This document shows, in pieces, positions 1-64,000 of a stretch of 64,000 bases of DNA. The notes below the pieces were generated by a model. It did not search any database, had not been told where the DNA came from, and worked only from the letters and a program-made list of their open reading frames with translations. The position numbers and the translations under genes were made by a program. The DNA lies in the NCBI GenBank assembly GCA_900318955.1, contig ONMJ01000004.1:1-64000 (forward strand), given 5' to 3'. Origin of the DNA: an uncultured Bacteroidales bacterium. Its GTDB lineage: Bacteria > Bacteroidota > Bacteroidia > Bacteroidales > UBA932. The stretch's first letter is position 1. Every line of letters starts with the position of its first letter.

Positions 1-2
1 AG

Positions 3-74
3 AGACTTGCCAGGCAGGTCATCTTCGCTCCGGAACTCGGACAATGGAACTACCTCGTCAAACCGGCCAACTGA
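3..74 (+). CDS. 3' end of an unidentified gene upstream of recA (partial)
   Basis: The third reading frame is open from the first bases of the window to a TGA at 72-74. It encodes about 23 residues with ordinary protein composition (it ends WNYLVKPAN). Nothing in so short a tail identifies a family. It ends 37 bases before the recA start, so it could be co-transcribed with recA. The call rests only on an open frame and sensible composition, so it is tentative. Confidence 0.4.
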
Positions 75-111
75 TGCAACTTATTTTTTACACATTACTA
101 AAACCTACATT

Positions 112-1149
112 ATGGCTAAATCAGAAGAAGAAAAGACCGGAGCCGAACTCAATGCCGCCAAATTAAAGGCGCTGCAGGCCACTATCGACAAGATCGAGAA
201 AGACTACGGCAAAGGGACAATCATGAAGTTGGGAGATCAGCCAGAATGGGATGCGAGCCAGGTCATTCCGAGTGGTTCGATCGCTCTTGACCACGCTCTC
301 GGTATCGGAGGTTATCCGAAGGGACGTATAATCGAGATCTACGGTCCCGAGTCCAGCGGAAAGACCACCCTTGCGATTCATGCGATTGCAGAAGCCCAAA
401 AGGCAGGAGGAATTGCAGCCATCATCGATGCCGAGCATGCATTCGACAGAAGCTATGCAAAAGCTTTGGGAGTAGACCTCGAAACCCTCCTTATCTCCCA
501 GCCGGACAATGGAGAGCAGGCCCTCGAGATTGCCGACAACCTTATCAGAAGCGGTGCTGTCGATATCGTAGTTATCGATTCAGTCGCCGCCCTGACTCCG
601 AAAGCGGAGATCGAAGGAGAGATGGGTGACAACAAGGTCGGCCTCCAGGCAAGGCTAATGAGCCAGGCTCTCCGTAAGCTTACGGCCAACATCTCAAAGA
701 CCAACACCTGCTGCATCTTCATCAATCAGCTTCGCGAGAAGATCGGTATCATGTTTGGCAACCCTGAAACAACTACCGGTGGCAACGCCCTCAAGTTCTA
801 CGCTTCAGTGAGGCTCGACATTCGCCGGGCTGCGACCATCAAGGATGGTGAAGAGGCCCTCGGCAACCATGTCAAGGTCAAGGTCGTCAAGAACAAGATG
901 GCCCCTCCTTTCAAGAAGGCTGAGTTTGATATCGTCTATGGCGAAGGAATCTCCAGAAGCGGAGAGATTGTAGACCTCGGAGTCGAGTTTGACATCATCA
1001 AAAAGAGCGGCTCTTGGTTCAGCTACAATGACTCCAAGCTTGCACAAGGTCGTGAGGCCACAAAGCAGCTGATGGTGGATAATCCCGAACTTGCCGAAGA
1101 GATTGAAGGCAAGATCCGAGAGGCCCTTAAGGGTGTGAAAGACATCTAG
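112..1149 (+). CDS. recA: Recombinase RecA
   Basis: This is the DNA-dependent ATPase that forms filaments on single-stranded DNA, carries out strand exchange and triggers LexA-type self-cleavage. The protein has 345 residues, the usual length. The Walker A motif GPESSGKT is at residues 78-85 and the conserved NQLREKIG segment follows in the core. The frame is open further upstream, but family members begin at MAKSEEE-like sequence, so the ATG at 112 is the start. No strong ribosome binding site is seen, which is normal in Bacteroidetes. The gene is transcribed away from the convergent helix-hairpin-helix gene that ends next to it at 1146. Confidence 0.98.
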
Positions 1150-1991
1150 GGATTCGCCAGGTGGCATCGCCCGAGTTTATCGGCATTCTCCGGAGGGAGG
1201 ATGCCGTTTTTCTTTATATTCTCGACGGTCCATTCTTCCTTCGGAGTATTTTCCCTGAAAAGGATTATGCCATGGGCAGCCTCCTTTCCGATATAAGGAT
1301 GCTTAGAGAGTTCATCCTCGGGAAGGGACCAAAGAGGATACGCCTCCGGCTTCGAACAAGTGATAAGGTCTTTCAGGCCCTCATATTTATCTTTATCGAA
1401 ATGATATATATCCATCAGCTGTTCCGGAAATGAATACCCTCCAAGGGACTCCCGGTACGAGACCATTCTGGATGCGAACCAGCCCCCTATGCCGGGAAGG
1501 AAGTCAAAGGCAGCCGAATCGGCCTTGTTGATGTCGATTTTAGGAATGGAGATGAAAGGTTCAAGCCTCTTGAAGACGGAATCCGAGACCACATAGGACT
1601 TCGCGAAATCCGAGGACCTCCTGAAGCGACCACCCTTTTTCCTGTAATTATCAATTGATTCCGCCTGCTTTTGGGAAAATCCGAGCCTCATAAGATCCGA
1701 TACGGAGGCAGTATTGGGATCAAAGGGGAATGATTCAACCTTCCTCATACCCTTCGGGACCACTTTCATTGCATCTTTGTGATCACTCGCCTTCCTCACG
1801 GGCTCCTCTGCCTTCTCTTCCCCAATCTTCTCCGACGGAGAAGGTGCAACGACATAGACCGTATCAGGGCGGTCACGCTTTGAAACTACAAGAGCTACTG
1901 ATGCCTTATGCAGGAAAAGGGCCGCCTGGAACCCTATCAGGAGGAAGGTCAGGGCTATCACCCCTGTCATAATCGAAGTCTTTCTTTCCAT
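1146..1991 (-). CDS. Membrane-anchored helix-hairpin-helix (ComEA-like) DNA-binding protein
   Basis: The 281-residue protein has one hydrophobic segment at about residues 8-28, then a charged linker and two or three helix-hairpin-helix units at about residues 92-140, 150-200 and 220-250. The second carries the typical [12 protein letters not shown] hairpin. Such proteins bind DNA non-specifically; ComEA is the DNA receptor for uptake, but Bacteroidetes members are mostly uncharacterised, so a role in uptake is only inferred. The start lies 86 bases inside the 3' end of rsmI in another frame; an alternative ATG at 1970 would shorten the overlap to 65 bases. The 3' end overlaps the recA stop by 4 bases. 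Confidence 0.8.
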
Positions 1992-2685
1992 AGTTTTTCT
2001 TTTCTTTTTTAGGTTCTGCCCCGGCGACCACTATCACTATTTCGCCTTTGGGCTCATGCTCCTTGAAATGCTGGAGGACATCAGAAATGGTGCCTCTGCA
2101 ATGCTCCTCATGGATTTTTGAAATTTCTCTTGCAACCGAGCATCGCCTGGAGGCGCCAAAATATTCGGAAAACTGCTCCAGCGTCTTTACAAGGCGATAT
2201 GGAGATTCATAGAAAACCATCGTCCTCGTCTCTTCGGAAAGGGCTTTCAGAAGGGTCTGGCGTCCCTTTTTCTGCGGAAGAAAGCCTTCGAAGCAGAAGC
2301 GGTCGCAGGGAAGGCCGGAAGAGACAATAGCCGGGATGCAGGCAGTGGCACCGGGAAGTGTCTGAACCTCAATTCCTTCCTCCGCACAGGTCCTGGCGAG
2401 AAGAAATCCCGGATCAGAGATACCCGGAGTACCGGCATCGCTTACCAGAGCCACATTGACCCCGGAAAGGATTTTTTCTTTTATCATCTCCACAGTCCCA
2501 TGCTCGTTGTATTTGTGGTGGGAACGGAGAGGAGTATGGATATCGAAATGCTTGAAAAGGACCGAAGTCGTCCTCGTATCTTCCGCAAGCACCAAATCCG
2601 CTTCTTTCAGAACCTCAACGGCCCTGAAAGTCATATCTTCAAGATTTCCGACAGGTGTCGGGACTATGTAAAGACGGCCCGGCAC
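1906..2685 (-). CDS. rsmI: 16S rRNA 2'-O-methyltransferase RsmI
   Basis: This tetrapyrrole-methylase-fold enzyme methylates the ribose of C1402 in 16S rRNA using S-adenosylmethionine. The N-terminal VPTPVGNLEDMTFRA motif, the LAEDTRTT segment and the SDAGTPGISDPG loop are diagnostic. At 259 residues it is longer than most homologues. After the usual end (IVIVVAG) it carries a Lys/Asp/Pro-rich tail of roughly 35 residues, most of it reading through the start of the downstream helix-hairpin-helix gene. It starts 3 bases after the stop of the coiled-coil gene upstream, so the three minus-strand genes look like one operon. Confidence 0.95.
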   Translation of the reverse strand: MPGRLYIVPTPVGNLEDMTFRAVEVLKEADLVLAEDTRTTSVLFKHFDIHTPLRSHHKYNEHGTVEMIKEKILSGVNVALVSDAGTPGISDPGFLLARTCAEEGIEVQTLPGATACIPAIVSSGLPCDRFCFEGFLPQKKGRQTLLKALSEETRTMVFYESPYRLVKTLEQFSEYFGASRRCSVAREISKIHEEHCRGTISDVLQHFKEHEPKGEIVIVVAGAEPKKEKKNYGKKDFDYDRGDSPDLPPDRVPGGPFPA

Positions 2686-2688
2686 TTC

Positions 2689-3306
2689 CTATCCGAGTTT
2701 CTTTCTGAGTGCCATCATGAAACTGTAGACAACATCAGAAGCCAGATTCCAATCCGGGAAGTTAGTAAGGATATAGTCAATTGCTTCAGGGAAAGAGGCG
2801 ACCTGGTTGAGCTCGCTGATTGTCTTGTCATAGAGAGAATAGTCCTCTTTGAAGAGGGTATTGATGAAAAGCGCTCTGTCGAAAAGGGAAATAGCACTGC
2901 GAAGGTTCTTGACTGGCATTCCCGGCTTGGCACTCTGCCAGGCATAGCTGCCGTCAACAGTCTTCAGCGACTTTTTCGGCTCGCTCTCAGGCACCGGAAG
3001 GGGCTTCACTTCTATCTCGCTCTCAGGTTCTGCCGCTTCAGAGGCGACAGGAAGCTCCGGCTCAGCCATGGGCAAATCCACCTCGACGGGGGCAACAGGC
3101 TCTGCGGGCTCTGACTCGGGGATGTCAACGATATCTATGTCGATATCAACGTCTTCGGAGACCGGCTCCGAAGGGGTCTCCACCGGAGCGGATTCCATTT
3201 CAGCCTTCATCGCGACAACCGACTCTTCGAGCGTCGAAATTCTCTTCTTGAGAGATTCGATTTCGGAGAGAAAATCTCCGAGGATTTCCATGTTGTTTTT
3301 CTCCAT
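2689..3306 (-). CDS. Conserved hypothetical protein, coiled coil plus acidic linker
   Basis: The 205-residue protein begins with a predicted coiled coil (about residues 5-40, a heptad-like run of Leu, Ile and Glu). A low-complexity linker rich in Glu, Pro, Val and Asp follows (about 40-125). It ends in a compact helical domain of about 80 residues (FDRALFINTLFKEDYSLYDKTI, then NFPDWNL). I know this C-terminal segment from uncharacterised Bacteroidales proteins but cannot assign a function. No signal peptide or membrane segment is present, so it is probably cytoplasmic. It heads the operon with rsmI and the helix-hairpin-helix gene, transcribed from a promoter that faces the tdk promoter. Confidence 0.7.
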   Translation of the reverse strand: MEKNNMEILGDFLSEIESLKKRISTLEESVVAMKAEMESAPVETPSEPVSEDVDIDIDIVDIPESEPAEPVAPVEVDLPMAEPELPVASEAAEPESEIEVKPLPVPESEPKKSLKTVDGSYAWQSAKPGMPVKNLRSAISLFDRALFINTLFKEDYSLYDKTISELNQVASFPEAIDYILTNFPDWNLASDVVYSFMMALRKKLG

Positions 3307-3313
3307 AATTGAC

Positions 3314-3321
3314 TATATTTG
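3314..3321 (+). promoter_or_regulatory. -7 box of the tdk promoter
   Basis: TATATTTG matches the Bacteroidetes TAnnTTTG element. A GTTG at 3292-3295, 18 bases upstream and inside the divergent gene, may be the -33 element. The tdk ATG is 26 bases downstream. Confidence 0.65.
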
Positions 3322-3334
3322 CAAGAGTCAATCA

Positions 3335-3342
3335 CAAATATA
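3335..3342 (-). promoter_or_regulatory. -7 box of the coiled-coil gene/rsmI operon promoter
   Basis: CAAATATA on the plus strand is TATATTTG on the minus strand. It is an exact inverted copy of the tdk box 13 bases away, so the two promoters face each other. A minus-strand TTTG (CAAA at 3365-3368, inside tdk) lies 22 bases upstream and may be the -33 element. Confidence 0.55.
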
Positions 3343-3347
3343 AGGAA

Positions 3348-3920
3348 ATGTTTTCAGAAAATAACAAAAAATCGGGCTGCATAGAAGTAATATGCGGCTC
3401 GATGTTCTCGGGAAAGACGGAAGAGCTTATCCGAAGGCTCCGCAGGGCCCAATTCGCCAAACAAAAGATAGCCACATTTAAACCAACAATAGACAAACGC
3501 TACTCGGAATTGGATGTAGTATCGCACGATTCCCACAGCATTTCCTGTACTCCGATCAAATCTCCTTCAAGGATGCTCCAGATCGACCCCGATATTGAAG
3601 TAGTCGGAATTGACGAAGCACAATTCTTCGACGAGAGCATCGTAGGAGTAGTTCAAGAGCTTGCCGACAGAGGCGTAAGGGTAATTATCGCCGGTCTTGA
3701 CACAGACTACCTTGGAAAGCCTTTCGGGCCTATGCCCGCCCTCCTCGCCATTGCTGAGGATGTCCAGAAAGTCCACGCCATCTGCGTCCGTTGCGGTGCA
3801 CTGGCAAATCATTCCCACCGCCTGTCGGACAGTAAGAAACTAGTCGTTCTTGGCGAAAAGGACACTTACGAGCCTCTCTGCCGCGACTGCTACAATAAAG
3901 CTTTGAAAGAAGAATCCTAG
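3348..3920 (+). CDS. tdk: Thymidine kinase
   Basis: This enzyme phosphorylates thymidine to dTMP in the salvage pathway. The 190-residue type II enzyme has the P-loop [11 protein letters not shown] near the N terminus, the DEAQFFD Walker B/lid segment in the middle, and a CVRCG...CRDCY zinc-ribbon pair near the C terminus. An upstream TTG in the same frame is inside the promoter, so the ATG at 3348, preceded by AAGGA, is the start. The stop codon shares the palindrome CTAG with the convergent peptidase gene. Confidence 0.97.
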
Positions 3921-5290
3921 CGAACGAGGGTTGTCAACTCATTCCAGGATACGTCTGATTTGTAGAAGGAATTGAGATAGGAAAAGTCCTTTCCCGTAAA
4001 ATACGTTGCTATTGACGGAAGGTACATGCTGAGACCGCTATAGATCTTTATATCGAATTCTCCGATGAAAGACGGTGTCGCCTTGCGATAAGGAATACAC
4101 TCATCAAGGGCCGCTTCAAAAGCGGTCCTTTCATTTTCACTCATTCCCGCTTTAATCAGAATATCCTCTAAATCATAGAAATAGCACCTGCCATAACGAT
4201 AATACTGCTGGACAGTATTCGGGTTGACATTCATTATGGCATCATGGTATTTCTTGATAAGAAAGGCGGAAAGTTCAAATAGCGAAGAGGCCTTGGTACA
4301 GTCAACAATTGTTATCGTCGCAGAACGGAAATCTCCGGACTGCTTGTCATAATAGTCATAAAAATCCTTGGCCACACTCACGATATCGGGATCCCCGGGA
4401 CCGAGAAGATGAGTCGTAAGAGTCGTATAATCAAGTCCTTCCGCAAGCACTTCCGCGGGAGAGAACTGGACCAGGTCGCAAACGTTCCTAAGCTCGTATG
4501 CAACCTCGACGCATCCCATAAGGCAAGCATCGAAAAGAAGATAATCAAGGTGCATCGGAATCGCTTCCGCGAACTCCTTTAGTTCCAATTCATACGTAAC
4601 CTTCGTTGTCGAAGTCGACTCAGTGCTCACGTCCTGCCCGATGCTTCTCACAGCAGGTTTGGACGGATCATATGGCAGTTCGATATACGGGAATGGAGCA
4701 CCCTTGCGACGAACCCAGTTGACTGTTGACCCCTCGTACTTTGACGGCTGGTTATAGTACCCGGTAGGCATCCATCCTGAAGCATGAGAAGAGAATATCA
4801 TCCCGTAATGCTCGCATGGATAACGGTCTTTTATGTAAGATAAAACTTTGTTCATCGTCTCAGACGACGCAGCAAGAGTTCCTTCAGGATAGACGATAAG
4901 GGTATCGCGGCAGACCTTTCCCTCTGAATTAGAGAACATTCTGTATAGGACCGGAGAGGCCTTATCACTATATGAACCTTTCCTTTTGGGAAGACGGCTG
5001 AAAACCAGAAGGACCTCGCTCGAAGTGCTCGGAACATATCCTTCGGAAAGATCGGCGATATCGTCGGAAAGATATTCGGAAAGGGAATTATATCCGGCAG
5101 AATAGAGTATGAGTACTTTTGAATAACTGCCGGTAGTTACAAAATCAACATGGGTGTCTGCGGGCTTCTCCTTCGTAGCATCTGTTTCGAAATCAGGAGA
5201 GAGTTTCCCGCAGGCAAAAAGACAAAGCGATGCCGTAAAAACGATCGCTAGCCTAATAGTTGACAATATTTTGATACGTTCCCCTATCAT
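3917..5290 (-). CDS. Clostripain-family (C11) cysteine peptidase, lipoprotein
   Basis: The 457-residue protein has a lipoprotein signal with lipobox LFAC (Cys27), so it should be anchored in the outer or inner membrane. The C11 catalytic pair is visible: His169 in the FSSHASGW motif and Cys256 in the FDACLMGC motif. C11 enzymes cleave after basic residues and often mature themselves. Many Bacteroidales encode several such lipoproteins, with host or microbial proteins as likely substrates, but the substrate here is unknown. It is transcribed divergently from the DPP III gene and ends tail to tail with tdk, sharing a CTAG. Confidence 0.88.
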
Positions 5291-5310
5291 TTATAATAAG
5301 TCAATTTGTG

Positions 5311-5318
5311 CAAAGTTA
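5311..5318 (-). promoter_or_regulatory. -7 box of the C11 peptidase promoter
   Basis: CAAAGTTA on the plus strand reads TAACTTTG on the minus strand. It lies 20 bases upstream of the C11 start and is interlaced with the divergent DPP III promoter. No good minus-strand TTTG was found at the expected distance. Confidence 0.5.
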
Positions 5319-5330
5319 GTCAATAATTTG

Positions 5331-5338
5331 TAATTTTG
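5331..5338 (+). promoter_or_regulatory. -7 box of the DPP III promoter
   Basis: TAATTTTG matches TAnnTTTG. A TTTG at 5305-5308 is 22 bases upstream. Only 6 bases separate the box from the ATG at 5345, so the transcript would have almost no leader. Confidence 0.6.
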
Positions 5339-5344
5339 CACATT

Positions 5345-7342
5345 ATGAATAATACAGTTAGAATGATCATCATTGCAGGAGCGGCTATCGCTCTTTCTTC
5401 ATGCGGCAAGGCCTCAAAAGAAGCCGGTCCTTTCACTTATACCGTCGACCAGTTTGCCGACCTCAAAGTCATGAGATACCAGATTCCCGGTTGGGAAGAC
5501 CTGACTCTCAAGCAGAAGGAGTACGCCTATCATCTTGCCGAAGCGGCCAAATACGGACGTGACATCCTCTGGGACCAGAACTGCAAAGACAACCTCCGAG
5601 TGCGTCATGCCGTCGAAAAAATCCTTGACAGTTACAAGGGCGACCGCAATAGCACGGAGTTCGAGAACTTCAAGGTCTATGCCAAGAGGTTGTTCTTCTC
5701 AAATGGCATCCATCACCACTATGCAGAAGACAAGTTCTTCCCGGAGTGCCCGAGAGAGTATTTCGCATCCCTGCTGGATAATGTTGGAATCGTAGATGAA
5801 GGCCTTCTGGATGTCATTTATGATCCTACGATCTATCCTCAGCGCCGTTCAACTTCCACAGACGGTGACATAGTAAAGAACTCTGCCGTCAATTTTTATG
5901 AGGGTGTCACAAGGGAAGAAGTAGAAAATTATTACGCCGGCATTATCGACCCCAATGATCCCGAACCAATCTCATACGGTCTCAATACAAAGGTTGTAAA
6001 GGGTGAAGACGGAGTGATTCGCGAGCTCCCCTGGAAAGTAGGCGGCATCTACTCCCCTGCCCTTGAAAAAATCTGCGTCGAGTTGGAAAAGGCTGCAGAA
6101 GTCGCTGAGAATGATATCCAGAAAAAGGCTCTCGGGATTCTCGTAGAATACTACAAGACCGGCGATCTTCGGAAATGGGATGAATTCAATATCGAATGGG
6201 TAAAGGACACCATAGGAACAGTCGATTTCATCAACGGTTTCATCGAAGACTACAACGACCCGCTTGGGAGGAAGGCCTCATGGGAGGGATATGTCAATAT
6301 TAAAGACGCCGCAGCATCTGCAAGAACTGAGATTCTCAGTGCAAATGCCCAGTGGTTTGAGGACAATTCCCCTGTCGACCCGAGATTCAAGAAAAAGACA
6401 GTGAAGGGCGTCTCCGCCAAGGTCATCAACGCAGTCTGCCTCGCAGGCGACAGCTACCCTTCGACCCCTATTGGAATCAACCTTCCGAATGCCGACTGGA
6501 TCCGTAAGGAACACGGTTCTAAATCTGTGACAATCTCGAATATCACCCACACTTATGACCTCTCTGCACAGGAGCAGCCGAACAGCACCCTCAACGAGTT
6601 CGCCTTCGACGAGAATGAAATCGCTCTCGCCAAGAAGTTCGGAGGCATAGCTGACGAGATCCATACCGACCTACACGAGTGCCTCGGACATGCTTCCGGC
6701 CAGCTCCTTCCCGGAGTCTCCACTACGGCCATGGGAGAATACGCTTCCGCCCTTGAAGAGGCCCGTGCCGACCTTTTCGGACTTTACTACAGCGCCGATC
6801 CCAAGATGGTCGAGCTAGGCATCATGCCGGATCCGGAGGCCTACAAAGCCGAATATTCCAATTACATCAGAAACGGTCTGATGGTCCAGTTCACCCGCGT
6901 CGAACTCGGTCGTCCAAACACAGAGGCCCACATGCAAAACCGCAAGCTCATTGCAGAGTGGTGCTACGAAAAGGGCGCTAAGGACAATGTAATCGAGAAA
7001 AAAGTTAAAGACGGAAAGACTTATTTCGTTGTCAATGATTATGTCAAGCTTCGCGGTCTTTTCGCCGAGCTGCTTGCAGAAATCCAAAGAATCAAATCAG
7101 AGGGCGACTACAAGGCAGGTAAGAACCTGATCGAGACTTATGCAGTCCACATTGACCCTGAGCTCCACAAAGAGGTCAAAGCCCGCTATGAAGCCCTTAA
7201 TCTTAAGCCCTACGGCGGATTCATCAATCCGGAGATTGTTCCCGTCGTCAAGGGTGGAAAGACTGTAGACTACAAAGTTGTCTACACAGACGACTATCTC
7301 GGACAGATGCTCGAGTATGGCAAGAAATACGGAACTTTATAG
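5345..7342 (+). CDS. Dipeptidyl-peptidase III family (M49) zinc lipoprotein
   Basis: M49 enzymes remove dipeptides from the N terminus of short peptides. The 665-residue protein begins with a lipoprotein signal (ALSSC lipobox), unlike the cytoplasmic eukaryotic enzyme, so it should act in the periplasm or at the outer membrane. The zinc motif HEXXGH is present as HECLGH (residues 444-449), and the second conserved Glu lies in the following EEARADLFGLYY helix. The ATG at 5345 is chosen over an in-frame TTG at 5336 because the TTG lies inside the -7 box. The xer gene starts 3 bases after its stop, so they may be co-transcribed. Confidence 0.93.
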   Translation: MNNTVRMIIIAGAAIALSSCGKASKEAGPFTYTVDQFADLKVMRYQIPGWEDLTLKQKEYAYHLAEAAKYGRDILWDQNCKDNLRVRHAVEKILDSYKGDRNSTEFENFKVYAKRLFFSNGIHHHYAEDKFFPECPREYFASLLDNVGIVDEGLLDVIYDPTIYPQRRSTSTDGDIVKNSAVNFYEGVTREEVENYYAGIIDPNDPEPISYGLNTKVVKGEDGVIRELPWKVGGIYSPALEKICVELEKAAEVAENDIQKKALGILVEYYKTGDLRKWDEFNIEWVKDTIGTVDFINGFIEDYNDPLGRKASWEGYVNIKDAAASARTEILSANAQWFEDNSPVDPRFKKKTVKGVSAKVINAVCLAGDSYPSTPIGINLPNADWIRKEHGSKSVTISNITHTYDLSAQEQPNSTLNEFAFDENEIALAKKFGGIADEIHTDLHECLGHASGQLLPGVSTTAMGEYASALEEARADLFGLYYSADPKMVELGIMPDPEAYKAEYSNYIRNGLMVQFTRVELGRPNTEAHMQNRKLIAEWCYEKGAKDNVIEKKVKDGKTYFVVNDYVKLRGLFAELLAEIQRIKSEGDYKAGKNLIETYAVHIDPELHKEVKARYEALNLKPYGGFINPEIVPVVKGGKTVDYKVVYTDDYLGQMLEYGKKYGTL

Positions 7343-7345
7343 TTG

Positions 7346-8236
7346 ATGGATTGTAAAAGGATACTCAAGGACTATACCTACTACATGAAATTGGAAAGAG
7401 GGATGTCACCCAATACGGTGGCATCCTATTCTTCCGATATCGGGAAGTTCCTTTCCTCTTTCGAGGAAAAGAGTATCGCTGAGATTTCGTCTGATGATAT
7501 AACCGGATATCTCGCCTCCGTGAATAAAAAAGGAATCTCAGGAAGATCACAGGCAAGGCTTATCAGCGCCCTTAAATCATTCTTCAAATGGTCCGTTCTC
7601 GAAGGGGAGAGAAAAGATAATCCATGCGACAAGATTGACTCTCCGAAACTGGGCCGGTATCTCCCCTCAGTTCTCTCCATAGAGGAAGTTGAAGCAATCC
7701 TAGACTCCGTCGATCTCAAGAGCCCTACAGGTCCTAGAGACAGGGCCATTCTTGAAGTCTTATACGGATGCGGCCTCCGGGTCTCTGAAGCCGCCGGTCT
7801 TCTGATTTCGAAGGTATGGCTGGAAGAAGGATTCGTGAGCATCGTCGGAAAAGGTGACAAGGAGAGGCTGGTGCCGCTCGGAGAAGTGGCGGCAGATTGC
7901 ATAAAAAACTACCTGGAAGGGGGCACAAGGGCGATTCCAGCCTCACCAGAATATGAGGATTACCTTTTTCTCTCAAAACTCGGTAAGCCGCTGAGTCGAG
8001 TCTCCATTTTCAACCTTGTCAAAAACCAGGCGATGGCGGCCGGTATCCAGAAAGAAATATCCCCCCATACATTCCGTCATTCATTCGCGACCCATCTTAT
8101 AGAAAACGGAGCAGACCTCAGGATTGTCCAGGAAATGCTTGGTCACGAAAGCATCCTGACTACGGAAATCTATACCCATGTAGAAACTTCTGCGTGGCAG
8201 AAAGCAATTCTCGACCATCATCCAAGAAAAAACTAA
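7346..8236 (+). CDS. Tyrosine recombinase XerC/XerD
   Basis: This site-specific recombinase resolves chromosome dimers at dif with FtsK. The 296-residue protein has the SAM-like N-terminal DNA-binding domain (about 1-90) and the catalytic domain with all expected residues: Arg in CGLRVSEAAGL, Lys in VGKGDKERLVPL, HTFRH, then LGHES and the nucleophilic Tyr in TTEIYTHV. Length and lack of mobile-element neighbours favour a housekeeping Xer over an integrase, but I cannot separate XerC from XerD by eye. The ATG at 7346 is preferred to the adjacent TTG at 7343. Confidence 0.92.
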   Translation: MDCKRILKDYTYYMKLERGMSPNTVASYSSDIGKFLSSFEEKSIAEISSDDITGYLASVNKKGISGRSQARLISALKSFFKWSVLEGERKDNPCDKIDSPKLGRYLPSVLSIEEVEAILDSVDLKSPTGPRDRAILEVLYGCGLRVSEAAGLLISKVWLEEGFVSIVGKGDKERLVPLGEVAADCIKNYLEGGTRAIPASPEYEDYLFLSKLGKPLSRVSIFNLVKNQAMAAGIQKEISPHTFRHSFATHLIENGADLRIVQEMLGHESILTTEIYTHVETSAWQKAILDHHPRKN

Positions 8237-8279
8237 GGCTTTTTCTCTCAGAATTAATTACTTTTTGGAAAAAGTTTTC

Positions 8280-8287
8280 TATCTTTG
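8280..8287 (+). promoter_or_regulatory. -7 box of the rplY promoter
   Basis: TATCTTTG matches TAnnTTTG and is followed by GC, as at other promoters here. The start codon of L25 is 85 bases downstream, leaving a leader that contains a perfect hairpin at 8327-8344. No -33 element at the right spacing was recognised. Confidence 0.55.
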
Positions 8288-8326
8288 CGGTCCCAAAATA
8301 AAAGCGTTTGCTTTTGGTGCAATGGG

Positions 8327-8344
8327 GTCCGGTCAGTTCCGGAC
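8327..8344 (+). other. Hairpin in the L25 mRNA leader
   Basis: GTCCGG and CCGGAC (8327-8332 and 8339-8344) form a perfect 6-base-pair stem with a 6-base loop. There is no T-run after it, so it is not a terminator. Position between promoter and start suggests a leader element, possibly for autogenous control by L25, but this is inference. Confidence 0.4.
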
Positions 8345-8372
8345 TGAGTAACACATTTTAAATTTAACTACA

Positions 8373-8951
8373 ATGAAACATTTCCAGCTTGACGGAGAGA
8401 TCCGTCAGAAGGGTAACAAGGCCGTCATCAAGGCCTTCCGCAAACAGGGTCTCGTTCCCTGCAACCTTTATGGCCTCGGCATGGACAACGTCCTCTTCAC
8501 AGTAAAAGCCAAGGACCTCAAGATGGTTACCGACACTCCCGCATCCTACATCATCGACCTCAATCTCGGTGGAAAGACCTATATGGCCGTCCTCCACGAG
8601 CTTCAGTTCCATCCGGTTTCCGACGAGTGCCTCCACGTAGACTTCCTCGCTGTTGACGAGAAGAAGCCTATCGCCATCGAAGTTCCCCTCAATATCTTCG
8701 GTCATCCTAAGGGAGTTCAGGCCGGTGGTAAGTTCGTTCAGCTTTGCCGCAAACTTCGCGTCAGCGCTCTCATGGAGAACCTTCCCGACCAGCTCGATAT
8801 CGATGTTACTCCCCTCGGACTTGAGAAGAGAATCACCGCCGGCGATCTCAACTATGACGGAATCTCTATCATTTCCCCGAAGACTACGATTATCTGCCGC
8901 GTCAACGCTACCCGTGCTGCACAGCAGGCTGCTGCTGAAGCTGCAGAGTAA
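8373..8951 (+). CDS. rplY: 50S ribosomal protein L25/general stress protein Ctc
   Basis: This 5S rRNA-binding ribosomal protein is of the longer Ctc type (192 residues). It has the N-terminal L25 beta barrel (about 1-92, including GLVPCNLYG) and a C-terminal TL5-type beta domain (about 100-180), ending in an Ala/Glu-rich tail. The plus-strand neighbour pth starts 18 bases later; rplY-pth is a very common pair, joining a ribosomal protein with peptidyl-tRNA recycling. The leader upstream holds a hairpin. Confidence 0.95.
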   Translation: MKHFQLDGEIRQKGNKAVIKAFRKQGLVPCNLYGLGMDNVLFTVKAKDLKMVTDTPASYIIDLNLGGKTYMAVLHELQFHPVSDECLHVDFLAVDEKKPIAIEVPLNIFGHPKGVQAGGKFVQLCRKLRVSALMENLPDQLDIDVTPLGLEKRITAGDLNYDGISIISPKTTIICRVNATRAAQQAAAEAAE

Positions 8952-8969
8952 TCTAACCTTCGACGGGCT

Positions 8970-9572
8970 ATGGAGTATCTCGTAGCAGGACTCGGCAATA
9001 TCGGTTCGGAGTATTCCCGCACCCGTCACAACATTGGATTTATGGTATTGGATGCCTGGGCTCAGGCATCCAATGCTGTTTTTTCAACCAAGAGATACGG
9101 AAGTATCGCCAAGGTCTCCTTCAAAGGCAGGAATTTTACTCTTTTGAAGCCCTCCACCTATATGAACCTCAGCGGCAACGCTGTCGATTACTGGGTAAAA
9201 AAGATGGGAATTCCTCTTGAGAATCTTATCGTCGTCTGCGACGACTTGAATCTCCCTTTCGGGACCACAAGAATGAAACTCGGCGGCAGCTCCGGCGGGC
9301 ACAACGGACTATGGAGCATAGAGGATATGCTGGAGACAGACAGATACTGCCGTATAAGAGTCGGTATCGGAAATGATTTCAGCAGAGGCGGTCAAATCGA
9401 CTATGTCCTTGGAGAACTTTCAGAAGAAGAATTGGCCGAAATGCCTTCGATAATCGAACGTGTCATAGAAGGAATTAAAGCTTATTCCACCGTCGGCCCT
9501 CAGCGAGCAATGAATGCTATAAATACGCGTCATGATAAGGGAAAAACCTCTGAAAATGAAGTAACTAAGTGA
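8970..9572 (+). CDS. pth: Peptidyl-tRNA hydrolase
   Basis: Pth releases peptides from peptidyl-tRNA that has dropped off ribosomes. The 200-residue protein has the signature GLGNIGSEYSRTRHNIGF with the catalytic His, the LLKPSTYMNLSG motif, the VVCDDLNLPFG segment with the catalytic Asp, and the GGSSGGHNGL loop. The C-terminal tail after residue 185 is Lys/Thr-rich and probably flexible. It is co-transcribed with rplY. Confidence 0.96.
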   Translation: MEYLVAGLGNIGSEYSRTRHNIGFMVLDAWAQASNAVFSTKRYGSIAKVSFKGRNFTLLKPSTYMNLSGNAVDYWVKKMGIPLENLIVVCDDLNLPFGTTRMKLGGSSGGHNGLWSIEDMLETDRYCRIRVGIGNDFSRGGQIDYVLGELSEEELAEMPSIIERVIEGIKAYSTVGPQRAMNAINTRHDKGKTSENEVTK

Positions 9573-9588
9573 TTTTTTGGAAAAATTA

Positions 9589-9620
9589 TTTGTTTTATTA
9601 GATAATAATCCATAACTTGC
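9589..9620 (+). promoter_or_regulatory. Promoter of the Hc1-like gene
   Basis: TTTG at 9589-9592 and TAACTTGC at 9613-9620 are separated by 20 bases, the Bacteroidetes spacing. The -7 element has the same variant form (TAnCTTGCACAA) as the exb operon promoter. The start codon is 53 bases downstream. Confidence 0.65.
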
Positions 9621-9673
9621 ACAAAGTTTTGAAAACTAATGTTTAATGAACAATAATAAACTAATTTAAAATC

Positions 9674-9847
9674 ATGAAAGAGCTTGTTGAGAAAATCGCA
9701 GCCGAGTATGCTGAGTACGCAAAGAACGCAGAGGCACAGTTGGTAAAAGGCAATAAAGCAGCTGGCGCTCGCGCACGCAAGGCCGCTCTCGGTCTCATGA
9801 AAGATCTTAAGGAATTCCGCAAGGTTTCCGTTGAGGCTGCAAAGTAA
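9674..9847 (+). CDS. Histone H1-like protein (Hc1 family)
   Basis: The 57-residue protein is Lys/Ala/Glu-rich and begins MKELVEKIAA. It contains GNKAAGARARKAAL followed by EFRKVSVEAAK. That layout is characteristic of the short Hc1-type proteins found in nearly all Bacteroidetes, which are presumed to bind DNA. Function is not settled experimentally as far as I know. The gene has its own strong-looking promoter and is followed by an intrinsic terminator, so it is monocistronic and probably highly expressed. Confidence 0.88.
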   Translation: MKELVEKIAAEYAEYAKNAEAQLVKGNKAAGARARKAALGLMKDLKEFRKVSVEAAK

Positions 9848-9870
9848 TTTGTGACACCAAAAGATTTCCC

Positions 9871-9900
9871 GCGACTGCCAAAAGCAGCCGCTTTTTTTTA
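9871..9900 (+). terminator. Intrinsic terminator of the Hc1-like gene
   Basis: GCG-A-CTGC (9871-9878) pairs with GCAG-C-CGC (9884-9891) apart from one A/C mismatch, and the stem is followed by eight T residues. Confidence 0.85.
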
Positions 9901-10610
9901 TCCCTCAAAAATTTTTCAACTTTTTTGATTTTTTCTGCAACGTTTCTTATAATCCCTGCATCTATAAGTCAGGTTTAGGTTTTAGTACACGTCTAGAAGT
10001 CGGTTCCGTCTCGCATCGGGCCGGCTTCTTGGTTAATAGCCTCCGCTCTCCCTCAGCACCTGAAATTCCACAAGGGCTAACACTCAATTGCTTCCAGCAT
10101 TTTCCCTACCTCCACGGCCTTAGGGAAAAAGTCATATATCACTGATATGCAATAAGATACATGGCAGGCGCAGGAGGCATGTTTTCTGAGCCCCATCTCC
10201 CTGGAAGGGCGTTTCGTAGTACGGCAGGTTGATATTATTCCGTAATATCCGGGAGATGATGATTTCGGGGACGGAAACACGCCTCCACGCCCCAAGTTGC
10301 TCACCAAAACGCATTTCGGGGCGAATCATTGGCTTATCGCCCCCGTTTTTATTTGCAAAATGATTATTCTCCCTAGAGAATAGCTTGATAAGCCGGTCGT
10401 GCACCGGAAGGGCGCCATGGTGTACGAGAAGTGACCTGAAATGCCGACCATACCCCAGGAAAGGATCAGGGTGTACAGGAAGCGACTGTCACCAACACGA
10501 ATGTCACAATCACCTACCAAAAGAAATCCAGGCAGGCATCAAATTTGGAGAAAAGAATAAAAAACCGTTTCTTTGCAGTTGCAGAGAGATTTTGTACTAG
10601 AACCAAGCGA
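9901..10610. other. 700-base intergenic region with many inverted repeats, no convincing gene
   Basis: No frame longer than about 90 codons is open and none resembles a known family. Perfect or near-perfect inverted repeats are frequent: 9996-10003/10021-10028, 10100-10108/10121-10129, 10194-10201/10251-10258 enclosing 10231-10237/10243-10249, and 10470-10493 with one bulged base. A terminator-like hairpin ends at 10350. This fits a structured RNA or a long leader of the downstream M6 gene. I compared it from memory with RNase P RNA, tmRNA and SRP RNA and saw none of their conserved sequences. Fragments of protein-like sequence with in-frame stops (minus strand 10077-10404, plus strand 10370-10545) also leave open a decayed gene. 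Confidence 0.4.
10318..10350 (+). terminator. Terminator-like hairpin in the 9.9-10.6 kb intergenic region
   Basis: GGGGCGA (10318-10324) and TCGCCCC (10337-10343) form a perfect 7-base-pair stem, followed by CG and five T. It would end a plus-strand transcript that starts within this intergenic region. Confidence 0.5.
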
Positions 10611-12761
10611 ATGAGAATCAAACTGACTCTTATTACTATATTTATAGCCTTATCCCTTGGAGCCGTTCCGACAAGAAGGGGTTCAATAACTATCACCCAG
10701 CCTGACGGATATTCTTTCACCGCTCGCGTAAAGGGCGATGCTTTCATGCGTATCATGACAACGGAAGACGGTGCGTCCATTAAGAAAGCGGAAGACGGCT
10801 ATTACTATTATGCTGTCTATGACGGCGAAGGGAAGAAAGTATGCACCTCCTTCAGAGTGGGTGACGCTGTGCCTGCGAATATTTTATCTGATAGCCGATA
10901 CATTCCCTATCATATCCTCGGCAGAAGGGCAGACCAGAAAAGATACAGACTCCGCTGGGATGGTAGGCCCAATCTTGAAAAGAGAATCAGAGCCTCCCAC
11001 CCCGTCAGTACAAAAGCCGGATCCATGGAAAGACATGGCCTTGTTATCCTCGCAGAGTTTTCCGATGTCAAGTTCACCTACACGAAGGATGATTTCGTCA
11101 GACTACTAAATGGCGACACAGACAACTCCGCAGTTGCTTATTTCAATGACCAGTTCGGCGGAGAATATGACTTCAAATTCACTGTAAGCAACATCGTGAC
11201 CCTCCCTGAAAAGGAAGCCTTCTACGGGACGAACAACAGCGATGATGAAGATCAGAATGCCGCTCTCATGATTAAGGAAGCATGCCAGGCCGCCGATGCC
11301 GAGATTGATTTTTCTGTCTTCGATGATGACGGTGACGGATATGTCGACAATGTATTCGTGTTCTTCGCAGGAAAGGATGAAGCCGACGATCCCGATGCCA
11401 ATGCAGACTGCATATGGTCCCATGCTTATTATCTCTCCGGAGACGGCATCAAACTCGTTCTGGACGACAAAAGAATCGATTCCTACGCTTGCACGGCGGA
11501 GTTGATGCGCCTCTACCAAGGCGGGAAATATACAATGGCCTCAATCGGCACCTTCTGCCATGAATATTCCCATACCTTCGGCCTTCCTGACTACTACGAT
11601 ACCGATTATGAAGGGAGCGGAGGCCAGTCTGACGGCCTATGGGGCTCGATCAGCCTCATGGACAGCGGGAACTATAATAACGACGGCTATTGTCCTCCCT
11701 ACTACAACGCAGTCGACCGATACGAGCTCGGAATGAGCGAACCTGTCATTCTCACACCAGGGCCGCATACCCTCGAGCCAATCCATAAGAATGGCAAGTT
11801 CTATATTATCCCTACAGATAACGAGAAGGAGTATTTCCTTCTGGAATGCCGTTCATCAGAAAAATGGGACCGGTATATCGGAGGGAGCGGCCTCATTATC
11901 TACCACATAGATAAATCTGACAGGTCGGCAGGAATCTCGGACAAATACGGTGATATCTCCGCATACGACAGGTGGTTCGTATACAATGAGGTAAATGCAA
12001 GGCCCGACCACCAATGCGCCGACCTTATTGAGTCAAATCCTTCTGCAGGCGTTCCCAATCAAGTATTCTGGCCTCAGACCGGCCACACCACATTCTCCCC
12101 TTCTACCGACCCGGCTTTTGTATTCTGGAGCGGAGAGGAGAGCAGCATGGCCCTTACCGGCATTCGAAAAAGCGGCGACAATATTGTCTTTACTGCTATT
12201 GGAGGAGTTGTCGACAAAGCTCCCGATGCGATTATTGACTCTCAGGATATCTTTCAAGACGCAGCGATAATAAGATGGAGCGCTTCGGATCCCTCTTACG
12301 CAGGGAACGGATATATCTCATTCTCTCTCGATTCTTCCGAAGAAAAAGAGTATGTAGTCCCTCCTTATGAGGAAGGCAAATACGCCTTCGTTATCGACGG
12401 CCTCTCCCCGAGGACCGCATATTCTGCTAAGATCTATTTTAAGGCATCCGGCATCCCAGGCACTGTCAACGATAAATGCAAGTTCACTACAAAGTCAAGC
12501 TACTCCGGGACATATCCTTATATCATTCTCAGCGGCGCCGAAAGGGGCTCTGACGGGTCCTTTGCCAAGGGAACGGAGATTCCCCTGAGAGTCTGCAATG
12601 CAACCGACGCAGAAGGTGTTCAATGGTACTTCAATGATAGTGAAATCGCCCCGTCTGACGACGGATACTACCATCTCAAGAAGTCAGGTACGGTAAGAGC
12701 TGAAGTCATCTACAGCGACGGAAGCAAGGATGTGATAGTTAAAGAAATCATAGTGAAATGA
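10611..12761 (+). CDS. Secreted M6-family metalloprotease with fibronectin-like C terminus
   Basis: This 716-residue protein has an N-terminal signal peptide and an M6 (immune inhibitor A-like) catalytic domain. The zinc motif HEYSHTFGLPD starts at residue 317, and an Asp/Gly-rich DDDGDGYVDN at about 238-247 looks like a calcium-binding loop. After about residue 540 it continues into a fibronectin type III-like domain and a shorter beta domain. No type IX secretion C-terminal signal is obvious. Likely substrates are extracellular proteins, but none is shown. The frame is open to a TTG at 10545, yet only the ATG at 10611 gives a proper signal peptide. It overlaps the next lipoprotein gene by 4 bases. 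Confidence 0.88.
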   Translation: MRIKLTLITIFIALSLGAVPTRRGSITITQPDGYSFTARVKGDAFMRIMTTEDGASIKKAEDGYYYYAVYDGEGKKVCTSFRVGDAVPANILSDSRYIPYHILGRRADQKRYRLRWDGRPNLEKRIRASHPVSTKAGSMERHGLVILAEFSDVKFTYTKDDFVRLLNGDTDNSAVAYFNDQFGGEYDFKFTVSNIVTLPEKEAFYGTNNSDDEDQNAALMIKEACQAADAEIDFSVFDDDGDGYVDNVFVFFAGKDEADDPDANADCIWSHAYYLSGDGIKLVLDDKRIDSYACTAELMRLYQGGKYTMASIGTFCHEYSHTFGLPDYYDTDYEGSGGQSDGLWGSISLMDSGNYNNDGYCPPYYNAVDRYELGMSEPVILTPGPHTLEPIHKNGKFYIIPTDNEKEYFLLECRSSEKWDRYIGGSGLIIYHIDKSDRSAGISDKYGDISAYDRWFVYNEVNARPDHQCADLIESNPSAGVPNQVFWPQTGHTTFSPSTDPAFVFWSGEESSMALTGIRKSGDNIVFTAIGGVVDKAPDAIIDSQDIFQDAAIIRWSASDPSYAGNGYISFSLDSSEEKEYVVPPYEEGKYAFVIDGLSPRTAYSAKIYFKASGIPGTVNDKCKFTTKSSYSGTYPYIILSGAERGSDGSFAKGTEIPLRVCNATDAEGVQWYFNDSEIAPSDDGYYHLKKSGTVRAEVIYSDGSKDVIVKEIIVK

Positions 12762-13162
12762 AAAAACTCATCATTATAATATCGTCTCTTTTACTCCTTG
12801 TTTCCTGCAGTGGCGACAAACACATGGAAAGCGCTCTTCTCGAGCAAGAGACAGTTTGCCTCAAAATCAAGGGCAAACTCGTTCATTCTTTCGATGCGGC
12901 CAGCTGTCAGCTTGGATACAATGCCTCGAAAAAGCAGTTCAGGATGGGAAATGACGACATGAGCGAGTATTTCATAGTAACATGCTCCGACATCCCTTCC
13001 CGCGAAGGTCAGAGCGTGACCGCCACCCTCGAATGGACCCAGAACAGCAGCATCCAGAAAAAGACCGGGATTAATTTCAATGTCGAGAAATCCTCCTCCG
13101 ACGGTACCGTCTGGCTCTGGTCCCGAAAGGAAGGAATCGCCGCCATCCTCCACCGCCTGTAA
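12758..13162 (+). CDS. Small lipoprotein, hypothetical, partner of the M6 protease gene
   Basis: The 134-residue protein has a lipoprotein signal ending in the lipobox LVSC (Cys17) and a small, probably beta-rich domain rich in Ser, Lys and Gly. I do not recognise a family. The start codon overlaps the stop of the M6 gene (ATGA), so translation is coupled and the two products may work together, for example as a surface-attached partner. A strong hairpin terminator follows. Confidence 0.75.
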   Translation: MKKLIIIISSLLLLVSCSGDKHMESALLEQETVCLKIKGKLVHSFDAASCQLGYNASKKQFRMGNDDMSEYFIVTCSDIPSREGQSVTATLEWTQNSSIQKKTGINFNVEKSSSDGTVWLWSRKEGIAAILHRL

Positions 13163-13167
13163 AACCA

Positions 13168-13197
13168 AAAGAGACCGACATGTTTGTCGGTCTCTTC
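13168..13197. terminator. Bidirectional terminator between the M6 operon and tpiA
   Basis: GAGACCGACA (13171-13180) and TGTCGGTCTC (13185-13194) form a perfect 10-base-pair stem with a 4-base loop, extended by A/T pairs. On the minus strand the stem is followed by TTTTGG and TTTT. Convergent genes end on both sides. Confidence 0.8.
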
Positions 13198-13218
13198 AAA
13201 TACTAATGTGTCAGATGC

Positions 13219-13974
13219 TTAGAAGCTGAGGGCGATCTGGATGAAATCGTCAGCTTTAAGAGCGGCACCACCGATGAGTCCGCCGTCGATGTCCTTCTCA
13301 GCAAAGAGTTCCTTCGCATTTGAAGGCTTGCAACTGCCGCCGTAGAGGATAGTAACTTCCTCAGCAGCCTCCTCGCCGAATTTAGCGGCGATGACCTTGC
13401 GGATGCATGCGTGAATTTCTTCTGCCTGAGCTGCGGTTGCGGTCTTGCCGGTACCGATGGCCCAAACGGGCTCGTAAGCTACTACGATGCTCTTGAGCTG
13501 CTCAGCGGTAAGGGTGTAAAGGACAGCCTCGGTCTGATTCTTGACAACCTCGAAATGCTTTCCAGCCTCTCTCTCGTCGAGATTCTCACCGACACAGAGG
13601 ATAACCTTGATACCTGCCTCAAGAGCGAGCTTGGTCTTTACAACAAGCTTCTCATCGGTCTCACCATAGTACTGGCGACGCTCTGAGTGACCAAGGATAG
13701 TGTACTCGCAACCTACGGAGGTCAGCATATTGACAGCAACCTCTCCTGTGTAGGCACCTTTCTCATGATCTGCGCAGTTCTGCGCGGAAAGTGCAACCTT
13801 CGATCCCTTGAGGGCATCAGCTACACATACGAGATGGGTGAAAGGAGGAGCAACAACGAGATCAACTCCTGCAGGAACCTCAACAGACTTGGCTGCAACA
13901 GCCTTTGCGAGCTCTACGCCCTCGGCAACGGTGGTATTCATTTTCCAGTTGCCAGCGACAATTTTCTTTCTCAT
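13219..13974 (-). CDS. tpiA: Triosephosphate isomerase
   Basis: The enzyme interconverts glyceraldehyde-3-phosphate and dihydroxyacetone phosphate in glycolysis and gluconeogenesis. The 251-residue protein has the usual length and all catalytic segments: GNWKMN (Lys), LGHSERR (His), AYEPVWAIGTGKTA (Glu and the flexible loop 6) and the phosphate-binding GGSCKPSN and DGGLIGGAAL near the C terminus. It is monocistronic, with a promoter of consensus spacing upstream. Confidence 0.98.
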   Translation of the reverse strand: MRKKIVAGNWKMNTTVAEGVELAKAVAAKSVEVPAGVDLVVAPPFTHLVCVADALKGSKVALSAQNCADHEKGAYTGEVAVNMLTSVGCEYTILGHSERRQYYGETDEKLVVKTKLALEAGIKVILCVGENLDEREAGKHFEVVKNQTEAVLYTLTAEQLKSIVVAYEPVWAIGTGKTATAAQAEEIHACIRKVIAAKFGEEAAEEVTILYGGSCKPSNAKELFAEKDIDGGLIGGAALKADDFIQIALSF

Positions 13975-14007
13975 TTGATATCTTAGATTTTAGATGTTTC
14001 CAGTCTG

Positions 14008-14039
14008 CAAATATACTCGATTCCCATGAGAATAGCAAA
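14008..14039 (-). promoter_or_regulatory. Promoter of tpiA
   Basis: On the minus strand TTTG (CAAA at 14036-14039) is followed after 20 bases by TATATTTG (14015 down to 14008). Both elements and the spacing match the Bacteroidetes consensus. The tpiA ATG is 33 bases downstream. Confidence 0.75.
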
Positions 14040-14040
14040 C

Positions 14041-15450
14041 CTACCAGGCTCTAATGAAGGAGCAACCGGAGATGTCCAGTGAGCTGAAGGTATCTATATC
14101 AAAGTCAGCTTTGGTATAATAGAAGCTGCTGTCTTCGATACTTATATCGCTTACGCACCTGAGTCCCTCGACGCCAACGCTCCTTATCGCCGTCTTTGCA
14201 TTGTGGCAGACGACTCTCGAAATCTTTATATCCTTGAAATCAGGAGCAAACTCGACAGCAACAGGTTTTCCGGAATCGGACTCCTTATAGTTGTACTTTT
14301 TATCGATATAAGTGCATTCGAAGATTATTGCCTCGTCCTTGATATCAGTCATCACGATATCACTGATACGGATTCCTTCGGTGGGGCCTCCCCTACCGAT
14401 TCCGCTCTTGAAACGAAGACCGACATCGGTGCCGGAAAAGCGGCAGCGACGGACCACTATATTCTTCATTCCCCCGCTGACATCGGAGCCGATTACGAAC
14501 CCGCCGTGGGCATGAAAAACAGTATTGTCTTGAATCAGGATATCTTCACAAGGGCCGTACTTTACTCCGGAAGGGCCGGTTCCGCCTTTCATGCAGATTC
14601 CATCATCGCCGGCATCGACTGTGCAGCGGGTAACAAGACAGACCCTGCAGTTGCTAAGGTCAATCGCATCCCCGTTCTGAGCATTCCACGGGCAGCGGAC
14701 CGTCACCTCGTCGATGATAAGATTCTCGCAGCGAGTCGGATGGAGATGGAAACGAGGTGAATTCTGGATTGTAACCCCCTCTACGAGGACATTTTGGCAG
14801 TCATTGAACTGGACGGCGTCGGCCCGCATGCTCTCCTGCTTCTCCGGATCATCAGCGATGTTTTCGCGGCCCTTCAGGTCATAAGCATACCAGAGAGAGC
14901 CATCTTCGTTCACCTTTCCGCCCATATAATTGAATTCTGACCACTCTGCATCGCTGGTCTTACTCCTTTTGACTGGCCTCCACTGGGCACCATTGCCGTC
15001 AATAATACCCTCTCCTGTAATAGCGACATTCTCACACTTAGATGCACTGATAAGAGGACGGACGCGGCCGGAGACAGGCTTTCCGTCCTCTACTTTAACG
15101 AAGGCGGCCTTGTCTTCCGTTGCCATAATAATGGCATTCCGGTCAAGTCGAAGGCCAATTCCGCTTTTGAGGGAAATAGGGCCGGTCATATATACTCCCG
15201 CAGGGACATAGAGCCAACCGCCTCCCTGCTTCCGAAGAGCGGAAATCGCCTTTTGAAAGGCCTCTGTATTCAGCGTAATTCCATCCCCGAGCCCACCGAA
15301 ATCAGTCAGTGAGACGGAGTAATCTGCGATTTGAACCGGACTTACCTGCTTCATCGGAACTTCTAGTCCATCATAGCAGGAAGAATAATCCTGTGCTCCC
15401 GCCAAGACGCTGGCAAGAAGCAGTATAGAAAAGAGAACAATCTTCTTCAT
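14041..15450 (-). CDS. Glycoside hydrolase family 28 (polygalacturonase-like), secreted
   Basis: The 469-residue protein has a signal peptide (about 1-19) and a right-handed beta-helix with the GH28 signatures: NGDAIDLSNC, DAGDDGICMKGG (catalytic Asp pair), HGGFVIGSDVSGG (catalytic His region) and RFKSGIGRGG. GH28 enzymes hydrolyse galacturonic-acid linkages in pectin. An N-terminal pectate-lyase-3-like segment (DFGGLGDG) is typical of Bacteroidetes members. It stands alone here without a SusC/SusD pair or other pectinases, so polymer and linkage cannot be specified. Confidence 0.93.
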   Translation of the reverse strand: MKKIVLFSILLLASVLAGAQDYSSCYDGLEVPMKQVSPVQIADYSVSLTDFGGLGDGITLNTEAFQKAISALRKQGGGWLYVPAGVYMTGPISLKSGIGLRLDRNAIIMATEDKAAFVKVEDGKPVSGRVRPLISASKCENVAITGEGIIDGNGAQWRPVKRSKTSDAEWSEFNYMGGKVNEDGSLWYAYDLKGRENIADDPEKQESMRADAVQFNDCQNVLVEGVTIQNSPRFHLHPTRCENLIIDEVTVRCPWNAQNGDAIDLSNCRVCLVTRCTVDAGDDGICMKGGTGPSGVKYGPCEDILIQDNTVFHAHGGFVIGSDVSGGMKNIVVRRCRFSGTDVGLRFKSGIGRGGPTEGIRISDIVMTDIKDEAIIFECTYIDKKYNYKESDSGKPVAVEFAPDFKDIKISRVVCHNAKTAIRSVGVEGLRCVSDISIEDSSFYYTKADFDIDTFSSLDISGCSFIRAW

Positions 15451-15528
15451 AATTTAAATATATTCTTTGCAATATCGGAAAAAAACTCAAGAAAACAATA
15501 ATTAAAGATTTATATAGAATATTTTCCG

Positions 15529-15536
15529 TAAATTTG
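15529..15536 (+). promoter_or_regulatory. -7 box of the tyrS operon
   Basis: TAAATTTG is followed by CAGG, 22 bases before the tyrS ATG. No clear TTTG was found at the -33 distance. Confidence 0.5.
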
Positions 15537-15558
15537 CAGGATTAAGAATTTTCAATCG

Positions 15559-16848
15559 ATGAAGAATTTTGTTGAAGAACTCAAATGGAGAGGCATGATC
15601 CAGGATATCATGCCCGGAACCGAAGAAAAACTCATGGAAGGCCCTCAGTCTGCCTATGTTGGCATTGACCCGACGGCCGACTCACTCCATATAGGCCACC
15701 TTGTAAGTGTCATGATTCTCAAGCACTTCCAGAGGTGCGGCCACAAGCCAATCGCCCTCGTCGGAGGCGCGACGGGAATGATTGGCGACCCCTCGATGAA
15801 ATCTGCCGAGAGGAACCTTCTCGACGAGGAGACACTGAACCACAATGTTGCTTGCATCAAGGCTCAGCTTAGCCGTTTCCTCGACTTTGAGAGCGATGCG
15901 CCCAACAAGGCCGAGCTTGTCAACAACTATGACTGGATGAAGGACTATAGCTTCATAGGCTTCATCCGCGACATCGGCAAGCACATTACCGTCAACTACA
16001 TGATGGCGAAGGATTCGGTCAAGAAACGTCTGTCGAGGGACTCTTCCGAGGGCATGTCATTCACCGAATTCAGCTACCAGTTGATGCAGGGTTATGATTT
16101 CTACTGGCTCTGGAAGAACAAGGGATGCATCCTTCAGCTCGGCGGCAGCGACCAGTGGGGCAATATCACCACCGGCACCGAACTCATCCGAAGGATGGAC
16201 GGCGGAGAAGCTTTCGCTCTCACATGTCCCCTTATCCGCAAGGCCGACGGCACTAAATTCGGCAAGACCGAGAAGGGCAACATCTGGCTCGACGCGGAAA
16301 AGACATCGCCTTACGAGTTCTACCAGTTCTGGCTCAATGTGGCCGACAATGACGCTGAAAGCTACATCAAGATATTCACCATGTTGGACCGCGAGACTAT
16401 CGAATCGCTTATTGAAGAGCACCGCCAGGATCCCGGCCAGAGAAAGCTTCAAAAGGTTCTCGCCCGCGAGGTAACCATCATGTGCCACGGAGAAAAAGAG
16501 TACGAGAACGCACTTGAGGCATCGCAGATGCTCTTTGGCAACTCAACTTCAGAAGCCCTCAGAAAACTCGACGAAAAGACATTCCTAGCCGTTTTCAGCG
16601 GGGTTCCGACATTCGATGTCCCTAAGGCGGAGCTCCCCTGCGGCATCCAGGATTTCCTTGCCGTCAAGACAAGCGTCTTCCCTTCGAAGGGAGAGGCCCG
16701 CAAGATGATCCAGGGAGGTGGAGTCAGCATCAACAAGGATAAATTCACAGATCCTTCCGGAGAGATTACCGAGGCCGACATCATCGACGGAAAGTACATC
16801 CTCGCCCAGAAAGGAAAGAAGAACTACTTCATTATCAACATAATATAA
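15559..16848 (+). CDS. tyrS: Tyrosyl-tRNA synthetase
   Basis: This class I synthetase charges tRNA-Tyr. The 429-residue enzyme has the HIGH motif as SLHIGHL near residue 47, the tyrosine-binding segment [15 protein letters not shown], a KMSKS-equivalent KFGKTEKGN, and a C-terminal S4-like RNA-binding domain ([18 protein letters not shown]). The stop TAA overlaps the ATG of rbfA by one base, so the genes are translationally coupled. Confidence 0.97.
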
Positions 16849-17195
16849 TGGAAAAACCGGCATCAACCAGACAACTCAAGGTAGGACGTGAGATTCAGAA
16901 GGACCTAGCGGAGATCATCAGGAGCAAAGGCATGGCCGCCTTTGGCGGGGCCATGGTGACTGTCAGCGAAGTCAGGGTAAGCCCCGACCTCTCTGTCGCG
17001 AAGGTTTATGTAAGTATCTTCCCTTCCGAGAAGCAGGAGTCTGTAATGGACACCCTACAGCAGAACCTCAAGTCATACCGGGGAGAGCTCGGACGCCAGG
17101 TCGGACGCCAGTTAAGAATCGTCCCAGACCTCGTATTCTATCTCGATACATCCCTTGACTACGCTGAGCATATCGAAGAGCTCCTCAAGAAATAA
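16848..17195 (+). CDS. rbfA: Ribosome-binding factor A
   Basis: This KH-like protein helps mature the 30S subunit and 16S 5' end. The 115-residue protein has the expected length and the family pattern of N-terminal VGREIQKDLAEII, VTVSEVRVSPDLSVAKVYVS in the centre, and the C-terminal PDLVFYLDTSLDYAEHI. It lies between tyrS and a LolC/E-type permease with no intergenic space, a typical arrangement in Bacteroidetes. Confidence 0.95.
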   Translation: MEKPASTRQLKVGREIQKDLAEIIRSKGMAAFGGAMVTVSEVRVSPDLSVAKVYVSIFPSEKQESVMDTLQQNLKSYRGELGRQVGRQLRIVPDLVFYLDTSLDYAEHIEELLKK

Positions 17196-18401
17196 ATGTC
17201 CCTGCCGCTCCTGTTCGCACGGCGCTACCTCTTTTCCCGCAGCTCGCATAGTGTGATAAACATAATTTCGGGAATCTGCGTCGCCGGAATGGCGATAGGA
17301 ACGGCTGCGCTCATTATTATTCTCTCCGTCTTCAACGGCTTCAACCGGCTTGTCTCCGACTCCCTCTCAGAGGTCGCTCCAGACATTCTCGTCTCCCCTA
17401 CCAAGGGGAAGGTCTTTGTCCCGAAGGGAGAGGCATTCGAATGGGCATATGAGAACGACGATGTTCTCAATATGTCAGAAGTACTTGAAGAGCAAGTTTT
17501 TATCTCATACGACGGGAAGCAGGCGCTCGCAAAAGCGAAAGGAGTAGATAATGTCTATGAGGAGGAATCGCCTCTTAAAAACCACATTAAAGACGGCGAA
17601 TTCATTCTACGTTTCGGGGATCTAAAGAAGGCTGTCGTAGGGATGGGACTCGCGTATAATCTCGGCATCTCTCCGAGATTTCTCTCCCCGATAGAGATAT
17701 ACTATCCGGTTCGGGATGCGAAAGTTTCCCTTTCGAATCCGATGAATTCCCTCTCAGAAGTAGACGTCAGGCCATCCGGTCTTTTCTCCATCAACGCCAC
17801 TCTCGACAATGAACTCATTATCGTTCCCATCGAGACGATGAGGGAACTTCTTCATTATGAGAACGAAGTCTCCGCCGTGGAAATCAGAACTGCGGATGGA
17901 GCAAGCGTACAAAAGGTCGCAGACGGACTCAAAGAGAGACTCGGGCCTGATTTCAAGGTCCTTAACCGCTATGAGCAGAATGAGAATCTCTTCAAGATGA
18001 TGAGATACGAAAAGCTCGCGATCTATATGATCCTGATTTTCATTATCATCATTATCGCCTTCAATATCTTTGCTTCTCTGACAATGCTTGTTATAGAGAA
18101 GAAGGATGATATATCAACTCTGAAGAGCCTGGGGGCAACAGACTCTCTTGTCAGAAGGATTTTTGTGATGGAAGGATGGATGATTTCTCTGCTCGGGCTC
18201 GCAATAGGACTTCTCATCGGCGTTGCTTTCGCCCTTCTCCAGCAGAAGTTCGGATTCATCAAGATGCCGGGCAACTACGTGGTCACATCTTATCCGATTG
18301 TCCTAAAACTTACTGACATACTTTGGACGGTAGCCGGAGTAGCCGGTGTCGGATATTTAATCGCTCTTCTGCCGACACTCAAGAAAACTGAAAACCAATA
18401 A
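17196..18401 (+). CDS. LolC/LolE-type (FtsX/MacB superfamily) ABC transporter permease
   Basis: The 401-residue inner membrane protein has an N-terminal transmembrane helix (about 20-45), a large periplasmic domain, and three C-terminal helices (about 272-297, 320-345 and 365-390). The cytoplasmic motif ALLIGVAFA/LKSLGATDSLVRRIF is the FtsX-type coupling region. Such permeases pair with a LolD-type ATPase to release lipoproteins toward the outer membrane. No ATPase gene is adjacent, so it must be encoded elsewhere. It begins on the base after the rbfA stop. Confidence 0.9.
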   Translation: MSLPLLFARRYLFSRSSHSVINIISGICVAGMAIGTAALIIILSVFNGFNRLVSDSLSEVAPDILVSPTKGKVFVPKGEAFEWAYENDDVLNMSEVLEEQVFISYDGKQALAKAKGVDNVYEEESPLKNHIKDGEFILRFGDLKKAVVGMGLAYNLGISPRFLSPIEIYYPVRDAKVSLSNPMNSLSEVDVRPSGLFSINATLDNELIIVPIETMRELLHYENEVSAVEIRTADGASVQKVADGLKERLGPDFKVLNRYEQNENLFKMMRYEKLAIYMILIFIIIIIAFNIFASLTMLVIEKKDDISTLKSLGATDSLVRRIFVMEGWMISLLGLAIGLLIGVAFALLQQKFGFIKMPGNYVVTSYPIVLKLTDILWTVAGVAGVGYLIALLPTLKKTENQ

Positions 18402-18408
18402 TTAAAAA

Positions 18409-19863
18409 ATGAAAAGGATAATTGTCATCGCTGCTTCAATCTTCTCTGCAGCAATTGTTTCCGCTCAGAATAATGGAGGGATTTCCTCCGATATGCTCGC
18501 TGAAATATCCAAAGGATACGAAGGGACCGGGGCTGACAAGGCAATAAAGAACGCTCTGGCCACCACCCCGATCAATACCCTTGCGATCAATAGCGAAAAC
18601 GCTGCAATGATCGATACCCACTTCTCTGACAGGGTAAAGACCAAGGGCCATACCGACCAAAAATCCTCAGGGCGCTGCTGGCTGTTCACGGGGCTTAATG
18701 TCCTCAGGGCAAAGATGATAACACAGCATGACCTCGGCTCCTTCACTTTCTCCCAGAATTATGTCTTCTTCTATGACCAGCTCGAGAAAGCGAATCTTTT
18801 CCTTCAGGGCATCATAGACACAAGGAAGCTCCCTGATGACGACCGCGAAGTTGACTGGCTGTTCTCCAACCCCATCGGAGACGGCGGCCAGTTCACCGGG
18901 GTTTCCAATCTGATCACAAAATACGGCGTCGTCCCTTCAGAGGTAATGCCCGAGACATTCTGTGCCAACAATACCGCCCAGATGAGGACACAGATTGCCA
19001 CCAAACTCCGGGAGGATGGCCTCAGGCTGCGTCAGGCATATAAAAAGGCCATGACCATTCCGGATGGGAAGAGATACCAGAAAGGAAATCTCAAGATGGA
19101 AAGAAAGGATGCTGCAGCTCTGGAGAACCTTGAAAAGATGAAAATCGAGCAGTTGAAGGAGATATACCACATCCTCGCTCTTTGCCTCGGAGTTCCTCCG
19201 ACAGAGTTTGAATGGACCAGATACAACTCCAAAGGCGAATTCGTCAGCACCAAGACATATACTCCAAAGTCCTTCTACGACGAATTCGTAGGCGCTGACC
19301 TCGAGGGCGGTTACATAATGGTGATGAACGATCCATGCCGCGAATATTTCAAGACTTATGAAATCCAGTATGACCGCCATGTTTACGATGGAGACAACTG
19401 GGTATACCTCAACCTTCCCATCGACAGGATAAAGGAAATGGCCATTGCTTCCATCAAGGACGACACAGCAATGTACTTCTCATGCGACGTCGGCAAATTC
19501 TTCAACCGCTCAAACGGTGTTCTCGATGTCAACAACTTCAACTACGCCGATCTGATGGGGGTAGAATTCGGTATGGACAAGAAGGAAAGAGTTCAGACCC
19601 ATGCCAGTGGCTCTTCCCACGCCATGACCTTGATTGCTGTTGACCTGAAGGATGGAAAACCTGTAAAATGGATGGTGGAAAATAGCTGGGGGCCGACTAG
19701 CGGCTACAACGGCGATCTCATCATGACCGACGAATGGTTCGACGAGTACATGTTCCGCCTCGTTGTAGAGAAGAAATATGTACCCGCCGACATCCTTTCT
19801 CTGATGGATCAGAAGCCTACCCTCCTTCCCGCATGGGATCCCATGTTCCTTCCGGAGGAATAG
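18409..19863 (+). CDS. C1B cysteine peptidase (bleomycin hydrolase/aminopeptidase C-like), exported
   Basis: The 484-residue papain-fold enzyme has the catalytic Cys90 in KSSGRCWLF, His404 in GSSHAMTL and Asn425 in ENSWG. It begins with a signal peptide (about 1-19), whereas PepC and bleomycin hydrolase are cytoplasmic, so an aminopeptidase role in the periplasm is inferred. It starts 7 bases after the permease stop and likely belongs to the tyrS-rbfA transcript. The convergent GH3 gene ends only 8 bases away and no terminator is visible between them. Confidence 0.92.
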   Translation: MKRIIVIAASIFSAAIVSAQNNGGISSDMLAEISKGYEGTGADKAIKNALATTPINTLAINSENAAMIDTHFSDRVKTKGHTDQKSSGRCWLFTGLNVLRAKMITQHDLGSFTFSQNYVFFYDQLEKANLFLQGIIDTRKLPDDDREVDWLFSNPIGDGGQFTGVSNLITKYGVVPSEVMPETFCANNTAQMRTQIATKLREDGLRLRQAYKKAMTIPDGKRYQKGNLKMERKDAAALENLEKMKIEQLKEIYHILALCLGVPPTEFEWTRYNSKGEFVSTKTYTPKSFYDEFVGADLEGGYIMVMNDPCREYFKTYEIQYDRHVYDGDNWVYLNLPIDRIKEMAIASIKDDTAMYFSCDVGKFFNRSNGVLDVNNFNYADLMGVEFGMDKKERVQTHASGSSHAMTLIAVDLKDGKPVKWMVENSWGPTSGYNGDLIMTDEWFDEYMFRLVVEKKYVPADILSLMDQKPTLLPAWDPMFLPEE

Positions 19864-19871
19864 GGGTTCCT

Positions 19872-22184
19872 CTATTTGATATTCGGAGTATCCCAGACTT
19901 TGGTCTCTGTACAATGTATAGGGACAGAGAGTACGCCGCAGGAGATGCGGAAATCGCCCTCCTCAAGGCGCCAGCGGCCATCAGAGCCGACAAAAGCGAG
20001 CTCGGAAGCAGGGACGGTGAATTCAACTGTCTTGGTCTCTCCGAAATCAAGAGATATTTTTTCGAAAGCCCTCAGGCGCTTGACATCGGGGATTATTGAA
20101 GCTACAAGATCGCTCGAATAGAGAAGGACAGCTTCCTTACCAGGGCGGGCGCTTGTATTACGGACGGTCACGGAGAAACGGAGCTCGTCACCTGCTTTAA
20201 ATTCAGAGCCGGAAAGGACTTTGAGGTCGGAATACTTGAATGTAGAGTAGCTCAGGCCATGTCCGAAAGGCCACTGGACATCCATAACCGCATCATAATT
20301 GTACATACCTTCCATCATCTCCCTGTGCTCGGAGACCTTGTAATCATATGTATGAAGGGCGTGAACATGCTTTGAGTATGTAAACGGAAGGCGTCCGCTG
20401 AAATTCTCATCCCCCGAAAGGAGGGCGGCAAGGGCATCTCCCCCATAATTGCTCGGGAGCATTACATCGACAACGGCCGAGGCAAGAGGCTCAATGTCCC
20501 CGATAATACGGGGACGTCCCTCATTAAGGACCAGGACAATAGGCTTCCCGGTAGCTGCAAGAGCCTTTACAAGGGCCTTCTGCTTTGAGGAAAGATTCAG
20601 ATCGTCCATATTGCCGGGGCTCTCGCAGTAAGAGTTCTCCCCTACGCAGGCAATGATAATATCTACAAATCCAGCAGCAGTAACCGCTCTGGAGATTTCA
20701 GAGTCATCCTCGTCCTGCCATGACGGGCCGGTGTATTTGACTCCTTCCATCAGGAAGACTTTTCCTATTCCGAAACGCTCCCTGAGGGCCTCGTAGAAGG
20801 TATTGTATTCAGGGGCGAAATCATCCGCACTCCCCTGCCAGGTATATGACCAGCCACCGTTCTGGGCACGAAGAGAATTAGCATTCGGACCTGTTACAAG
20901 GATCTTTTTTCCTTCCCCGATAGGAAGGATTCCACCTTCATTCTTAAGAAGAACTTCCGATTCGAGAGCCGCCTCATAAGACGCCTTTCGGAATTCTTCA
21001 GAACCAAATCGCTCGAGAGACGGCTTCCAGGTAGGATTGTCGAAAAGGCCCAATCTGACCTTTAAGCGAAGAATCCTTCTCACAGCATCATCAATGCGGG
21101 ACATAGGAATCTTTCCCTCCTCGACAAGAGCCTTGATATCTTCGCAGCACTTCGTATCATAAGGGTCCATAATCATGTCAATACCTGCATTTATCCCAAT
21201 CCGAAGGGCATCCTTCTTGTCGGCTGCGACATGGTCCCGAGCAAAGAGATTGTCAATATCTGCCCAGTCAGTAACGAACATTCCGTCCCAACCGAGATCC
21301 TTTTTGACCCATCCCGTAAGGAGCTCCTCATTGGCATGAGTCGGAACTCCATTGATTGAAGCCGAATTCACCATAGCAGTAAGCGCCCCTGCCTCGAAGC
21401 ACTCTTTGAAAGGACGGAAGTACTTCTCTCTCAAGTCATTCTCGGGAACATAAGCAGGTGTACGGTCTTTTCCAGAAAGAGGTACTCCATACGCCATGTA
21501 GTGCTTGATACTGACTGCGGCATGCTCAAGATCGACGTGGTCGCGGTCCTCTCCCTGAATGGCATTCATCTCAGCGACAGCCATTTCCGAAGAGAGGAAG
21601 GGATCCTCGCCCCAGCTCTCCCAATGGCGCGGCCAGCGAGGATCCCGGCCAAGATCCATCACCGGAGAGAAAACCCAAGGGACCATAGCCGCCCTGGATT
21701 CATAAGCAATAGCCTCGCCCATAGCGGAGGCGTAAGAGCGATTGAAAGTAGCCGCAAGATTTATCTCCTGAGGGAAGAATGTGCCGTCCGAGAGATAGGT
21801 CGCCCCATGGATCATATCCAGGCCGTAGATACATGGAATGCCTATTTCCTCCATGGATTTATTCTGAATGACCTTGATCATTTCAGCTGTCTCCGCTCTT
21901 GAATGGGCCTTGTCACCCATAACATTCAGGATTGAACCGACCTTGTATTTTCCAATAATCTCGTCGAGCTTGGCAGGATCAAGACCGTCCCTCGAGGAAT
22001 TCTCTAGAACACTTATAGTCAGCTGCACCATCTGACCGACCTTTTCTTCAAGGGTCATTCCGCTAAGTACTTCATTTACTTTAGCTTCTACGAGAGGGTC
22101 GCCATCGGATGGAGGAGTAGAAACCTTAGCAGTACAACCTGCAATAAGCAGGACCGCCAGAAGAATAAATGGAGCTTTTTTCAT
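19872..22184 (-). CDS. Glycoside hydrolase family 3 lipoprotein (beta-glucosidase-like)
   Basis: The 770-residue protein has a lipoprotein signal (IAGC, Cys17) and the three-domain GH3 plan: a TIM-barrel domain with the SIKHYMAYG motif and the nucleophile Asp306 in FVTDWAD, an alpha/beta sandwich domain (about 410-610), and a C-terminal fibronectin-like domain (about 680-765). It resembles BglX-type periplasmic beta-glucosidases, which release glucose or related sugars from beta-linked oligosaccharides. The exact sugar is not deducible. It is the last gene of a polA-sigma-rsmG-GH3 operon and its start overlaps the rsmG stop by 4 bases. Confidence 0.93.
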   Translation of the reverse strand: MKKAPFILLAVLLIAGCTAKVSTPPSDGDPLVEAKVNEVLSGMTLEEKVGQMVQLTISVLENSSRDGLDPAKLDEIIGKYKVGSILNVMGDKAHSRAETAEMIKVIQNKSMEEIGIPCIYGLDMIHGATYLSDGTFFPQEINLAATFNRSYASAMGEAIAYESRAAMVPWVFSPVMDLGRDPRWPRHWESWGEDPFLSSEMAVAEMNAIQGEDRDHVDLEHAAVSIKHYMAYGVPLSGKDRTPAYVPENDLREKYFRPFKECFEAGALTAMVNSASINGVPTHANEELLTGWVKKDLGWDGMFVTDWADIDNLFARDHVAADKKDALRIGINAGIDMIMDPYDTKCCEDIKALVEEGKIPMSRIDDAVRRILRLKVRLGLFDNPTWKPSLERFGSEEFRKASYEAALESEVLLKNEGGILPIGEGKKILVTGPNANSLRAQNGGWSYTWQGSADDFAPEYNTFYEALRERFGIGKVFLMEGVKYTGPSWQDEDDSEISRAVTAAGFVDIIIACVGENSYCESPGNMDDLNLSSKQKALVKALAATGKPIVLVLNEGRPRIIGDIEPLASAVVDVMLPSNYGGDALAALLSGDENFSGRLPFTYSKHVHALHTYDYKVSEHREMMEGMYNYDAVMDVQWPFGHGLSYSTFKYSDLKVLSGSEFKAGDELRFSVTVRNTSARPGKEAVLLYSSDLVASIIPDVKRLRAFEKISLDFGETKTVEFTVPASELAFVGSDGRWRLEEGDFRISCGVLSVPIHCTETKVWDTPNIK

Positions 22185-22834
22185 ATGATATCGACAATTA
22201 GTTTTCCTTTGAAATACTCTTCAGAGAGCCATGAGTCTACCGGCCAGGTCGAAACTGATCCTTTTTTCATCCTATAACGGCCCATCATCTCGGCAATCTC
22301 CTCATTGACATCACCTCCCTTGAGATAGAGGACATGCTGCTTGTAGCGACCTTTGATCCATGGGTAGAAATCCTGAAGCGAAGCTACCGCCCTCGAGACC
22401 ACGAAATCAAACTGCCGTCCGAGGGATTCCGCCCTTGCATTGACGACCTCTACGTTCTCAAGTCCAAGCGCTTCCGATACTCCGGAGGCAACGATTGTCT
22501 TTTTCCCGACTGAGTCACAAAGAGTGAAATGAGCATCCGGGAACATTACGGCTAGAGGGATACCGGGGAAACCACCGCCGCATCCAAGATCCAGCACCGA
22601 AGAGTTTCTGAACTTTTCTTCCATCCCGGGGCAAAGCTGGAGGTATCTTGCTATTGCGAGCGAGTGGAGGATATGGTGAGAGTAAAGATTGTCAATGTCT
22701 TTCCTGGAAATTACATTGATCTTCGAATTCCAATCCCTGTAGAGGGAATCCATCATGAGGAACTTCTCCTCCTGAGAAGGGCTCAGCAAGGGAAAGAATT
22801 CTTTTAGAAACGATATGAATTCAGGTCCTGTCAT
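22181..22834 (-). CDS. rsmG: 16S rRNA m7G527 methyltransferase RsmG
   Basis: RsmG methylates N7 of G527 in 16S rRNA; its loss gives low-level streptomycin resistance in other bacteria. The 217-residue protein has the SAM-binding motif LDLGCGGGFPGIPLAV and the upstream NVISRKDIDNLYSHHILHS segment typical of the family. The FVVSRAVASL motif follows. It starts 1 base after the sigma factor stop and overlaps the GH3 start. Confidence 0.96.
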   Translation of the reverse strand: MTGPEFISFLKEFFPLLSPSQEEKFLMMDSLYRDWNSKINVISRKDIDNLYSHHILHSLAIARYLQLCPGMEEKFRNSSVLDLGCGGGFPGIPLAVMFPDAHFTLCDSVGKKTIVASGVSEALGLENVEVVNARAESLGRQFDFVVSRAVASLQDFYPWIKGRYKQHVLYLKGGDVNEEIAEMMGRYRMKKGSVSTWPVDSWLSEEYFKGKLIVDII

Positions 22835-22835
22835 C

Positions 22836-23432
22836 TTAGCTTATTTCTCCCATATGCATCAAGGCGGCAAGCTTTTCCTTGCCACGGCGAATACGTGTCT
22901 TAACTGTATTTAGCTCGAGCCCTAGAGTCGTTGCAATCTTCTCATATTCAAGTTCTTCCACCATATATAACCGCATAACTTCGCGGTATAGAGACGGGAG
23001 CTCCTCAAGATATGCCATCAAACGGTCATGGGCTTCCTGGTTGATAATCTCATCCTCGGGATTGACTTCGGCAATGACATCAATTCCCTCGTCGCTCATC
23101 TCGGCGTCCTTGTTTTTTATATGCTCCTTTTTCTCATCCTCCCGTCTTATCACGCCGAGGTGGTCGAGAGCAGTTCTGATTGCAATAGTATTGAGCCAGG
23201 GGCCTATCTCCCTTGAAGAATCAAAACTGTCGAGCTTTGAGAAGAATTTCTGGAAGGTCACCGAGACCACATCATCCACATCGGCCACCCAGTTGAAGTA
23301 GCCTGAAACACGGTTTTTCACCGAATCCAAATACCTCCCGTAGATCGCTCTGAAAGCGATCTGGTCCCCTCGTTTGGCCTTCTCAACGAGGTCCTTGTCG
23401 GACATATCTTTATAGTCGTACTGCATAATCAT
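22836..23432 (-). CDS. RNA polymerase sigma factor, ECF type
   Basis: The 198-residue protein has a sigma-70 region 2 (about residues 20-90, with DVDDVVSVTFQKFF) and region 4 (about 140-190, with YEKIATTLGLELNTVKTRIRRGK), joined by an acidic linker. This is the layout of an ECF sigma factor. No anti-sigma gene is adjacent. The start overlaps the polA stop (TGATG at 23430-23434), implying coupled translation; an ATG 6 bases further is an alternative. A sigma factor within a polA/rsmG operon is a recurring arrangement in Bacteroidales; its regulon is unknown. Confidence 0.9.
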   Translation of the reverse strand: MIMQYDYKDMSDKDLVEKAKRGDQIAFRAIYGRYLDSVKNRVSGYFNWVADVDDVVSVTFQKFFSKLDSFDSSREIGPWLNTIAIRTALDHLGVIRREDEKKEHIKNKDAEMSDEGIDVIAEVNPEDEIINQEAHDRLMAYLEELPSLYREVMRLYMVEELEYEKIATTLGLELNTVKTRIRRGKEKLAALMHMGEIS

Positions 23433-26047
23433 CAATGCGCTTCCAACCAATTCTTTCCTATATTGCACTCAACTGTCAGCGGGACGGAAAGCTTCACTAC
23501 ACTTTCCATCTCCCGTACGACAATCTCCTTCATAATATCCTCCTCGCCTTTTACAACATCGAAGAGAAGTTCGTCATGAATCTGAAGGACCATCCTGCTC
23601 TTCACTCCCGCTTCCTTCATCGCCCTGTCCACATTGATCATGGCGAGTTTGATCACATCGGCAGCTGTCCCCTGAATCGGTGCGTTGACTGCATTTCGCT
23701 CCGAAAGAGCACGTACAGTGGCATTATGAGAGTTGATGTCGGGAAGATAACGGCGGCGGCCGAAAATAGTCTCTACATAGCCGTTCTCCTTGGCGGATTC
23801 AATGGTATCTTTGATGAAAGAGTTGATCGCAGGGAAACTCTCGAAATAATCGTCTATCAGCTTCTTGGCCTCTTTCCTTCCGATACGGAGCCTCTGGGCA
23901 AGGCCAAAGGACGAAATCCCATACATAATGCCGAAATTGGCCGTCTTGGCAATTCTCCGCTCATCTGAGGTAACCTCGGAATGATCTTTTCCGAATATTT
24001 TAGCAGCCGTTGCCTGATGGACATCCACCCCGTCCCGGAAAGCCTTGATAAGGTGCTCGTCGCAGCTTAGATGGGCCATTATCCTCAGCTCGATCTGGGA
24101 ATAGTCGGCTGACATTACAAGTCCGTCCGGGGTCCCTGGAACAAAGGCTTTACGGATTTCCTTGCCCCGCTCGGTTCTTATCGGGATATTCTGGAGATTT
24201 GGATTAGAGCTGGAAAGCCTCCCTGTCGCAGTGAGCGCCTGATTGAAAGTAGTATGTACTCTGCCATCTACCGGAGAGACGAATGTAGGGAACGGCTCGA
24301 TGTAGGTTGAAAGAAGCTTCTTGACCGCTCTGAATTCGAGAATCTCATCGACTACCGGATGACGGTCGGCAATCTCCAGCAAAGTTGTTTCATCTGTAGA
24401 ATACTGGCCCCTGGCACTCTTTTTAGCCTTCGGGTCGAGCTTCATCTTATCGAAGAGGACATCGCCGACCTGCTTTGGGGAAGATACATTCAGGGTCGGC
24501 TCGCCAGTCATCTGCCGTATACGTTTCTCCCTTTCTACCATCTCTGCCCTGAGTCCTTCGGCAAAAGATGCTATCTGTCCCATATCGACCTTCACTCCAT
24601 CCCTTTCCATCTTTGAGAGTATCTTGGAAAGAGGTTCTTCCATCTTCTCATATAAGTCCATGAGAGGACCGGCTTCCTCGCTTATCTTCTGTCCAAGAAG
24701 AAGGATGGCGACAGCTTCTTTGGCGCGTGAGCGTTTAGGAGCGGAGTCCGCTTCATCGAACAGAGAGAGAGTCGACACCGCCTCCGAAGGCTCTTCGATA
24801 TCCATTCCAAGATAGCTCTTTGCAAGGATTTCCACCTTATGACTCTTCTCAGGATTGATAAGATAGTGCATCAGCTCTATGTCCATCCTTCTTCCCCCAA
24901 GAGTAATTCCCGCTGCGGCAAGGAGGTTGGATTGGAGTTTAAGGTCATACCCGTATTTAATTATGGAAGGATCTTCAAGGATTGCCTTGAAATCCTGAGG
25001 GGAGCCGCAAGAGGCAACGTTACCATCAGCGGCGAGAGTGACAGATGAGATGCCGGAGAATATCCCTGGCCCGTCAGGGTCGAGAATCAAAGCAACCTTG
25101 GAAGAAGGGTTAAAATCCTTTGGAAGTACTTCTTTTACAACCACTTCCTCTCTCTCGTCCTTTACCGCTTCCCGCTTTACACGGGGAAGGAAACGAAGGA
25201 GAGAATTGAACTCATATTTTTCGAAAAGGTCGGCAAGTGACGGGCTGAAGTCCATGTTGATCTCAAGGTCCTCAGCGGAAACGTCAAGATCCATGTCAGT
25301 CTTTATAGTTACGAGCTCCTTACTCAGTCCAATATGATCCCTTGCCTCCTCGAACATGGCCTTCTGCCTTGGCGGCAACTCGTCAAGATGGGCATAAATA
25401 TTCTCTATCGACCCGTACTTCGAGATAAGTTTGCCGGCTCCGACCTCTCCTACTCCCTTAACCCCGGGGACGTTATCAGCCGTATCGCCGCAAATCGCCA
25501 GCATATCGATAACCTGAATCGGGTCCAGGATATTGTACTTGGAGCAAATGGCCGCGGCATCGATAATCTCTGACTCGCCACCACCCTTCCCGGGCTTATA
25601 CTGGAAAACATGGTCAGAGATAAGCTGTCCATAGTCCTTGTCGGGGGTAACCATATAGACGTCAAATCCTTCCCTCTCAAAACGCTTCGACATCGATCCG
25701 ATAACGTCATCGGCCTCAAATCCGGGGACCATTACAACCGGGATATTCATAGCCTTGATAATCTCGGTCATCGGCTCCAGGGAATCGATTATAAGCTGCG
25801 GAGTCGGAGGGCGGGTACCTTTATACTCCGGATAGAGTTCATTCCGGAAAGTTCCTCCCGGAGGATCGAAGGAGACAGCCAGATGGGTAGGTTTCTCCCT
25901 CTCAATCATCTCGAGGATATACTTGGTAACACCGTATAGAATCGACATATCGGCCCCTTTGGAATTAATCATGGGCCTTTGGAGGAATGCATAGTACATC
26001 TTGAAGATGAGTGCATGTCCGTCTATCAGGAAAAGTCTTCCGCTCAT
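23432..26047 (-). CDS. polA: DNA polymerase I
   Basis: The 871-residue enzyme fills gaps in repair and removes RNA primers. An N-terminal 5'-3' exonuclease domain (about 1-290; DGHALIFKMYYAF, ADDVIGS and DKDYGQL visible) precedes a 3'-5' exonuclease-like domain and the polymerase domain. Polymerase motif A (DYSQIELRIMAHLS), the O helix (RRIAKTANFGIMYGIS) and motif C (QIHDELLFDV) are intact. The proofreading domain appears degenerate: the first carboxylate motif reads LDPDG and the second lacks its Asp (GYDLKLQ). The ATG at 26047 is chosen because the upstream frame lies in the promoter. First gene of a four-gene operon. Confidence 0.96.
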   Translation of the reverse strand: MSGRLFLIDGHALIFKMYYAFLQRPMINSKGADMSILYGVTKYILEMIEREKPTHLAVSFDPPGGTFRNELYPEYKGTRPPTPQLIIDSLEPMTEIIKAMNIPVVMVPGFEADDVIGSMSKRFEREGFDVYMVTPDKDYGQLISDHVFQYKPGKGGGESEIIDAAAICSKYNILDPIQVIDMLAICGDTADNVPGVKGVGEVGAGKLISKYGSIENIYAHLDELPPRQKAMFEEARDHIGLSKELVTIKTDMDLDVSAEDLEINMDFSPSLADLFEKYEFNSLLRFLPRVKREAVKDEREEVVVKEVLPKDFNPSSKVALILDPDGPGIFSGISSVTLAADGNVASCGSPQDFKAILEDPSIIKYGYDLKLQSNLLAAAGITLGGRRMDIELMHYLINPEKSHKVEILAKSYLGMDIEEPSEAVSTLSLFDEADSAPKRSRAKEAVAILLLGQKISEEAGPLMDLYEKMEEPLSKILSKMERDGVKVDMGQIASFAEGLRAEMVEREKRIRQMTGEPTLNVSSPKQVGDVLFDKMKLDPKAKKSARGQYSTDETTLLEIADRHPVVDEILEFRAVKKLLSTYIEPFPTFVSPVDGRVHTTFNQALTATGRLSSSNPNLQNIPIRTERGKEIRKAFVPGTPDGLVMSADYSQIELRIMAHLSCDEHLIKAFRDGVDVHQATAAKIFGKDHSEVTSDERRIAKTANFGIMYGISSFGLAQRLRIGRKEAKKLIDDYFESFPAINSFIKDTIESAKENGYVETIFGRRRYLPDINSHNATVRALSERNAVNAPIQGTAADVIKLAMINVDRAMKEAGVKSRMVLQIHDELLFDVVKGEEDIMKEIVVREMESVVKLSVPLTVECNIGKNWLEAH

Positions 26048-26053
26048 AAGGCT

Positions 26054-26061
26054 CAAAGATA
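26054..26061 (-). promoter_or_regulatory. -7 box of the polA operon promoter
   Basis: CAAAGATA on the plus strand is TATCTTTG on the minus strand. It ends 6 bases from the polA ATG, so the leader would be a few bases at most. Confidence 0.5.
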
Positions 26062-26090
26062 CGAAAAAAGCGAGATTCTCTAAAAAATAT

Positions 26091-26121
26091 TTTGAGGTTT
26101 CACTCAAAAAGATTACCTTTG
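26091..26121 (+). promoter_or_regulatory. Promoter of rpmH
   Basis: TTTG at 26091-26094 and TACCTTTG at 26114-26121 are 19 bases apart, an exact fit to the Bacteroidetes consensus. The start codon is 37 bases downstream. Confidence 0.8.
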
Positions 26122-26158
26122 CAACCCATTATCTGAAAAAATATAAAAATAAGATATC

Positions 26159-26311
26159 ATGAAAAGAACATTCCAACCTTCACGCCGCAAGCGCGTCAAC
26201 AAGCACGGATTCCGCGAGAGAATGTCTTCGGCCAATGGTCGTCGCGTCCTCGCCGCACGCCGCCGTCACTGCCGCAAGAAACTTACCGTTTCAGACGAAG
26301 ACCGCTGGTAG
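26159..26311 (+). CDS. rpmH: 50S ribosomal protein L34
   Basis: This very basic 50-residue protein begins [18 protein letters not shown] and contains the family core [11 protein letters not shown]. It is the standard length for L34. It is monocistronic, with a consensus promoter and a strong terminator. The usual neighbour rnpA is not adjacent, as is common in Bacteroidetes. Confidence 0.98.
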
Positions 26312-26334
26312 TACCGACGCCGGACGAAATTTCC

Positions 26335-26363
26335 AAGAGACCCTTTGAGGTCTCTTTTTTTTT
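26335..26363 (+). terminator. Intrinsic terminator of rpmH
   Basis: AAGAGACC (26335-26342) and GGTCTCTT (26349-26356) form an 8-base-pair stem with a 6-base loop, followed by a T-run to 26363. Confidence 0.9.
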
Positions 26364-26398
26364 GCTTAAATTAGCCCACGGACTAAAACCACATTATA

Positions 26399-27475
26399 AT
26401 GTCAAGGACAACGATTTTCATCAAGGAGGCCCAATCCCGCCTCACGCAAAGTATACTGCCATTCTATCTATCGTTAAAAGACCCCCACGGAGGCTACTTC
26501 GGAAAGACGACATCTACCGGGGCTCCGGATTACAAAGCCGACAGGGGCGTTCTCGTCAATGCCGGAATAATCTGGTCTTTTTCAGCTGCTTACAGGACTC
26601 TTCGAAAAAGAGAATACCTCATCGCCGCCTCTCACGCGAAAGATTATTTCATCGAGCACTTTGTAGACCACAAGTATGGCGGTGTCTATTGGGCAGTTGA
26701 CTCGGAAGGCAAAAGAACGGAGACAAAGGCCAGACTCTCAGCCCAAGCTGCAGCAATTCTGGGTCTGAGCGAATTCTACAGAGTCGCGAAAGATGAGGAA
26801 GCATTGAAAAATGCCGTAAACATCTACCGTATACTTGAAAAAAATTTCCTGGACAAGGAGAATGGTGGATACATCGAGGCTCTCTCAAGAGATTTCAAGT
26901 CTCTTCCAAAACAAGGGGAAGACGAGCCGGAGAAGACCGCCGAATCACATATCCTGCTTCTTGAAGCTTATTCAAATCTATATCGCATCTGGCCGGAGGA
27001 ATGTCTCAAAGACAGTATTTTTACCCTGGACGAGATGATTTGCGACAAGATGATGGGAACTGACGGTCTTGTTTCTAACGTTGTTCCATTCGCACTTGGC
27101 CTTGAGGCTTCCGGAATCCTGATGGAAAGCGCTGTAGCCGTAAGGGACATAGACCTCATAAACAAGATCAGGCCAGCAGCGACAAATTTGGCTGAAGCAT
27201 CCCTTGAAGGATACAAAATCGATGGAGGAATGGTCTCCTGCCGCCTTGAAGACGGGACCCTGGAAGAAGGAGAAAACAGGCGTTCCCTTTCTGAATCAGT
27301 TGTAGGCAATCTCAGGATGTGGAAATACCTTCTCGACCCCGAAGGAGCCGACAGAGCCCTTCATACATGGGATCACATATCCTCCCTTTGGAATGATCTT
27401 CCAATAGATTTCAAAGGAGACAGCCCGTTCCACGAGACAAAAATGTGCCTTGAGATTCTCGGCCTTTTTGATTAG
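26399..27475 (+). CDS. AGE-family (N-acylglucosamine/cellobiose 2-epimerase-like) protein, shortened
   Basis: The 358-residue (alpha/alpha)6-barrel protein resembles cellobiose and N-acylglucosamine 2-epimerases: GVLVNAGIIWSFSAAYR near residue 50, the His-containing SHILLLEAYSNLYR near 190, and a C-terminal FHETKMCLEIL. Family members usually have 390-410 residues and a WWxQAE motif near residue 300, but here that position reads SLSESVVGNL, without Trp or Gln. The catalytic activity may therefore be altered. Substrate is unknown. It follows the rpmH terminator, and tadA starts 5 bases after its stop. Confidence 0.82.
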   Translation: MSRTTIFIKEAQSRLTQSILPFYLSLKDPHGGYFGKTTSTGAPDYKADRGVLVNAGIIWSFSAAYRTLRKREYLIAASHAKDYFIEHFVDHKYGGVYWAVDSEGKRTETKARLSAQAAAILGLSEFYRVAKDEEALKNAVNIYRILEKNFLDKENGGYIEALSRDFKSLPKQGEDEPEKTAESHILLLEAYSNLYRIWPEECLKDSIFTLDEMICDKMMGTDGLVSNVVPFALGLEASGILMESAVAVRDIDLINKIRPAATNLAEASLEGYKIDGGMVSCRLEDGTLEEGENRRSLSESVVGNLRMWKYLLDPEGADRALHTWDHISSLWNDLPIDFKGDSPFHETKMCLEILGLFD

Positions 27476-27480
27476 AATCC

Positions 27481-27915
27481 ATGGACGAAGACAGCAAATA
27501 CATGGCGGAAGCACTCCGCGAAGCCAAGGCGGCCCTCGAAGAGGGAGAGATTCCAATCGGCGCTGTCGTCATCTGCCGCGGCCGGATTATAGGTAAGGGG
27601 CACAATATGACCGAAAGGCTCCATGACGCCACCGCCCATGCGGAGATGATAGCAATCACGGCTGCGACCGAGGCAATGGGAGGGAAATACCTCAGCGACT
27701 GTACGTTATATGTTACAGTCGAGCCTTGTCCCATGTGCGCCGGGGCCCTCAACTGGTCCCAGATAGGGAGGATAGTATATGGAGCGATTGATCCAAAGAG
27801 GGGCTATTCACTGTTCTCCCCTTCTCTTCTTCATCCGAAAACTCAAGTCTCCGCTGGGGTTCTCGCAGAAGAATGCGCTGAGCTTATAACCGGATTTTTC
27901 AAGGACAAAAGATAA
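27481..27915 (+). CDS. tadA: tRNA-specific adenosine deaminase TadA
   Basis: TadA converts A34 to inosine in tRNA-Arg(ACG). The 144-residue protein has the cytidine-deaminase zinc motif: His53-Ala-Glu55 and PCPMC with Cys83 and Cys86. The phrase TVEPCPMCAGAL and the length fit TadA rather than a free-nucleoside deaminase. It lies between the epimerase-like gene and a YhhN membrane gene with gaps of about 5 bases, so the three are probably co-transcribed. Confidence 0.93.
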   Translation: MDEDSKYMAEALREAKAALEEGEIPIGAVVICRGRIIGKGHNMTERLHDATAHAEMIAITAATEAMGGKYLSDCTLYVTVEPCPMCAGALNWSQIGRIVYGAIDPKRGYSLFSPSLLHPKTQVSAGVLAEECAELITGFFKDKR

Positions 27916-27920
27916 ACGAC

Positions 27921-28604
27921 ATGGACACCCTCAAACGCTACTGGCCTCTCGCTGTGGCCGTCATACTCTACGTTATCTACGCCATAACAGGCATCTACAT
28001 CGCAAGAGCCTCAATCATTGTGTTCCTGATGTGCTGGTGCCTCTACCTTATCTTCAAAAATGCCCCGAAAGAAGCCCGCAAGAAGTATCTATTTGTGCCT
28101 CTGGCATTCTTTTTCTCCATTTTCGGAGACCTTTGTCTCCATCTGGACTCGAACTACCCAAAGTACGAGGCCATCATTTTCATAGCGGGAGTAGCCCTCT
28201 ACTTCATCGCCCACGTCTGGTACATCTGCTTCACTCTCCGGAAGGGAAAAATCAACAAACTGCTTCTCTCTATCCTTGCGGTCGTCTTCATCGTATATTT
28301 CATCTTCCTCCTCTACCCGAACATTTCCAATAACGGCATCAGAATAGCCGTTATGCTCTATATCCTGGTCTCATGCGTTTCGGTTTCCTCTGCCGCCGCA
28401 ATGCCTTACGGGCCCGAAATGGACAGGACGGCCAAAATACTGACAGTCTGCGGCATTTCGTCGCTACTGTTCTCGGATTTCCTGATTTCGCTGCATGATT
28501 TTGTCGGGATCCAGACCGGATACTCTCTTATGCTGCCGACTTTCTATCTCTCCCAGATACTCGTCACCGGGGCTCTTATTCACCTTCTTGACGGAAGGAA
28601 GTAG
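27921..28604 (+). CDS. YhhN-family (lysoplasmalogenase-like) membrane protein
   Basis: The 227-residue protein is almost entirely hydrophobic, with about eight transmembrane segments. The two conserved acidic motifs of the YhhN/TMEM86 family are present: FSIFGDLCL and LLFSDFLISLH. Family members can hydrolyse the vinyl-ether bond of lysoplasmalogens; whether this one does is unknown. It starts 5 bases after tadA and ends just before the convergent tRNA gene. Confidence 0.85.
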   Translation: MDTLKRYWPLAVAVILYVIYAITGIYIARASIIVFLMCWCLYLIFKNAPKEARKKYLFVPLAFFFSIFGDLCLHLDSNYPKYEAIIFIAGVALYFIAHVWYICFTLRKGKINKLLLSILAVVFIVYFIFLLYPNISNNGIRIAVMLYILVSCVSVSSAAAMPYGPEMDRTAKILTVCGISSLLFSDFLISLHDFVGIQTGYSLMLPTFYLSQILVTGALIHLLDGRK

Positions 28605-28675
28605 TTGAGGTAAGAGGATTCGAACCTCTACTAAGGGAACCAAAATCCCTGGTGCTACCATTACACCATACCTCA
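28605..28675 (-). tRNA. tRNA-Gln (TTG)
   Basis: On the minus strand TGAGGTA (from 28675) pairs with TACCTCA (to 28606) as a 7-base-pair acceptor stem, with A as discriminator base. The T arm contains GGTTCGAATCC. The anticodon arm AGGGA-TTTTGGT-TCCCT places TTG as the anticodon, reading CAA for glutamine. The CCA end is not encoded. Confidence 0.96.
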
Positions 28676-28723
28676 ATTCCGGACTGCAAAGATATTATCT
28701 TTTTGCGATTTTTCAAACTTCCG

Positions 28724-29833
28724 CTACCTTATTACGACCCTGTCAATCCTCCGGGGTATTGATGTCATAATCTCATAAGGTATTGTCCCCAGTATGTCGG
28801 CGAGTTCCGAAGCAGTCGGATCCTCTCCAAAGATTGTCACTGTATCTCCTACTGACGCTTCGACTCCTGTAATATCCAGCATGCACATATCCATGCAAAT
28901 ATTACCGATTGTAGGCACCCTGTGACCATTGAGAGAGAAAGAGGCGTTACCCCTTCCCAAATGCCTGTCAATGCCGTCGGCATATCCGACAGGGATAGTT
29001 GCAATCGTAGTCCCTGTAGGAGCGACATGCCCATAACGGCCGTATCCAATGGTCTCCTCCGGAGATGTCAAGGTCTTGATCTGGAGAATCTTACATTTCA
29101 GAGAGGCCACAGGGGCAAGCTTTACCCCCGGAAGAGCGCTGATGCCGTATATTCCGATTCCAAGCCTAACCATATCATACTGGTAGTCCGGGAATCGCTC
29201 AATACCTGCGGAGTTGAGAATATGCCGCATAGGTTTGTAGCCAAGGCTAGCTATAAGCGAGGAACTGTTCTTTTCGAAAAGAGACAGCTGTCCCATCGTA
29301 AATCTGTCTTCCTGAGGATCTTCCGCAACGCAAAGATGGGAATATATAGACTTTACCTTCACCTCTTTGGCCCCCTTGAGATATTCCATAAGCTCAGGAA
29401 GCTCATCCGAAGTGAATCCCAGGCGATGCATCCCGGTATCGAGCTTGATATGGATAGGATAATCTTTTATCCCCTTGGAGCGCAGGATACCGCATAGAAT
29501 CTTAAGCGATACAAGATTGGGAACCCCAGGTTCGAGACGATATGAGATTATCTCTTCATAGAAGTCTGTCCCGGCAGTAAGAACTATGATTGGCAGGCTG
29601 ATACCGGCAAGACGAAGCTCCATCCCCTCGACAGGATAGGCTACGGCAAGATAATCTGCTCCGGCTTGCTGCATCATGGCGGCGAATTCGACAGCGCCAT
29701 GCCCATAAGCATTAGCCTTGACAAGAACGAGGAGTTTTGTCCGAGGTTCCAGCCGCGAACGGAAATACCTGTAGTTGCTTATACAGTTCTTGAGATTCAA
29801 CTCCAGACGTGAAAATTCATTCTCTCTTGTCAT
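28724..29833 (-). CDS. alr: Alanine racemase
   Basis: This PLP enzyme makes D-alanine for peptidoglycan. The 369-residue protein has the PLP lysine at residue 39 in VKANAYGHG, the HIKLDTGMHRLGF segment in the barrel, and the C-terminal IGYGRYGH region with VGYADGIDR. Length is normal. In many Bacteroidetes alr is fused to MurF; here it stands alone. A minus-strand TAAATTTG lies 20 bases upstream of its start. Confidence 0.95.
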   Translation of the reverse strand: MTRENEFSRLELNLKNCISNYRYFRSRLEPRTKLLVLVKANAYGHGAVEFAAMMQQAGADYLAVAYPVEGMELRLAGISLPIIVLTAGTDFYEEIISYRLEPGVPNLVSLKILCGILRSKGIKDYPIHIKLDTGMHRLGFTSDELPELMEYLKGAKEVKVKSIYSHLCVAEDPQEDRFTMGQLSLFEKNSSSLIASLGYKPMRHILNSAGIERFPDYQYDMVRLGIGIYGISALPGVKLAPVASLKCKILQIKTLTSPEETIGYGRYGHVAPTGTTIATIPVGYADGIDRHLGRGNASFSLNGHRVPTIGNICMDMCMLDITGVEASVGDTVTIFGEDPTASELADILGTIPYEIMTSIPRRIDRVVIR

Positions 29834-29852
29834 CTTTCCACCAAATTGTCAG

Positions 29853-29860
29853 CAAATTTA
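29853..29860 (-). promoter_or_regulatory. -7 box of alr
   Basis: CAAATTTA on the plus strand is TAAATTTG on the minus strand, 20 bases before the alr start. The -33 element is not clear. Confidence 0.5.
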
Positions 29861-29893
29861 ACATTTATGGATGACATTTTCGCATATTTAATT

Positions 29894-29901
29894 TAAATTT
29901 G
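29894..29901 (+). promoter_or_regulatory. -7 box of the YugP-like gene
   Basis: TAAATTTG, 24 bases before the ATG at 29925. It stands back to back with the alr promoter. Confidence 0.5.
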
Positions 29902-29924
29902 TAAACAGATAAACACTCAAGATT

Positions 29925-30614
29925 ATGTCTACCAGTATGATATGGCTTCTGATGATTATCGTCATGGTACTCAGCATGATCATCCAGCAGACGCTTAAAA
30001 GCAAATTCTCCAAGTACTCCGAGATTCCCCTTCCAGCAGGGATGACAGGGCATGATATCGCCAAGAGGATGCTGGAGGCCCATGGAATCAGGGATGTCAA
30101 TATCGTCTCGATCGAAGGGACACTGACTGACCATTACAATCCTCAGACAAAGACTGTCAACCTCAGCAAAAACGTCTATTACGGCAACTCTGTCGCGGCA
30201 GCAGCTGTCGCCGCCCATGAGTGCGGTCATGTAATTCAGCACGCCGACGGATACGCCCCGCTGAAGCTTCGTTCCGCCCTGGTCCCGGTCGTCAGTTTCT
30301 CCTCCAATATTGTTTCATGGGTGCTTCTTGCCGGAGTGATCTTCATCAATGTCTTCCCTTCCCTTATCTGGATTGGCGTAGGATTGTTTGCTCTCTCGAC
30401 TCTCTTCAGCTTCGTCACCCTCCCGGTTGAAATAAATGCGAGTGCAAGGGCGGTCAAATGGCTGGACAATTCAGGTATAGTGACTTATGAGACAAAGCCA
30501 ATGGCTGTGGATGCTCTCAAATGGGCGGCATACACCTATGTCATCGCAGCGATCGGATCGCTGGCGACGCTTCTGTATTATTTCTCTTTTGCAAGTACAA
30601 GTAGGAGAGACTAG
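29925..30614 (+). CDS. Zinc-dependent membrane peptidase of the YugP family
   Basis: The 229-residue protein has an N-terminal transmembrane helix, the zinc-binding motif HECGHVIQH at about residues 98-106, and three further hydrophobic segments. This is the layout of the YugP/PF04298 family of putative membrane zinc proteases. No substrate is known for bacterial members as far as I recall. The frame ends in the palindrome CTAG shared with the convergent DJ-1 family gene. Confidence 0.88.
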   Translation: MSTSMIWLLMIIVMVLSMIIQQTLKSKFSKYSEIPLPAGMTGHDIAKRMLEAHGIRDVNIVSIEGTLTDHYNPQTKTVNLSKNVYYGNSVAAAAVAAHECGHVIQHADGYAPLKLRSALVPVVSFSSNIVSWVLLAGVIFINVFPSLIWIGVGLFALSTLFSFVTLPVEINASARAVKWLDNSGIVTYETKPMAVDALKWAAYTYVIAAIGSLATLLYYFSFASTSRRD

Positions 30615-31183
30615 AGCATCAGCCCTCCCTTGACCTTTGACGCGGCCTCCTCTCCCTTGAGATACTCAAGGATGTGGAGGCCGAAGTTTACTGCATGGCC
30701 GGCGCCTCGACCGGTAATCAAACGGCCGTCGACAACGACACTCTCAGGAGTATAGACCGCACCCTTTGCAATCATCGGCTCCTGGAATCCCTCGAAGCAG
30801 GTAAACTTCTTACCCTCCAGCCATAGCAATTTCGAAGCGACGAGCCCTGGAGCGGCGCATATAGCCGCCACTGTGCCTCCTTGCTCATAATGGAACTTCA
30901 TCATCTCCATGAGGTCAAAATTATCGGCAAGATTCTTCGTTCCAGGCATGCCTCCGGGGAAAATCAGGACATCTTCTCGACCGGTACCTTCATCGGAGAT
31001 CTGTTTGAACTCCTCGAAATTCATGTCGGCAAAGACTGTCACTCCATGGGAAGACTCGACAGTATAATCTTCAGTTATAGAGACGGTTTCGACATCAACC
31101 CCGCCCCTTTTCAGAACGTCTCGAGTCGAAAGGGCTTCCATATCCTCGAAGCCGTCTGCCAATAAAATATAAACTCCTTTCAT
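30611..31183 (-). CDS. DJ-1/PfpI (YajL-like) family protein
   Basis: The 190-residue flavodoxin-like protein has the conserved Glu of GFEDMEA and the nucleophile-elbow Cys in AAICAAPGL. It closely matches DJ-1/YajL in length and layout, including GRGAGHAVNFG near the C terminus. Proposed roles for YajL-type proteins include oxidative-stress chaperone and glyoxalase/deglycase activity, which are debated. It is probably cytoplasmic and monocistronic. Confidence 0.92.
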   Translation of the reverse strand: MKGVYILLADGFEDMEALSTRDVLKRGGVDVETVSITEDYTVESSHGVTVFADMNFEEFKQISDEGTGREDVLIFPGGMPGTKNLADNFDLMEMMKFHYEQGGTVAAICAAPGLVASKLLWLEGKKFTCFEGFQEPMIAKGAVYTPESVVVDGRLITGRGAGHAVNFGLHILEYLKGEEAASKVKGGLML

Positions 31184-31195
31184 AAGATGGAATAA

Positions 31196-31426
31196 TCAAA
31201 AAAGTGTAGGATGGTTTTGATCGAGCCCGGAAAGGACCTTCTCCATTATGGCTTCACGTAGGAAAGAGGCCTTTGAAGATACGTTGAACACTGAGCAGTA
31301 TTCATCGATAGCACTGACTTCTTTGTCGTTGAGATAGAGAACCTGACGGTTCTTTCGAAGAAGAGAAGCCTTCTGTTTCTCCAGATAGGCCGGGTCGACT
31401 CCCTTAATTTTCTTTTTCCTTGCCAT
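31196..31426 (-). CDS. Small conserved Bacteroidales protein, ribbon-helix-helix-like
   Basis: The 76-residue protein starts MARKKKIKG and ends NHPTLF. The centre has QVLYLNDKEVSAIDEYC followed by a helix pair (SSKASFLREAIMEKVL), which resembles the beta-helix-helix fold of MetJ/Arc-type regulators. Close relatives occur as uncharacterised proteins in Bacteroidales; DNA binding is inferred. The ATG at 31426 is taken because 31435 lies in the -7 box (CAAATATA at 31435-31442), leaving an 8-base gap to the start. Confidence 0.72.
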   Translation of the reverse strand: MARKKKIKGVDPAYLEKQKASLLRKNRQVLYLNDKEVSAIDEYCSVFNVSSKASFLREAIMEKVLSGLDQNHPTLF

Positions 31427-31434
31427 AATTGGCA

Positions 31435-31442
31435 CAAATATA
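31435..31442 (-). promoter_or_regulatory. -7 box of the small ribbon-helix-helix-like gene
   Basis: TATATTTG on the minus strand, 8 bases before the ATG at 31426. Confidence 0.5.
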
Positions 31443-31476
31443 ATGATTATTAGCGAATTTCCGAATACAGGAAAGC

Positions 31477-32919
31477 CTATTCCAAAGAATCCAAATACTT
31501 GTCGGTAACTGCACCTTTTCCGTCAAGAGATATAATGAAAGGAAGAGAAGAAAGATCAAAAGCATCAAGAGCAGCCTTCGCTTCTTGAGGATATGACGAG
31601 AAAAGCTCATCCATATCGACAAGAAGGACATTGACTCCGCGCTGAGAGACTACTCCTCCCACTGAAGAAAGAATCTCCTCACAAGATCCGCATCCGGAAG
31701 TGTAAAATACTATAAATGACTTTTTTCCGCCTAGCTTATCCAATTTGAAAGACCCTGCTTTGGTACCTTTCCGGAAAAGGCATGGCTTCCGATGAAGCTC
31801 TCCATGAAGAGAAAGTGAAGGTACGACTTCCCCTTCAGGGCATTTTGACAGAAGCTGATACATCAAACCTGCAAGACTACTGATCTCAGGGTCTGTCTCA
31901 AAAGGGAGAATATACTTCTCGATGAAAAGCTTTGTCCCCTTACGGGAGGCATGGCCTTTTTGGGAAGAAAGATAGTAGAGAAGATCCCCCGAGACGTGAC
32001 GGAAAAGAAGTGAATCTCCCTTTTCAAGAGTCTCAGAAGCAAAATAATCAGCAACGGAGACCACTTCTTCCGGACTGCTTATTCCCCCTTCGAACAGCTC
32101 ATCAAAAAGGGCCTTGGACTCATCTGAGGCATACTCATATTCTTTCGGAGCAAACTCCCTGTCCAAAAGGGTTTGGAGAGCGGCAGTATCAAGTTTTCTT
32201 CCTTCGATGATGCCCGAAGGACCAATCAGGAACATCCCCGGAGTCTGAAGGATGCCGTATTTTCTAAGAAAGTCGGACTCCATCGAAGGATCCCAAAGAT
32301 GGATTACCCCTTCGGTGGGGAGCGATGTCGCCCGATATCTTGCCCACGAAGCCTCGTTATCCCCTGTATAAATCGCATAGAAATCGACCGGATATTTATT
32401 CTCCTGAACGAGATTCTTCAAAAGAACCGACTCAATTTTACAGGTTGCACAGGAAGTGTCATAAAAGAAAAACACCTTCCATCGACCTTCTGATGCCTTC
32501 AGTGGGTTTATCTTCTCGTCATTTAAATCTCTGAGGACAATCTCCGGCGCCTGCTTTCCGATAAGGGAGGATCGGTTGAAATCGGCAAAAATCTTTGCAT
32601 TCATCCCATCCAGCGAAGTCTTGAAAGAAACCTTACCGGGAGCGAACCACTTGTCGTAGATGTAGATGGCGACAGACTCGTCGCCCATAATCTTGGAGCC
32701 GATATAATGGTCGTAAATCCTAAGTGCAACTTCTTGGCGAATGAGCGAATCCTTACACGTTGAGATAAGAAAATCACATTCTTTCTCCTTGACCTCCAAA
32801 GTCTCTCTCTCCAAAGAGGCGAGGTACTCGCCCAGTTTCGCAGAAAGGGCTTCGCCGCCTTGAGCGAAGGCCGAGACGGCAAAAAAGAGGGCGCAGAGAT
32901 ATGTGAGAAGCCTTTTCAC
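31477..32919 (-). CDS. Exported protein with two thioredoxin-like domains (DUF5106-like N terminus)
   Basis: The 480-residue protein has a signal peptide (about 1-19), a helical N-terminal domain like DUF5106, then a thioredoxin-like domain with a CATC motif near residue 160. A helical stretch follows, then a second thioredoxin-like domain with CGSC near residue 420. Two redox-active CxxC motifs in one periplasmic protein suggest a disulfide relay or thiol-reductase role. Bacteroidetes encode many such proteins, few of them characterised. Its start overlaps the coaD stop by 4 bases. Confidence 0.83.
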   Translation of the reverse strand: MKRLLTYLCALFFAVSAFAQGGEALSAKLGEYLASLERETLEVKEKECDFLISTCKDSLIRQEVALRIYDHYIGSKIMGDESVAIYIYDKWFAPGKVSFKTSLDGMNAKIFADFNRSSLIGKQAPEIVLRDLNDEKINPLKASEGRWKVFFFYDTSCATCKIESVLLKNLVQENKYPVDFYAIYTGDNEASWARYRATSLPTEGVIHLWDPSMESDFLRKYGILQTPGMFLIGPSGIIEGRKLDTAALQTLLDREFAPKEYEYASDESKALFDELFEGGISSPEEVVSVADYFASETLEKGDSLLFRHVSGDLLYYLSSQKGHASRKGTKLFIEKYILPFETDPEISSLAGLMYQLLSKCPEGEVVPSLSLHGELHRKPCLFRKGTKAGSFKLDKLGGKKSFIVFYTSGCGSCEEILSSVGGVVSQRGVNVLLVDMDELFSSYPQEAKAALDAFDLSSLPFIISLDGKGAVTDKYLDSLE

Positions 32920-33374
32920 AATTTTACTCCTTTCGGAATGAATGCTGAATAATCACCATGGTGCTTAAGGATATCGCGCACTGCTGAAGACGAGATGTGG
33001 GCAAATTCCTGGGCTGTCGGAATGATAATAGTCTCAATCTCCGGAGCAAGGCGACGGTTGGCATCCGCTATGGACCTTTCGGTCTCGAAATCAATCATGT
33101 TGCGGACTCCCCTCACTATGTGGCGGATACCCAGTTCACGACAGGTGTCTATGGTAAGATTGTCATACTGGATAACGGAAACGCCTTTCATCCCGGCAGT
33201 TGCCTGATGGATGATATCGAGTTTCTTGTCCATATCGAAGAACCCGCGCTTGTCTTGATTGATACCGACGGCGACGACGACTTCGTCGAACATGGTTAGG
33301 GCCCTGTTCAGAATATTCAGATGACCTGCTGTAAAGGGGTCGAAAGATCCCGGAAATAATGCTTTCTTTTTCAT
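32916..33374 (-). CDS. coaD: Phosphopantetheine adenylyltransferase
   Basis: CoaD transfers AMP from ATP to 4'-phosphopantetheine in coenzyme A synthesis. The 152-residue protein has the nucleotidyltransferase motif FPGSFDPFTAGHLNI at the N terminus and RGVRNMIDFETE and the C-terminal ISSSAVRDI (an ISSTxVR equivalent). Both its ends overlap neighbours by 4 bases (ung upstream, the thioredoxin gene downstream). Confidence 0.97.
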   Translation of the reverse strand: MKKKALFPGSFDPFTAGHLNILNRALTMFDEVVVAVGINQDKRGFFDMDKKLDIIHQATAGMKGVSVIQYDNLTIDTCRELGIRHIVRGVRNMIDFETERSIADANRRLAPEIETIIIPTAQEFAHISSSAVRDILKHHGDYSAFIPKGVKL

Positions 33375-34039
33375 AATTGCCAGTTGATGGGCGTCTTGCC
33401 CTCTTCTACCAAAATCTTATTTGTCTTTGAAAAATGGCGGCATCCGAAAAATGCTCCTCCGGCAAGAGGAGAAGGATGGGCCGCTTCGAGTACATGGTGC
33501 TTCGACTGGTCGATAAGTGATTTTTTGCTTTGAGCGAAACGCCCCCAAAGAAGGAACACCACACCTTCGCAATTGTCAGAAATATACTTGATGACCGCAT
33601 CAGTAAACTCTCCCCAGCCGATTCTGGAATGAGAATTAGCCATGCCGGATTGCACAGTCAGCGATGTGTTCAGAAGAAGAACTCCCTGCCTGGCCCATGG
33701 CTCCAGATTGGGATTCCCGCTCATCCTGATTCCCAGATCGTCCGAAATCTCCCGGAAAATATTTTTAAGAGACGGCGGGGCCGGGACATTAGAAGGAACG
33801 GAAAAAGAAAGGCCCATAGCCTGGCCGGGGCCGTGATATGGATCCTGCCCCAGTATCACGACCTTGACAGAGTCCACCGGGGTAAGTTCGAAAGCCTTGA
33901 AAATCATGCTTCCGGGAGGATAAATAACCTTCCCCGCGGCCTTCTCACGATGCAGAAAGTCCGAGAGAGCCTTGAAATAAGGCTTCTCGAACTCACTTGA
34001 TAGCGCCTGGTGCCAGGACTGTTCTATTTTAACTTCCAT
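33371..34039 (-). CDS. ung: Uracil-DNA glycosylase
   Basis: This base-excision repair enzyme removes uracil from DNA. The 222-residue protein has the catalytic Asp in GQDPYHGPGQA, the VLLLNTSLTV uracil-recognition segment and the AHPSPL loop with the catalytic His. It begins immediately after the lon stop and overlaps coaD, forming a lon-ung-coaD-thioredoxin operon. Confidence 0.97.
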   Translation of the reverse strand: MEVKIEQSWHQALSSEFEKPYFKALSDFLHREKAAGKVIYPPGSMIFKAFELTPVDSVKVVILGQDPYHGPGQAMGLSFSVPSNVPAPPSLKNIFREISDDLGIRMSGNPNLEPWARQGVLLLNTSLTVQSGMANSHSRIGWGEFTDAVIKYISDNCEGVVFLLWGRFAQSKKSLIDQSKHHVLEAAHPSPLAGGAFFGCRHFSKTNKILVEEGKTPINWQL

Positions 34040-36439
34040 TTAGAAGATATTTTGGATCACGTCGGATATATTCTTTACATATACAAAGTTAAGACCTTTT
34101 ACGTAAATATCCTTAATGTCCTCAATATCTTTTCTATTGTCTTCGCTGATAATAATCGTATGGACCCCTGCCCTCTTGGCTGCGAGAATCTTCTCCTTTA
34201 TTCCGCCGACAGGTAGTACACGCCCGCGAAGGGTCATTTCTCCGGTCATGGCGATACCGCTCTTAAGAGCTTCTCCCCTGAGGGCGGAAACCATGGAACT
34301 TACCATAGTGATACCGGCGGAAGGACCGTCTTTAGGAACTGCACCTTCGGGGACATGGACATGGATATCCTTCGAGGCGAATTGCTCGGAGGTCATCTTT
34401 GCAAGTTCCGGGTGCGCCTTGATATACTGGTAGGATATCTGGGCGGACTCTTTCATCACATCACCAAGGTTGCCGGTCATAGAAAGTACACCCTTACCGG
34501 CACTTACAGAACTCTCTACAAAGAGAATCTCTCCTCCCATTTCAGTCCACGCCAGTCCTGTAACCACTCCGGGAGCTTCATTTCCCTTCTGCATATCATG
34601 GAAAGAGACAGGAAGTCCGAGATACTCCTTCAAGTTCTCCTTCTTGATGGAAGCAGGGCGTTCCTCATCCAAAGCTATCTTCTTTGCAGTGACACGCGCA
34701 ATCTTCGCAATCTGCTTCTCGAGACCGCGCACCCCGGACTCATGGGTATAGCTATTGATTATCTCCGCGAGAGCCGCCTTGTCTATCTTCAAATCAGCCT
34801 TTTTCAGCCCATGCTCCTTTATCTGCTTGGGAATCAGATAGTTCTTCGCAATTTCCATCTTCTCCTCTGCAAGATAACCCGTCACATTGATCATCTCCAT
34901 CCTGTCTTTGAGAGCAGGTTGGATGGTCCCGATGCCATTGGCCGTAGTAAGGAAAAGGACATTCGACAGATCATAATCTATATCGAGATAATTGTCATGG
35001 AACGTCGAATTCTGCTCTGGATCCAAGGCCTCGAGAAGAGCCGATGAAGGATCGCCCTTGAAATCAGATGCGAGTTTGTCGATCTCATCGAGGACTATCA
35101 CCGGATTGCTCGTTCCCGCCCTCTGGATTCCGCTGAGAATCCTTCCGGGGAGAGCTCCTACATAGGTCTTGCGGTGACCGCGAATCTCCGCCTCGTCATG
35201 CATGCCGCCAAGGGATATTCTCACATACTTTCTGCCGAGGGCCTTTGCGATGGACTTTCCGAGGCTGGTCTTGCCTACTCCGGGAGGGCCGTAGAGGCAG
35301 AGTATTGGAGATTTCATGTTGCCCTTCAGTTTGAGGACAGCGAGATACTCTATAATCCTATCTTTGACCGTCTCGAGGCCGAAATGGTCATTGTCGAGGA
35401 CCTCCTGGGCATGCTGGAGATCCAGATTATCCTCTGACATCTCTCCCCAAGGGAGGTCCAGCATAAACTGGATATAATTGTACTGGATGCTATAATCAGG
35501 AGAGTTGGGATTGTACTTCTCAAGACGCTTCATCTCCTTTTCGAAAATCGCCTTTACGTTCTCCGGCCACTTTTTCTTTGCAGCGGCATCGCGGAATTTC
35601 TGGAAATCTTCGGACTCGTCCATTCCGAGCTCTTCCTGGATAGTACGGAGCTGATTGTTGAGATAATACTCCCTCTGCTGCTGGTCAATGTCACTGCGTA
35701 CCTTCTGGTTGATTTCCTGCTTGATCCTGAGGATTTGGACCTGGGTCTCGAGGACAGAAAGGAGTTTCATCCCCCTGACCTGCATGTCAGAATACTGAAG
35801 GAGACCGACTTTCTCAGAGAAGTTTTCGACTTCGATGGTGGTCGCGATAAAATTGACCAGGAACTGGTAATTATCAATCGACTTCAGGGCTGTAACAGCT
35901 TCCTTCGGAGCAAAAGAAGAGGATTTAACTATGTTCCCAGCCTTTTCCTTGAGAGAATCCATCAGTATTTTGAGCTGGTTTTCCTCAACCGGAGGCATGA
36001 CATCATCAATGTATGTCACCCTCGCTATAATATAAGGGTCGAATGAGATTACCGACTCAAGAGCAAGACGCTTCAAGCCTTGCAGAATGACAGTAAGGGT
36101 ACCGTCCGGCATTTCAATAGTCTTAATGACCTTTGCAACAGTACCATACTGGTTCAAATCCTTCTCTTGAGGATCTTCTACAGTGATGTCAGTTTGCGGA
36201 ACGGCACCGAGAAGGCCGTCCCTTTTCTCGACATCACGGATAAGCCGGATAGACTTTTCCCTGCCGATGGTGACAGGATATACCGTCCCGGGAAATATCA
36301 CCGCATTCCTGAGAGCCAGGATCGGGAGGGATGGAGGAAGGGTCGACTCGTCGAATTTAGAGAAAAAATCTCCTTCCGCGACAGGCATAATGTTGACTTC
36401 CATTCCTCCTACAGAGAATTTATTGACTATATCTTTCAT
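34040..36439 (-). CDS. lon: ATP-dependent protease Lon
   Basis: Lon degrades misfolded and regulatory proteins. The 799-residue protein has the N-terminal substrate-binding domain, the Walker A motif [15 protein letters not shown], and a C-terminal serine protease domain with the catalytic Ser near residue 707 in GPSAGIT and a downstream Lys. It starts a four-gene operon. A minus-strand TATTTTTG (36450-36457) and the palindrome TGACA-AAA-TGTCA (36467-36479) lie just upstream and may control it. Confidence 0.97.
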
Positions 36440-36449
36440 ATTGCAAATT

Positions 36450-36479
36450 CAAAAATAAGATTTTTTTGACAAAATGTCA
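36450..36479 (-). promoter_or_regulatory. lon promoter region with a TGACA-AAA-TGTCA palindrome
   Basis: TATTTTTG on the minus strand (36457 to 36450) is a candidate -7 box ending 10 bases before the lon ATG. The perfect palindrome TGACA (36467-36471) and TGTCA (36475-36479) sits in the -10 to -33 spacer region and looks like an operator. The factor is unknown. Confidence 0.45.
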
Positions 36480-36563
36480 TAATGTGCCCCTTTTTCAAGC
36501 GCGAGAACATATAGGTCAATCTCCGTGCCAATGCCCTACATGTCATAAAATCCACATTATTAT

Positions 36564-36594
36564 TTTGATTATTAAAAAAATAACAGTAACTTTG
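36564..36594 (+). promoter_or_regulatory. Promoter of the HU gene
   Basis: TTTG at 36564-36567 and TAACTTTG at 36587-36594 are 19 bases apart, an exact consensus fit. The ATG follows after a 50-base leader that is almost only A and T. Confidence 0.8.
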
Positions 36595-36644
36595 CTGTTC
36601 CAAAGAGTATCCATATATATATTTAATTTTTAATAAAATTTAAT

Positions 36645-36926
36645 ATGACAAAGGCAGAGATCGTCAATGAAGTTGCAAAAGCAACAGGCATTGAAAAGGC
36701 AGAAGTACTTTCAGTTTTGGAAGCTTCAATGGAATGTGTAAAGAATTCAGTAGCAAGCGGTGAGCCTGTTTATCTCCGTGGTTTCGGTAGCTTCATCATC
36801 AAGCACAGAGCACAGAAAGCTGCAAGGAACATCACCAAAAAATCCACTATTGTTATTCCCGCTCACGACATTCCCGCATTCAAGCCGGCTAAGGTTTTTG
36901 TCGAATCTTTGAAAGAGAATAAATAA
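36645..36926 (+). CDS. HU-family DNA-binding protein
   Basis: The 93-residue nucleoid protein matches HU/IHF in length: MTKAEIVNEVAKATG at the N terminus, the RGFGSFIIKHR saddle strand, and the DNA-intercalating arm around ARNITKKSTIVIPAHDIPAFKPAK. Together with the Hc1-like protein at 9.7 kb it would package the chromosome. It has its own strong promoter and is followed by the tiny COX24-type gene. Confidence 0.95.
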   Translation: MTKAEIVNEVAKATGIEKAEVLSVLEASMECVKNSVASGEPVYLRGFGSFIIKHRAQKAARNITKKSTIVIPAHDIPAFKPAKVFVESLKENK

Positions 36927-36943
36927 TTTTAATTTAATTAGCT

Positions 36944-37033
36944 ATGCCAAGCGGAAAAAAGAGAAAAAGACATAAAATGGCGACGCACAAGCGTAAAAAG
37001 CGCTTGCGCAAAGACAGACACAAGAAGAAATAA
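36944..37033 (+). CDS. Tiny basic AURKAIP1/COX24-domain protein (candidate ribosomal protein)
   Basis: The 29-residue protein starts MPSGKKRKRHKM and consists almost only of Lys, Arg and His. I recognise it as the AURKAIP1/COX24-domain protein found in most Bacteroidetes annotations; the mitochondrial relative mS38 is a small-subunit ribosomal protein, so a ribosomal role is likely by homology. It follows the HU gene by 17 bases and a terminator comes after it. Confidence 0.85.
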   Translation: MPSGKKRKRHKMATHKRKKRLRKDRHKKK

Positions 37034-37052
37034 TATTTCTCATGTGTCCCCA

Positions 37053-37071
37053 TTTTAGCAGTCTGCTAAAA
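37053..37071 (+). other. Perfect hairpin upstream of rng
   Basis: TTTTAGCA (37053-37060) and TGCTAAAA (37064-37071) form a perfect 8-base-pair stem around a 3-base loop. It is immediately followed by the terminator hairpin. Possibly part of an RNase G/E leader control element. Confidence 0.5.
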
Positions 37072-37075
37072 GCCG

Positions 37076-37112
37076 AGGGCTGACCGGAAGAGCCGGTGGC
37101 CCTTTTGTTTTT
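37076..37112 (+). terminator. Terminator of the HU/COX24 transcript, 15 bases before rng
   Basis: GGGC (37077-37080) and ACCGG (37083-37087) pair with CCGGT (37093-37097) and GCCC (37099-37102), followed by TTTTGTTTTT. The rng start is at 37128, so any transcript reaching rng must read through or start beyond it. Confidence 0.75.
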
Positions 37113-37127
37113 CCGTTCTTTAACACA

Positions 37128-38705
37128 ATGAATTCCTATATGGAGTCCGAAAAACCGACAAAAGACCTCATCGTAGACGTATCTTCGAGCGAGGTCAAGA
37201 TCGCTCTGATGGAAGACCACAGACTGATCGAATTCAACACGGAGTCCGTTCAGGGTACACATTTTTCGGTAGGAGATGTCTACCTCGGAAAAGTTAAGAA
37301 GATTCTTCCCTCCCTGAATGCGGCCTTTGTCGATATCGGTGACAAGAAAGAGGCGTTCGTTCATTATCTGGATCTGGGTCTGTATTTCAATGCATTCGAC
37401 AGGTTCGTTAAAGAAAGCAACCAGAACACCAACCTCTTGGACCTCTACTCCTCCATTCCCCTTGGGAGTCCTCTCCCTAAGGAAGGCAGGATAGAGTCTG
37501 TAGTCAAACAGGGCCAGATGATCATCGTTCAGATCGTCAAGGAGCCGATTTCGACCAAAGGTTCGAGACTGACAGCGGAAATTTCATTGGCAGGACGGAA
37601 CATTGTACTGCTCCCCTTTGCAGAAAAGGTGAGCATCTCCCAGAAAATCTCCTCCAAGGAGGAGAAAAAGCGTCTTGAGACACTTGTAAGGAGCATCCTT
37701 CCCAAAAACTATGGTGCTATAATCCGAACGGCGGCGGAAGGCAAGAACGCAGCAGTGCTGGTTGCCGAGACCGAATCGCTTATCGACAAATGGAAGAGTT
37801 CTTGGGAAAAGATCGCCAAAGAGAAGAAAACCCAGCAGCTGTTTACAGAATACAGCAAGACCACGACAGTCCTGAGGGACCTTCTGAACGACTCGTTCTC
37901 CAATATTTATATCAATGAAGAACGGGTATGCGACGAAGCCAAAAAGTACGTTTCCTTAATATCTCCCGATCAGGAGAAAATCGTACACCTTTACTCCGAC
38001 CGTCAGCCGATATTCGACCATTTTGAGGTCACAAGGCAGATCAAGAGTTCATTTGGGAAAGTGGTTCCGATGAAGCAGGGAGCATATCTTGTCATCGAGA
38101 CGACTGAAGCGCTGAATGTGATTGACGTCAATAGCGGAATACGCACAAAGACCAACGACCAGGAAGACAATGCTTTCGAAGTCAACAAACTGGCGGCAGA
38201 CGAAATCGCAAGACAGCTGAGGCTCAGAGATATGGGAGGGATAGTGATTGTGGATTTCATCGACATGGACAACAACGATCACAAGGTAGCCCTCTTTAAA
38301 CATATGCAAGAGCTGATGGAAAGTGACAGGGCGAAGCACAATGTGCTGCCTCTTACAAAGTTCGGGTTGATGCAGATCACCCGCCAGAGGATTCGCCCGG
38401 TGACGGAGATTAATACCGCAGAGACTTGCCCGGTCTGCCACGGCACCGGAAAGATAGCATCAAGTATCGTCATAGACGAGGAGATTGAGCGGAAGATTGC
38501 ATTCTACGTCATTGAAAAGAGGGAAAGAAGTTTTACACTAAAGACCGGACCGATACTCGGAGCGTACCTCAAACGAGGATTCTTTAACTCTTTTATAGCA
38601 AAATGGAAGAAAAAGTACAGATGTAAAATAGAGCTGGTCGAATCATCCGACTTCTCTGTCCTGCAGAATGAACTTTACAACGAAAAAGGGGACAAGCTTG
38701 AATAG
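37128..38705 (+). CDS. rng: Ribonuclease G/E family endoribonuclease
   Basis: This single-strand endoribonuclease acts in mRNA turnover and rRNA maturation. The 525-residue protein has an S1 domain (about 35-125, GDVYLGKVKKILPSLNAAFVDIG), the catalytic DNase I-like domain with the Asp pair in DVNSG and VDFIDMDN, and a zinc-link CPVCHGTG. It lacks the long RNase E C-terminal scaffold, so RNase G is the closer name. Its stop codon lies inside the loop of its own terminator. Confidence 0.95.
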   Translation: MNSYMESEKPTKDLIVDVSSSEVKIALMEDHRLIEFNTESVQGTHFSVGDVYLGKVKKILPSLNAAFVDIGDKKEAFVHYLDLGLYFNAFDRFVKESNQNTNLLDLYSSIPLGSPLPKEGRIESVVKQGQMIIVQIVKEPISTKGSRLTAEISLAGRNIVLLPFAEKVSISQKISSKEEKKRLETLVRSILPKNYGAIIRTAAEGKNAAVLVAETESLIDKWKSSWEKIAKEKKTQQLFTEYSKTTTVLRDLLNDSFSNIYINEERVCDEAKKYVSLISPDQEKIVHLYSDRQPIFDHFEVTRQIKSSFGKVVPMKQGAYLVIETTEALNVIDVNSGIRTKTNDQEDNAFEVNKLAADEIARQLRLRDMGGIVIVDFIDMDNNDHKVALFKHMQELMESDRAKHNVLPLTKFGLMQITRQRIRPVTEINTAETCPVCHGTGKIASSIVIDEEIERKIAFYVIEKRERSFTLKTGPILGAYLKRGFFNSFIAKWKKKYRCKIELVESSDFSVLQNELYNEKGDKLE

Positions 38706-38719
38706 GCTTGTCCTTTTTT
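38690..38719 (+). terminator. Terminator of rng overlapping its stop codon
   Basis: GGACAAGC (38690-38697) and GCTTGTCC (38706-38713) form a perfect 8-base-pair stem followed by six T. The rng stop TAG (38703-38705) is in the loop. Confidence 0.85.
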
Positions 38720-38721
38720 AT

Positions 38722-38729
38722 TATATTTG
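38722..38729 (+). promoter_or_regulatory. -7 box of lnt
   Basis: TATATTTG, directly after the rng terminator T-run and only 5 bases before the lnt ATG. Confidence 0.6.
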
Positions 38730-38734
38730 TAATA

Positions 38735-40336
38735 ATGAAAAAGATAAGATACACGATGCTGCTGCTCGGATTTCTCTCCGCAGTTATGATGAGCATTCCC
38801 TTTCTGGTGCCACATACAGGCATATTGGCGCTATTCGGTCTAGTACCTCTGTTATGTATGGAGAGAATAGCAACCAACAGCGGGCTCAAGCATTTCTGGT
38901 GGTGGAATTACGGGACATTCGTTCTTTGGAACGCCATCACCACCTTCTGGGTATGCAACGCGACGGTGGGCGGAGCTGTTTTTGCCATCCTCGCTAACTC
39001 CCTCCAGATGTCTGTCATCTTCGGGCTATTCAGGTGGACGAGGAAACGTCTTGGCGGAGTTCTCCCCTATGTATTCCTTCCCGCGGCATGGATTGCATGG
39101 GAAAAATGGTATCTTACTCTTTCTCAGATTTCATGGCCCTGGCTGGTGCTTGGTAACTCCTTTGCCGGATCGGTAGAGATGGTCCAATGGTACAGCGTGA
39201 CCGGCTCTCTCGGAGGCTCCCTCTGGGTATGGGGGTCCAACCTTGCGGTCTTCGGAATCATGGTGGTCCTTTCCGATGGAAGATGGCAGAAGCAATTCAA
39301 TATCAAGGCTAAAGCTGCGGCAATCGCTTCTTCCGCCTTGGTTATCTTCGCCCCAATGGTCTGGTCAGCCATCCTGTGGAACAACTATGAAGAGACGTCC
39401 GAACCCCTCGATGTTATTATAGCACAGCCGAATCTCGATCCATACCAGAAGTTTCAATCTCTGACTCAGGAGCAGCAAACTGCGATAATAATGGGGCAGT
39501 TCAGCTCCGCTCTTGAAGGGAAGGAGAATAAACCAAGACTTCTTCTAACCCCGGAGACATTTACAAATGACGTAGTGGTAGGCGATGTAACCTCCGGAAA
39601 GACATATAGGCGCTTTGCTTCACTGACAGAGAATTACCCCGGGACAAATGTCCTTTTCGGGGCCTCTTCATACGAGATTTTTGACGAGAAACCTTCAATC
39701 CTATCCCGCCAGTTTAATGGGAAATGGTACGAAAGTCACAACTCCGCAATAATGGTACGGGACGATGACGACTACGATATATACCATAAGTCCAAGCTGG
39801 TTGTAGGAGTAGAGATGACCCCGTACCCCAAAGTATTCGTTCCCATAGACAACCTGCTCGGCGGCGTCATGGGAAGGAATGTCGGACAGAAAGAAGTCTC
39901 GCTACTCGATTTCCGCTATGAGGACAAGGTCGTCCCCACAGGCTGCGCAATCTGCTATGAGTCAGTATATGGAGAGCACTGCGCAGAATATGTCAGAAAA
40001 GGCGCAAAACTTCTTACAGTCATTACCAACGACGCCTGGTGGGGAGACACCCCGGGATACCGTCAACACCTGACATACAGCTCATTACGGGCTATTGAGA
40101 CAAGGCGGGACATCGCCCGCTGCGCAAATACCGGAATATCTGCAATCATAAATCAACGCGGCGAGATTCTCGAAAGGACATCCTGGTGGGAACCAGCCAT
40201 TCTCGAAGGTACCGTCAATCTCTCAGAAGAGATAACCCCCTTTGTCCGCGTAGGAGACATCGTCGGGAGGCTGTCAGTATTCGTATTCTCTCTGCTTCTT
40301 CTTGCCGCCATTGTCCGAATAAAGAAATTTTCGTAA
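38735..40336 (+). CDS. lnt: Apolipoprotein N-acyltransferase
   Basis: Lnt adds the third acyl chain to the N-terminal Cys of lipoproteins, of which this window encodes several. The 533-residue protein has about six N-terminal membrane segments, then a nitrilase-like domain with the expected catalytic residues: Glu in LLTPETF, Lys in YHKSKLVVGVE and Cys in GCAICYESVYGEH. A final transmembrane helix closes it. The ATG at 38735 is used because the upstream part of the frame is promoter and terminator sequence. Confidence 0.95.
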   Translation: MKKIRYTMLLLGFLSAVMMSIPFLVPHTGILALFGLVPLLCMERIATNSGLKHFWWWNYGTFVLWNAITTFWVCNATVGGAVFAILANSLQMSVIFGLFRWTRKRLGGVLPYVFLPAAWIAWEKWYLTLSQISWPWLVLGNSFAGSVEMVQWYSVTGSLGGSLWVWGSNLAVFGIMVVLSDGRWQKQFNIKAKAAAIASSALVIFAPMVWSAILWNNYEETSEPLDVIIAQPNLDPYQKFQSLTQEQQTAIIMGQFSSALEGKENKPRLLLTPETFTNDVVVGDVTSGKTYRRFASLTENYPGTNVLFGASSYEIFDEKPSILSRQFNGKWYESHNSAIMVRDDDDYDIYHKSKLVVGVEMTPYPKVFVPIDNLLGGVMGRNVGQKEVSLLDFRYEDKVVPTGCAICYESVYGEHCAEYVRKGAKLLTVITNDAWWGDTPGYRQHLTYSSLRAIETRRDIARCANTGISAIINQRGEILERTSWWEPAILEGTVNLSEEITPFVRVGDIVGRLSVFVFSLLLLAAIVRIKKFS

Positions 40337-40365
40337 CTTCGCAGGGTTATAGACGAATTGATACC

Positions 40366-41157
40366 ATGGCCGAAAGCGGATCGAAGAAATTTTTTAACAA
40401 CTGGATAGTCAAGAATTTACTTGGAGCGGTGGCGCTTGTTTTCGCCCTCCTTGTCGTTGTTAGCATACTTCTCAACATTGTTACGCGGCACAACCGTACC
40501 GTTGAGGTTCCGGACTTTACAAACATGAGCATTGCGGAAGCCCAGGTTGCAGCGGCCGCCGGTGACGTAAAGGTTAAGGTGACCGATTCGGTCTTTGTAA
40601 GAAGGCTCGGCGCAGGAGTGGTATTCCGCCAGACCCCTAAAGCTGGTTCTAAGGTAAAGAAGGGCCGCAGCATCTTTCTTACCATCAACTCTATTGTCCC
40701 CCGGAAGACAACTATGCCAAATCTTGTCGGCTATTCGCTCATTGAGGCAAAAGCAGAGCTTACCAACCATGGACTGAATCTCGGAAAGCTCAACTATGTC
40801 AGCGATATTGCTACAAATAACGTTCTCGGACAGTCATATAAGGGCCGCGCAATCCGCCCGGGGGCCAAGATAGTCACAGGCTCCGACATTGACCTCGAAG
40901 TCGGCCTCAGCAGGGAAGACAGCCGGACAACGGTTCCCAATGTTACAGGAATGAAATACATCCGCGCGGTAGATGCAATCCACGATCGATATCTGAACGT
41001 CGGCCGAGTCCACTTTGATGACGACATCGTCAGTTACCGCGATTCAGTCAATGCAGTAGTATACAAGCAGGATTCGCCTGGAACCGCAAAGACCCTGGGC
41101 TCATCTGTCAACATTTATCTTACTCTCGACGAGAGCAAACTCCCTTCTGCGAAATGA
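40366..41157 (+). CDS. Membrane-anchored PASTA-domain protein
   Basis: The 263-residue protein has an N-terminal cytoplasmic stub, a transmembrane helix (about 20-42) and three PASTA repeats (about 46-112, 115-185 and 190-255; VPDFTNMSIAEAQ, MPNLVGYSLIEAKAEL and VPNVTGMKYIRAVDAI mark their starts). PASTA domains bind peptidoglycan or muropeptides. There is no kinase domain, unlike PknB. It overlaps the downstream pseudouridine synthase gene by 4 bases, a pairing common in Bacteroidetes. The ATG at 40366 is preferred because the longer frame overlaps lnt. Confidence 0.9.
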   Translation: MAESGSKKFFNNWIVKNLLGAVALVFALLVVVSILLNIVTRHNRTVEVPDFTNMSIAEAQVAAAAGDVKVKVTDSVFVRRLGAGVVFRQTPKAGSKVKKGRSIFLTINSIVPRKTTMPNLVGYSLIEAKAELTNHGLNLGKLNYVSDIATNNVLGQSYKGRAIRPGAKIVTGSDIDLEVGLSREDSRTTVPNVTGMKYIRAVDAIHDRYLNVGRVHFDDDIVSYRDSVNAVVYKQDSPGTAKTLGSSVNIYLTLDESKLPSAK

Positions 41158-42215
41158 CGGAAGACGAGATCATCGACGGCCTCCCGACTCCCGACGAGGG
41201 ATCGGAAGAGATGTTTGAGCACTTTCGTCTGGTTGCAGACAAAGGGCAGTCTCCTATAAGGGTGGATAAATATATCTCGACCCATGTTGAGTATACCTCC
41301 CGGCACAGAGTACAACTCGCGATAAAAAACGGGTATGTGCTGGTAAATGACAAGGTCGCAAAAGCCAACACCATTATCCGCCCCGAGGATGTCATCCGCT
41401 TCGTGATGCCCTATCAGAGGCGCGGAGTCGAGATCTTACCAGAGGATATTCCCCTCAACATAGTATATGAAGACGACGATGTTCTTGTAGTAAACAAGCC
41501 TGCCGGCATGGTCGTCCATCCGGGGCACGGGCACTTCTCCGGGACCCTTATCAACGCCCTCGCCTTCCATCTGGGACTATCCCAGGGGCCTGACGCAGAG
41601 GATGAGAGGATGGGAATACTCGTCCACAGGATAGACAAAGATACATCCGGCCTTCTCCTTGTTGCCAAGAACCCGGAAGCACAGCTGAATCTTGCCGGTC
41701 AATTCTTCGTCCATTCAATCGACAGGCTGTACGTTGCAGTGGTCTGGGGCAATATTCAGGAGGATGAGGGCACGATAACGACAACTATCGGCAGGGACCC
41801 TAACGACCGGCTCCGGTTCCGCGTTTATGACGACCCGGAAAAGGGCAAAATTGCAATCACCCACTACAAAGTCATCGAGAGGCTCGGATTCATTACAGTC
41901 GTAGAATGCCGCCTAGAGACTGGCAGGACCCACCAGATCAGGGTCCATATGAGCCATATCGGGCACCCTCTTTTCAATGACGAGCGCTATGGAGGGTCCG
42001 AGATTCGGAAAGGGACCATATATACAAAATATAAGCAGTTCATTCAGAACTGCTTTGAAATCTGCCCGCGTCAGGCGCTCCACGCGAAGACGCTCGGCTT
42101 TGATCATCCCTCCTCCGGGAAAAGAGTCTTCTTCGATTCCACCCTGCCGGAAGACATGACCGCACTAATAGAAAAGTGGCGGAAATATACCGCCACTCTT
42201 CCTACTCAGTCATAG
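41154..42215 (+). CDS. 23S rRNA pseudouridine synthase, RluA/RluD family
   Basis: The enzyme isomerises uridines in 23S rRNA (RluD type: helix 69). The 353-residue protein has an N-terminal S4 domain (about 35-85, IRVDKYISTHV) and the catalytic Asp in HRIDKDTSGLLL, followed by the GRTHQIRVHMSHIGHPLFND motif. RluD-like length and S4 domain favour RluD, but the subfamily cannot be fixed by eye. Its last 14 bases overlap the 3' end of the convergent GH2 gene. Confidence 0.93.
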   Translation: MTEDEIIDGLPTPDEGSEEMFEHFRLVADKGQSPIRVDKYISTHVEYTSRHRVQLAIKNGYVLVNDKVAKANTIIRPEDVIRFVMPYQRRGVEILPEDIPLNIVYEDDDVLVVNKPAGMVVHPGHGHFSGTLINALAFHLGLSQGPDAEDERMGILVHRIDKDTSGLLLVAKNPEAQLNLAGQFFVHSIDRLYVAVVWGNIQEDEGTITTTIGRDPNDRLRFRVYDDPEKGKIAITHYKVIERLGFITVVECRLETGRTHQIRVHMSHIGHPLFNDERYGGSEIRKGTIYTKYKQFIQNCFEICPRQALHAKTLGFDHPSSGKRVFFDSTLPEDMTALIEKWRKYTATLPTQS

Positions 42216-44070
42216 ATGCGATAACCCGCCGATTGGCTTCTGCGAGCTTCTGCTCATCCATCTTGATTACTTCCCTGTCATAGGTCATTAGACCGTTGAC
42301 CTCTATTTCCACGTCGGTTGTCTGCGTATAAACTGCAGCCGAGCATCCCTTTTTGACTTCGCCGATAAGCTCATCGGTATATGCAACATAAGTCTGAAGA
42401 ACTTCCTCTCCGTTCTTGTACTGGACATATCCCCAGTTCTTGTCAGGCTGCCAGAGATGGCCTTCGAGAGGAAGACCGATACCGCCGTATTCACCAAGAA
42501 CATTGACGAGAGTCTTCGCCCAAAGACGCATCTGAGGATTGGGATAATGGTGGCTGTCGAGGATATCACCGACTTCGTCGAAGAAGTTTCCGCCAGAAGC
42601 GGCATTGACGAGCCTCGAAGAATCTTTTTCCTTGGTAAAATCTACAACTTTGGCTGTCTCAAACTGCCCCCAGGCCTCATTGAATGGTACCCAGACCACA
42701 ATACAATTGAAGGTCCTGAGATGGTCGATAATCTCACCCCATTCTTTATAATAAATCTTCCGAACTTCTTCGGGAGCATCCCACTCAGTACCGCCGTAAG
42801 GAGCATTCTGATCCCATTTATGCTCCTTATTGTTTGTGATTGAAGGCATGTCCTGCCATACCATGATTCCAAGACGGTCGCACCAATAGTACCATGAAGA
42901 AGGCTCGACCTTGATATGCTTGCGGATCATATTGTAACCGAAATCGCGGGTCTTCTCGATATCGTATTTCATCGCATCAAGAGTCGGTGCCGTATAAAGG
43001 CCATCAGGCCACCAGCCCTGATCCAACGGTCCATACTGGAAGAGAGGCTCTCCGTTGAGAGCGAGTCGTTTGAATCCGTTCTTATCGACTTTGGTACCTA
43101 TCTCTCTAAAGGTAGTATAGCCAACTGCGCTGTCCACTTTCTTTCCATCCTTGGTAACAGTAAAACGGAGGGCATAGAGATAGGGATTTTCGGGAGTCCA
43201 TTTTTCAACATCCCCGACAGTAAGTTTGACCGAACCGTCTTTTACCACACCCTCGGCAAGAACTTTTCCGGGCTTCATCTTGAGAGGATCGAAACCAACT
43301 GCTCCACTGCAGAGCTCTACAGTAACCTCTCCCTCTCCCTCGAGCTTCGGATAGACAGTGACAGAACCGTCAGCGAGCGAAGGAATGCAGTAATAGCTAT
43401 CTAGGTAGGAAACTGAAACAGGCTCCATCCAGACACTCTGCCAGATACCGGTAACCGAAGTATACCATATGCCGTGAGGCCTTGAGACTTGTTTTCCACG
43501 AGGCTGTTTTTTGTTGTCCGTCCCATCCAAAACCTCTACGACAAGGTCATTCTTTCCTTTATGGAGATATGCCGAGACATCGACAGAGAAAGGAACATAA
43601 CCTCCGGTATGCTCGGAGACATACTCCCCGTTGACACGGATTCCGGCCGCCCAATCTACAGCATCGAAATGCAGGAGGACCGTCTTGTAATCCCAGTCTC
43701 CAGGGACCTCGAACACCGTATGATACACCAGCTTGCAGGTATCGGGAACATGCTTTCCAACACCGGAAAGAGCCGACTCGATAGCAAAAGGAACAAGAAT
43801 CTTCCCTTCGTAAGATATCTCATCAACAGAAGAAGTTGCCGGCACAATGGCATAGTCCCACATACCGTTAAGACTCTTCCACTCCTTTCTTACAAGCTGT
43901 GGTCTAGGATACTCGGGGTGGGCATTTGCCGGCGAAACCTCAGCAGCCCAGCGGGACATGATCCTGCCCTCAACCGGAGAATAATTATCAACATCCGCCT
44001 TCCCCGACCTTGTGCAGGAAAACGAAACGATTGCGGCCACAGCGGCGGCCATAAGCAGCTTTGTATTCAT
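42202..44070 (-). CDS. Glycoside hydrolase family 2 enzyme, lipoprotein
   Basis: The 622-residue protein has a lipoprotein-like signal (SFSC near residue 19). It is followed by a sugar-binding jelly roll (about 45-230), an immunoglobulin-like domain and a TIM barrel. The acid/base Glu is in VPFNEAWGQF and the nucleophile Glu in VLGEYGGIG. GH2 includes beta-galactosidases, mannosidases and glucuronidases; the specificity is not clear. It lacks the C-terminal domains of LacZ, so it is the short type. It stands alone and is convergent with the pseudouridine synthase. Confidence 0.9.
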   Translation of the reverse strand: MNTKLLMAAAVAAIVSFSCTRSGKADVDNYSPVEGRIMSRWAAEVSPANAHPEYPRPQLVRKEWKSLNGMWDYAIVPATSSVDEISYEGKILVPFAIESALSGVGKHVPDTCKLVYHTVFEVPGDWDYKTVLLHFDAVDWAAGIRVNGEYVSEHTGGYVPFSVDVSAYLHKGKNDLVVEVLDGTDNKKQPRGKQVSRPHGIWYTSVTGIWQSVWMEPVSVSYLDSYYCIPSLADGSVTVYPKLEGEGEVTVELCSGAVGFDPLKMKPGKVLAEGVVKDGSVKLTVGDVEKWTPENPYLYALRFTVTKDGKKVDSAVGYTTFREIGTKVDKNGFKRLALNGEPLFQYGPLDQGWWPDGLYTAPTLDAMKYDIEKTRDFGYNMIRKHIKVEPSSWYYWCDRLGIMVWQDMPSITNNKEHKWDQNAPYGGTEWDAPEEVRKIYYKEWGEIIDHLRTFNCIVVWVPFNEAWGQFETAKVVDFTKEKDSSRLVNAASGGNFFDEVGDILDSHHYPNPQMRLWAKTLVNVLGEYGGIGLPLEGHLWQPDKNWGYVQYKNGEEVLQTYVAYTDELIGEVKKGCSAAVYTQTTDVEIEVNGLMTYDREVIKMDEQKLAEANRRVIASMTE

Positions 44071-44125
44071 TTGTTTTAGTTATTAATTATTCGCGAATAT
44101 AATAATTTTTTACTCAAAGATTGAG

Positions 44126-44133
44126 TATATTTG
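44126..44133 (+). promoter_or_regulatory. -7 box of cstA
   Basis: TATATTTG followed by CAAAAAC, 18 bases before the cstA ATG. Confidence 0.5.
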
Positions 44134-44151
44134 CAAAAACACATAAGACTT

Positions 44152-45612
44152 ATGTATTCTTTCTTGATTAGCCTGATAGCCCTTGTACTGGGCTATATTA
44201 TTTACGGAAAATTCGTAGAAAGAGTCTTCGGACCCAAACCATCGAAGGCGACCCCGGCTATTGTAAAAGCTGACGGAGTAGACTTCATCAAGATGCCTTC
44301 ATGGAAAGTATTCATGATCCAGTTCCTCAACATCGCCGGCACCGGCCCTATCTTCGGCGCGATCATGGGAGCGAAATTCGGCCCTTCTGCGTATCTCTGG
44401 ATCGTATTCGGCTGCATCTTCGCCGGCGCTGTCCATGACTATATGGTAGGAATGCTCTCCGTGCGTAACGAAGGAGCCGGTCTCCCGGAGCTAGTCGGCA
44501 AGTACCTTGGCGAAGGGACAAAGAAAGTAATGCTGGTATTCTCAGTAATCCTCCTCCTTCTTGTCGGCACGGTATTCGTCTACTCTCCCGCTCTTATCCT
44601 TGGCGATATCGCCGGGGACGGGACCTCAGAATCGATAATGATATGGGTTTTTGTTGTCTTCGTCTATTACATCATTGCAACCCTTCTTCCGATAGACAAG
44701 ATCATAGGAAAAATATATCCCGTATTTGCATTTGCACTTATCTTCATGGCAGTTGCCCTCATGGTCTGCCTATTCATCAAATGGCCTACCATCCCCGAAA
44801 TCTGGGACGGTCTCGGACAGAGAGGTCTTACCGAAGGACAGCCGATATTCCCCTGCCTGTTCATTACAATAGCCTGCGGAGCGATTAGCGGCTTCCACGG
44901 CACCCAGAGTCCTCTTATGGCAAGGTGCATGGGAAATGAAAAAGAGGGAAGGGCAATCTTTTACGGGTCCATGATCACAGAGGGCATTGTCGCTCTTGTA
45001 TGGGCTGCGGTGTCCTCCTATTTCTTCTTCGACGGCGGTGCAGCAGAGGTCGGTTCCTCAATGAGCGCTGCTGCTCCTACAGTTGTCACTGCGGTATCGG
45101 AAAAATGGCTCGGAATCTTTGGCGGCATCCTTGCTATTCTCGGAGTCGTTGCAGCGCCTATCACCAGCGGCGATACTGCTTTCAGAAGCACCCGCCTTAT
45201 CATAGCCGACTTCCTCAAGAAAGAGCAGAAGAGCATCAAATCGAGACTTCTCATCGCTATTCCCCTATTTCTTGTTGCAACCCTCCTGCTATGGTTCAAT
45301 GTATCCAACGAAGACGGATTCAACGTCATCTGGAGATATTTCGGATGGGCCAACCAGACTTTGGCGGTATTCGCTCTCTGGATGGCAACCGTCTATCTGG
45401 TACGGGAGAAAGGCGGCCTCTATTATTTGATCACATTCATCCCTGCCGTGTTCATGACAGCTGTAGTAACTACTTTCATTTGCATATCCAAGATTGGCTT
45501 TAACATGCCCAACACATGGAACATCCCTATCGCGGTCGTCGTAGTCGCGATTTCGATTGTTCTATTCTATATTTGGAAGGCGAAGAAAGCCGCTACTTCT
45601 TCTGAGAATTGA
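44152..45612 (+). CDS. cstA: Carbon starvation protein CstA
   Basis: CstA is an inner membrane transporter associated with peptide or pyruvate uptake under carbon limitation. The 486-residue protein has about 13 hydrophobic segments and the CstA patterns GTGPIFGAIMGA, GFHGTQSPLMARCM and ITSGDTAFRSTRLI. It is shorter than the 700-residue E. coli CstA, as usual in Bacteroidetes. The ATG at 44152 starts a hydrophobic N terminus, while the upstream extension lies in the promoter. Its 3' end overlaps the convergent TPR gene by 20 bases. Confidence 0.93.
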   Translation: MYSFLISLIALVLGYIIYGKFVERVFGPKPSKATPAIVKADGVDFIKMPSWKVFMIQFLNIAGTGPIFGAIMGAKFGPSAYLWIVFGCIFAGAVHDYMVGMLSVRNEGAGLPELVGKYLGEGTKKVMLVFSVILLLLVGTVFVYSPALILGDIAGDGTSESIMIWVFVVFVYYIIATLLPIDKIIGKIYPVFAFALIFMAVALMVCLFIKWPTIPEIWDGLGQRGLTEGQPIFPCLFITIACGAISGFHGTQSPLMARCMGNEKEGRAIFYGSMITEGIVALVWAAVSSYFFFDGGAAEVGSSMSAAAPTVVTAVSEKWLGIFGGILAILGVVAAPITSGDTAFRSTRLIIADFLKKEQKSIKSRLLIAIPLFLVATLLLWFNVSNEDGFNVIWRYFGWANQTLAVFALWMATVYLVREKGGLYYLITFIPAVFMTAVVTTFICISKIGFNMPNTWNIPIAVVVVAISIVLFYIWKAKKAATSSEN

Positions 45613-46525
45613 GAACGGTGAGTCGTCCCTCTGCAGAGAGACGGTCGCTTTCCGCCCGAGCGTAGCGAACCATCATTTCAAGATACTTCTTTTCAAGCTT
45701 GACATTCTTGTCCTTACGTGCAAGGACAACGCAGTTCCGGATGGCAGTAATGTCATCCGGATGCTTTTTCAGCACCTTGTTGTAATACTTCAACGCCTTT
45801 TTCGAATCTTTCTGGAAAACAAGGTAATAGGACCCCATATTGTCAAGATACAGGGGCTGATTGGGATTGAAAGAAAGCATCTTCTCCGAAAGATCGCGGA
45901 AAGCTTCCGCAGATTGGGCGCTCCCGATACGGAAAAAGCTATAGCAATAATCCTGGATCAGTGAGCAGAAAGCCTCATTATCCACGGGATTGATTCCGGG
46001 ATACTCCCACGTAGGCTTTGAAGAATAATTATAGTCAATAATCGCCTTCAGATCCTGCATCGCCATATCGGGGCTTTCTTTCTCATAGCCAATATATGAA
46101 GATACCTTGGCAAGACGGTAGTCAAGACGCTTGGGCCTAAGCGAAATAGCCTTGTCGAGAGACTTGACTGCAAGAGTAAAGAGGGAGTCGTTATACTCCA
46201 GATCTTCGAAGAAATTCTGGGCAACCCCGGTTGAGTCTTTCATAGGAAGAATAGGATCGTTGCCAAGATACTTATCCTGACTCAGCTTTATAACCTTCGA
46301 GCTTGTGCACTTGCTGATATAATATGAATACTTGGCTTCCAGCATATTGCAGTCATCCGGAAATGCCGCCTCCCACTTATTGATGAGGGTCTCAATACCG
46401 ACTCCGCCGGGACCGAGACGACCAGACAGGAGTTCATATCTTTTCTGGAATTCTTCCTGCGTTGTCTGCGCCGCAAGAGTTATTGAAAGTAAGAGCGCCG
46501 AGAGGGCGAAGGCTATTCTTTTCAT
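45593..46525 (-). CDS. Exported tetratricopeptide-repeat protein
   Basis: The 310-residue protein has a signal peptide (about 1-19) and helical repeats in the C-terminal half that read as tetratricopeptide units (for example a run beginning NMGSYYLVFQKDSKKALKYYNKVL near 230). Such proteins serve as scaffolds; no partner is indicated. It overlaps the stop of the upstream methyltransferase gene by 4 bases, so both are probably on one transcript, and its 3' end overlaps cstA. Confidence 0.8.
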   Translation of the reverse strand: MKRIAFALSALLLSITLAAQTTQEEFQKRYELLSGRLGPGGVGIETLINKWEAAFPDDCNMLEAKYSYYISKCTSSKVIKLSQDKYLGNDPILPMKDSTGVAQNFFEDLEYNDSLFTLAVKSLDKAISLRPKRLDYRLAKVSSYIGYEKESPDMAMQDLKAIIDYNYSSKPTWEYPGINPVDNEAFCSLIQDYCYSFFRIGSAQSAEAFRDLSEKMLSFNPNQPLYLDNMGSYYLVFQKDSKKALKYYNKVLKKHPDDITAIRNCVVLARKDKNVKLEKKYLEMMVRYARAESDRLSAEGRLTVLNSQKK

Positions 46526-47667
46526 TTTACGTTCATTCTTATTCTGCTTTCCTTAGGATAGAGGTTATTGCATCGGGACCCGATGTTCTTGGCCTCTCCG
46601 AGGACCTGGCCTTTATAACATACATAAATCATTCCTGAGGGTGCGGGAGGGAGCCTGAGAGCATCTCCGTGGAGATAATCCAGAGCCTGATGGAGATCCA
46701 CCTCTACCCTTGGATAGTCTTTCAAGGGAACGGCGGGGATTTCAACGGAGGAGAGTACATTCCCAAGAACGGTCGGAGAGTATTCTCCTCTTTTTCTCAG
46801 CGCTGCCGCATACTGGCCTTCTCCAGGTACGAATCCTGGCAGAAGAGAGTACCCGCATTCGGTCTTAACGACTCCCTCAACACCTCCAAAATCAATTATT
46901 TCCGCACCTAACTCCTTCGCTATCCAAAGAACATTACCGTCATTCTCTTCCTTATTGAATGTACATGTGGAATATATCATGACACCCCCGTCTTTTAGAG
47001 ATGGCCAGATATCCGAAATGATTCTCCGCTGTCTAGCAGCACAGAAGGCGACAGTCTCTTCGGACCAATCTTCGACAGCCTTCTCATCCTTACGGAACAT
47101 ACCCTCTCCGGAGCAAGGGACATCTGCAACAATGATGTCATAGGCGCCTCTTTCCCTGAAGGCAGACGGATCTATGGATGTAACCCCGACTCGGGGATCT
47201 CCCCATACGCGGACATTGCTCCGAAGTACTCCGAATCGCTTTTTCATTACCTCATTGGCAACGAGGGAAAAATCATCTCCTGACTTTTCACGAAGGGAGG
47301 CGGCAAGATCTGTAGTTTTCCCGCCAGGAGCTGCGCAGAGATCGAGAACATTCAGATGAGGGGAGTCAATCAAATCAAGGGCTTTCCTGAACATCCAACC
47401 GACGAACATGGCGGATGAATCCTGGACATAGTAGCACCCTGCATGAAAAAGCGGATCGAGAGTAAAAACCGGCCTCTGAGGGAGAATGAATCCATAAGGA
47501 CTCCAAGAAACCCTGGTCCCGTCTTCAAAAGGACATTCACGGATCTTGGAAGGATTCAGCCTTATGGATACAGACGGAGAAAGGGAAAGGGCTTCGAGCA
47601 CGACTCCGGCTCTCTCCTTTCCTACTGCATCTTCAAGAAGTCTTATGAATCCCTCTGAAGGCATCAC
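46522..47667 (-). CDS. rRNA (cytosine-5-)-methyltransferase, RsmB/RsmF family
   Basis: This SAM-dependent enzyme forms m5C in rRNA. The 381-residue protein has the SAM-binding LDLCAAPGGKTTDLAA, the DVPCSGEGMFRKDE motif with one catalytic Cys, and STCTFNKEEND with the nucleophile Cys. A C-terminal PUA-like segment (about 290-375) matches RsmF-type proteins. It overlaps the START-like gene upstream by 4 bases and the TPR gene downstream. Confidence 0.93.
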   Translation of the reverse strand: MMPSEGFIRLLEDAVGKERAGVVLEALSLSPSVSIRLNPSKIRECPFEDGTRVSWSPYGFILPQRPVFTLDPLFHAGCYYVQDSSAMFVGWMFRKALDLIDSPHLNVLDLCAAPGGKTTDLAASLREKSGDDFSLVANEVMKKRFGVLRSNVRVWGDPRVGVTSIDPSAFRERGAYDIIVADVPCSGEGMFRKDEKAVEDWSEETVAFCAARQRRIISDIWPSLKDGGVMIYSTCTFNKEENDGNVLWIAKELGAEIIDFGGVEGVVKTECGYSLLPGFVPGEGQYAAALRKRGEYSPTVLGNVLSSVEIPAVPLKDYPRVEVDLHQALDYLHGDALRLPPAPSGMIYVCYKGQVLGEAKNIGSRCNNLYPKESRIRMNVK

Positions 47668-48110
47668 ATTCCGTACTGGGAAGGATCGAATCCTTCCGGC
47701 ATCTTGCCGTTGGAAACATCCACAAGACCGTCTACGATCTTGTCAAGAACATCCTTGAGCTTTCCTCCAAGCATCATCTTAAGCATGAAGTTGAGCTCAG
47801 CTTCCAGTTTGATATGGAAATCAGTCTTTGCAGGATCGTATGAGACCGGGTCAAAATAAAGTACGATATGGAAGGCAAACGGGGCGCCATAATCCACGAA
47901 TTCTATACTCGAATAGGGATTCCTCGCATGGATCTTGACCCCGATGGACATGCCGTTATAATTTGCAGTAAGGGTATCATAGTCTGCCGTCACCATGCTC
48001 TTCTTATCCTCTGGAAGCATATTGACAAAATTCCTCAGATCGGTGAAGGTCATGAAAAGCTCGAATGGTTGACGGGAAACGATGCCGTGTTTGCTTTCAA
48101 TTTCAGTCAT
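47664..48110 (-). CDS. SRPBCC/START-like domain protein
   Basis: The 148-residue protein begins MTEIESKHG and continues with SRQPFELFMTFTDLRNFVNMLP, the usual start of the helix-grip fold. The C terminus is Met/Lys/Asp-rich helix. Homologues are common in Bacteroidetes without a defined ligand. An ATG 6 bases earlier (48116) is an alternative start. The promoter faces that of the NUDIX gene. Confidence 0.78.
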   Translation of the reverse strand: MTEIESKHGIVSRQPFELFMTFTDLRNFVNMLPEDKKSMVTADYDTLTANYNGMSIGVKIHARNPYSSIEFVDYGAPFAFHIVLYFDPVSYDPAKTDFHIKLEAELNFMLKMMLGGKLKDVLDKIVDGLVDVSNGKMPEGFDPSQYGM

Positions 48111-48117
48111 AATCAAT

Positions 48118-48125
48118 TATCTTTG
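48118..48125 (+). promoter_or_regulatory. -7 box of the NUDIX gene
   Basis: TATCTTTG followed by CAG, 24 bases before the NUDIX ATG. A TTTG at 48090-48093 is 24 bases upstream, longer than the consensus spacing. Confidence 0.5.
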
Positions 48126-48132
48126 CAGACTA

Positions 48133-48140
48133 CAAATATA
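48133..48140 (-). promoter_or_regulatory. -7 box of the START-like gene
   Basis: CAAATATA on the plus strand is TATATTTG on the minus strand. It faces the NUDIX box across 7 bases. Confidence 0.5.
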
Positions 48141-48149
48141 CACAAAAAT

Positions 48150-48761
48150 ATGCACAAGATATACTTCGAGAAAAGATGTATAATCATATGCTCCCCTGAC
48201 GACGAGGCGCTTTCCGATCCGAATTCCGTGGAGTTTCATCCTGGTGACAGGCTCGATATAGGAAGACTCGCAGCCCTTTTTGAAGTCCAGGACACACTCT
48301 CAAGAATTTATATTCCCTCGGACAACATAGAGAAAACATACAGGCGATTCTGCTCCGAATTCAAAGAGGTCAATGCTGCAGGCGGACTGGTATCCAACCG
48401 AAGGGGAGACTTCCTGTTAATCTCCAGATATGGCCTCTGGGACCTCCCCAAGGGCCATCAGGAAGCCGGTGAGGACATAGAGACAACAGCCCTGAGGGAA
48501 GTTCAGGAGGAAACCGGAGTCGACCAGTTGGAGCTCAGGCGGCTGATCTGCATCACCGACCACTGTTACCTGAGAAACGGGATATGGCATCTCAAGCATA
48601 CCTGGTGGTACGACATGCTATATACCGACCCCACCAACCTGACTCCACAAAGGGAGGAGGACATCTCGAAAGCGGCATGGGTGGCAAAGTCAAGTCTCCC
48701 TCCTTTCCTCAAAAACACATATCCCTCTATCCTTGAAGTATTCAAAGAAGCCAGAATCTGA
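48150..48761 (+). CDS. NUDIX hydrolase
   Basis: The 203-residue protein has a complete Nudix box (GHQEAGEDIETTALREVQEETG, read as GX5EX7REUXEEXGU) at about residues 108-130, preceded by an N-terminal alpha/beta segment of about 80 residues that may be a separate domain. The substrate, some nucleoside diphosphate linked to another group, is unknown. The ATG at 48150 is chosen because the longer frame overlaps the divergent gene. Confidence 0.9.
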   Translation: MHKIYFEKRCIIICSPDDEALSDPNSVEFHPGDRLDIGRLAALFEVQDTLSRIYIPSDNIEKTYRRFCSEFKEVNAAGGLVSNRRGDFLLISRYGLWDLPKGHQEAGEDIETTALREVQEETGVDQLELRRLICITDHCYLRNGIWHLKHTWWYDMLYTDPTNLTPQREEDISKAAWVAKSSLPPFLKNTYPSILEVFKEARI

Positions 48762-48815
48762 AACTTTTTTCAAAAAAAGTCCGTATTAGATTAGTATCAT
48801 TATAAATAAGAAGGC

Positions 48816-49865
48816 ATGAAACTTTCACAATTCCATTTCGACCTGCCAAAGGAGCTCATCGCTTCGGAGCCTCCAAGATGGAGGGACGAATGCAGGATGA
48901 TGGTCCTCCATAAAGACACCGGAGAAATAGAGCACAAGCAGTTCAAGGACATTGTAAATTATTTCGGGAAGGGCGACATGTTCGTCCTTAACGACACAAA
49001 AGTATTTCCGGCAAGACTATACGGCAAAAAAGAAAAGACCGGCGCTGACATCATAGTCTTCCTCCTTCGCGAGCTTAACCGCGAGCAGAGGCTTTGGGAT
49101 GTCATTGTGGAACCGGCAAGAAAGATTCGTATCGGCAATAAACTCTATTTCGGAGAGGACGAGAGCCTCGTAGCCGAGGTCATTGACAATACCACATCCC
49201 GCGGAAGGACCCTCAGATTCCTTTATGACGGACCATATGAGGAATTCAAACAGGCACTCTTCTCCCTCGGAGAAACTCCTGTCCCCCAGTGGGTTAAGGA
49301 AAAGGTTGACGAATCAGACGCGGAGAATTTCCAGACTATCTTCGCAAAGAACGAGGGCGCTGTTTCCGCTCCCGCCGCCGGACTGCATTTCAGCCGTGAA
49401 CTTTTCAACAGGATGATTCTTGCAGACATTGAAAAGACCTTTGTCACCATTCACATGGGCATAGGCCACTTCCGGAGAGTCGATGTCGAAGACCTTTCAA
49501 AGCACAGGATGGACTCCGAGAGGATAATCATCCCCCAGTCGGCGGCCGACGATATCAACCGCGCCCATGCAAATGGCCACAAGGTGCTTGCCGTTGGCGT
49601 TACTGTCATGAGGGGCCTCGAAACATATGTCACTACAAACCGCGAGGTCAACGCTTTCGATGGATGGACCAATAAGTTCATCTTCCCTCCCTATCAGTAT
49701 TTAATTCCGGACGCTGCAGTGTCAAACTTCCACTTGCCGGAGTCGACCATGCTGATGGCAGTCGCTGCCTTCGGAGGATACAAGAACGTAATGGAAGCGT
49801 ACAGAGTGGCAATTAAAGAGGGATACAAGTTCGGCCCTTACGGAGACGCTCTCCTTATGTTATAA
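48816..49865 (+). CDS. queA: S-adenosylmethionine:tRNA ribosyltransferase-isomerase
   Basis: QueA moves the ribose of SAM to preQ1 in tRNA, the penultimate step of queuosine synthesis. The 349-residue protein shows FDLPKELIASEPP at the N terminus, then GAVSAPAAGLHF and HMGIGHFRRV in the centre and YLIPDAAVSNFHLPESTMLM near the end, all family signatures. AGAAGGC just upstream may act as a ribosome binding site. A pair of alternative hairpins follows the gene. Confidence 0.96.
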   Translation: MKLSQFHFDLPKELIASEPPRWRDECRMMVLHKDTGEIEHKQFKDIVNYFGKGDMFVLNDTKVFPARLYGKKEKTGADIIVFLLRELNREQRLWDVIVEPARKIRIGNKLYFGEDESLVAEVIDNTTSRGRTLRFLYDGPYEEFKQALFSLGETPVPQWVKEKVDESDAENFQTIFAKNEGAVSAPAAGLHFSRELFNRMILADIEKTFVTIHMGIGHFRRVDVEDLSKHRMDSERIIIPQSAADDINRAHANGHKVLAVGVTVMRGLETYVTTNREVNAFDGWTNKFIFPPYQYLIPDAAVSNFHLPESTMLMAVAAFGGYKNVMEAYRVAIKEGYKFGPYGDALLML

Positions 49866-49906
49866 AACAACACTTGCGACAAGCGTTTTACCGCTTGTAA
49901 AACAAC
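49864..49906 (+). other. Overlapping alternative hairpins between queA and dprA
   Basis: ACAAGCG (49879-49885) and CGCTTGT (49892-49898) can pair. So can GTTTTAC (49885-49891) with GTAAAAC (49897-49903), using overlapping bases. The direct repeat AAAACAAC stands at 49864-49871 and 49899-49906. There is no T-run after either stem. Confidence 0.5.
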
Positions 49907-49949
49907 AGTTCGAATCCATATTCCTTCCATATTTGCAGAAATTGCAGAT

Positions 49950-51119
49950 ATGGAAGGTTTGTTTTACGAAAGGGCCGCATTGGCGGCGCTGGGAAGAATT
50001 TTCGGATATGTTCCTACTGTCGGTCTTTCTCTTTATGAGCACGTTGGATCCGCAAGGGACATTTTTTCTTTAGGCCCCAAAGAATTATCTTCTCTTCTTG
50101 GGCATTACTCGCCCTACTCGGCATCTATAAACATGGAGACCCTTGAGAAAGAAATCGAAGAGCTGGAATGGCTCTCGGACAACGGGGGCCGGTTTGTTTC
50201 TCTTGCAGACAAAGATTATCCCGATCTGCTCCGGGAGTGCCCCGACAGGCCCCTCGGAATCTATTTCAGAAGCGCCTCATCCCCGACAGAGGTGTTTGGA
50301 CTAAGGTCCTCGATAGCCATTGTAGGGACCAGAAATCTTACTCCCTGCGGTAAGCTTTGGTGCGAAAGGATAGTGCGTTCTCTTTCGGAAAGCGAATCTT
50401 CCCCTGTGATTGTCAGCGGGCTTGCGTTCGGAGCAGATTCTGTCGCCCACCGTACAGCTCTGGAATGCGGTCTCCCGACAGTCGGGGTAATGGCAACAGG
50501 TATCGACAATGTCTATCCGTGGCAGCATAGGGAGCTTGCAGAGAGGATGGTCGAAACCCCGGGATGCGCCCTCGTTACAGACTATCCCCCGAAGACTTCC
50601 CCTGTAGCGCTGAATTTCATAAGAAGAAACAGAATCATCGCCGGTCTTTCATCTTCGACTATTGTCATTGAATCTGCCGAAAAAGGCGGCAGCCTTATTA
50701 CAGCAAGGTACGCAAATGACTATTCAAGAGATGTTTACGCCTTGCCAGGAAGGGTTGACGACAGAAAATCAGCCGGATGCAACTCCCTTATCCGAAAACA
50801 GATGGCCGAGATTATCGACAGCCTTGAAGATTTCCCTGAAAGGCTGGGGCTTTCAAAGACGTCCAAGAAAGCACGGGAGGATGTTCTTCAAAACGCAGAG
50901 AAGTTTTACCGCGGAAGCCTACCTTCAGATAAAGTAGGGGCAATTCTCGAAATTCTGGAAGAGGTGAAAAGATCACCCGGTATCGACTATGACGGACTTT
51001 CATCTGCTCTGAGCCTGCCTTTCGGTGTTGTCGCCGAATGTGCCGGACTTTTAGAAAATGACGGATTCATTTCGACCGATCTTATTAAAAGATGCACCAT
51101 TAACGGCAAAATTGTGTAA
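49950..51119 (+). CDS. dprA: DNA-processing protein DprA (Smf)
   Basis: DprA loads RecA on incoming single-stranded DNA during natural transformation. The 389-residue protein has an N-terminal helical domain, a Rossmann domain with AIVGTRNLTPCG, IVSGLAFGADSVAHR and the ligand loop SAEKGGSLITARYA, then a C-terminal winged helix (about 320-385). With the ComEA-like gene at 1.1 kb it hints at DNA uptake, although dprA is widespread in non-competent bacteria too. Its stop codon forms part of the tatD -7 box. Confidence 0.95.
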   Translation: MEGLFYERAALAALGRIFGYVPTVGLSLYEHVGSARDIFSLGPKELSSLLGHYSPYSASINMETLEKEIEELEWLSDNGGRFVSLADKDYPDLLRECPDRPLGIYFRSASSPTEVFGLRSSIAIVGTRNLTPCGKLWCERIVRSLSESESSPVIVSGLAFGADSVAHRTALECGLPTVGVMATGIDNVYPWQHRELAERMVETPGCALVTDYPPKTSPVALNFIRRNRIIAGLSSSTIVIESAEKGGSLITARYANDYSRDVYALPGRVDDRKSAGCNSLIRKQMAEIIDSLEDFPERLGLSKTSKKAREDVLQNAEKFYRGSLPSDKVGAILEILEEVKRSPGIDYDGLSSALSLPFGVVAECAGLLENDGFISTDLIKRCTINGKIV

Positions 51120-51124
51120 TTTTG
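51117..51124 (+). promoter_or_regulatory. -7 box of tatD overlapping the dprA stop
   Basis: TAATTTTG: its first three bases are the dprA TAA. The tatD ATG is 5 bases downstream of the box. Confidence 0.55.
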
Positions 51125-51129
51125 CATCG

Positions 51130-51894
51130 ATGTTCATCGATACGCACACGCATTTTTACGACAGCTGGCTTCTTCCGGATGCGGAAGAGGCTATCGCAAG
51201 GGCTTTGGAGGCCGGAGTCGGCAAGATGATCCAGGCCGATGTTGATACTTCCGAGAGGGATGAGATGTGGAAAATTGGAGATGCTCACCCAGGAGTTATT
51301 TTCCAAATGCTCGGGCTCTATCCCTGCTCTGTCAATGAACGCTGGCAAGATGAAATCGATGCCCTCATGCCTTACAAAGGCAGAGGGATTGTCGCCATAG
51401 GCGAAATCGGTCTTGACTACCATGAAGGAAAGGAATGGGAGAAGGAGCAAAAAGAAGCTCTAAGGGTCCAGCTGGAACTTGCCTCAGAGTGGGATCTTCC
51501 GGTAAATATCCACCTAAGAGATGCCTGGGAGGACTTTTTCGAGGTTCTTTCCGACTGTCGGCATCTGGGTCTTCGCGGTAATCTCCACTGCTTCACAACG
51601 AGCTACGAAATCTTCGAAAGAGCGCAAAAATACGGAGATTTCTCTGTCGGTATCGGAGGGGTTGTCACCTTTAAGAACTCCTCGGTTCAGGAGTCAGTGA
51701 AGAGAATTCCTCTCGAGAAGATTCTCCTCGAGACCGATGCCCCGTATATGGCGCCGGTCCCCTATCGGGGGCGCCGCAACGAGAGCATGTACATCCCCGT
51801 TATCGCAGCAAAAATAGCTGAGCTCAAGGGACTTACCCTCAAAGAAGTCGAGACGGCAACTACTCGCAACGCAGAAAAACTGTTCGGAATATGA
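51130..51894 (+). CDS. TatD-family metal-dependent deoxyribonuclease
   Basis: The 254-residue TIM-barrel metallohydrolase has the two-metal ligand motifs FIDTHTHFYD, AIGEIGLDYH, PVNIHLRDA, LRGNLHCF and LLETDAPYMAP. TatD proteins have 3'-5' DNase activity linked to DNA repair; some relatives act on D-aminoacyl-tRNA. The ATG at 51130 is chosen because the longer frame overlaps dprA and the promoter. Its stop overlaps the ansA start by 4 bases. Confidence 0.93.
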   Translation: MFIDTHTHFYDSWLLPDAEEAIARALEAGVGKMIQADVDTSERDEMWKIGDAHPGVIFQMLGLYPCSVNERWQDEIDALMPYKGRGIVAIGEIGLDYHEGKEWEKEQKEALRVQLELASEWDLPVNIHLRDAWEDFFEVLSDCRHLGLRGNLHCFTTSYEIFERAQKYGDFSVGIGGVVTFKNSSVQESVKRIPLEKILLETDAPYMAPVPYRGRRNESMYIPVIAAKIAELKGLTLKEVETATTRNAEKLFGI

Positions 51895-52925
51895 AAAAAG
51901 CGTCAATTCTCCTGATCTACACTGGAGGCACAATTGGAATGATGAAGGATCCCGTCGACGGAACGCTGAAGCCTTATGATTTCAGTGTTTTCATGGAAGA
52001 GGTCCCTGAACTGAGGAAATTCGCCCTTAAGATCGACTCCTACACCTTTGATCCCCTGATAGACTCATCAGATGTGGAACCATCTATGTGGCAAGCACTT
52101 GCAGAATTGATAAGGGACCGGTACGACGACTACGACGGCTTTGTCGTATTGCATGGAACCGATACTATGGCCTACTCCGCCTCCGCCCTCAGCTTCATGC
52201 TCGACGACCTGGCGAAGCCAGTGGTTTTCACAGGCAGCCAACTCCCGATCGGCGTTCCCAGAACCGACGGAAAGGAGAATCTCATCTCATCCATTGAGAT
52301 AGCTTCATCCATGGATGCCGAAGGGCACGCCATCGTCCCGGAGGTAGTCATTTATTTCAATTCAAAGCTGATGAGGGGGAACCGCACAACGAAGACCAGC
52401 TCCGAAAATTTCGACGCCTTTTCTTCCCCGAATTATCCTCTCCTTGGAGAGGCCGGGATCAATATCCGATTCTTCCCGGAGTATATCAGAAAACCCCTTT
52501 CATGGGTCGCTCCTCTCAGGATCAATACTACTCTAGACACCCGGGTCTCTATCTTGAAACTTCATCCGGGCATGACCCCCGATGTCCTCAAGCACCTCCT
52601 CTGCGGTAAAGAGACAAGGGCTGTAATAATTGAGACCTATGGCTCTGGAAACGCCCCCACAAAGCCCTGGTTCCTCGATATTATCCGCGAGGCCGTGGCG
52701 ATGGGTAAAATCATTGTCAATGTCACCCAGTGTCTGGAAGGAGCTGTAAACATGTCTCTATATGAGGGAGGAAAGGCCATGCATGACGCCGGAGTGACGA
52801 GCGGATACGACGGTACGACCGAGAGTACACTTGCCAAACTCTTCTTCCTTCTTGGCCTGAGCAAGGACAACGAGGCCGTCAGAACGAGGATGGAAGCCAG
52901 TCTGAAAGGAGAAATATCGAAGTAA
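51891..52925 (+). CDS. ansA: Type I L-asparaginase
   Basis: The enzyme hydrolyses asparagine to aspartate and ammonia. The 344-residue protein has both catalytic Thr motifs, YTGGTIGMMKD near the N terminus and LHGTDTMAYSASAL near residue 90, and lacks a signal peptide. This matches the cytoplasmic type I enzyme. It is translationally coupled to tatD. Confidence 0.95.
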   Translation: MKKASILLIYTGGTIGMMKDPVDGTLKPYDFSVFMEEVPELRKFALKIDSYTFDPLIDSSDVEPSMWQALAELIRDRYDDYDGFVVLHGTDTMAYSASALSFMLDDLAKPVVFTGSQLPIGVPRTDGKENLISSIEIASSMDAEGHAIVPEVVIYFNSKLMRGNRTTKTSSENFDAFSSPNYPLLGEAGINIRFFPEYIRKPLSWVAPLRINTTLDTRVSILKLHPGMTPDVLKHLLCGKETRAVIIETYGSGNAPTKPWFLDIIREAVAMGKIIVNVTQCLEGAVNMSLYEGGKAMHDAGVTSGYDGTTESTLAKLFFLLGLSKDNEAVRTRMEASLKGEISK

Positions 52926-52929
52926 AATC

Positions 52930-52960
52930 TTTGTCTTTTAATTTTTATTTACTATCTTGC
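52930..52960 (+). promoter_or_regulatory. Promoter of the exb operon
   Basis: TTTG at 52930-52933 and TATCTTGC at 52953-52960 are 19 bases apart. The -7 element has the variant form TAnCTTGCACAA, as for the Hc1-like gene. A leader of about 85 bases follows. Confidence 0.7.
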
Positions 52961-53049
52961 ACAAGATTTTGTGTAAGGTAACATTGATCCTTCCCCGAAA
53001 GATATTATTAATTAACTAATACATTTATAATTAAACACTCAAAAACGTT

Positions 53050-53853
53050 ATGAAAAAAGTTTTCATGTTTTTGGCAGTAGCGGGCATTATGACCTTCTCT
53101 GCAAACATCGCTTCCGCACAGGACGAGCAGAACGCCGAGCCTGCAGCACAGGAACAGGCAGTAGCTGCTCCCGCTGAGGAGGAAGTAGTAGACCTCTTTG
53201 CCGGTTCCGGTGAGGAAGTTCCCCTCCATCAGGCTCTTAAGACCAAGTTCATCGAAGGTGGCGCTGGCTTCATGTCACTCATCCTCATCTGCCTTATCCT
53301 TGGTCTCGCCCTTGCTATCGAGAGGATACTTTATCTTTCCTTCTCCAAGACCAACACCACCAAGCTCCTCAATGATGTTGAGGCTGCTCTCAAGAATGGT
53401 GGAGTAGAGAAAGCAAAAGAGGTTTGCCGCAATACCCGCGGACCTGTCGCTTCTATCTTCTATCAGGGACTTCTCCGCATGGACGAGGGTGTCGATGTTG
53501 TTGAGAAGACAATTGTTTCCTACGGAAGCGTTCAGATGAGCCTCCTGGAGAATGGCCTGAGCTGGATTTCCCTCTTCATCGCAATTGCTCCTTCACTCGG
53601 ATTCCTCGGTACCGTTATCGGTATGATCCAGGCCTTCGATGCTATCCAGGCTGCCGGTGACATTTCCCCGAACGTTGTTGCAGGAGGTATGAAGGTCGCC
53701 CTTATCACTACCGTCGGCGGTCTTATCGTTGCTATGATTCTTCAGGTCTTCTACAACTACATCCTTGCCAAGATCGACTCTCTTACCATCGATATGGAAG
53801 ATTCTTCGATCCGCTTTGTAGATATGCTCACCAAATACAACAAGAACAAATAA
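53050..53853 (+). CDS. MotA/TolQ/ExbB proton-channel protein
   Basis: ExbB-type proteins form the pentameric proton channel that energises TonB or Tol. The 267-residue protein has a signal-like N terminus (about 1-24), an Ala/Glu-rich periplasmic linker, and three membrane segments at about 72-94, 170-194 and 212-238 (the second with SLGFLGTVIGMIQAF, a family signature). Bacteroidetes ExbB proteins often have such an N-terminal extension. First gene of a four-gene operon with two ExbD proteins. Confidence 0.95.
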   Translation: MKKVFMFLAVAGIMTFSANIASAQDEQNAEPAAQEQAVAAPAEEEVVDLFAGSGEEVPLHQALKTKFIEGGAGFMSLILICLILGLALAIERILYLSFSKTNTTKLLNDVEAALKNGGVEKAKEVCRNTRGPVASIFYQGLLRMDEGVDVVEKTIVSYGSVQMSLLENGLSWISLFIAIAPSLGFLGTVIGMIQAFDAIQAAGDISPNVVAGGMKVALITTVGGLIVAMILQVFYNYILAKIDSLTIDMEDSSIRFVDMLTKYNKNK

Positions 53854-53865
53854 TTCCAGATTACA

Positions 53866-54324
53866 ATGGATAAACAGAAATATACATTAATCTTCAAGAT
53901 AATCTCATGGGTACTGATGCTCGTCAGTGTCGCGGTTGTCGTATGGGGATTTATCAAGGGCTACCCTGACAAAGTCGCCAATGACAACGGTACTGTTGAT
54001 CCTCTGCTCTACTGGGCTTATATCATGTTGGGCCTCGCAATTGCAGCAGTCATCATCGTCGGTCTCATTATATCTCTGAAGAACAATCCAAAGAGCCTTC
54101 TCAAAATGGCCCTTCTGCTGGTAGGAGCGGTAGTCCTGATCGGGATTGCCTATCTTACAGCTTCCGGAGCGCCCGCAGTAGGTTTCACAGGAGCTACTCC
54201 GCCTACTGATGGAGAACTTAAACTTACGGATACAGTCCTCAACCTTACCTACATTCTCGGAGTTGTTGCAATCCTCTCCATTATCGTTGGTGAGATAGTA
54301 ATGTCTGTCCGCAATAAAAAATAA
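53866..54324 (+). CDS. Four-helix membrane protein of the exb operon, hypothetical
   Basis: The 152-residue protein has four hydrophobic segments (about 8-28, 47-70, 77-99 and 127-148) and no charged residue pattern typical of ExbD. I know it only as a conserved companion in Bacteroidales exbB-exbD-exbD operons. It stands between exbB (12 bases) and the first exbD (8 bases), so it probably belongs to the energy-transducing complex. Confidence 0.78.
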   Translation: MDKQKYTLIFKIISWVLMLVSVAVVVWGFIKGYPDKVANDNGTVDPLLYWAYIMLGLAIAAVIIVGLIISLKNNPKSLLKMALLLVGAVVLIGIAYLTASGAPAVGFTGATPPTDGELKLTDTVLNLTYILGVVAILSIIVGEIVMSVRNKK

Positions 54325-54332
54325 GACTAGTC

Positions 54333-54908
54333 ATGGGCAAGAAAAAAACACCTGCAATCAACTCTAGCTCAACGGCGGACATCGCGTTCCTCCTGCTTTG
54401 CTACTTCCTGATGACCACCACCATGGGAGAGCCTGCAGGTCTGCAGCGCCGTCTTCCCCCTATTCCTGACAAGAATCAGAAACAGGAGGATGTTAAGGTT
54501 AATCGTCGAAACATCATCATCGTTAAGATTAACTCAGCCGATAGACTTTTTGCCGGTAACGAAGCCATTGACGTACTCTATCTGAAAGACAAGGTAAAAG
54601 AATTCCTTTCCAATCCCGCCGACGATCCTACCATGCCTGAAAAGGAAATGCAGGAAATCGAAGGCAAGAGATATCCTGTTTCAAAGGGAGTCATCTCGCT
54701 CCAGAATGACCGTGGTACCAGCTACCAGGCCTACATTGCAGTCCAGAACGAGCTCGTAAAAGCCGTCAACGAACTGCGAGATGAATTCTCAATGAAAGAG
54801 TATGGAAAGAAATACGCCAAGCTTTCAGAGGATCAGCAGAAGATTGTCAGAAAAGTCATACCTCAGAACATCTCCGAGGCTGAGCCTAAGGATGTTACTA
54901 AAAAGTAG
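54333..54908 (+). CDS. ExbD/TolR-family biopolymer transport protein (first copy)
   Basis: The 191-residue protein has a short cytoplasmic N terminus, one transmembrane helix (about 14-33, ADIAFLLLCYFLMTTTM with the conserved Asp that takes the proton), and a periplasmic domain extended by an acidic stretch around residue 90 and a long Lys/Glu-rich C terminus. It is longer than the second ExbD. Both are probably needed for one channel with the ExbB protein. Confidence 0.93.
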   Translation: MGKKKTPAINSSSTADIAFLLLCYFLMTTTMGEPAGLQRRLPPIPDKNQKQEDVKVNRRNIIIVKINSADRLFAGNEAIDVLYLKDKVKEFLSNPADDPTMPEKEMQEIEGKRYPVSKGVISLQNDRGTSYQAYIAVQNELVKAVNELRDEFSMKEYGKKYAKLSEDQQKIVRKVIPQNISEAEPKDVTKK

Positions 54909-54927
54909 ATTATAGGAGAATAGAATT

Positions 54928-55404
54928 ATGTCAAAATTCGGAGGTTCAAATAGCAAAAAGGACGTTCCCGGCATTTCCTCGGGTTCCCTTTCCGATATCG
55001 TGTTCATGCTTCTGTTCTTCTTCATGGTGACCACTCAGCTCCGTGAGACGGAGAACAAAGTTATCGTGAAGCTCCCTGAAGCTACTGAGGTTGCCAAGCT
55101 TGAAAGAAAAGACCTGACTTCTTACATCAACATCGGAACTCCTGTCAAGCACCTTCAGGGCATGTATGGTACCGATGCTCGTATCCAGCTCAACGACTCT
55201 TTCAAGACTGTCGACGACATCCGCGACTTCGTTGCTGCAGAGCGTGACGCCCTCAGCGAAGTCGACCGTTCGTTCATGACTATCGGCATCCGTGCTGACG
55301 AAGACGTCAGAATGGGTATCGTGACTGATGTCAAGCAGGAGCTGCGTCGCTGCTCCGCGCTGAAAATCATGTACGCGGCAAGAAAACCGGGAGGAGACAA
55401 CTAG
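54928..55404 (+). CDS. ExbD/TolR-family biopolymer transport protein (second copy)
   Basis: The 158-residue protein has the N-terminal SDIVFMLLFFFMVTTQLRE helix with the conserved Asp, and a periplasmic domain ending AALKIMYAARKPGGDN-like. It is shorter than the first ExbD and differs in the periplasmic part, so the two are not recent duplicates. A strong terminator follows. Confidence 0.93.
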   Translation: MSKFGGSNSKKDVPGISSGSLSDIVFMLLFFFMVTTQLRETENKVIVKLPEATEVAKLERKDLTSYINIGTPVKHLQGMYGTDARIQLNDSFKTVDDIRDFVAAERDALSEVDRSFMTIGIRADEDVRMGIVTDVKQELRRCSALKIMYAARKPGGDN

Positions 55405-55426
55405 TCCCTCGCCTAATATTTTGAAA

Positions 55427-55457
55427 AAGCTGGCCCCGTTTGAGGCCAGCTTTTTTT
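55427..55457 (+). terminator. Terminator of the exb operon (possibly bidirectional)
   Basis: GCTGGCC (55429-55435) and GGCCAGC (55444-55450) form a perfect stem, extended by A/T pairs, followed by seven T. On the minus strand the stem is followed by TTTTT, so it may also end the SusC-like gene. Confidence 0.88.
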
Positions 55458-55475
55458 GGGGTATTACTATGTGTA

Positions 55476-58097
55476 TTAGAAGGTGACGTCCACACCGAGA
55501 GAAATGGAGCGCATTATCGGCGTCCCCAGTGCGTCAGAGACCATCTCAGGGTCGATTAGAGGAGCATGCTTCGATAGCGGCGAGAATGTAATAAGATTCT
55601 CCCCGCTCATGTAAAAGCGAAGACTCTCAATTCGAATGTTCTGCGTCATCTCTTTGGGGAAAGTATACGAAACCGACAGGTTCTTAAGACGCAGGTATGC
55701 TGCATTCTGGAGATAGTAGTCGTTTGGAACCCTCAAACCTCCTCCTTTATCAACGGTGGATCCTACTGGTCGTGTCCAATACCCGTCCTTCGTAACCTTC
55801 CAATTATCTGATGAATAATCAACCCCAACAACATCAGTTGCCTGGTCTCGGGTCAGGAATGAAGCAGAGGAGTTGTAATACATGCCCCAGAACATCTGGT
55901 CTGAATCATTCTTTGGCCATGCATATAGAGAGCCGAAATACCAGTCACGATGACATACGCCATTGAACAAGGCGGAGATCCCTATTCCAGACCATGAAAG
56001 GTCTAATCCGATGCCAAAGATATATCTTGGGGTAGAGTTTCCGATTATTGTCAAATCACCATGACTATTAATCTTATATTGTCCTGGACTTATCTCGTCA
56101 TCGCCATTGAGATTCAGGAACTTAAGATTACCGGCATAAGGTCTGAAATTGACGCCGTTAGAATGGAATTGATCTTTCAGCGAGGCCTTTGCCTCTTCAT
56201 TGGAACGGAAATAGCCATCTGTCCTGAAGCCCCAAATTTCCCCCACTGTTGAGCCGGAATAGCTGAGCCCCACAGAATTTTCATTATAGGGAGGAATAAC
56301 GACATCGACATAGGAGAGAGCGTCATACACATTACTGCTCAGACACCATGATAATTGCTTTCCAGCAAGATTGAATGAGTCTCTCAGGCGAAGGGAGAAC
56401 TCCAATCCGTCAATATGTGTGGTATTTAACTTCTTTCGAAAGACATTGCCCGTGAAGGCAACTCTCCCTTCGAGAGCAGAAAGGTCAAGACCTGCTTCTA
56501 TAGTAGGGATTTTCTCAACGGCAGCATGGTCTACGCAAGGACAGGAAAGACTTAAATAATCACTATGAATAGTGAGCCATTTTGTAATATTCAACTGCCC
56601 TGAGACCCCATAAGATATTCCCAGAGCATTGTCTTCAGGGTACAGGCTGCCAGTTTCGCCCCTTATTGAAGAAGAAATTGATAATCGCTTATAGTTGTAT
56701 GTCCCTGAAAGGAAAACACCACTAAGGCTTTGATTCAATGGTTTGTTGGCAGCATAGTCTCCGCCAAGAGTAGCTTCGACCCTATGTCCATCCCCGAAAA
56801 TGGTCGAATAATCCAATCTTGCAGTAGCCCTGTGAGAAGATTCATATAACGTATTTGACAAAGGCTCAGCATTCTCATTAAGAGTCCAACTGGAATTGGG
56901 GTTGAAATGATATGTCACCGGAATTAAACGTCTCTCCAACTTGGATGAGGTATTTGCGTATGCGTAATCTGCATGAAGAGAAAGGCCCTCTAAAAGCTTC
57001 CAATCAAGCCCTGTAATAGTCATAAGGTTCTTCACGGCCTCCGACTCCCCCTGCCCATTCATTATTGGCTGCCAGTTACTTGCAGCAGCGCTCAATGTCA
57101 CCGTACCATCTTCATTGGAAGGAACAAATATCGGTTGGGAATAAGAGTTCATCTTAGAAAGGATAGATGAACCACCTGCGTATGGATGTTTGTTCCCTGT
57201 CGAAAAGAACTTTGTGTCATTGTATATGCAAAGCCCATCCAATACGCGATAAATTATCTTCTGGTGGAAGTCTTTTGAGCCATAACCGAAATCACGATTC
57301 TCATAGATACTACCCAGATTATAAAGCCTCCCGGAGACAGAATACGACAACTTGCCATACTCTGTATTGATTTTCAAGGAATGTGACATTCCCCCGCTGA
57401 TATCCCGATAGAGGAGATCCGGCCACGCAGTAGAGCCAAAATAAAGATACTGCCCATGCGAACCGATTCCATATAAATCATTCGTTCCTGATTCCCTCAT
57501 CTTCTTGAACATATCAAGATATGTAGATCCCGCTACGCTTATTTCACTTGTCGCGACAACCCCGGGGACAGAGACAGCCGCTCCTGGCACCCTAGATCTA
57601 CCGGCATAGAAATCATAATAATTCCGAGTCCATTCGTACCCGTCGGTAACAATCTTATCTTCCAGTTCAATAACCCGCCGTCTGAATGAATAATAGCCAT
57701 TATACGCAACTGAAACACCTTTTTTCGATGGATTCTTAGTTTTTATAAACAATACGCTTCCTTCTCCCTGTGATCCGTAAATCACCGAAGCAGAGGCTTT
57801 TCGAAGAATCTTGACCTCATCCACATCAGCGGGATTGACCTTGTCCAGGGAAGAGATGACTCCGTCTATGATAACAAGAGGTGTTTTCCCCCTGTATTCA
57901 ACAGAGACTCCATCCAGCTCATCTCCGCTTGTCTGAGTGACAATGAGACCTGGGAGCAACCCCTGAAGAGACCTCGCAAGATTCCCATTAGAATGCATTG
58001 AAACATCCTCTCCCTTCACTACATCTGAAGGAAGCTCTTGTGCCTGCACTGTTAATGCTGAAAAAAGGATTAGTAGAATAATGAAACAGTTTCTCAT
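55476..58097 (-). CDS. SusC/RagA-like TonB-dependent outer membrane receptor, orphan
   Basis: The 873-residue protein has a signal peptide (about 1-20), then a plug domain (about 30-120, VVIIDGVISSLDKVNPADVDEVKILRK pattern with the SASVIYGSQGEG motif) and a beta-barrel ending in Phe. SusC proteins import glycans or other large nutrients with a SusD lipoprotein. Here the usual N-terminal carboxypeptidase-like domain of about 90 residues is missing and no susD follows. It starts 13 bases after a broken RHS fragment, so its position may result from rearrangement. Substrate unknown. Confidence 0.9.
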   Translation of the reverse strand: MRNCFIILLILFSALTVQAQELPSDVVKGEDVSMHSNGNLARSLQGLLPGLIVTQTSGDELDGVSVEYRGKTPLVIIDGVISSLDKVNPADVDEVKILRKASASVIYGSQGEGSVLFIKTKNPSKKGVSVAYNGYYSFRRRVIELEDKIVTDGYEWTRNYYDFYAGRSRVPGAAVSVPGVVATSEISVAGSTYLDMFKKMRESGTNDLYGIGSHGQYLYFGSTAWPDLLYRDISGGMSHSLKINTEYGKLSYSVSGRLYNLGSIYENRDFGYGSKDFHQKIIYRVLDGLCIYNDTKFFSTGNKHPYAGGSSILSKMNSYSQPIFVPSNEDGTVTLSAAASNWQPIMNGQGESEAVKNLMTITGLDWKLLEGLSLHADYAYANTSSKLERRLIPVTYHFNPNSSWTLNENAEPLSNTLYESSHRATARLDYSTIFGDGHRVEATLGGDYAANKPLNQSLSGVFLSGTYNYKRLSISSSIRGETGSLYPEDNALGISYGVSGQLNITKWLTIHSDYLSLSCPCVDHAAVEKIPTIEAGLDLSALEGRVAFTGNVFRKKLNTTHIDGLEFSLRLRDSFNLAGKQLSWCLSSNVYDALSYVDVVIPPYNENSVGLSYSGSTVGEIWGFRTDGYFRSNEEAKASLKDQFHSNGVNFRPYAGNLKFLNLNGDDEISPGQYKINSHGDLTIIGNSTPRYIFGIGLDLSWSGIGISALFNGVCHRDWYFGSLYAWPKNDSDQMFWGMYYNSSASFLTRDQATDVVGVDYSSDNWKVTKDGYWTRPVGSTVDKGGGLRVPNDYYLQNAAYLRLKNLSVSYTFPKEMTQNIRIESLRFYMSGENLITFSPLSKHAPLIDPEMVSDALGTPIMRSISLGVDVTF

Positions 58098-58109
58098 AAT
58101 ATAAAACCT

Positions 58110-58198
58110 TACCGACATAAAGATAGTCATTATTTGTCAATGAAGGAGTCCAGGAGGCCATCCTTTCTCCGTATGGATAGTAGCAATTCCGCTGGAGA
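58110..58198 (-). pseudogene. RHS-core fragment C
   Basis: On the minus strand the sequence encodes about 29 residues of an RHS-repeat-associated core: NCYYPYGERMASWTPSL, then TNNDYLYVGK. It lacks a start and breaks off at the YLYxGK point, where in fragment A the core continues with ELHTLF. It follows the 164-residue gene and precedes the SusC-like gene. Confidence 0.72.
58112..58196. repeat. 85-base repeat, copy 1
   Basis: It matches 61179-61263 at 81 of 85 positions, in the same orientation. It corresponds to the RHS-core coding segment on the minus strand. Confidence 0.9.
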
Positions 58199-58213
58199 AC
58201 CTTCTCTATTGAA

Positions 58214-58708
58214 TTATAAATGCTTGACCCACTCGCGAATAGTATCCGGTGGAGCTGTTATCTCAAAGAGAAGTTCATCCCCCCACATAAAAGATTCAAT
58301 GTAGGTTTTTTTCTTCTTATTTATCAATCTCAGGCTTTCAGCCTCATTATAGCGCTTTTGAAACCTAGGCTTCGGAGAATAGCCAGATTGAGTTAATTTT
58401 GCCTTTACAACATCAAATGACACAGAATCTTTATCTGGAACATAAAGGTAATATATAACGACCGTATCGCTATGCAGGCTAACTCTTGAAGTGACGAAAA
58501 AGTGCCCCGCCACAGTAACCGTATCGGGGGGAATATTGTCAAGCCGGAACAATTCTGCAGCTTTTCGCATATCCTTTTGTGATTTTTCCCAACGGATATC
58601 TTCATACAAAGCCTTGAAAGCAGACCTGTTTAAAAAGACCAAGACCGCAAAAGCGATGCAAAGAATTCCCAAGATAGAAAAGAAAAAAAACTTGATTTTG
58701 TGTTTCAT
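58214..58708 (-). CDS. Small membrane-anchored protein, hypothetical; immunity candidate
   Basis: The 164-residue protein has one N-terminal hydrophobic helix (about 5-27), then a soluble domain rich in Lys, Arg and Tyr. I recognise no family. A single-helix anchor on a small domain, next to an RHS fragment in an AT-rich block, fits an immunity protein against a toxin delivered to the cell envelope, but nothing shows this directly. Confidence 0.62.
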   Translation of the reverse strand: MKHKIKFFFFSILGILCIAFAVLVFLNRSAFKALYEDIRWEKSQKDMRKAAELFRLDNIPPDTVTVAGHFFVTSRVSLHSDTVVIYYLYVPDKDSVSFDVVKAKLTQSGYSPKPRFQKRYNEAESLRLINKKKKTYIESFMWGDELLFEITAPPDTIREWVKHL

Positions 58709-58720
58709 AATAACAACTAA

Positions 58721-59419
58721 TTACCATGCTGAAGCCCAAAAGTACAGATACGGGTGTTTCAAGGCCACTCCTGAGGAGTACCCATGTTTCATGCTATCTG
58801 GAGCATACGGGTGCGGTTTGCGATCGGTTCTTAGCAAGCAAGAGTGACCTGATTTCATGATAAAAACAACGGCATCAGGAGGCAGAAAGCACGGTGTTTC
58901 TTTAGAAAAAACGCCTTTAAACTCTAGAGTCAATAATAGTGGGAATCGAGGTAATGCTTCTTTTCCTTCCGTGATGTAGCCAGGGACCGTCTCGTGAGGG
59001 GCATAATCAATCTCTGCAGTAATCCTGAAATAATTGAGGGTATCTCCAGCGAAGAAAGATCTCGAAGACTCTTTGACAGCCTTGTGCTCCCAATAATTCC
59101 ACTCTTCTTCATCATTAACTATATATACCTCTCTCATTATATAGGGGAAGAAAGGTGAGTTCTCTGCGAACCACCGGGCCTGTTCACTATTCTTATATAC
59201 TGCTCTCGTCTTCTCAACCGAAGAAAGATCTATCGTTTCGAATGATTTAGCCTTTGACTGATCATTAATTGGGAAAAAGCTCGTTAGACTATCAGGGAAA
59301 ATTTCACCCTTATATCTCCTCCAATATGATGCAACCTCTGGATTATTCCACTTGAATCCACCAGAGCAACTCACAACAATTGATGTTACAATAAGTAATA
59401 GTACTACTTTTCGAAGCAT
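58721..59419 (-). CDS. Lipoprotein, hypothetical, in the RHS-associated block
   Basis: The 232-residue protein has a lipoprotein signal with lipobox VVSC (Cys18). The frame is open for 21 codons upstream, but only the ATG at 59419 gives the signal. The mature part contains many aromatic residues and a C-terminal HPYAPDSMKHGYSSG stretch. No family recognised. It precedes the 164-residue gene by 12 bases, so they form a pair. Confidence 0.62.
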   Translation of the reverse strand: MLRKVVLLLIVTSIVVSCSGGFKWNNPEVASYWRRYKGEIFPDSLTSFFPINDQSKAKSFETIDLSSVEKTRAVYKNSEQARWFAENSPFFPYIMREVYIVNDEEEWNYWEHKAVKESSRSFFAGDTLNYFRITAEIDYAPHETVPGYITEGKEALPRFPLLLTLEFKGVFSKETPCFLPPDAVVFIMKSGHSCLLRTDRKPHPYAPDSMKHGYSSGVALKHPYLYFWASAW

Positions 59420-59522
59420 AACATTAAAATAGCCTTTTAATAATATCAAGAAGTTGTATACGAGACCATAACCAAGATTCACGTTAAATACTGCGTCTCC
59501 TACATATTCATAATACTTTGTC

Positions 59523-60404
59523 TCATAACAACCTGTTTCCCTTTCTCTTATAACTCTTCATTAATACTCGATTTCGACGCGCTGCCTCAACAATAACTCT
59601 AGATGACCCTTTCATAGCTTTTTTGAAACAGAGGCTCGCGTTATCATAATCATTATTTAAAAAACATGAGATCCCCATTATAAAATTCAGTTCCTGATCA
59701 TTATACTCACGTTCATTCAACGGATCCTCAAGACCTTTTTCCCCTTCAACTATTCGTATCCTTGCTCCAAGACAGCCATAAATAACTAGATCATCCGGAT
59801 AATAAAAGAACTGTTCTGCTTCATATTCAGGAGATCCTCTTTTTTCAATAAAGTATTTCCACAACAAATCTTCCCCTACCGTTTCTTTCTCCAACCGCGA
59901 ATAGCCATAATATTTTGAATTCCCACCACCAACAGCGTCAAAGGATCTGTCTGTAAATATCTCGTTGCCATTGAAATCGATAGCGCCATCCCTGCTGTTA
60001 GAATAATATTCCGAATATCCATCGTGAAAATAGCGCGGAATTGTACTTGCTTGCGGGAAAATATGCCTGATCGTTAAATCAGGCCCTATATATATCCAAA
60101 ATCCTGTCGAATCATATGCGTAATGATCAATATCTTTACCATCTATATCGATATAGCAGAACGCATAGTTAATATTATTATATTCCTTGGGAAGGACAAG
60201 AGGAAAGATAGGCTCTGTGCTTTTAGAAACACCGGTCGTGGTATCTGTAGAAATAATTGAACAATAGTTAGACCACCTTTCTTTCCCTTCGACAGTGATC
60301 CGTTCTCTGTTCCTAATCAAGGTCTGACCAAAAACAGAGAGGGTAAAGAATAAAGAAACTGCGGTTATTGCAACTGTCTGTAAGATATGTTTTTGAATAT
60401 TCAT
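59523..60404 (-). CDS. Exported protein, hypothetical, with helical C terminus
   Basis: The 293-residue protein has a signal peptide (about 1-27), a beta-rich, Tyr- and Asp-rich middle, and a C-terminal stretch of about 50 residues (MGISCFLNNDYDNASLCFKKAMKG) like a tetratricopeptide unit. No family recognised. It lies between the 155- and 232-residue genes in the AT-rich block. Confidence 0.62.
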   Translation of the reverse strand: MNIQKHILQTVAITAVSLFFTLSVFGQTLIRNRERITVEGKERWSNYCSIISTDTTTGVSKSTEPIFPLVLPKEYNNINYAFCYIDIDGKDIDHYAYDSTGFWIYIGPDLTIRHIFPQASTIPRYFHDGYSEYYSNSRDGAIDFNGNEIFTDRSFDAVGGGNSKYYGYSRLEKETVGEDLLWKYFIEKRGSPEYEAEQFFYYPDDLVIYGCLGARIRIVEGEKGLEDPLNEREYNDQELNFIMGISCFLNNDYDNASLCFKKAMKGSSRVIVEAARRNRVLMKSYKRKGNRLL

Positions 60405-60455
60405 GATCTTAACACTGTGAGTCTATTAATTCTCTTAAAAAAATCGTTATTCGCC

Positions 60456-60923
60456 TTAATAGTATCTTTTCCAATGGTATTTGTGACATGCTAATGTGTC
60501 ACCAAATGTTGTTATCAATAAAGAATCAAAATCGATAGTAGGATCAAATTTCTCAACAGCATAATCCTGATCCCCTTTTTTCGATATTAGATAATAATTC
60601 CTTCGTTTCCCATTTTTATTTAACCTTCCTTTCCCTTGCTCTCCGTATGTGATTCCAACTATCTTATCTTCATTCCAATACACTGTAAGAAAATCCTTTT
60701 CGTCGACGACATAGGAATAATAGTGTCCACCAAGTCTTTCCATAAGAAAAACACCATAGCATTCATCAACATATAATAAAGACAAGTTAGTATCATCCAG
60801 TTTATGCTCACTCATTAAGCCATCAATAGCAAGCCATATGAATATTAATAACAATAAAATAACAGGTATCAACAATAGTGATACTATTATCTTCAGTATC
60901 TTTTTTAGTTTACCTTTACCCAT
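60456..60923 (-). CDS. Small membrane-anchored protein directly after a toxin-like RHS tail; immunity candidate
   Basis: The 155-residue protein has a basic N terminus (MGKGKLKKILKI) and one long hydrophobic helix (about 10-33), then a soluble domain with many Tyr and Asp residues. It starts 36 bases after the stop of the RHS tail at 60960. In RHS loci the gene directly after the C-terminal tip normally encodes the matching immunity protein; that is the basis for the proposal, not sequence similarity. Confidence 0.62.
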   Translation of the reverse strand: MGKGKLKKILKIIVSLLLIPVILLLLIFIWLAIDGLMSEHKLDDTNLSLLYVDECYGVFLMERLGGHYYSYVVDEKDFLTVYWNEDKIVGITYGEQGKGRLNKNGKRRNYYLISKKGDQDYAVEKFDPTIDFDSLLITTFGDTLACHKYHWKRYY

Positions 60924-60959
60924 ATATAGAACTGATATGTATTTCCTAAGATTTTCACC

Positions 60960-61174
60960 TCACTCCTCTCTCTGTTTTTTGAATGTTCCTCCTTTGCTAT
61001 TCATAGAGCGATAAGAAAAAGAGCCTATAAACTGTGGTGTTAAAGATGAATGAGTAAAAACATCACGCACTCGCCAATCAAATGAGTCTTCAGAAACACC
61101 ACTTTTCTCTATATCGTCGCTACCATTTTTCCAAATAAACTCATTAGTCTCATCCTTCTGATACCAGTCTCGCC
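60960..61174 (-). pseudogene. RHS C-terminal tip fragment (70 codons), out of frame with fragment B
   Basis: On the minus strand the frame from 61172 to a TGA at 60960 encodes RDWYQKDETNEFIWKNG, then SDDIEKSG and a Ser/Phe-rich end. The DWY..D...G.. opening resembles the start of variable tips in Bacteroidetes RHS proteins. It follows fragment B directly but in a different frame, so it cannot be made as a fusion. Its length suggests a truncated tip. A 155-residue membrane protein gene follows. Confidence 0.5.
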
Positions 61175-61264
61175 CTTTCCGCCATAAAGATAGTCATTAT
61201 TTGTCAATGAAGGAGTCCAGGAGGCCATCCTTTCTCCGTATGGGTAGTAGCGATTACGCTGGAA
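61175..61264 (-). pseudogene. RHS-core fragment B
   Basis: The minus strand encodes 30 residues, FQRNRYYPYGERMASW then TPSLTNNDYLYGGK, of an RHS-repeat-associated core (the YYPxGE and YLYxGK motifs are diagnostic). A TAG precedes it in frame and no start is present. At the AAG of GGK it joins the out-of-frame tip fragment. Confidence 0.78.
61179..61263. repeat. 85-base repeat, copy 2
   Basis: It matches 58112-58196 at 81 of 85 positions. A further 27-base part is shared with the fragment near 62268-62292. Confidence 0.9.
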
Positions 61265-61282
61265 AAACTATTCTTTACAACT

Positions 61283-62086
61283 TTAATTATCACAAGAACT
61301 GTCATTAATCAGATCACTTTTGAACTTGAAAATAAAATAAGGGAAAAACACCACGTACCTGCTTTTGACACGAATTCCCCTGTGAGAAGCAGGAATGAAT
61401 GTTTCTTGCGCTATCTCTTTGCAAATAGTTATAGCGATATTATTTGCCTTCTCATCTTCCGATTTAACAATCAATCTTTCAAAAAAAACAGACCCGTCTC
61501 TTTCAACTATTAGCGACCCTGCGATGGGGATCTTCCCTTGAAGAGGACCTACAGTTGTTTCAGAAAACGCCTCCCGTATCATTTCGAGCAGTCGCGTGTC
61601 GCCACCTATAAACTCGGCAGGGTGTTCAACGGCCAAACTTGAAAACACATAATTATCTGCCCATGAGGCTTCCACTGATCCGAACCCAAACTTGTGAAAA
61701 ATAGAGATTATGTCATCAATACTATCTTCAACATAGTGTTTTCGTGTCAAAAATGGATTCACATTCCCGTCGTTGTCCATCACTATTGACCACGAGTATG
61801 GGTCATCTGGAATAACAGGATCTTTGCCTGACTCACCGCTAAAAAAAACATTTTCTCCTCCCTTCCCCAAAATAGTTATATCTTGAGATGTTCTCTCGCG
61901 ATACGATTCCGACAGGGCATAAATTGATAAATAAGATAGAGTATCGCTTCTGTCGAAAGAAAGGAACAATGTATTCTTCTCTATGCTCTCTGGCATCGAT
62001 TTTATAAATAGATTAATAATCTCCTGACCGAAATCAGAAAGAGATATGCCCAAACATGATAAAACCAATAATAATGAATGTAACAT
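61283..62086 (-). CDS. Exported protein with a TonB C-terminal-like domain, hypothetical
   Basis: The 267-residue protein has a signal peptide (about 1-19). The last 75 residues (GSLIVERDGSVFFERLIVKS, ending VKSRYVVFFPYFIF) follow the beta-strand pattern of TonB C-terminal domains. The rest is unrecognised. The ATG at 62086 gives the signal peptide; upstream codons overlap the end of RHS fragment A. It is the gene between fragments A and B. Confidence 0.6.
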   Translation of the reverse strand: MLHSLLLVLSCLGISLSDFGQEIINLFIKSMPESIEKNTLFLSFDRSDTLSYLSIYALSESYRERTSQDITILGKGGENVFFSGESGKDPVIPDDPYSWSIVMDNDGNVNPFLTRKHYVEDSIDDIISIFHKFGFGSVEASWADNYVFSSLAVEHPAEFIGGDTRLLEMIREAFSETTVGPLQGKIPIAGSLIVERDGSVFFERLIVKSEDEKANNIAITICKEIAQETFIPASHRGIRVKSRYVVFFPYFIFKFKSDLINDSSCDN

Positions 62087-62093
62087 ACACAAT

Positions 62094-62291
62094 TTATCTA
62101 ATAAAATAATGTATTCCAAAGTATACGGCCAGGTAGTATTTCATCTTGAGTAAGACGGAGTAGTATTTTTCACACAAAGGATCCATGCTTGTAAATATGC
62201 CGTCGGTGGTCTGATATCGCGCTCCGTTGTCGTAAAAGGGAAGGGAGAACAGCGTGTGGAGTTCCTTTCCGCCATAAAGGTAATCATTATT
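62094..62291 (-). pseudogene. RHS-core fragment A
   Basis: The minus-strand frame from 62291 encodes NNDYLYGGKELHTLFSLPFY, then DNGARYQTTDGIFTSMDPLCEKYYS, the downstream half of the RHS-repeat-associated core (YDxGARxY...FTxxDPLxEKYY). RHS similarity ends near 62157. The frame stays open to a TAA at 62094. It begins one base into the stop codon of the upstream 421-residue gene and lacks a start codon, so it is a displaced core segment. Confidence 0.82.
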
Positions 62292-63556
62292 TATTCCAAA
62301 CTCTTGATAATATCATCCGGAGTACTATTAATCTCACTGAGGTCGCAACCGGACAAAATGACCTTTAACATCTTTAGAGCCTTTTGTTTAGAACGAGAGC
62401 GAATACGTACATACTCTATTAATCCTTCATCTGTCTTTTGACCACAGATGCTGAACTCTTTATCCCAATAATTATAATAAGGGTACCAAATCCTTCGATA
62501 ATCATATGGATTTCTTTCAAGGGTCACCTCTTCTGTTCTTTTGACGCACATGACTTTGATAGGTTGCGTAGAAGAACAATAGTAGAATTTATCATCGGGA
62601 TAATATTGAGTTCTTACAAGTATCTCATCTCTACCGTGATATGAGAATCTGCGATCTCCAAGATCATAATCTGCCGCAGTATAATTGGACGGAATATAAA
62701 ACCTGTTTTTTACTCTTTGAGGATAACCCAACAGGTATTTAAGGCTATCTGTTACCCTGTCTTGTATTCTTTCATCAATGGCGATGATCTTATTATTAAT
62801 TTCTGTCTTAGTAAAATAGAACTCGTCTTTCTCTTTCATTAAAGGGATATCACCTGACTCCTTAAGACTTAGCCACTGAGAGATTGCATGTTTCGAAGCA
62901 TCGCAACCCGACATTATCTTATCCAGATACTTTATAGCATTATCGTTCCGCTTCGCTTTAATGTAAATATCGGCGTAATCCCCGTCTAAAACCAACAACC
63001 TATATCCTGTCGGGAATGAACGTAATAATCTATCATTATGAAGATAATTATAATAATCCTTATCTTCTTGATCTCCTACTCGTATCTCTGTCACCTTGAT
63101 GGTTCGAATTGTGTCTTGAACCTCAAAATTAGGATGATGTTGATGAGGGGATGATATGATTATTTCATCTCCTTTTCCTAATATAAACATGCGATTCCGT
63201 CGATTAGTCCACGGACCATAATAAACAACACCATCGAAGGTCTTTGGGAGATGTACTTGAATCTTTGGCCAATAATCTGACATAAATTCATGTAACTGAT
63301 AATCTTTACCCTCTACTCCTTCCTTAAAAACGATACCGTCATTTGTAGTTATGATATAATAGCAAAACCAGGGGTATCGGACAGTCTTTCCTTCGACATG
63401 TGGAAGATAATACTTAACTGTAGAATCGTTTATTTGTGTTATGCGTACCTTCTCCCGATTATCACGAAATGAAGTGCTCTTGGCTGAAACCAGAACAAGA
63501 GATACAACAATAATGACAATCAGATATAAACTCCACCTTTTCTTATTCTGCCTCAT
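62291..63556 (-). CDS. Membrane-anchored protein with an internal duplication, hypothetical
   Basis: The 421-residue protein has one N-terminal hydrophobic helix (about 9-28) and two repeats of about 120 residues. Each repeat ends with a similar helical segment: KYLDKIMSGCDASKH near residue 220 and KMLKVILSGCDLSEI near 405. The ATG at 63556 is preferred over one at 63604 because it starts directly before the helix. No family recognised. It ends at RHS fragment A. Confidence 0.65.
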   Translation of the reverse strand: MRQNKKRWSLYLIVIIVVSLVLVSAKSTSFRDNREKVRITQINDSTVKYYLPHVEGKTVRYPWFCYYIITTNDGIVFKEGVEGKDYQLHEFMSDYWPKIQVHLPKTFDGVVYYGPWTNRRNRMFILGKGDEIIISSPHQHHPNFEVQDTIRTIKVTEIRVGDQEDKDYYNYLHNDRLLRSFPTGYRLLVLDGDYADIYIKAKRNDNAIKYLDKIMSGCDASKHAISQWLSLKESGDIPLMKEKDEFYFTKTEINNKIIAIDERIQDRVTDSLKYLLGYPQRVKNRFYIPSNYTAADYDLGDRRFSYHGRDEILVRTQYYPDDKFYYCSSTQPIKVMCVKRTEEVTLERNPYDYRRIWYPYYNYWDKEFSICGQKTDEGLIEYVRIRSRSKQKALKMLKVILSGCDLSEINSTPDDIIKSLE

Positions 63557-63564
63557 AAAGAAAA

Positions 63565-63742
63565 TCATTGATGATTTGCATAATATAATCCCATGAGCTT
63601 GCATAAATGCTTCACTAACAACACCGAAATCTTTCCTGACAATCCTTCCTTCCTCATGAGCATTGTTCTGGCGTAATCATACTCAAAGTCCTTGAAACCA
63701 GAGTTGTTTTGTCTTTCCCTGAATACTAATGGAAGAGAGATT
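63565..63742 (-). other. Possible fragment of a coding sequence
   Basis: The minus strand is open for about 55 codons and reads protein-like (GFKDFEYDYARTMLMRKEG), but no start codon in a good context is seen and it overlaps the 5' end of the next gene. It may be a decayed tip or nothing. Confidence 0.2.
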
Positions 63743-63744
63743 AT

Positions 63745-64000
63745 TTATTCTCTGACATTAAGAACGGGGTCAATACTAATGATTCTTTGTAATACATATA
63801 TAACCTTGGCCTCATCATGCCAATCAAACAAATCAGCCATGATTAATTGCTTGAGAGGCTCTTCAATCTGATCTACCTGTATTCGAATAAACTCTCCTCT
63901 AATCTTAATTATTTGATAAAGATATGGCGAACAATCTTGAAAATTGAGAAAAGGGCTTTCGACTCTATATAATTCCCTTCGCATATTATCCCTATGTTCT
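63745..64000 (-). CDS. Unidentified protein, 5' part beyond the window
   Basis: The minus-strand frame is open to the window edge; the visible part has about 84 residues and ends DPVLNVRE. An ATG at 63984 is the first start inside the window, but the frame continues above it, so the gene may begin outside. Composition (Ile, Leu, Asp, Glu rich, no hydrophobic helix) suggests a soluble protein. No family recognised. Confidence 0.45.
   Translation of the reverse strand, partial: EHRDNMRRELYRVESPFLNFQDCSPYLYQIIKIRGEFIRIQVDQIEEPLKQLIMADLFDWHDEAKVIYVLQRIISIDPVLNVRE

What the first reader, a model, noticed from the sequence alone, without database searches (positions are those of the whole stretch)
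58110..64000. Array of displaced RHS tips with candidate immunity genes
Three broken RHS-core pieces lie on the minus strand between unrecognised secreted or membrane-anchored genes, all in one orientation and in a visibly AT-richer block. Fragments B and C cover YYPYGE to YLYxGK; fragment A covers YLYGGK to DPLCEKYYS, so together they rebuild a core end. In RHS systems (Jackson, Koskiniemi and colleagues) orphan tips with immunity genes accumulate downstream of an rhs gene and serve as a reservoir for tip switching. The seven genes here may be immunity or effector genes without described families.
Basis: partly seen in the sequence, partly recalled or inferred. Interest (0 to 1): 0.8.

Follow-up and report, generated by a model that had tools for sequence, protein, structure and literature searches.

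The report
Immunity genes left by dead toxins
A Bacteroidales bacterium carries a short stretch of DNA where broken leftovers of toxins used between bacteria sit among intact genes that probably protect against such toxins; the arrangement is of a known kind, but the protective genes match no named family.

Summary
The window is part of contig C38 (96,174 b) of a 2.4 Mb draft genome. An AT-rich block, 58107-64308, holds three minus-strand RHS-core pieces, confirmed by a profile built without this contig (46.0, 24.5, 23.0 bits), and seven co-oriented genes, the last crossing the window edge. None of the three cores leads into a usable tip. Behind fragment B lie three collinear, frame-broken pieces of a tip that is intact in a same-genus relative; there, as here, a related small membrane-protein gene starts inside the tip's end. 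So the toxin is dead and its presumed immunity gene is open. Four of the seven families have a relative directly behind an RHS tip elsewhere, one of them behind a full-length rhs gene with a Toxin-JAB1 tip. A fifth has its relative in another tip array of this genome; for two none was found. The contig holds no rhs gene. A related species lacks the block at the matching site. Best reading: a relic of RHS tip displacement that serves, if anything, as an orphan-immunity bank, and not as a reservoir of usable tips. The kind is known; the immunity families are undescribed and mostly look exported.

The parts
58107..58202 (-). Core fragment C, 3'-truncated, ends 9 b before the likely start (58097) of the SusC-like gene
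   Evidence: core profile 23.0 bits; 92.7% identical to B
58214..58708 (-). Gene of 164 aa with N-terminal hydrophobic segment; candidate immunity gene by position only
   Evidence: no family; no relative in 60 RHS loci; not searched further
58721..59482 (-). Candidate immunity gene (253 aa, or 232 aa from ATG 59419), lipoprotein-like N-terminus
   Evidence: two tandem relatives behind a short RHS tip in L036
59523..60404 (-). Candidate immunity gene, 293 aa, signal-peptide-like N-terminus
   Evidence: only other match in 300 genus genomes starts 38 b behind an RHS core/tip piece in G321
60456..60923 (-). Candidate immunity gene of the dead tip, 155 aa, N-terminal membrane segment
   Evidence: 27% identical relative overlaps the end of the intact tip in L033; same place here
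60914..61175 (-). Decayed RHS tip: three collinear pieces (61175-61107, 61076-60981, 60967-60914); first two in one frame that differs from the core of B, third in another; the middle of the tip is missing
   Evidence: tblastn of the L033 tip, E 0.006 for the first piece and 3e-10 for the other two; best piece 43.9 bits against at most 26.6 in 300 shuffles
61174..61269 (-). Core fragment B, joined out of frame to the tip remnant
   Evidence: core profile 24.5 bits; frames
61283..62119 (-). Candidate immunity gene, 278 aa as listed, exported-looking
   Evidence: relative directly behind a full-length rhs gene with Toxin-JAB1 tip in L115; second gene behind a Toxin-JAB1 tip in L116
62133..62292 (-). 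Core fragment A, from the 29 b piece to DPLCEKYYS, no tip behind it
   Evidence: core profile 46.0 bits
62291..63604 (-). Gene of 437 aa, membrane-anchored-looking; candidate immunity gene
   Evidence: 46% identical relative is third gene behind the C58 tip of the same genome; no other in 300 genus genomes
63745..64000 (-). Gene of 187 aa (64308-63745, crosses the window edge), signal-peptide-like start; candidate by position only
   Evidence: no relative in 280 genus genomes

Best explanation
The block is what is left of an RHS (polymorphic toxin) tip array. Cassettes of core end + C-terminal toxin + immunity gene came in by recombination in the RHS core; the toxin parts were later deleted or broken, and the immunity genes stayed open. 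Shown: three core scars; one cassette with a decayed tip and an open immunity gene of the same pairing as in an intact relative; tip-linked relatives for three further genes and an array-linked relative for a fourth; absence of the block at the matching site of one related species. Inferred: that the genes are expressed; that the exported or membrane-anchored proteins neutralise RHS toxins of neighbouring cells at or outside the inner membrane; that this protection is why they stayed open; that the direct repeat B...C records integration of a circular tip cassette.
For: Core profile without C38: 46.0, 24.5, 23.0 bits. Decayed tip in three collinear pieces, E 3e-10 for two and 0.006 for the third, 43.9 bits against at most 26.6 in 300 shuffles. 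Relatives of 60456, 58721, 59523 and 61283 start between 19 b before and 68 b after an RHS tip end (loci); Toxin-JAB1 in two of the tips. Relative of 62291 in the C58 array. Six open ORFs of 150 aa or more against at most one in 200 shuffles. Tip plus immunity stretches in relatives are AT-rich too: mean 38.9% G+C (98 stretches) against 50.9% for 80 whole loci. Matching site in G089 lacks the block.
Against: 63745 (280 genomes) and 58214 (60 loci only) have no known relative. Four of seven other 61283 matches (L111, L112, L114, L117) show no RHS core in the stretch held. The weak further matches of 58721 (G215, G147) and 60456 (G013, G025) show none either. 19 of 31 ordinary window genes also hit the 60 RHS loci, though in the rows printed none nearer than 263 b to a core-bearing frame. 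The searches that found the relatives of 58721 and 60456 were made inside RHS loci. Expression and selection were not tested; with no close strains, dN/dS could not be computed.
Confidence: 0.75

Rival explanations
1. A graveyard: the immunity genes have lost their use with their toxins and are simply younger or slower to decay than the tips.
For: All three cores and the one traceable tip are broken. No rhs gene on the contig. Orphaned Rhs immunity genes of a bee symbiont gain stops (Steele et al. 2017, passages).
Against: Seven long frames are open while the tip between them is broken.
Confidence: 0.17
2. A live tip reservoir for switching onto an rhs gene elsewhere in the genome.
For: RHS core pieces that could give homology; other tips in the genome.
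Against: 0 of 3 cores lead into a usable tip. No close DNA copy of B elsewhere in the genome. No rhs gene on C38.
Confidence: 0.03
3. A cassette system with its own recombination site: the 29 b core piece, which lies at a junction in all three fragments, is where blocks are exchanged, as in a recombinase-associated defence array.
For: A starts and B and C end at the 29 b piece; the genes are co-oriented.
Against: By eye no recombinase gene among the ORFs listed from 54.8 to 78 kb. Core copies in relatives' arrays start at varied points. The B junction joins two similar short motifs, as an ordinary deletion can (by eye).
Confidence: 0.03
4. The seven genes are unrelated exported cargo of a foreign AT-rich island that happened to land among RHS scars.
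For: None matches a known immunity family; two have no relative.
Against: Four families recur directly behind RHS tips in other genomes, and 60456 stands behind the remnant of the same tip as its relative.
Confidence: 0.02

Closest known systems
Rhs arrays of displaced tips (Jackson et al. 2009, PMC2935791, abstract and outline seen; Steele et al. 2017, PMC5727410, passages seen)
   Same: pieces of core in one orientation, each followed by tip or immunity genes; orphaned immunity with a broken toxin is described
   Different: no full-length rhs gene at the head of the array on this contig, no usable tip at all; the immunity families differ
Heterogeneous polyimmunity loci (Zhang et al. 2012, PMC3482391, passages seen)
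   Same: several unrelated candidate immunity genes in tandem without a toxin gene; known from Bacteroidetes
   Different: RHS-core scars still mark the joins; the proteins match no Pfam family and look exported, whereas that paper calls nearly all its immunity proteins cytoplasmic
Immunity-gene arrays by effector displacement in Vibrio cholerae T6SS clusters (Kirchberger et al. 2017, PMC5361080, abstract and section 13 seen)
   Same: old immunity genes stay behind after the effector is displaced, with effector remnants
   Different: RHS cores instead of T6SS effector genes; most full-length rhs proteins of the genus start with a hydrophobic, signal-like segment (21 of 25)
rAID orphan-immunity systems of Bacteroidales (Azhieh et al. 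2025, PMC12247911, passages seen)
   Same: co-oriented orphan immunity genes in Bacteroidales
   Different: no tyrosine recombinase seen; RHS-core pieces at three joins; no T6SS link shown
Tox-JAB-1 with Imm65 (Zhang et al. 2012, passages seen)
   Same: relatives of 61283 stand behind Toxin-JAB1 tips on RHS proteins of Bacteroidales and look exported
   Different: no Pfam match to an immunity family for 61283 or its relatives; kinship with Imm65 not tested

Membership tests
Rhs displaced-tip array | pieces of RHS core, all in one orientation | tested here: met
   three pieces, minus strand
Rhs displaced-tip array | core pieces continue in frame into C-terminal tips | tested here: not met
   0 of 3; one decayed, out-of-frame tip remnant behind B
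Rhs displaced-tip array | full-length rhs gene at the head of the array | tested here: not met
   none on the whole of C38; rest of the draft genome not searched for the N-terminal part
Rhs displaced-tip array | immunity gene behind each tip | tested here: met
   by kinship: 60456 behind the tip remnant; relatives of 58721, 59523 and 61283 directly behind tips elsewhere
Heterogeneous polyimmunity locus | four or more unrelated immunity genes in tandem | tested here: inconclusive
   seven genes in tandem without mutual similarity; five linked to RHS tips or arrays by kinship, none shown to give immunity
Heterogeneous polyimmunity locus | no associated toxin gene | tested here: met
   only broken tip and core pieces
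Heterogeneous polyimmunity locus | members of described Imm families | tested here: not met
   no Pfam, NCBIfam or PADLOC family for the seven above cut-off
rAID | tyrosine recombinase gene beside the array | tested here: inconclusive
   none seen by eye among listed ORFs from 54.8 to 78 kb; most of these ORFs were not scanned against a library
rAID | conserved motif between the genes | tested here: inconclusive
   the strongest repeat is the RHS core piece, at three of the gaps; not compared with the rAID motif
Imm65 (partner of Tox-JAB-1), for 61283 | sequence kinship with Imm65 | not tested
   no Imm65 profile or member was compared; Pfam lists none for 61283 or its relatives

The most novel reading that the evidence does not exclude
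In this genus most RHS toxins carry a Sec-type signal and most of their immunity proteins are exported or membrane-anchored too, so protection acts outside the cytoplasm. The island is then a toxin-free bank of such outer immunity proteins, of families not yet described, kept by selection after its own toxins died.
Probability: 0.35. Interest if true: 0.6.

Novelty: new member of a known kind. Interest (0 to 1): 0.38.

Why it matters
It is a clear snapshot of toxin cassettes decaying while protection stays. It points to at least four undescribed candidate immunity families, two of them with a likely partner (an unnamed tip for 60456, Toxin-JAB1 for 61283) that can be tested directly. If the exported character of the immunity proteins holds up, it tells where RHS toxins of these bacteria act.

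Tried and rejected
A fixed recombination site at the 29 b piece was considered and rejected: core copies in relatives' arrays start at varied points.

Led nowhere: Pfam, NCBIfam and PADLOC gave nothing above cut-off for the seven genes. Rfam gave nothing in 55-64 kb. DNA of fragment B in 61 genomes (own included) found only own copies and one 24 b match in G013. A genome-contig scan with 62291 found no relative. A scan with two relatives of 61283 found only the two contigs already known. Structure models of 62291 alone and of 61283 (three rows) were poor, mean pLDDT 35.4 and 46.9; only residues of about 191-230 of the second average above 70 per block of ten. I ran no fold search on them. PF05593 has no match in the own genome, which says little, since the full-length rhs protein of L115 scores below that family's cut-off too.
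Full report
What the window is. It is bases 1-64000 of contig C38 (96,174 b) of an unnamed 2,401,913 b draft genome in 67 contigs. One same-genus relative used below (G188) has contigs of the same lengths (60,101 and 21,793 b) as two contigs of 'uncultured Prevotellaceae bacterium isolate hRUG909', one of them with an identical gene. That the genus is probably Cryptobacteroides, and that such isolate names mean rumen assemblies, is recalled and untested. Names such as exbD, asnS, udk and tonB below are read by eye from the sequences.

Observation. The block 58107-64308 is AT-rich (34-40% G+C per kb from 59001 to 65000, 47-50% from 66001 to 78000). It lies between a SusC-like gene (55476-58130, likely start 58097) and a TPR-type regulator gene (64766-66586). 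It holds seven minus-strand genes of 155-437 aa and three RHS-core pieces. A core profile made from same-genus loci and three other own contigs, C38 left out, scores A 46.0, B 24.5 and C 23.0 bits. All of C38 holds no other piece, and the first 900 residues of the L115 rhs protein find nothing on C38 or on the other own stretches held. The curated model TIGR03696 is too weak for such pieces: A 14.1 bits, below its cut-off of 32.5, and B not listed. It finds three other places in the genome: C55, C34 and C58.

The dead toxin. In L033 (G119:C13) an RHS core leads in frame into a tip, and a 151 aa membrane-protein gene starts inside the last bases of that tip. Behind window fragment B, three stretches match this tip in order: residues 1-23 (E 0.006), 133-164 and 188-205 (E 3e-10 together). 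The best piece scores 43.9 bits and the other two 28.9 each; the best hit in 300 shuffled blocks is 26.6. The first two pieces share a frame that differs from the core of B, the third lies in another frame, and the middle of the tip is missing. The window gene 60456-60923 is the relative of the L033 gene (27% identity) and starts inside the third piece. So the toxin is broken while its presumed immunity gene is open.

The other genes. 58721: two tandem relatives in L036 (G107; tblastn E 2e-5 and 0.005), the first starting 68 b behind a short RHS tip. 59523: the only other match in 300 genus genomes (E 3.6e-5) starts 38 b behind an RHS core/tip piece in G321. 61283: seven other matches in five of 280 genomes. 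In L115 one starts a few bases behind a 1162 aa rhs gene with DUF6443 and a Toxin-JAB1 tip. In L116 one is the second gene behind a Toxin-JAB1 tip. In L113 one overlaps an ORF at a contig end that resembles the L115 tip by eye but has no Pfam match. Four (L111, L112, L114, L117) show no RHS core in the stretch held. 62291: its only relative in 300 genomes is 46% identical and is the third gene behind the C58 tip of the same genome. 63745: none in 280 genomes. 58214: none in 60 RHS loci, not searched further. Genome-wide searches with alignments for 58721 and 60456 gave, besides the RHS-linked loci, only weak matches in G215, G147, G013 and G025, with no RHS core in the stretches held.

Control on linkage. 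A hit inside an RHS locus is not evidence by itself: 19 of 31 ordinary window genes of 140-450 aa also hit the 60 loci at E 1e-3. In the rows printed for them (at most two a gene) the nearest lies 263 b from a core-bearing frame, whereas the four relatives named above start between 19 b before and 68 b after a tip end. The relatives of 58721 and 60456 were first found inside RHS loci and are therefore biased; the searches for 59523 and 61283 were genome-wide from the start.

Site. In G089 the genes exbD, exbD, asnS, udk and tonB are collinear (76-80% identity for the first four, 51% for tonB) with no such block. In the window asnS-udk-tonB are turned round against exbD, and the regulator, the block and the SusC-like gene follow tonB. 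The site is thus variable, though an inversion complicates the comparison. G089 has an RHS array of its own about 10 kb away, between two genes that are neighbours in the window.

RHS in the genus. TIGR03696 matches in 59 of 151 genus genomes, the own one included. I fetched 82 regions of relatives, chosen for RHS matches, for relatives of the seven genes, or as neighbours of one of these. Of 122 core matches outside C38 (E below 1e-3), 112 lie away from sequence ends; 103 of these reach the end of the core, 84 with a tip of 140 aa or more; 8 stop early, two of them being frame-broken cores whose end matches in another frame. DNA shared between core copies within one locus ranges from 19 to 707 b, often 130-260 b, with varied 5' ends (only 450 b upstream were compared). 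This fits homologous recombination in the core without a fixed site. Jackson et al. 2009 propose recombination with circular intermediates (abstract); B and C as direct repeats round a four-gene block would fit that, but this is inference.

Export. By a simple hydropathy test, 79 of 103 genes directly behind RHS tips (own genome included) have a hydrophobic N-terminal segment, against 100 of 239 genes more than 3 kb from a core (Fisher p 2e-9) and 21 of 48 other window genes. The test is lenient, as that background shows. Six island genes score 2.1 or more; the seventh, 63745, was judged by eye. Of 25 core-bearing ORFs over 900 aa, 21 pass, and two of the four others lie just under the threshold. 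Zhang et al. 2012 call all but few of their immunity proteins cytoplasmic, with Imm65, partner of Tox-JAB-1, the one lipoprotein (passages). 61283 may be a local counterpart of Imm65; this was not tested.

Literature. Displacement that leaves immunity genes behind is published for Vibrio T6SS clusters (Kirchberger et al. 2017, abstract and section 13), orphaned Rhs immunity with a pseudogenised toxin for a bee symbiont (Steele et al. 2017, passages), and orphan-immunity arrays for gut Bacteroidales (Azhieh et al. 2025, passages). So the kind is known. On these immunity families I saw nothing in the titles and opening abstract lines of three listings (15 of 46, 12 of 33 and 12 of 12 papers shown); Cryptobacteroides with Rhs gave no paper.

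Verdict. A real, RHS-derived orphan-immunity block with dead tips. As a kind it is known; the interest lies in the undescribed families, in the one clear dead-toxin and open-immunity pair, and in the exported character of the immunity proteins.

Noticed in passing
L004:6766-8586 (C38 64766-66586) and L007:7953-9578 (C58): Both RHS-derived arrays of this genome lie directly behind a TPR-type regulator gene of one family (25% identity to each other). In relatives 5 of 7 loci with such a gene have it within 0.8 kb of a core-bearing frame, while about 16% of the bases fetched lie within 1 kb of one.
   Followed up: partly
L007:417-7729 (C58): A second array in the same genome: a short RHS tip (86 aa behind the core) followed by seven minus-strand genes, none with a Pfam match above cut-off.
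   Followed up: partly
L006:8476-11150 (C34): A third RHS tip with a frame-broken core and an AHH-nuclease-type end (Pfam E 4e-6), followed by two tandem genes 64% identical over 73 residues; a transposase-like reading frame lies upstream by eye.
   Followed up: partly
L005:2-841 (C55): Contig C55 begins inside an RHS core whose tip looks like a zinc metallopeptidase (Reprolysin-type, E 2e-6); the contig end may hide a longer rhs gene.
   Followed up: partly
window 55476-58130: The SusC-like gene beside fragment C is short (about 870-880 aa against frames of mostly 1,000-1,300 aa for its relatives) and its likely start lies 9 b from the core scar.
   Followed up: no
window 62291-63604: The 437 aa protein has a short internal repeat (23 residues, 39% identity) between its two halves.
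   Followed up: no
L049:3937-10975 (G089): A related species has an RHS array inserted between two genes that are neighbours in this window (49865 and 49950), near the same exbD-type cluster.
   Followed up: partly
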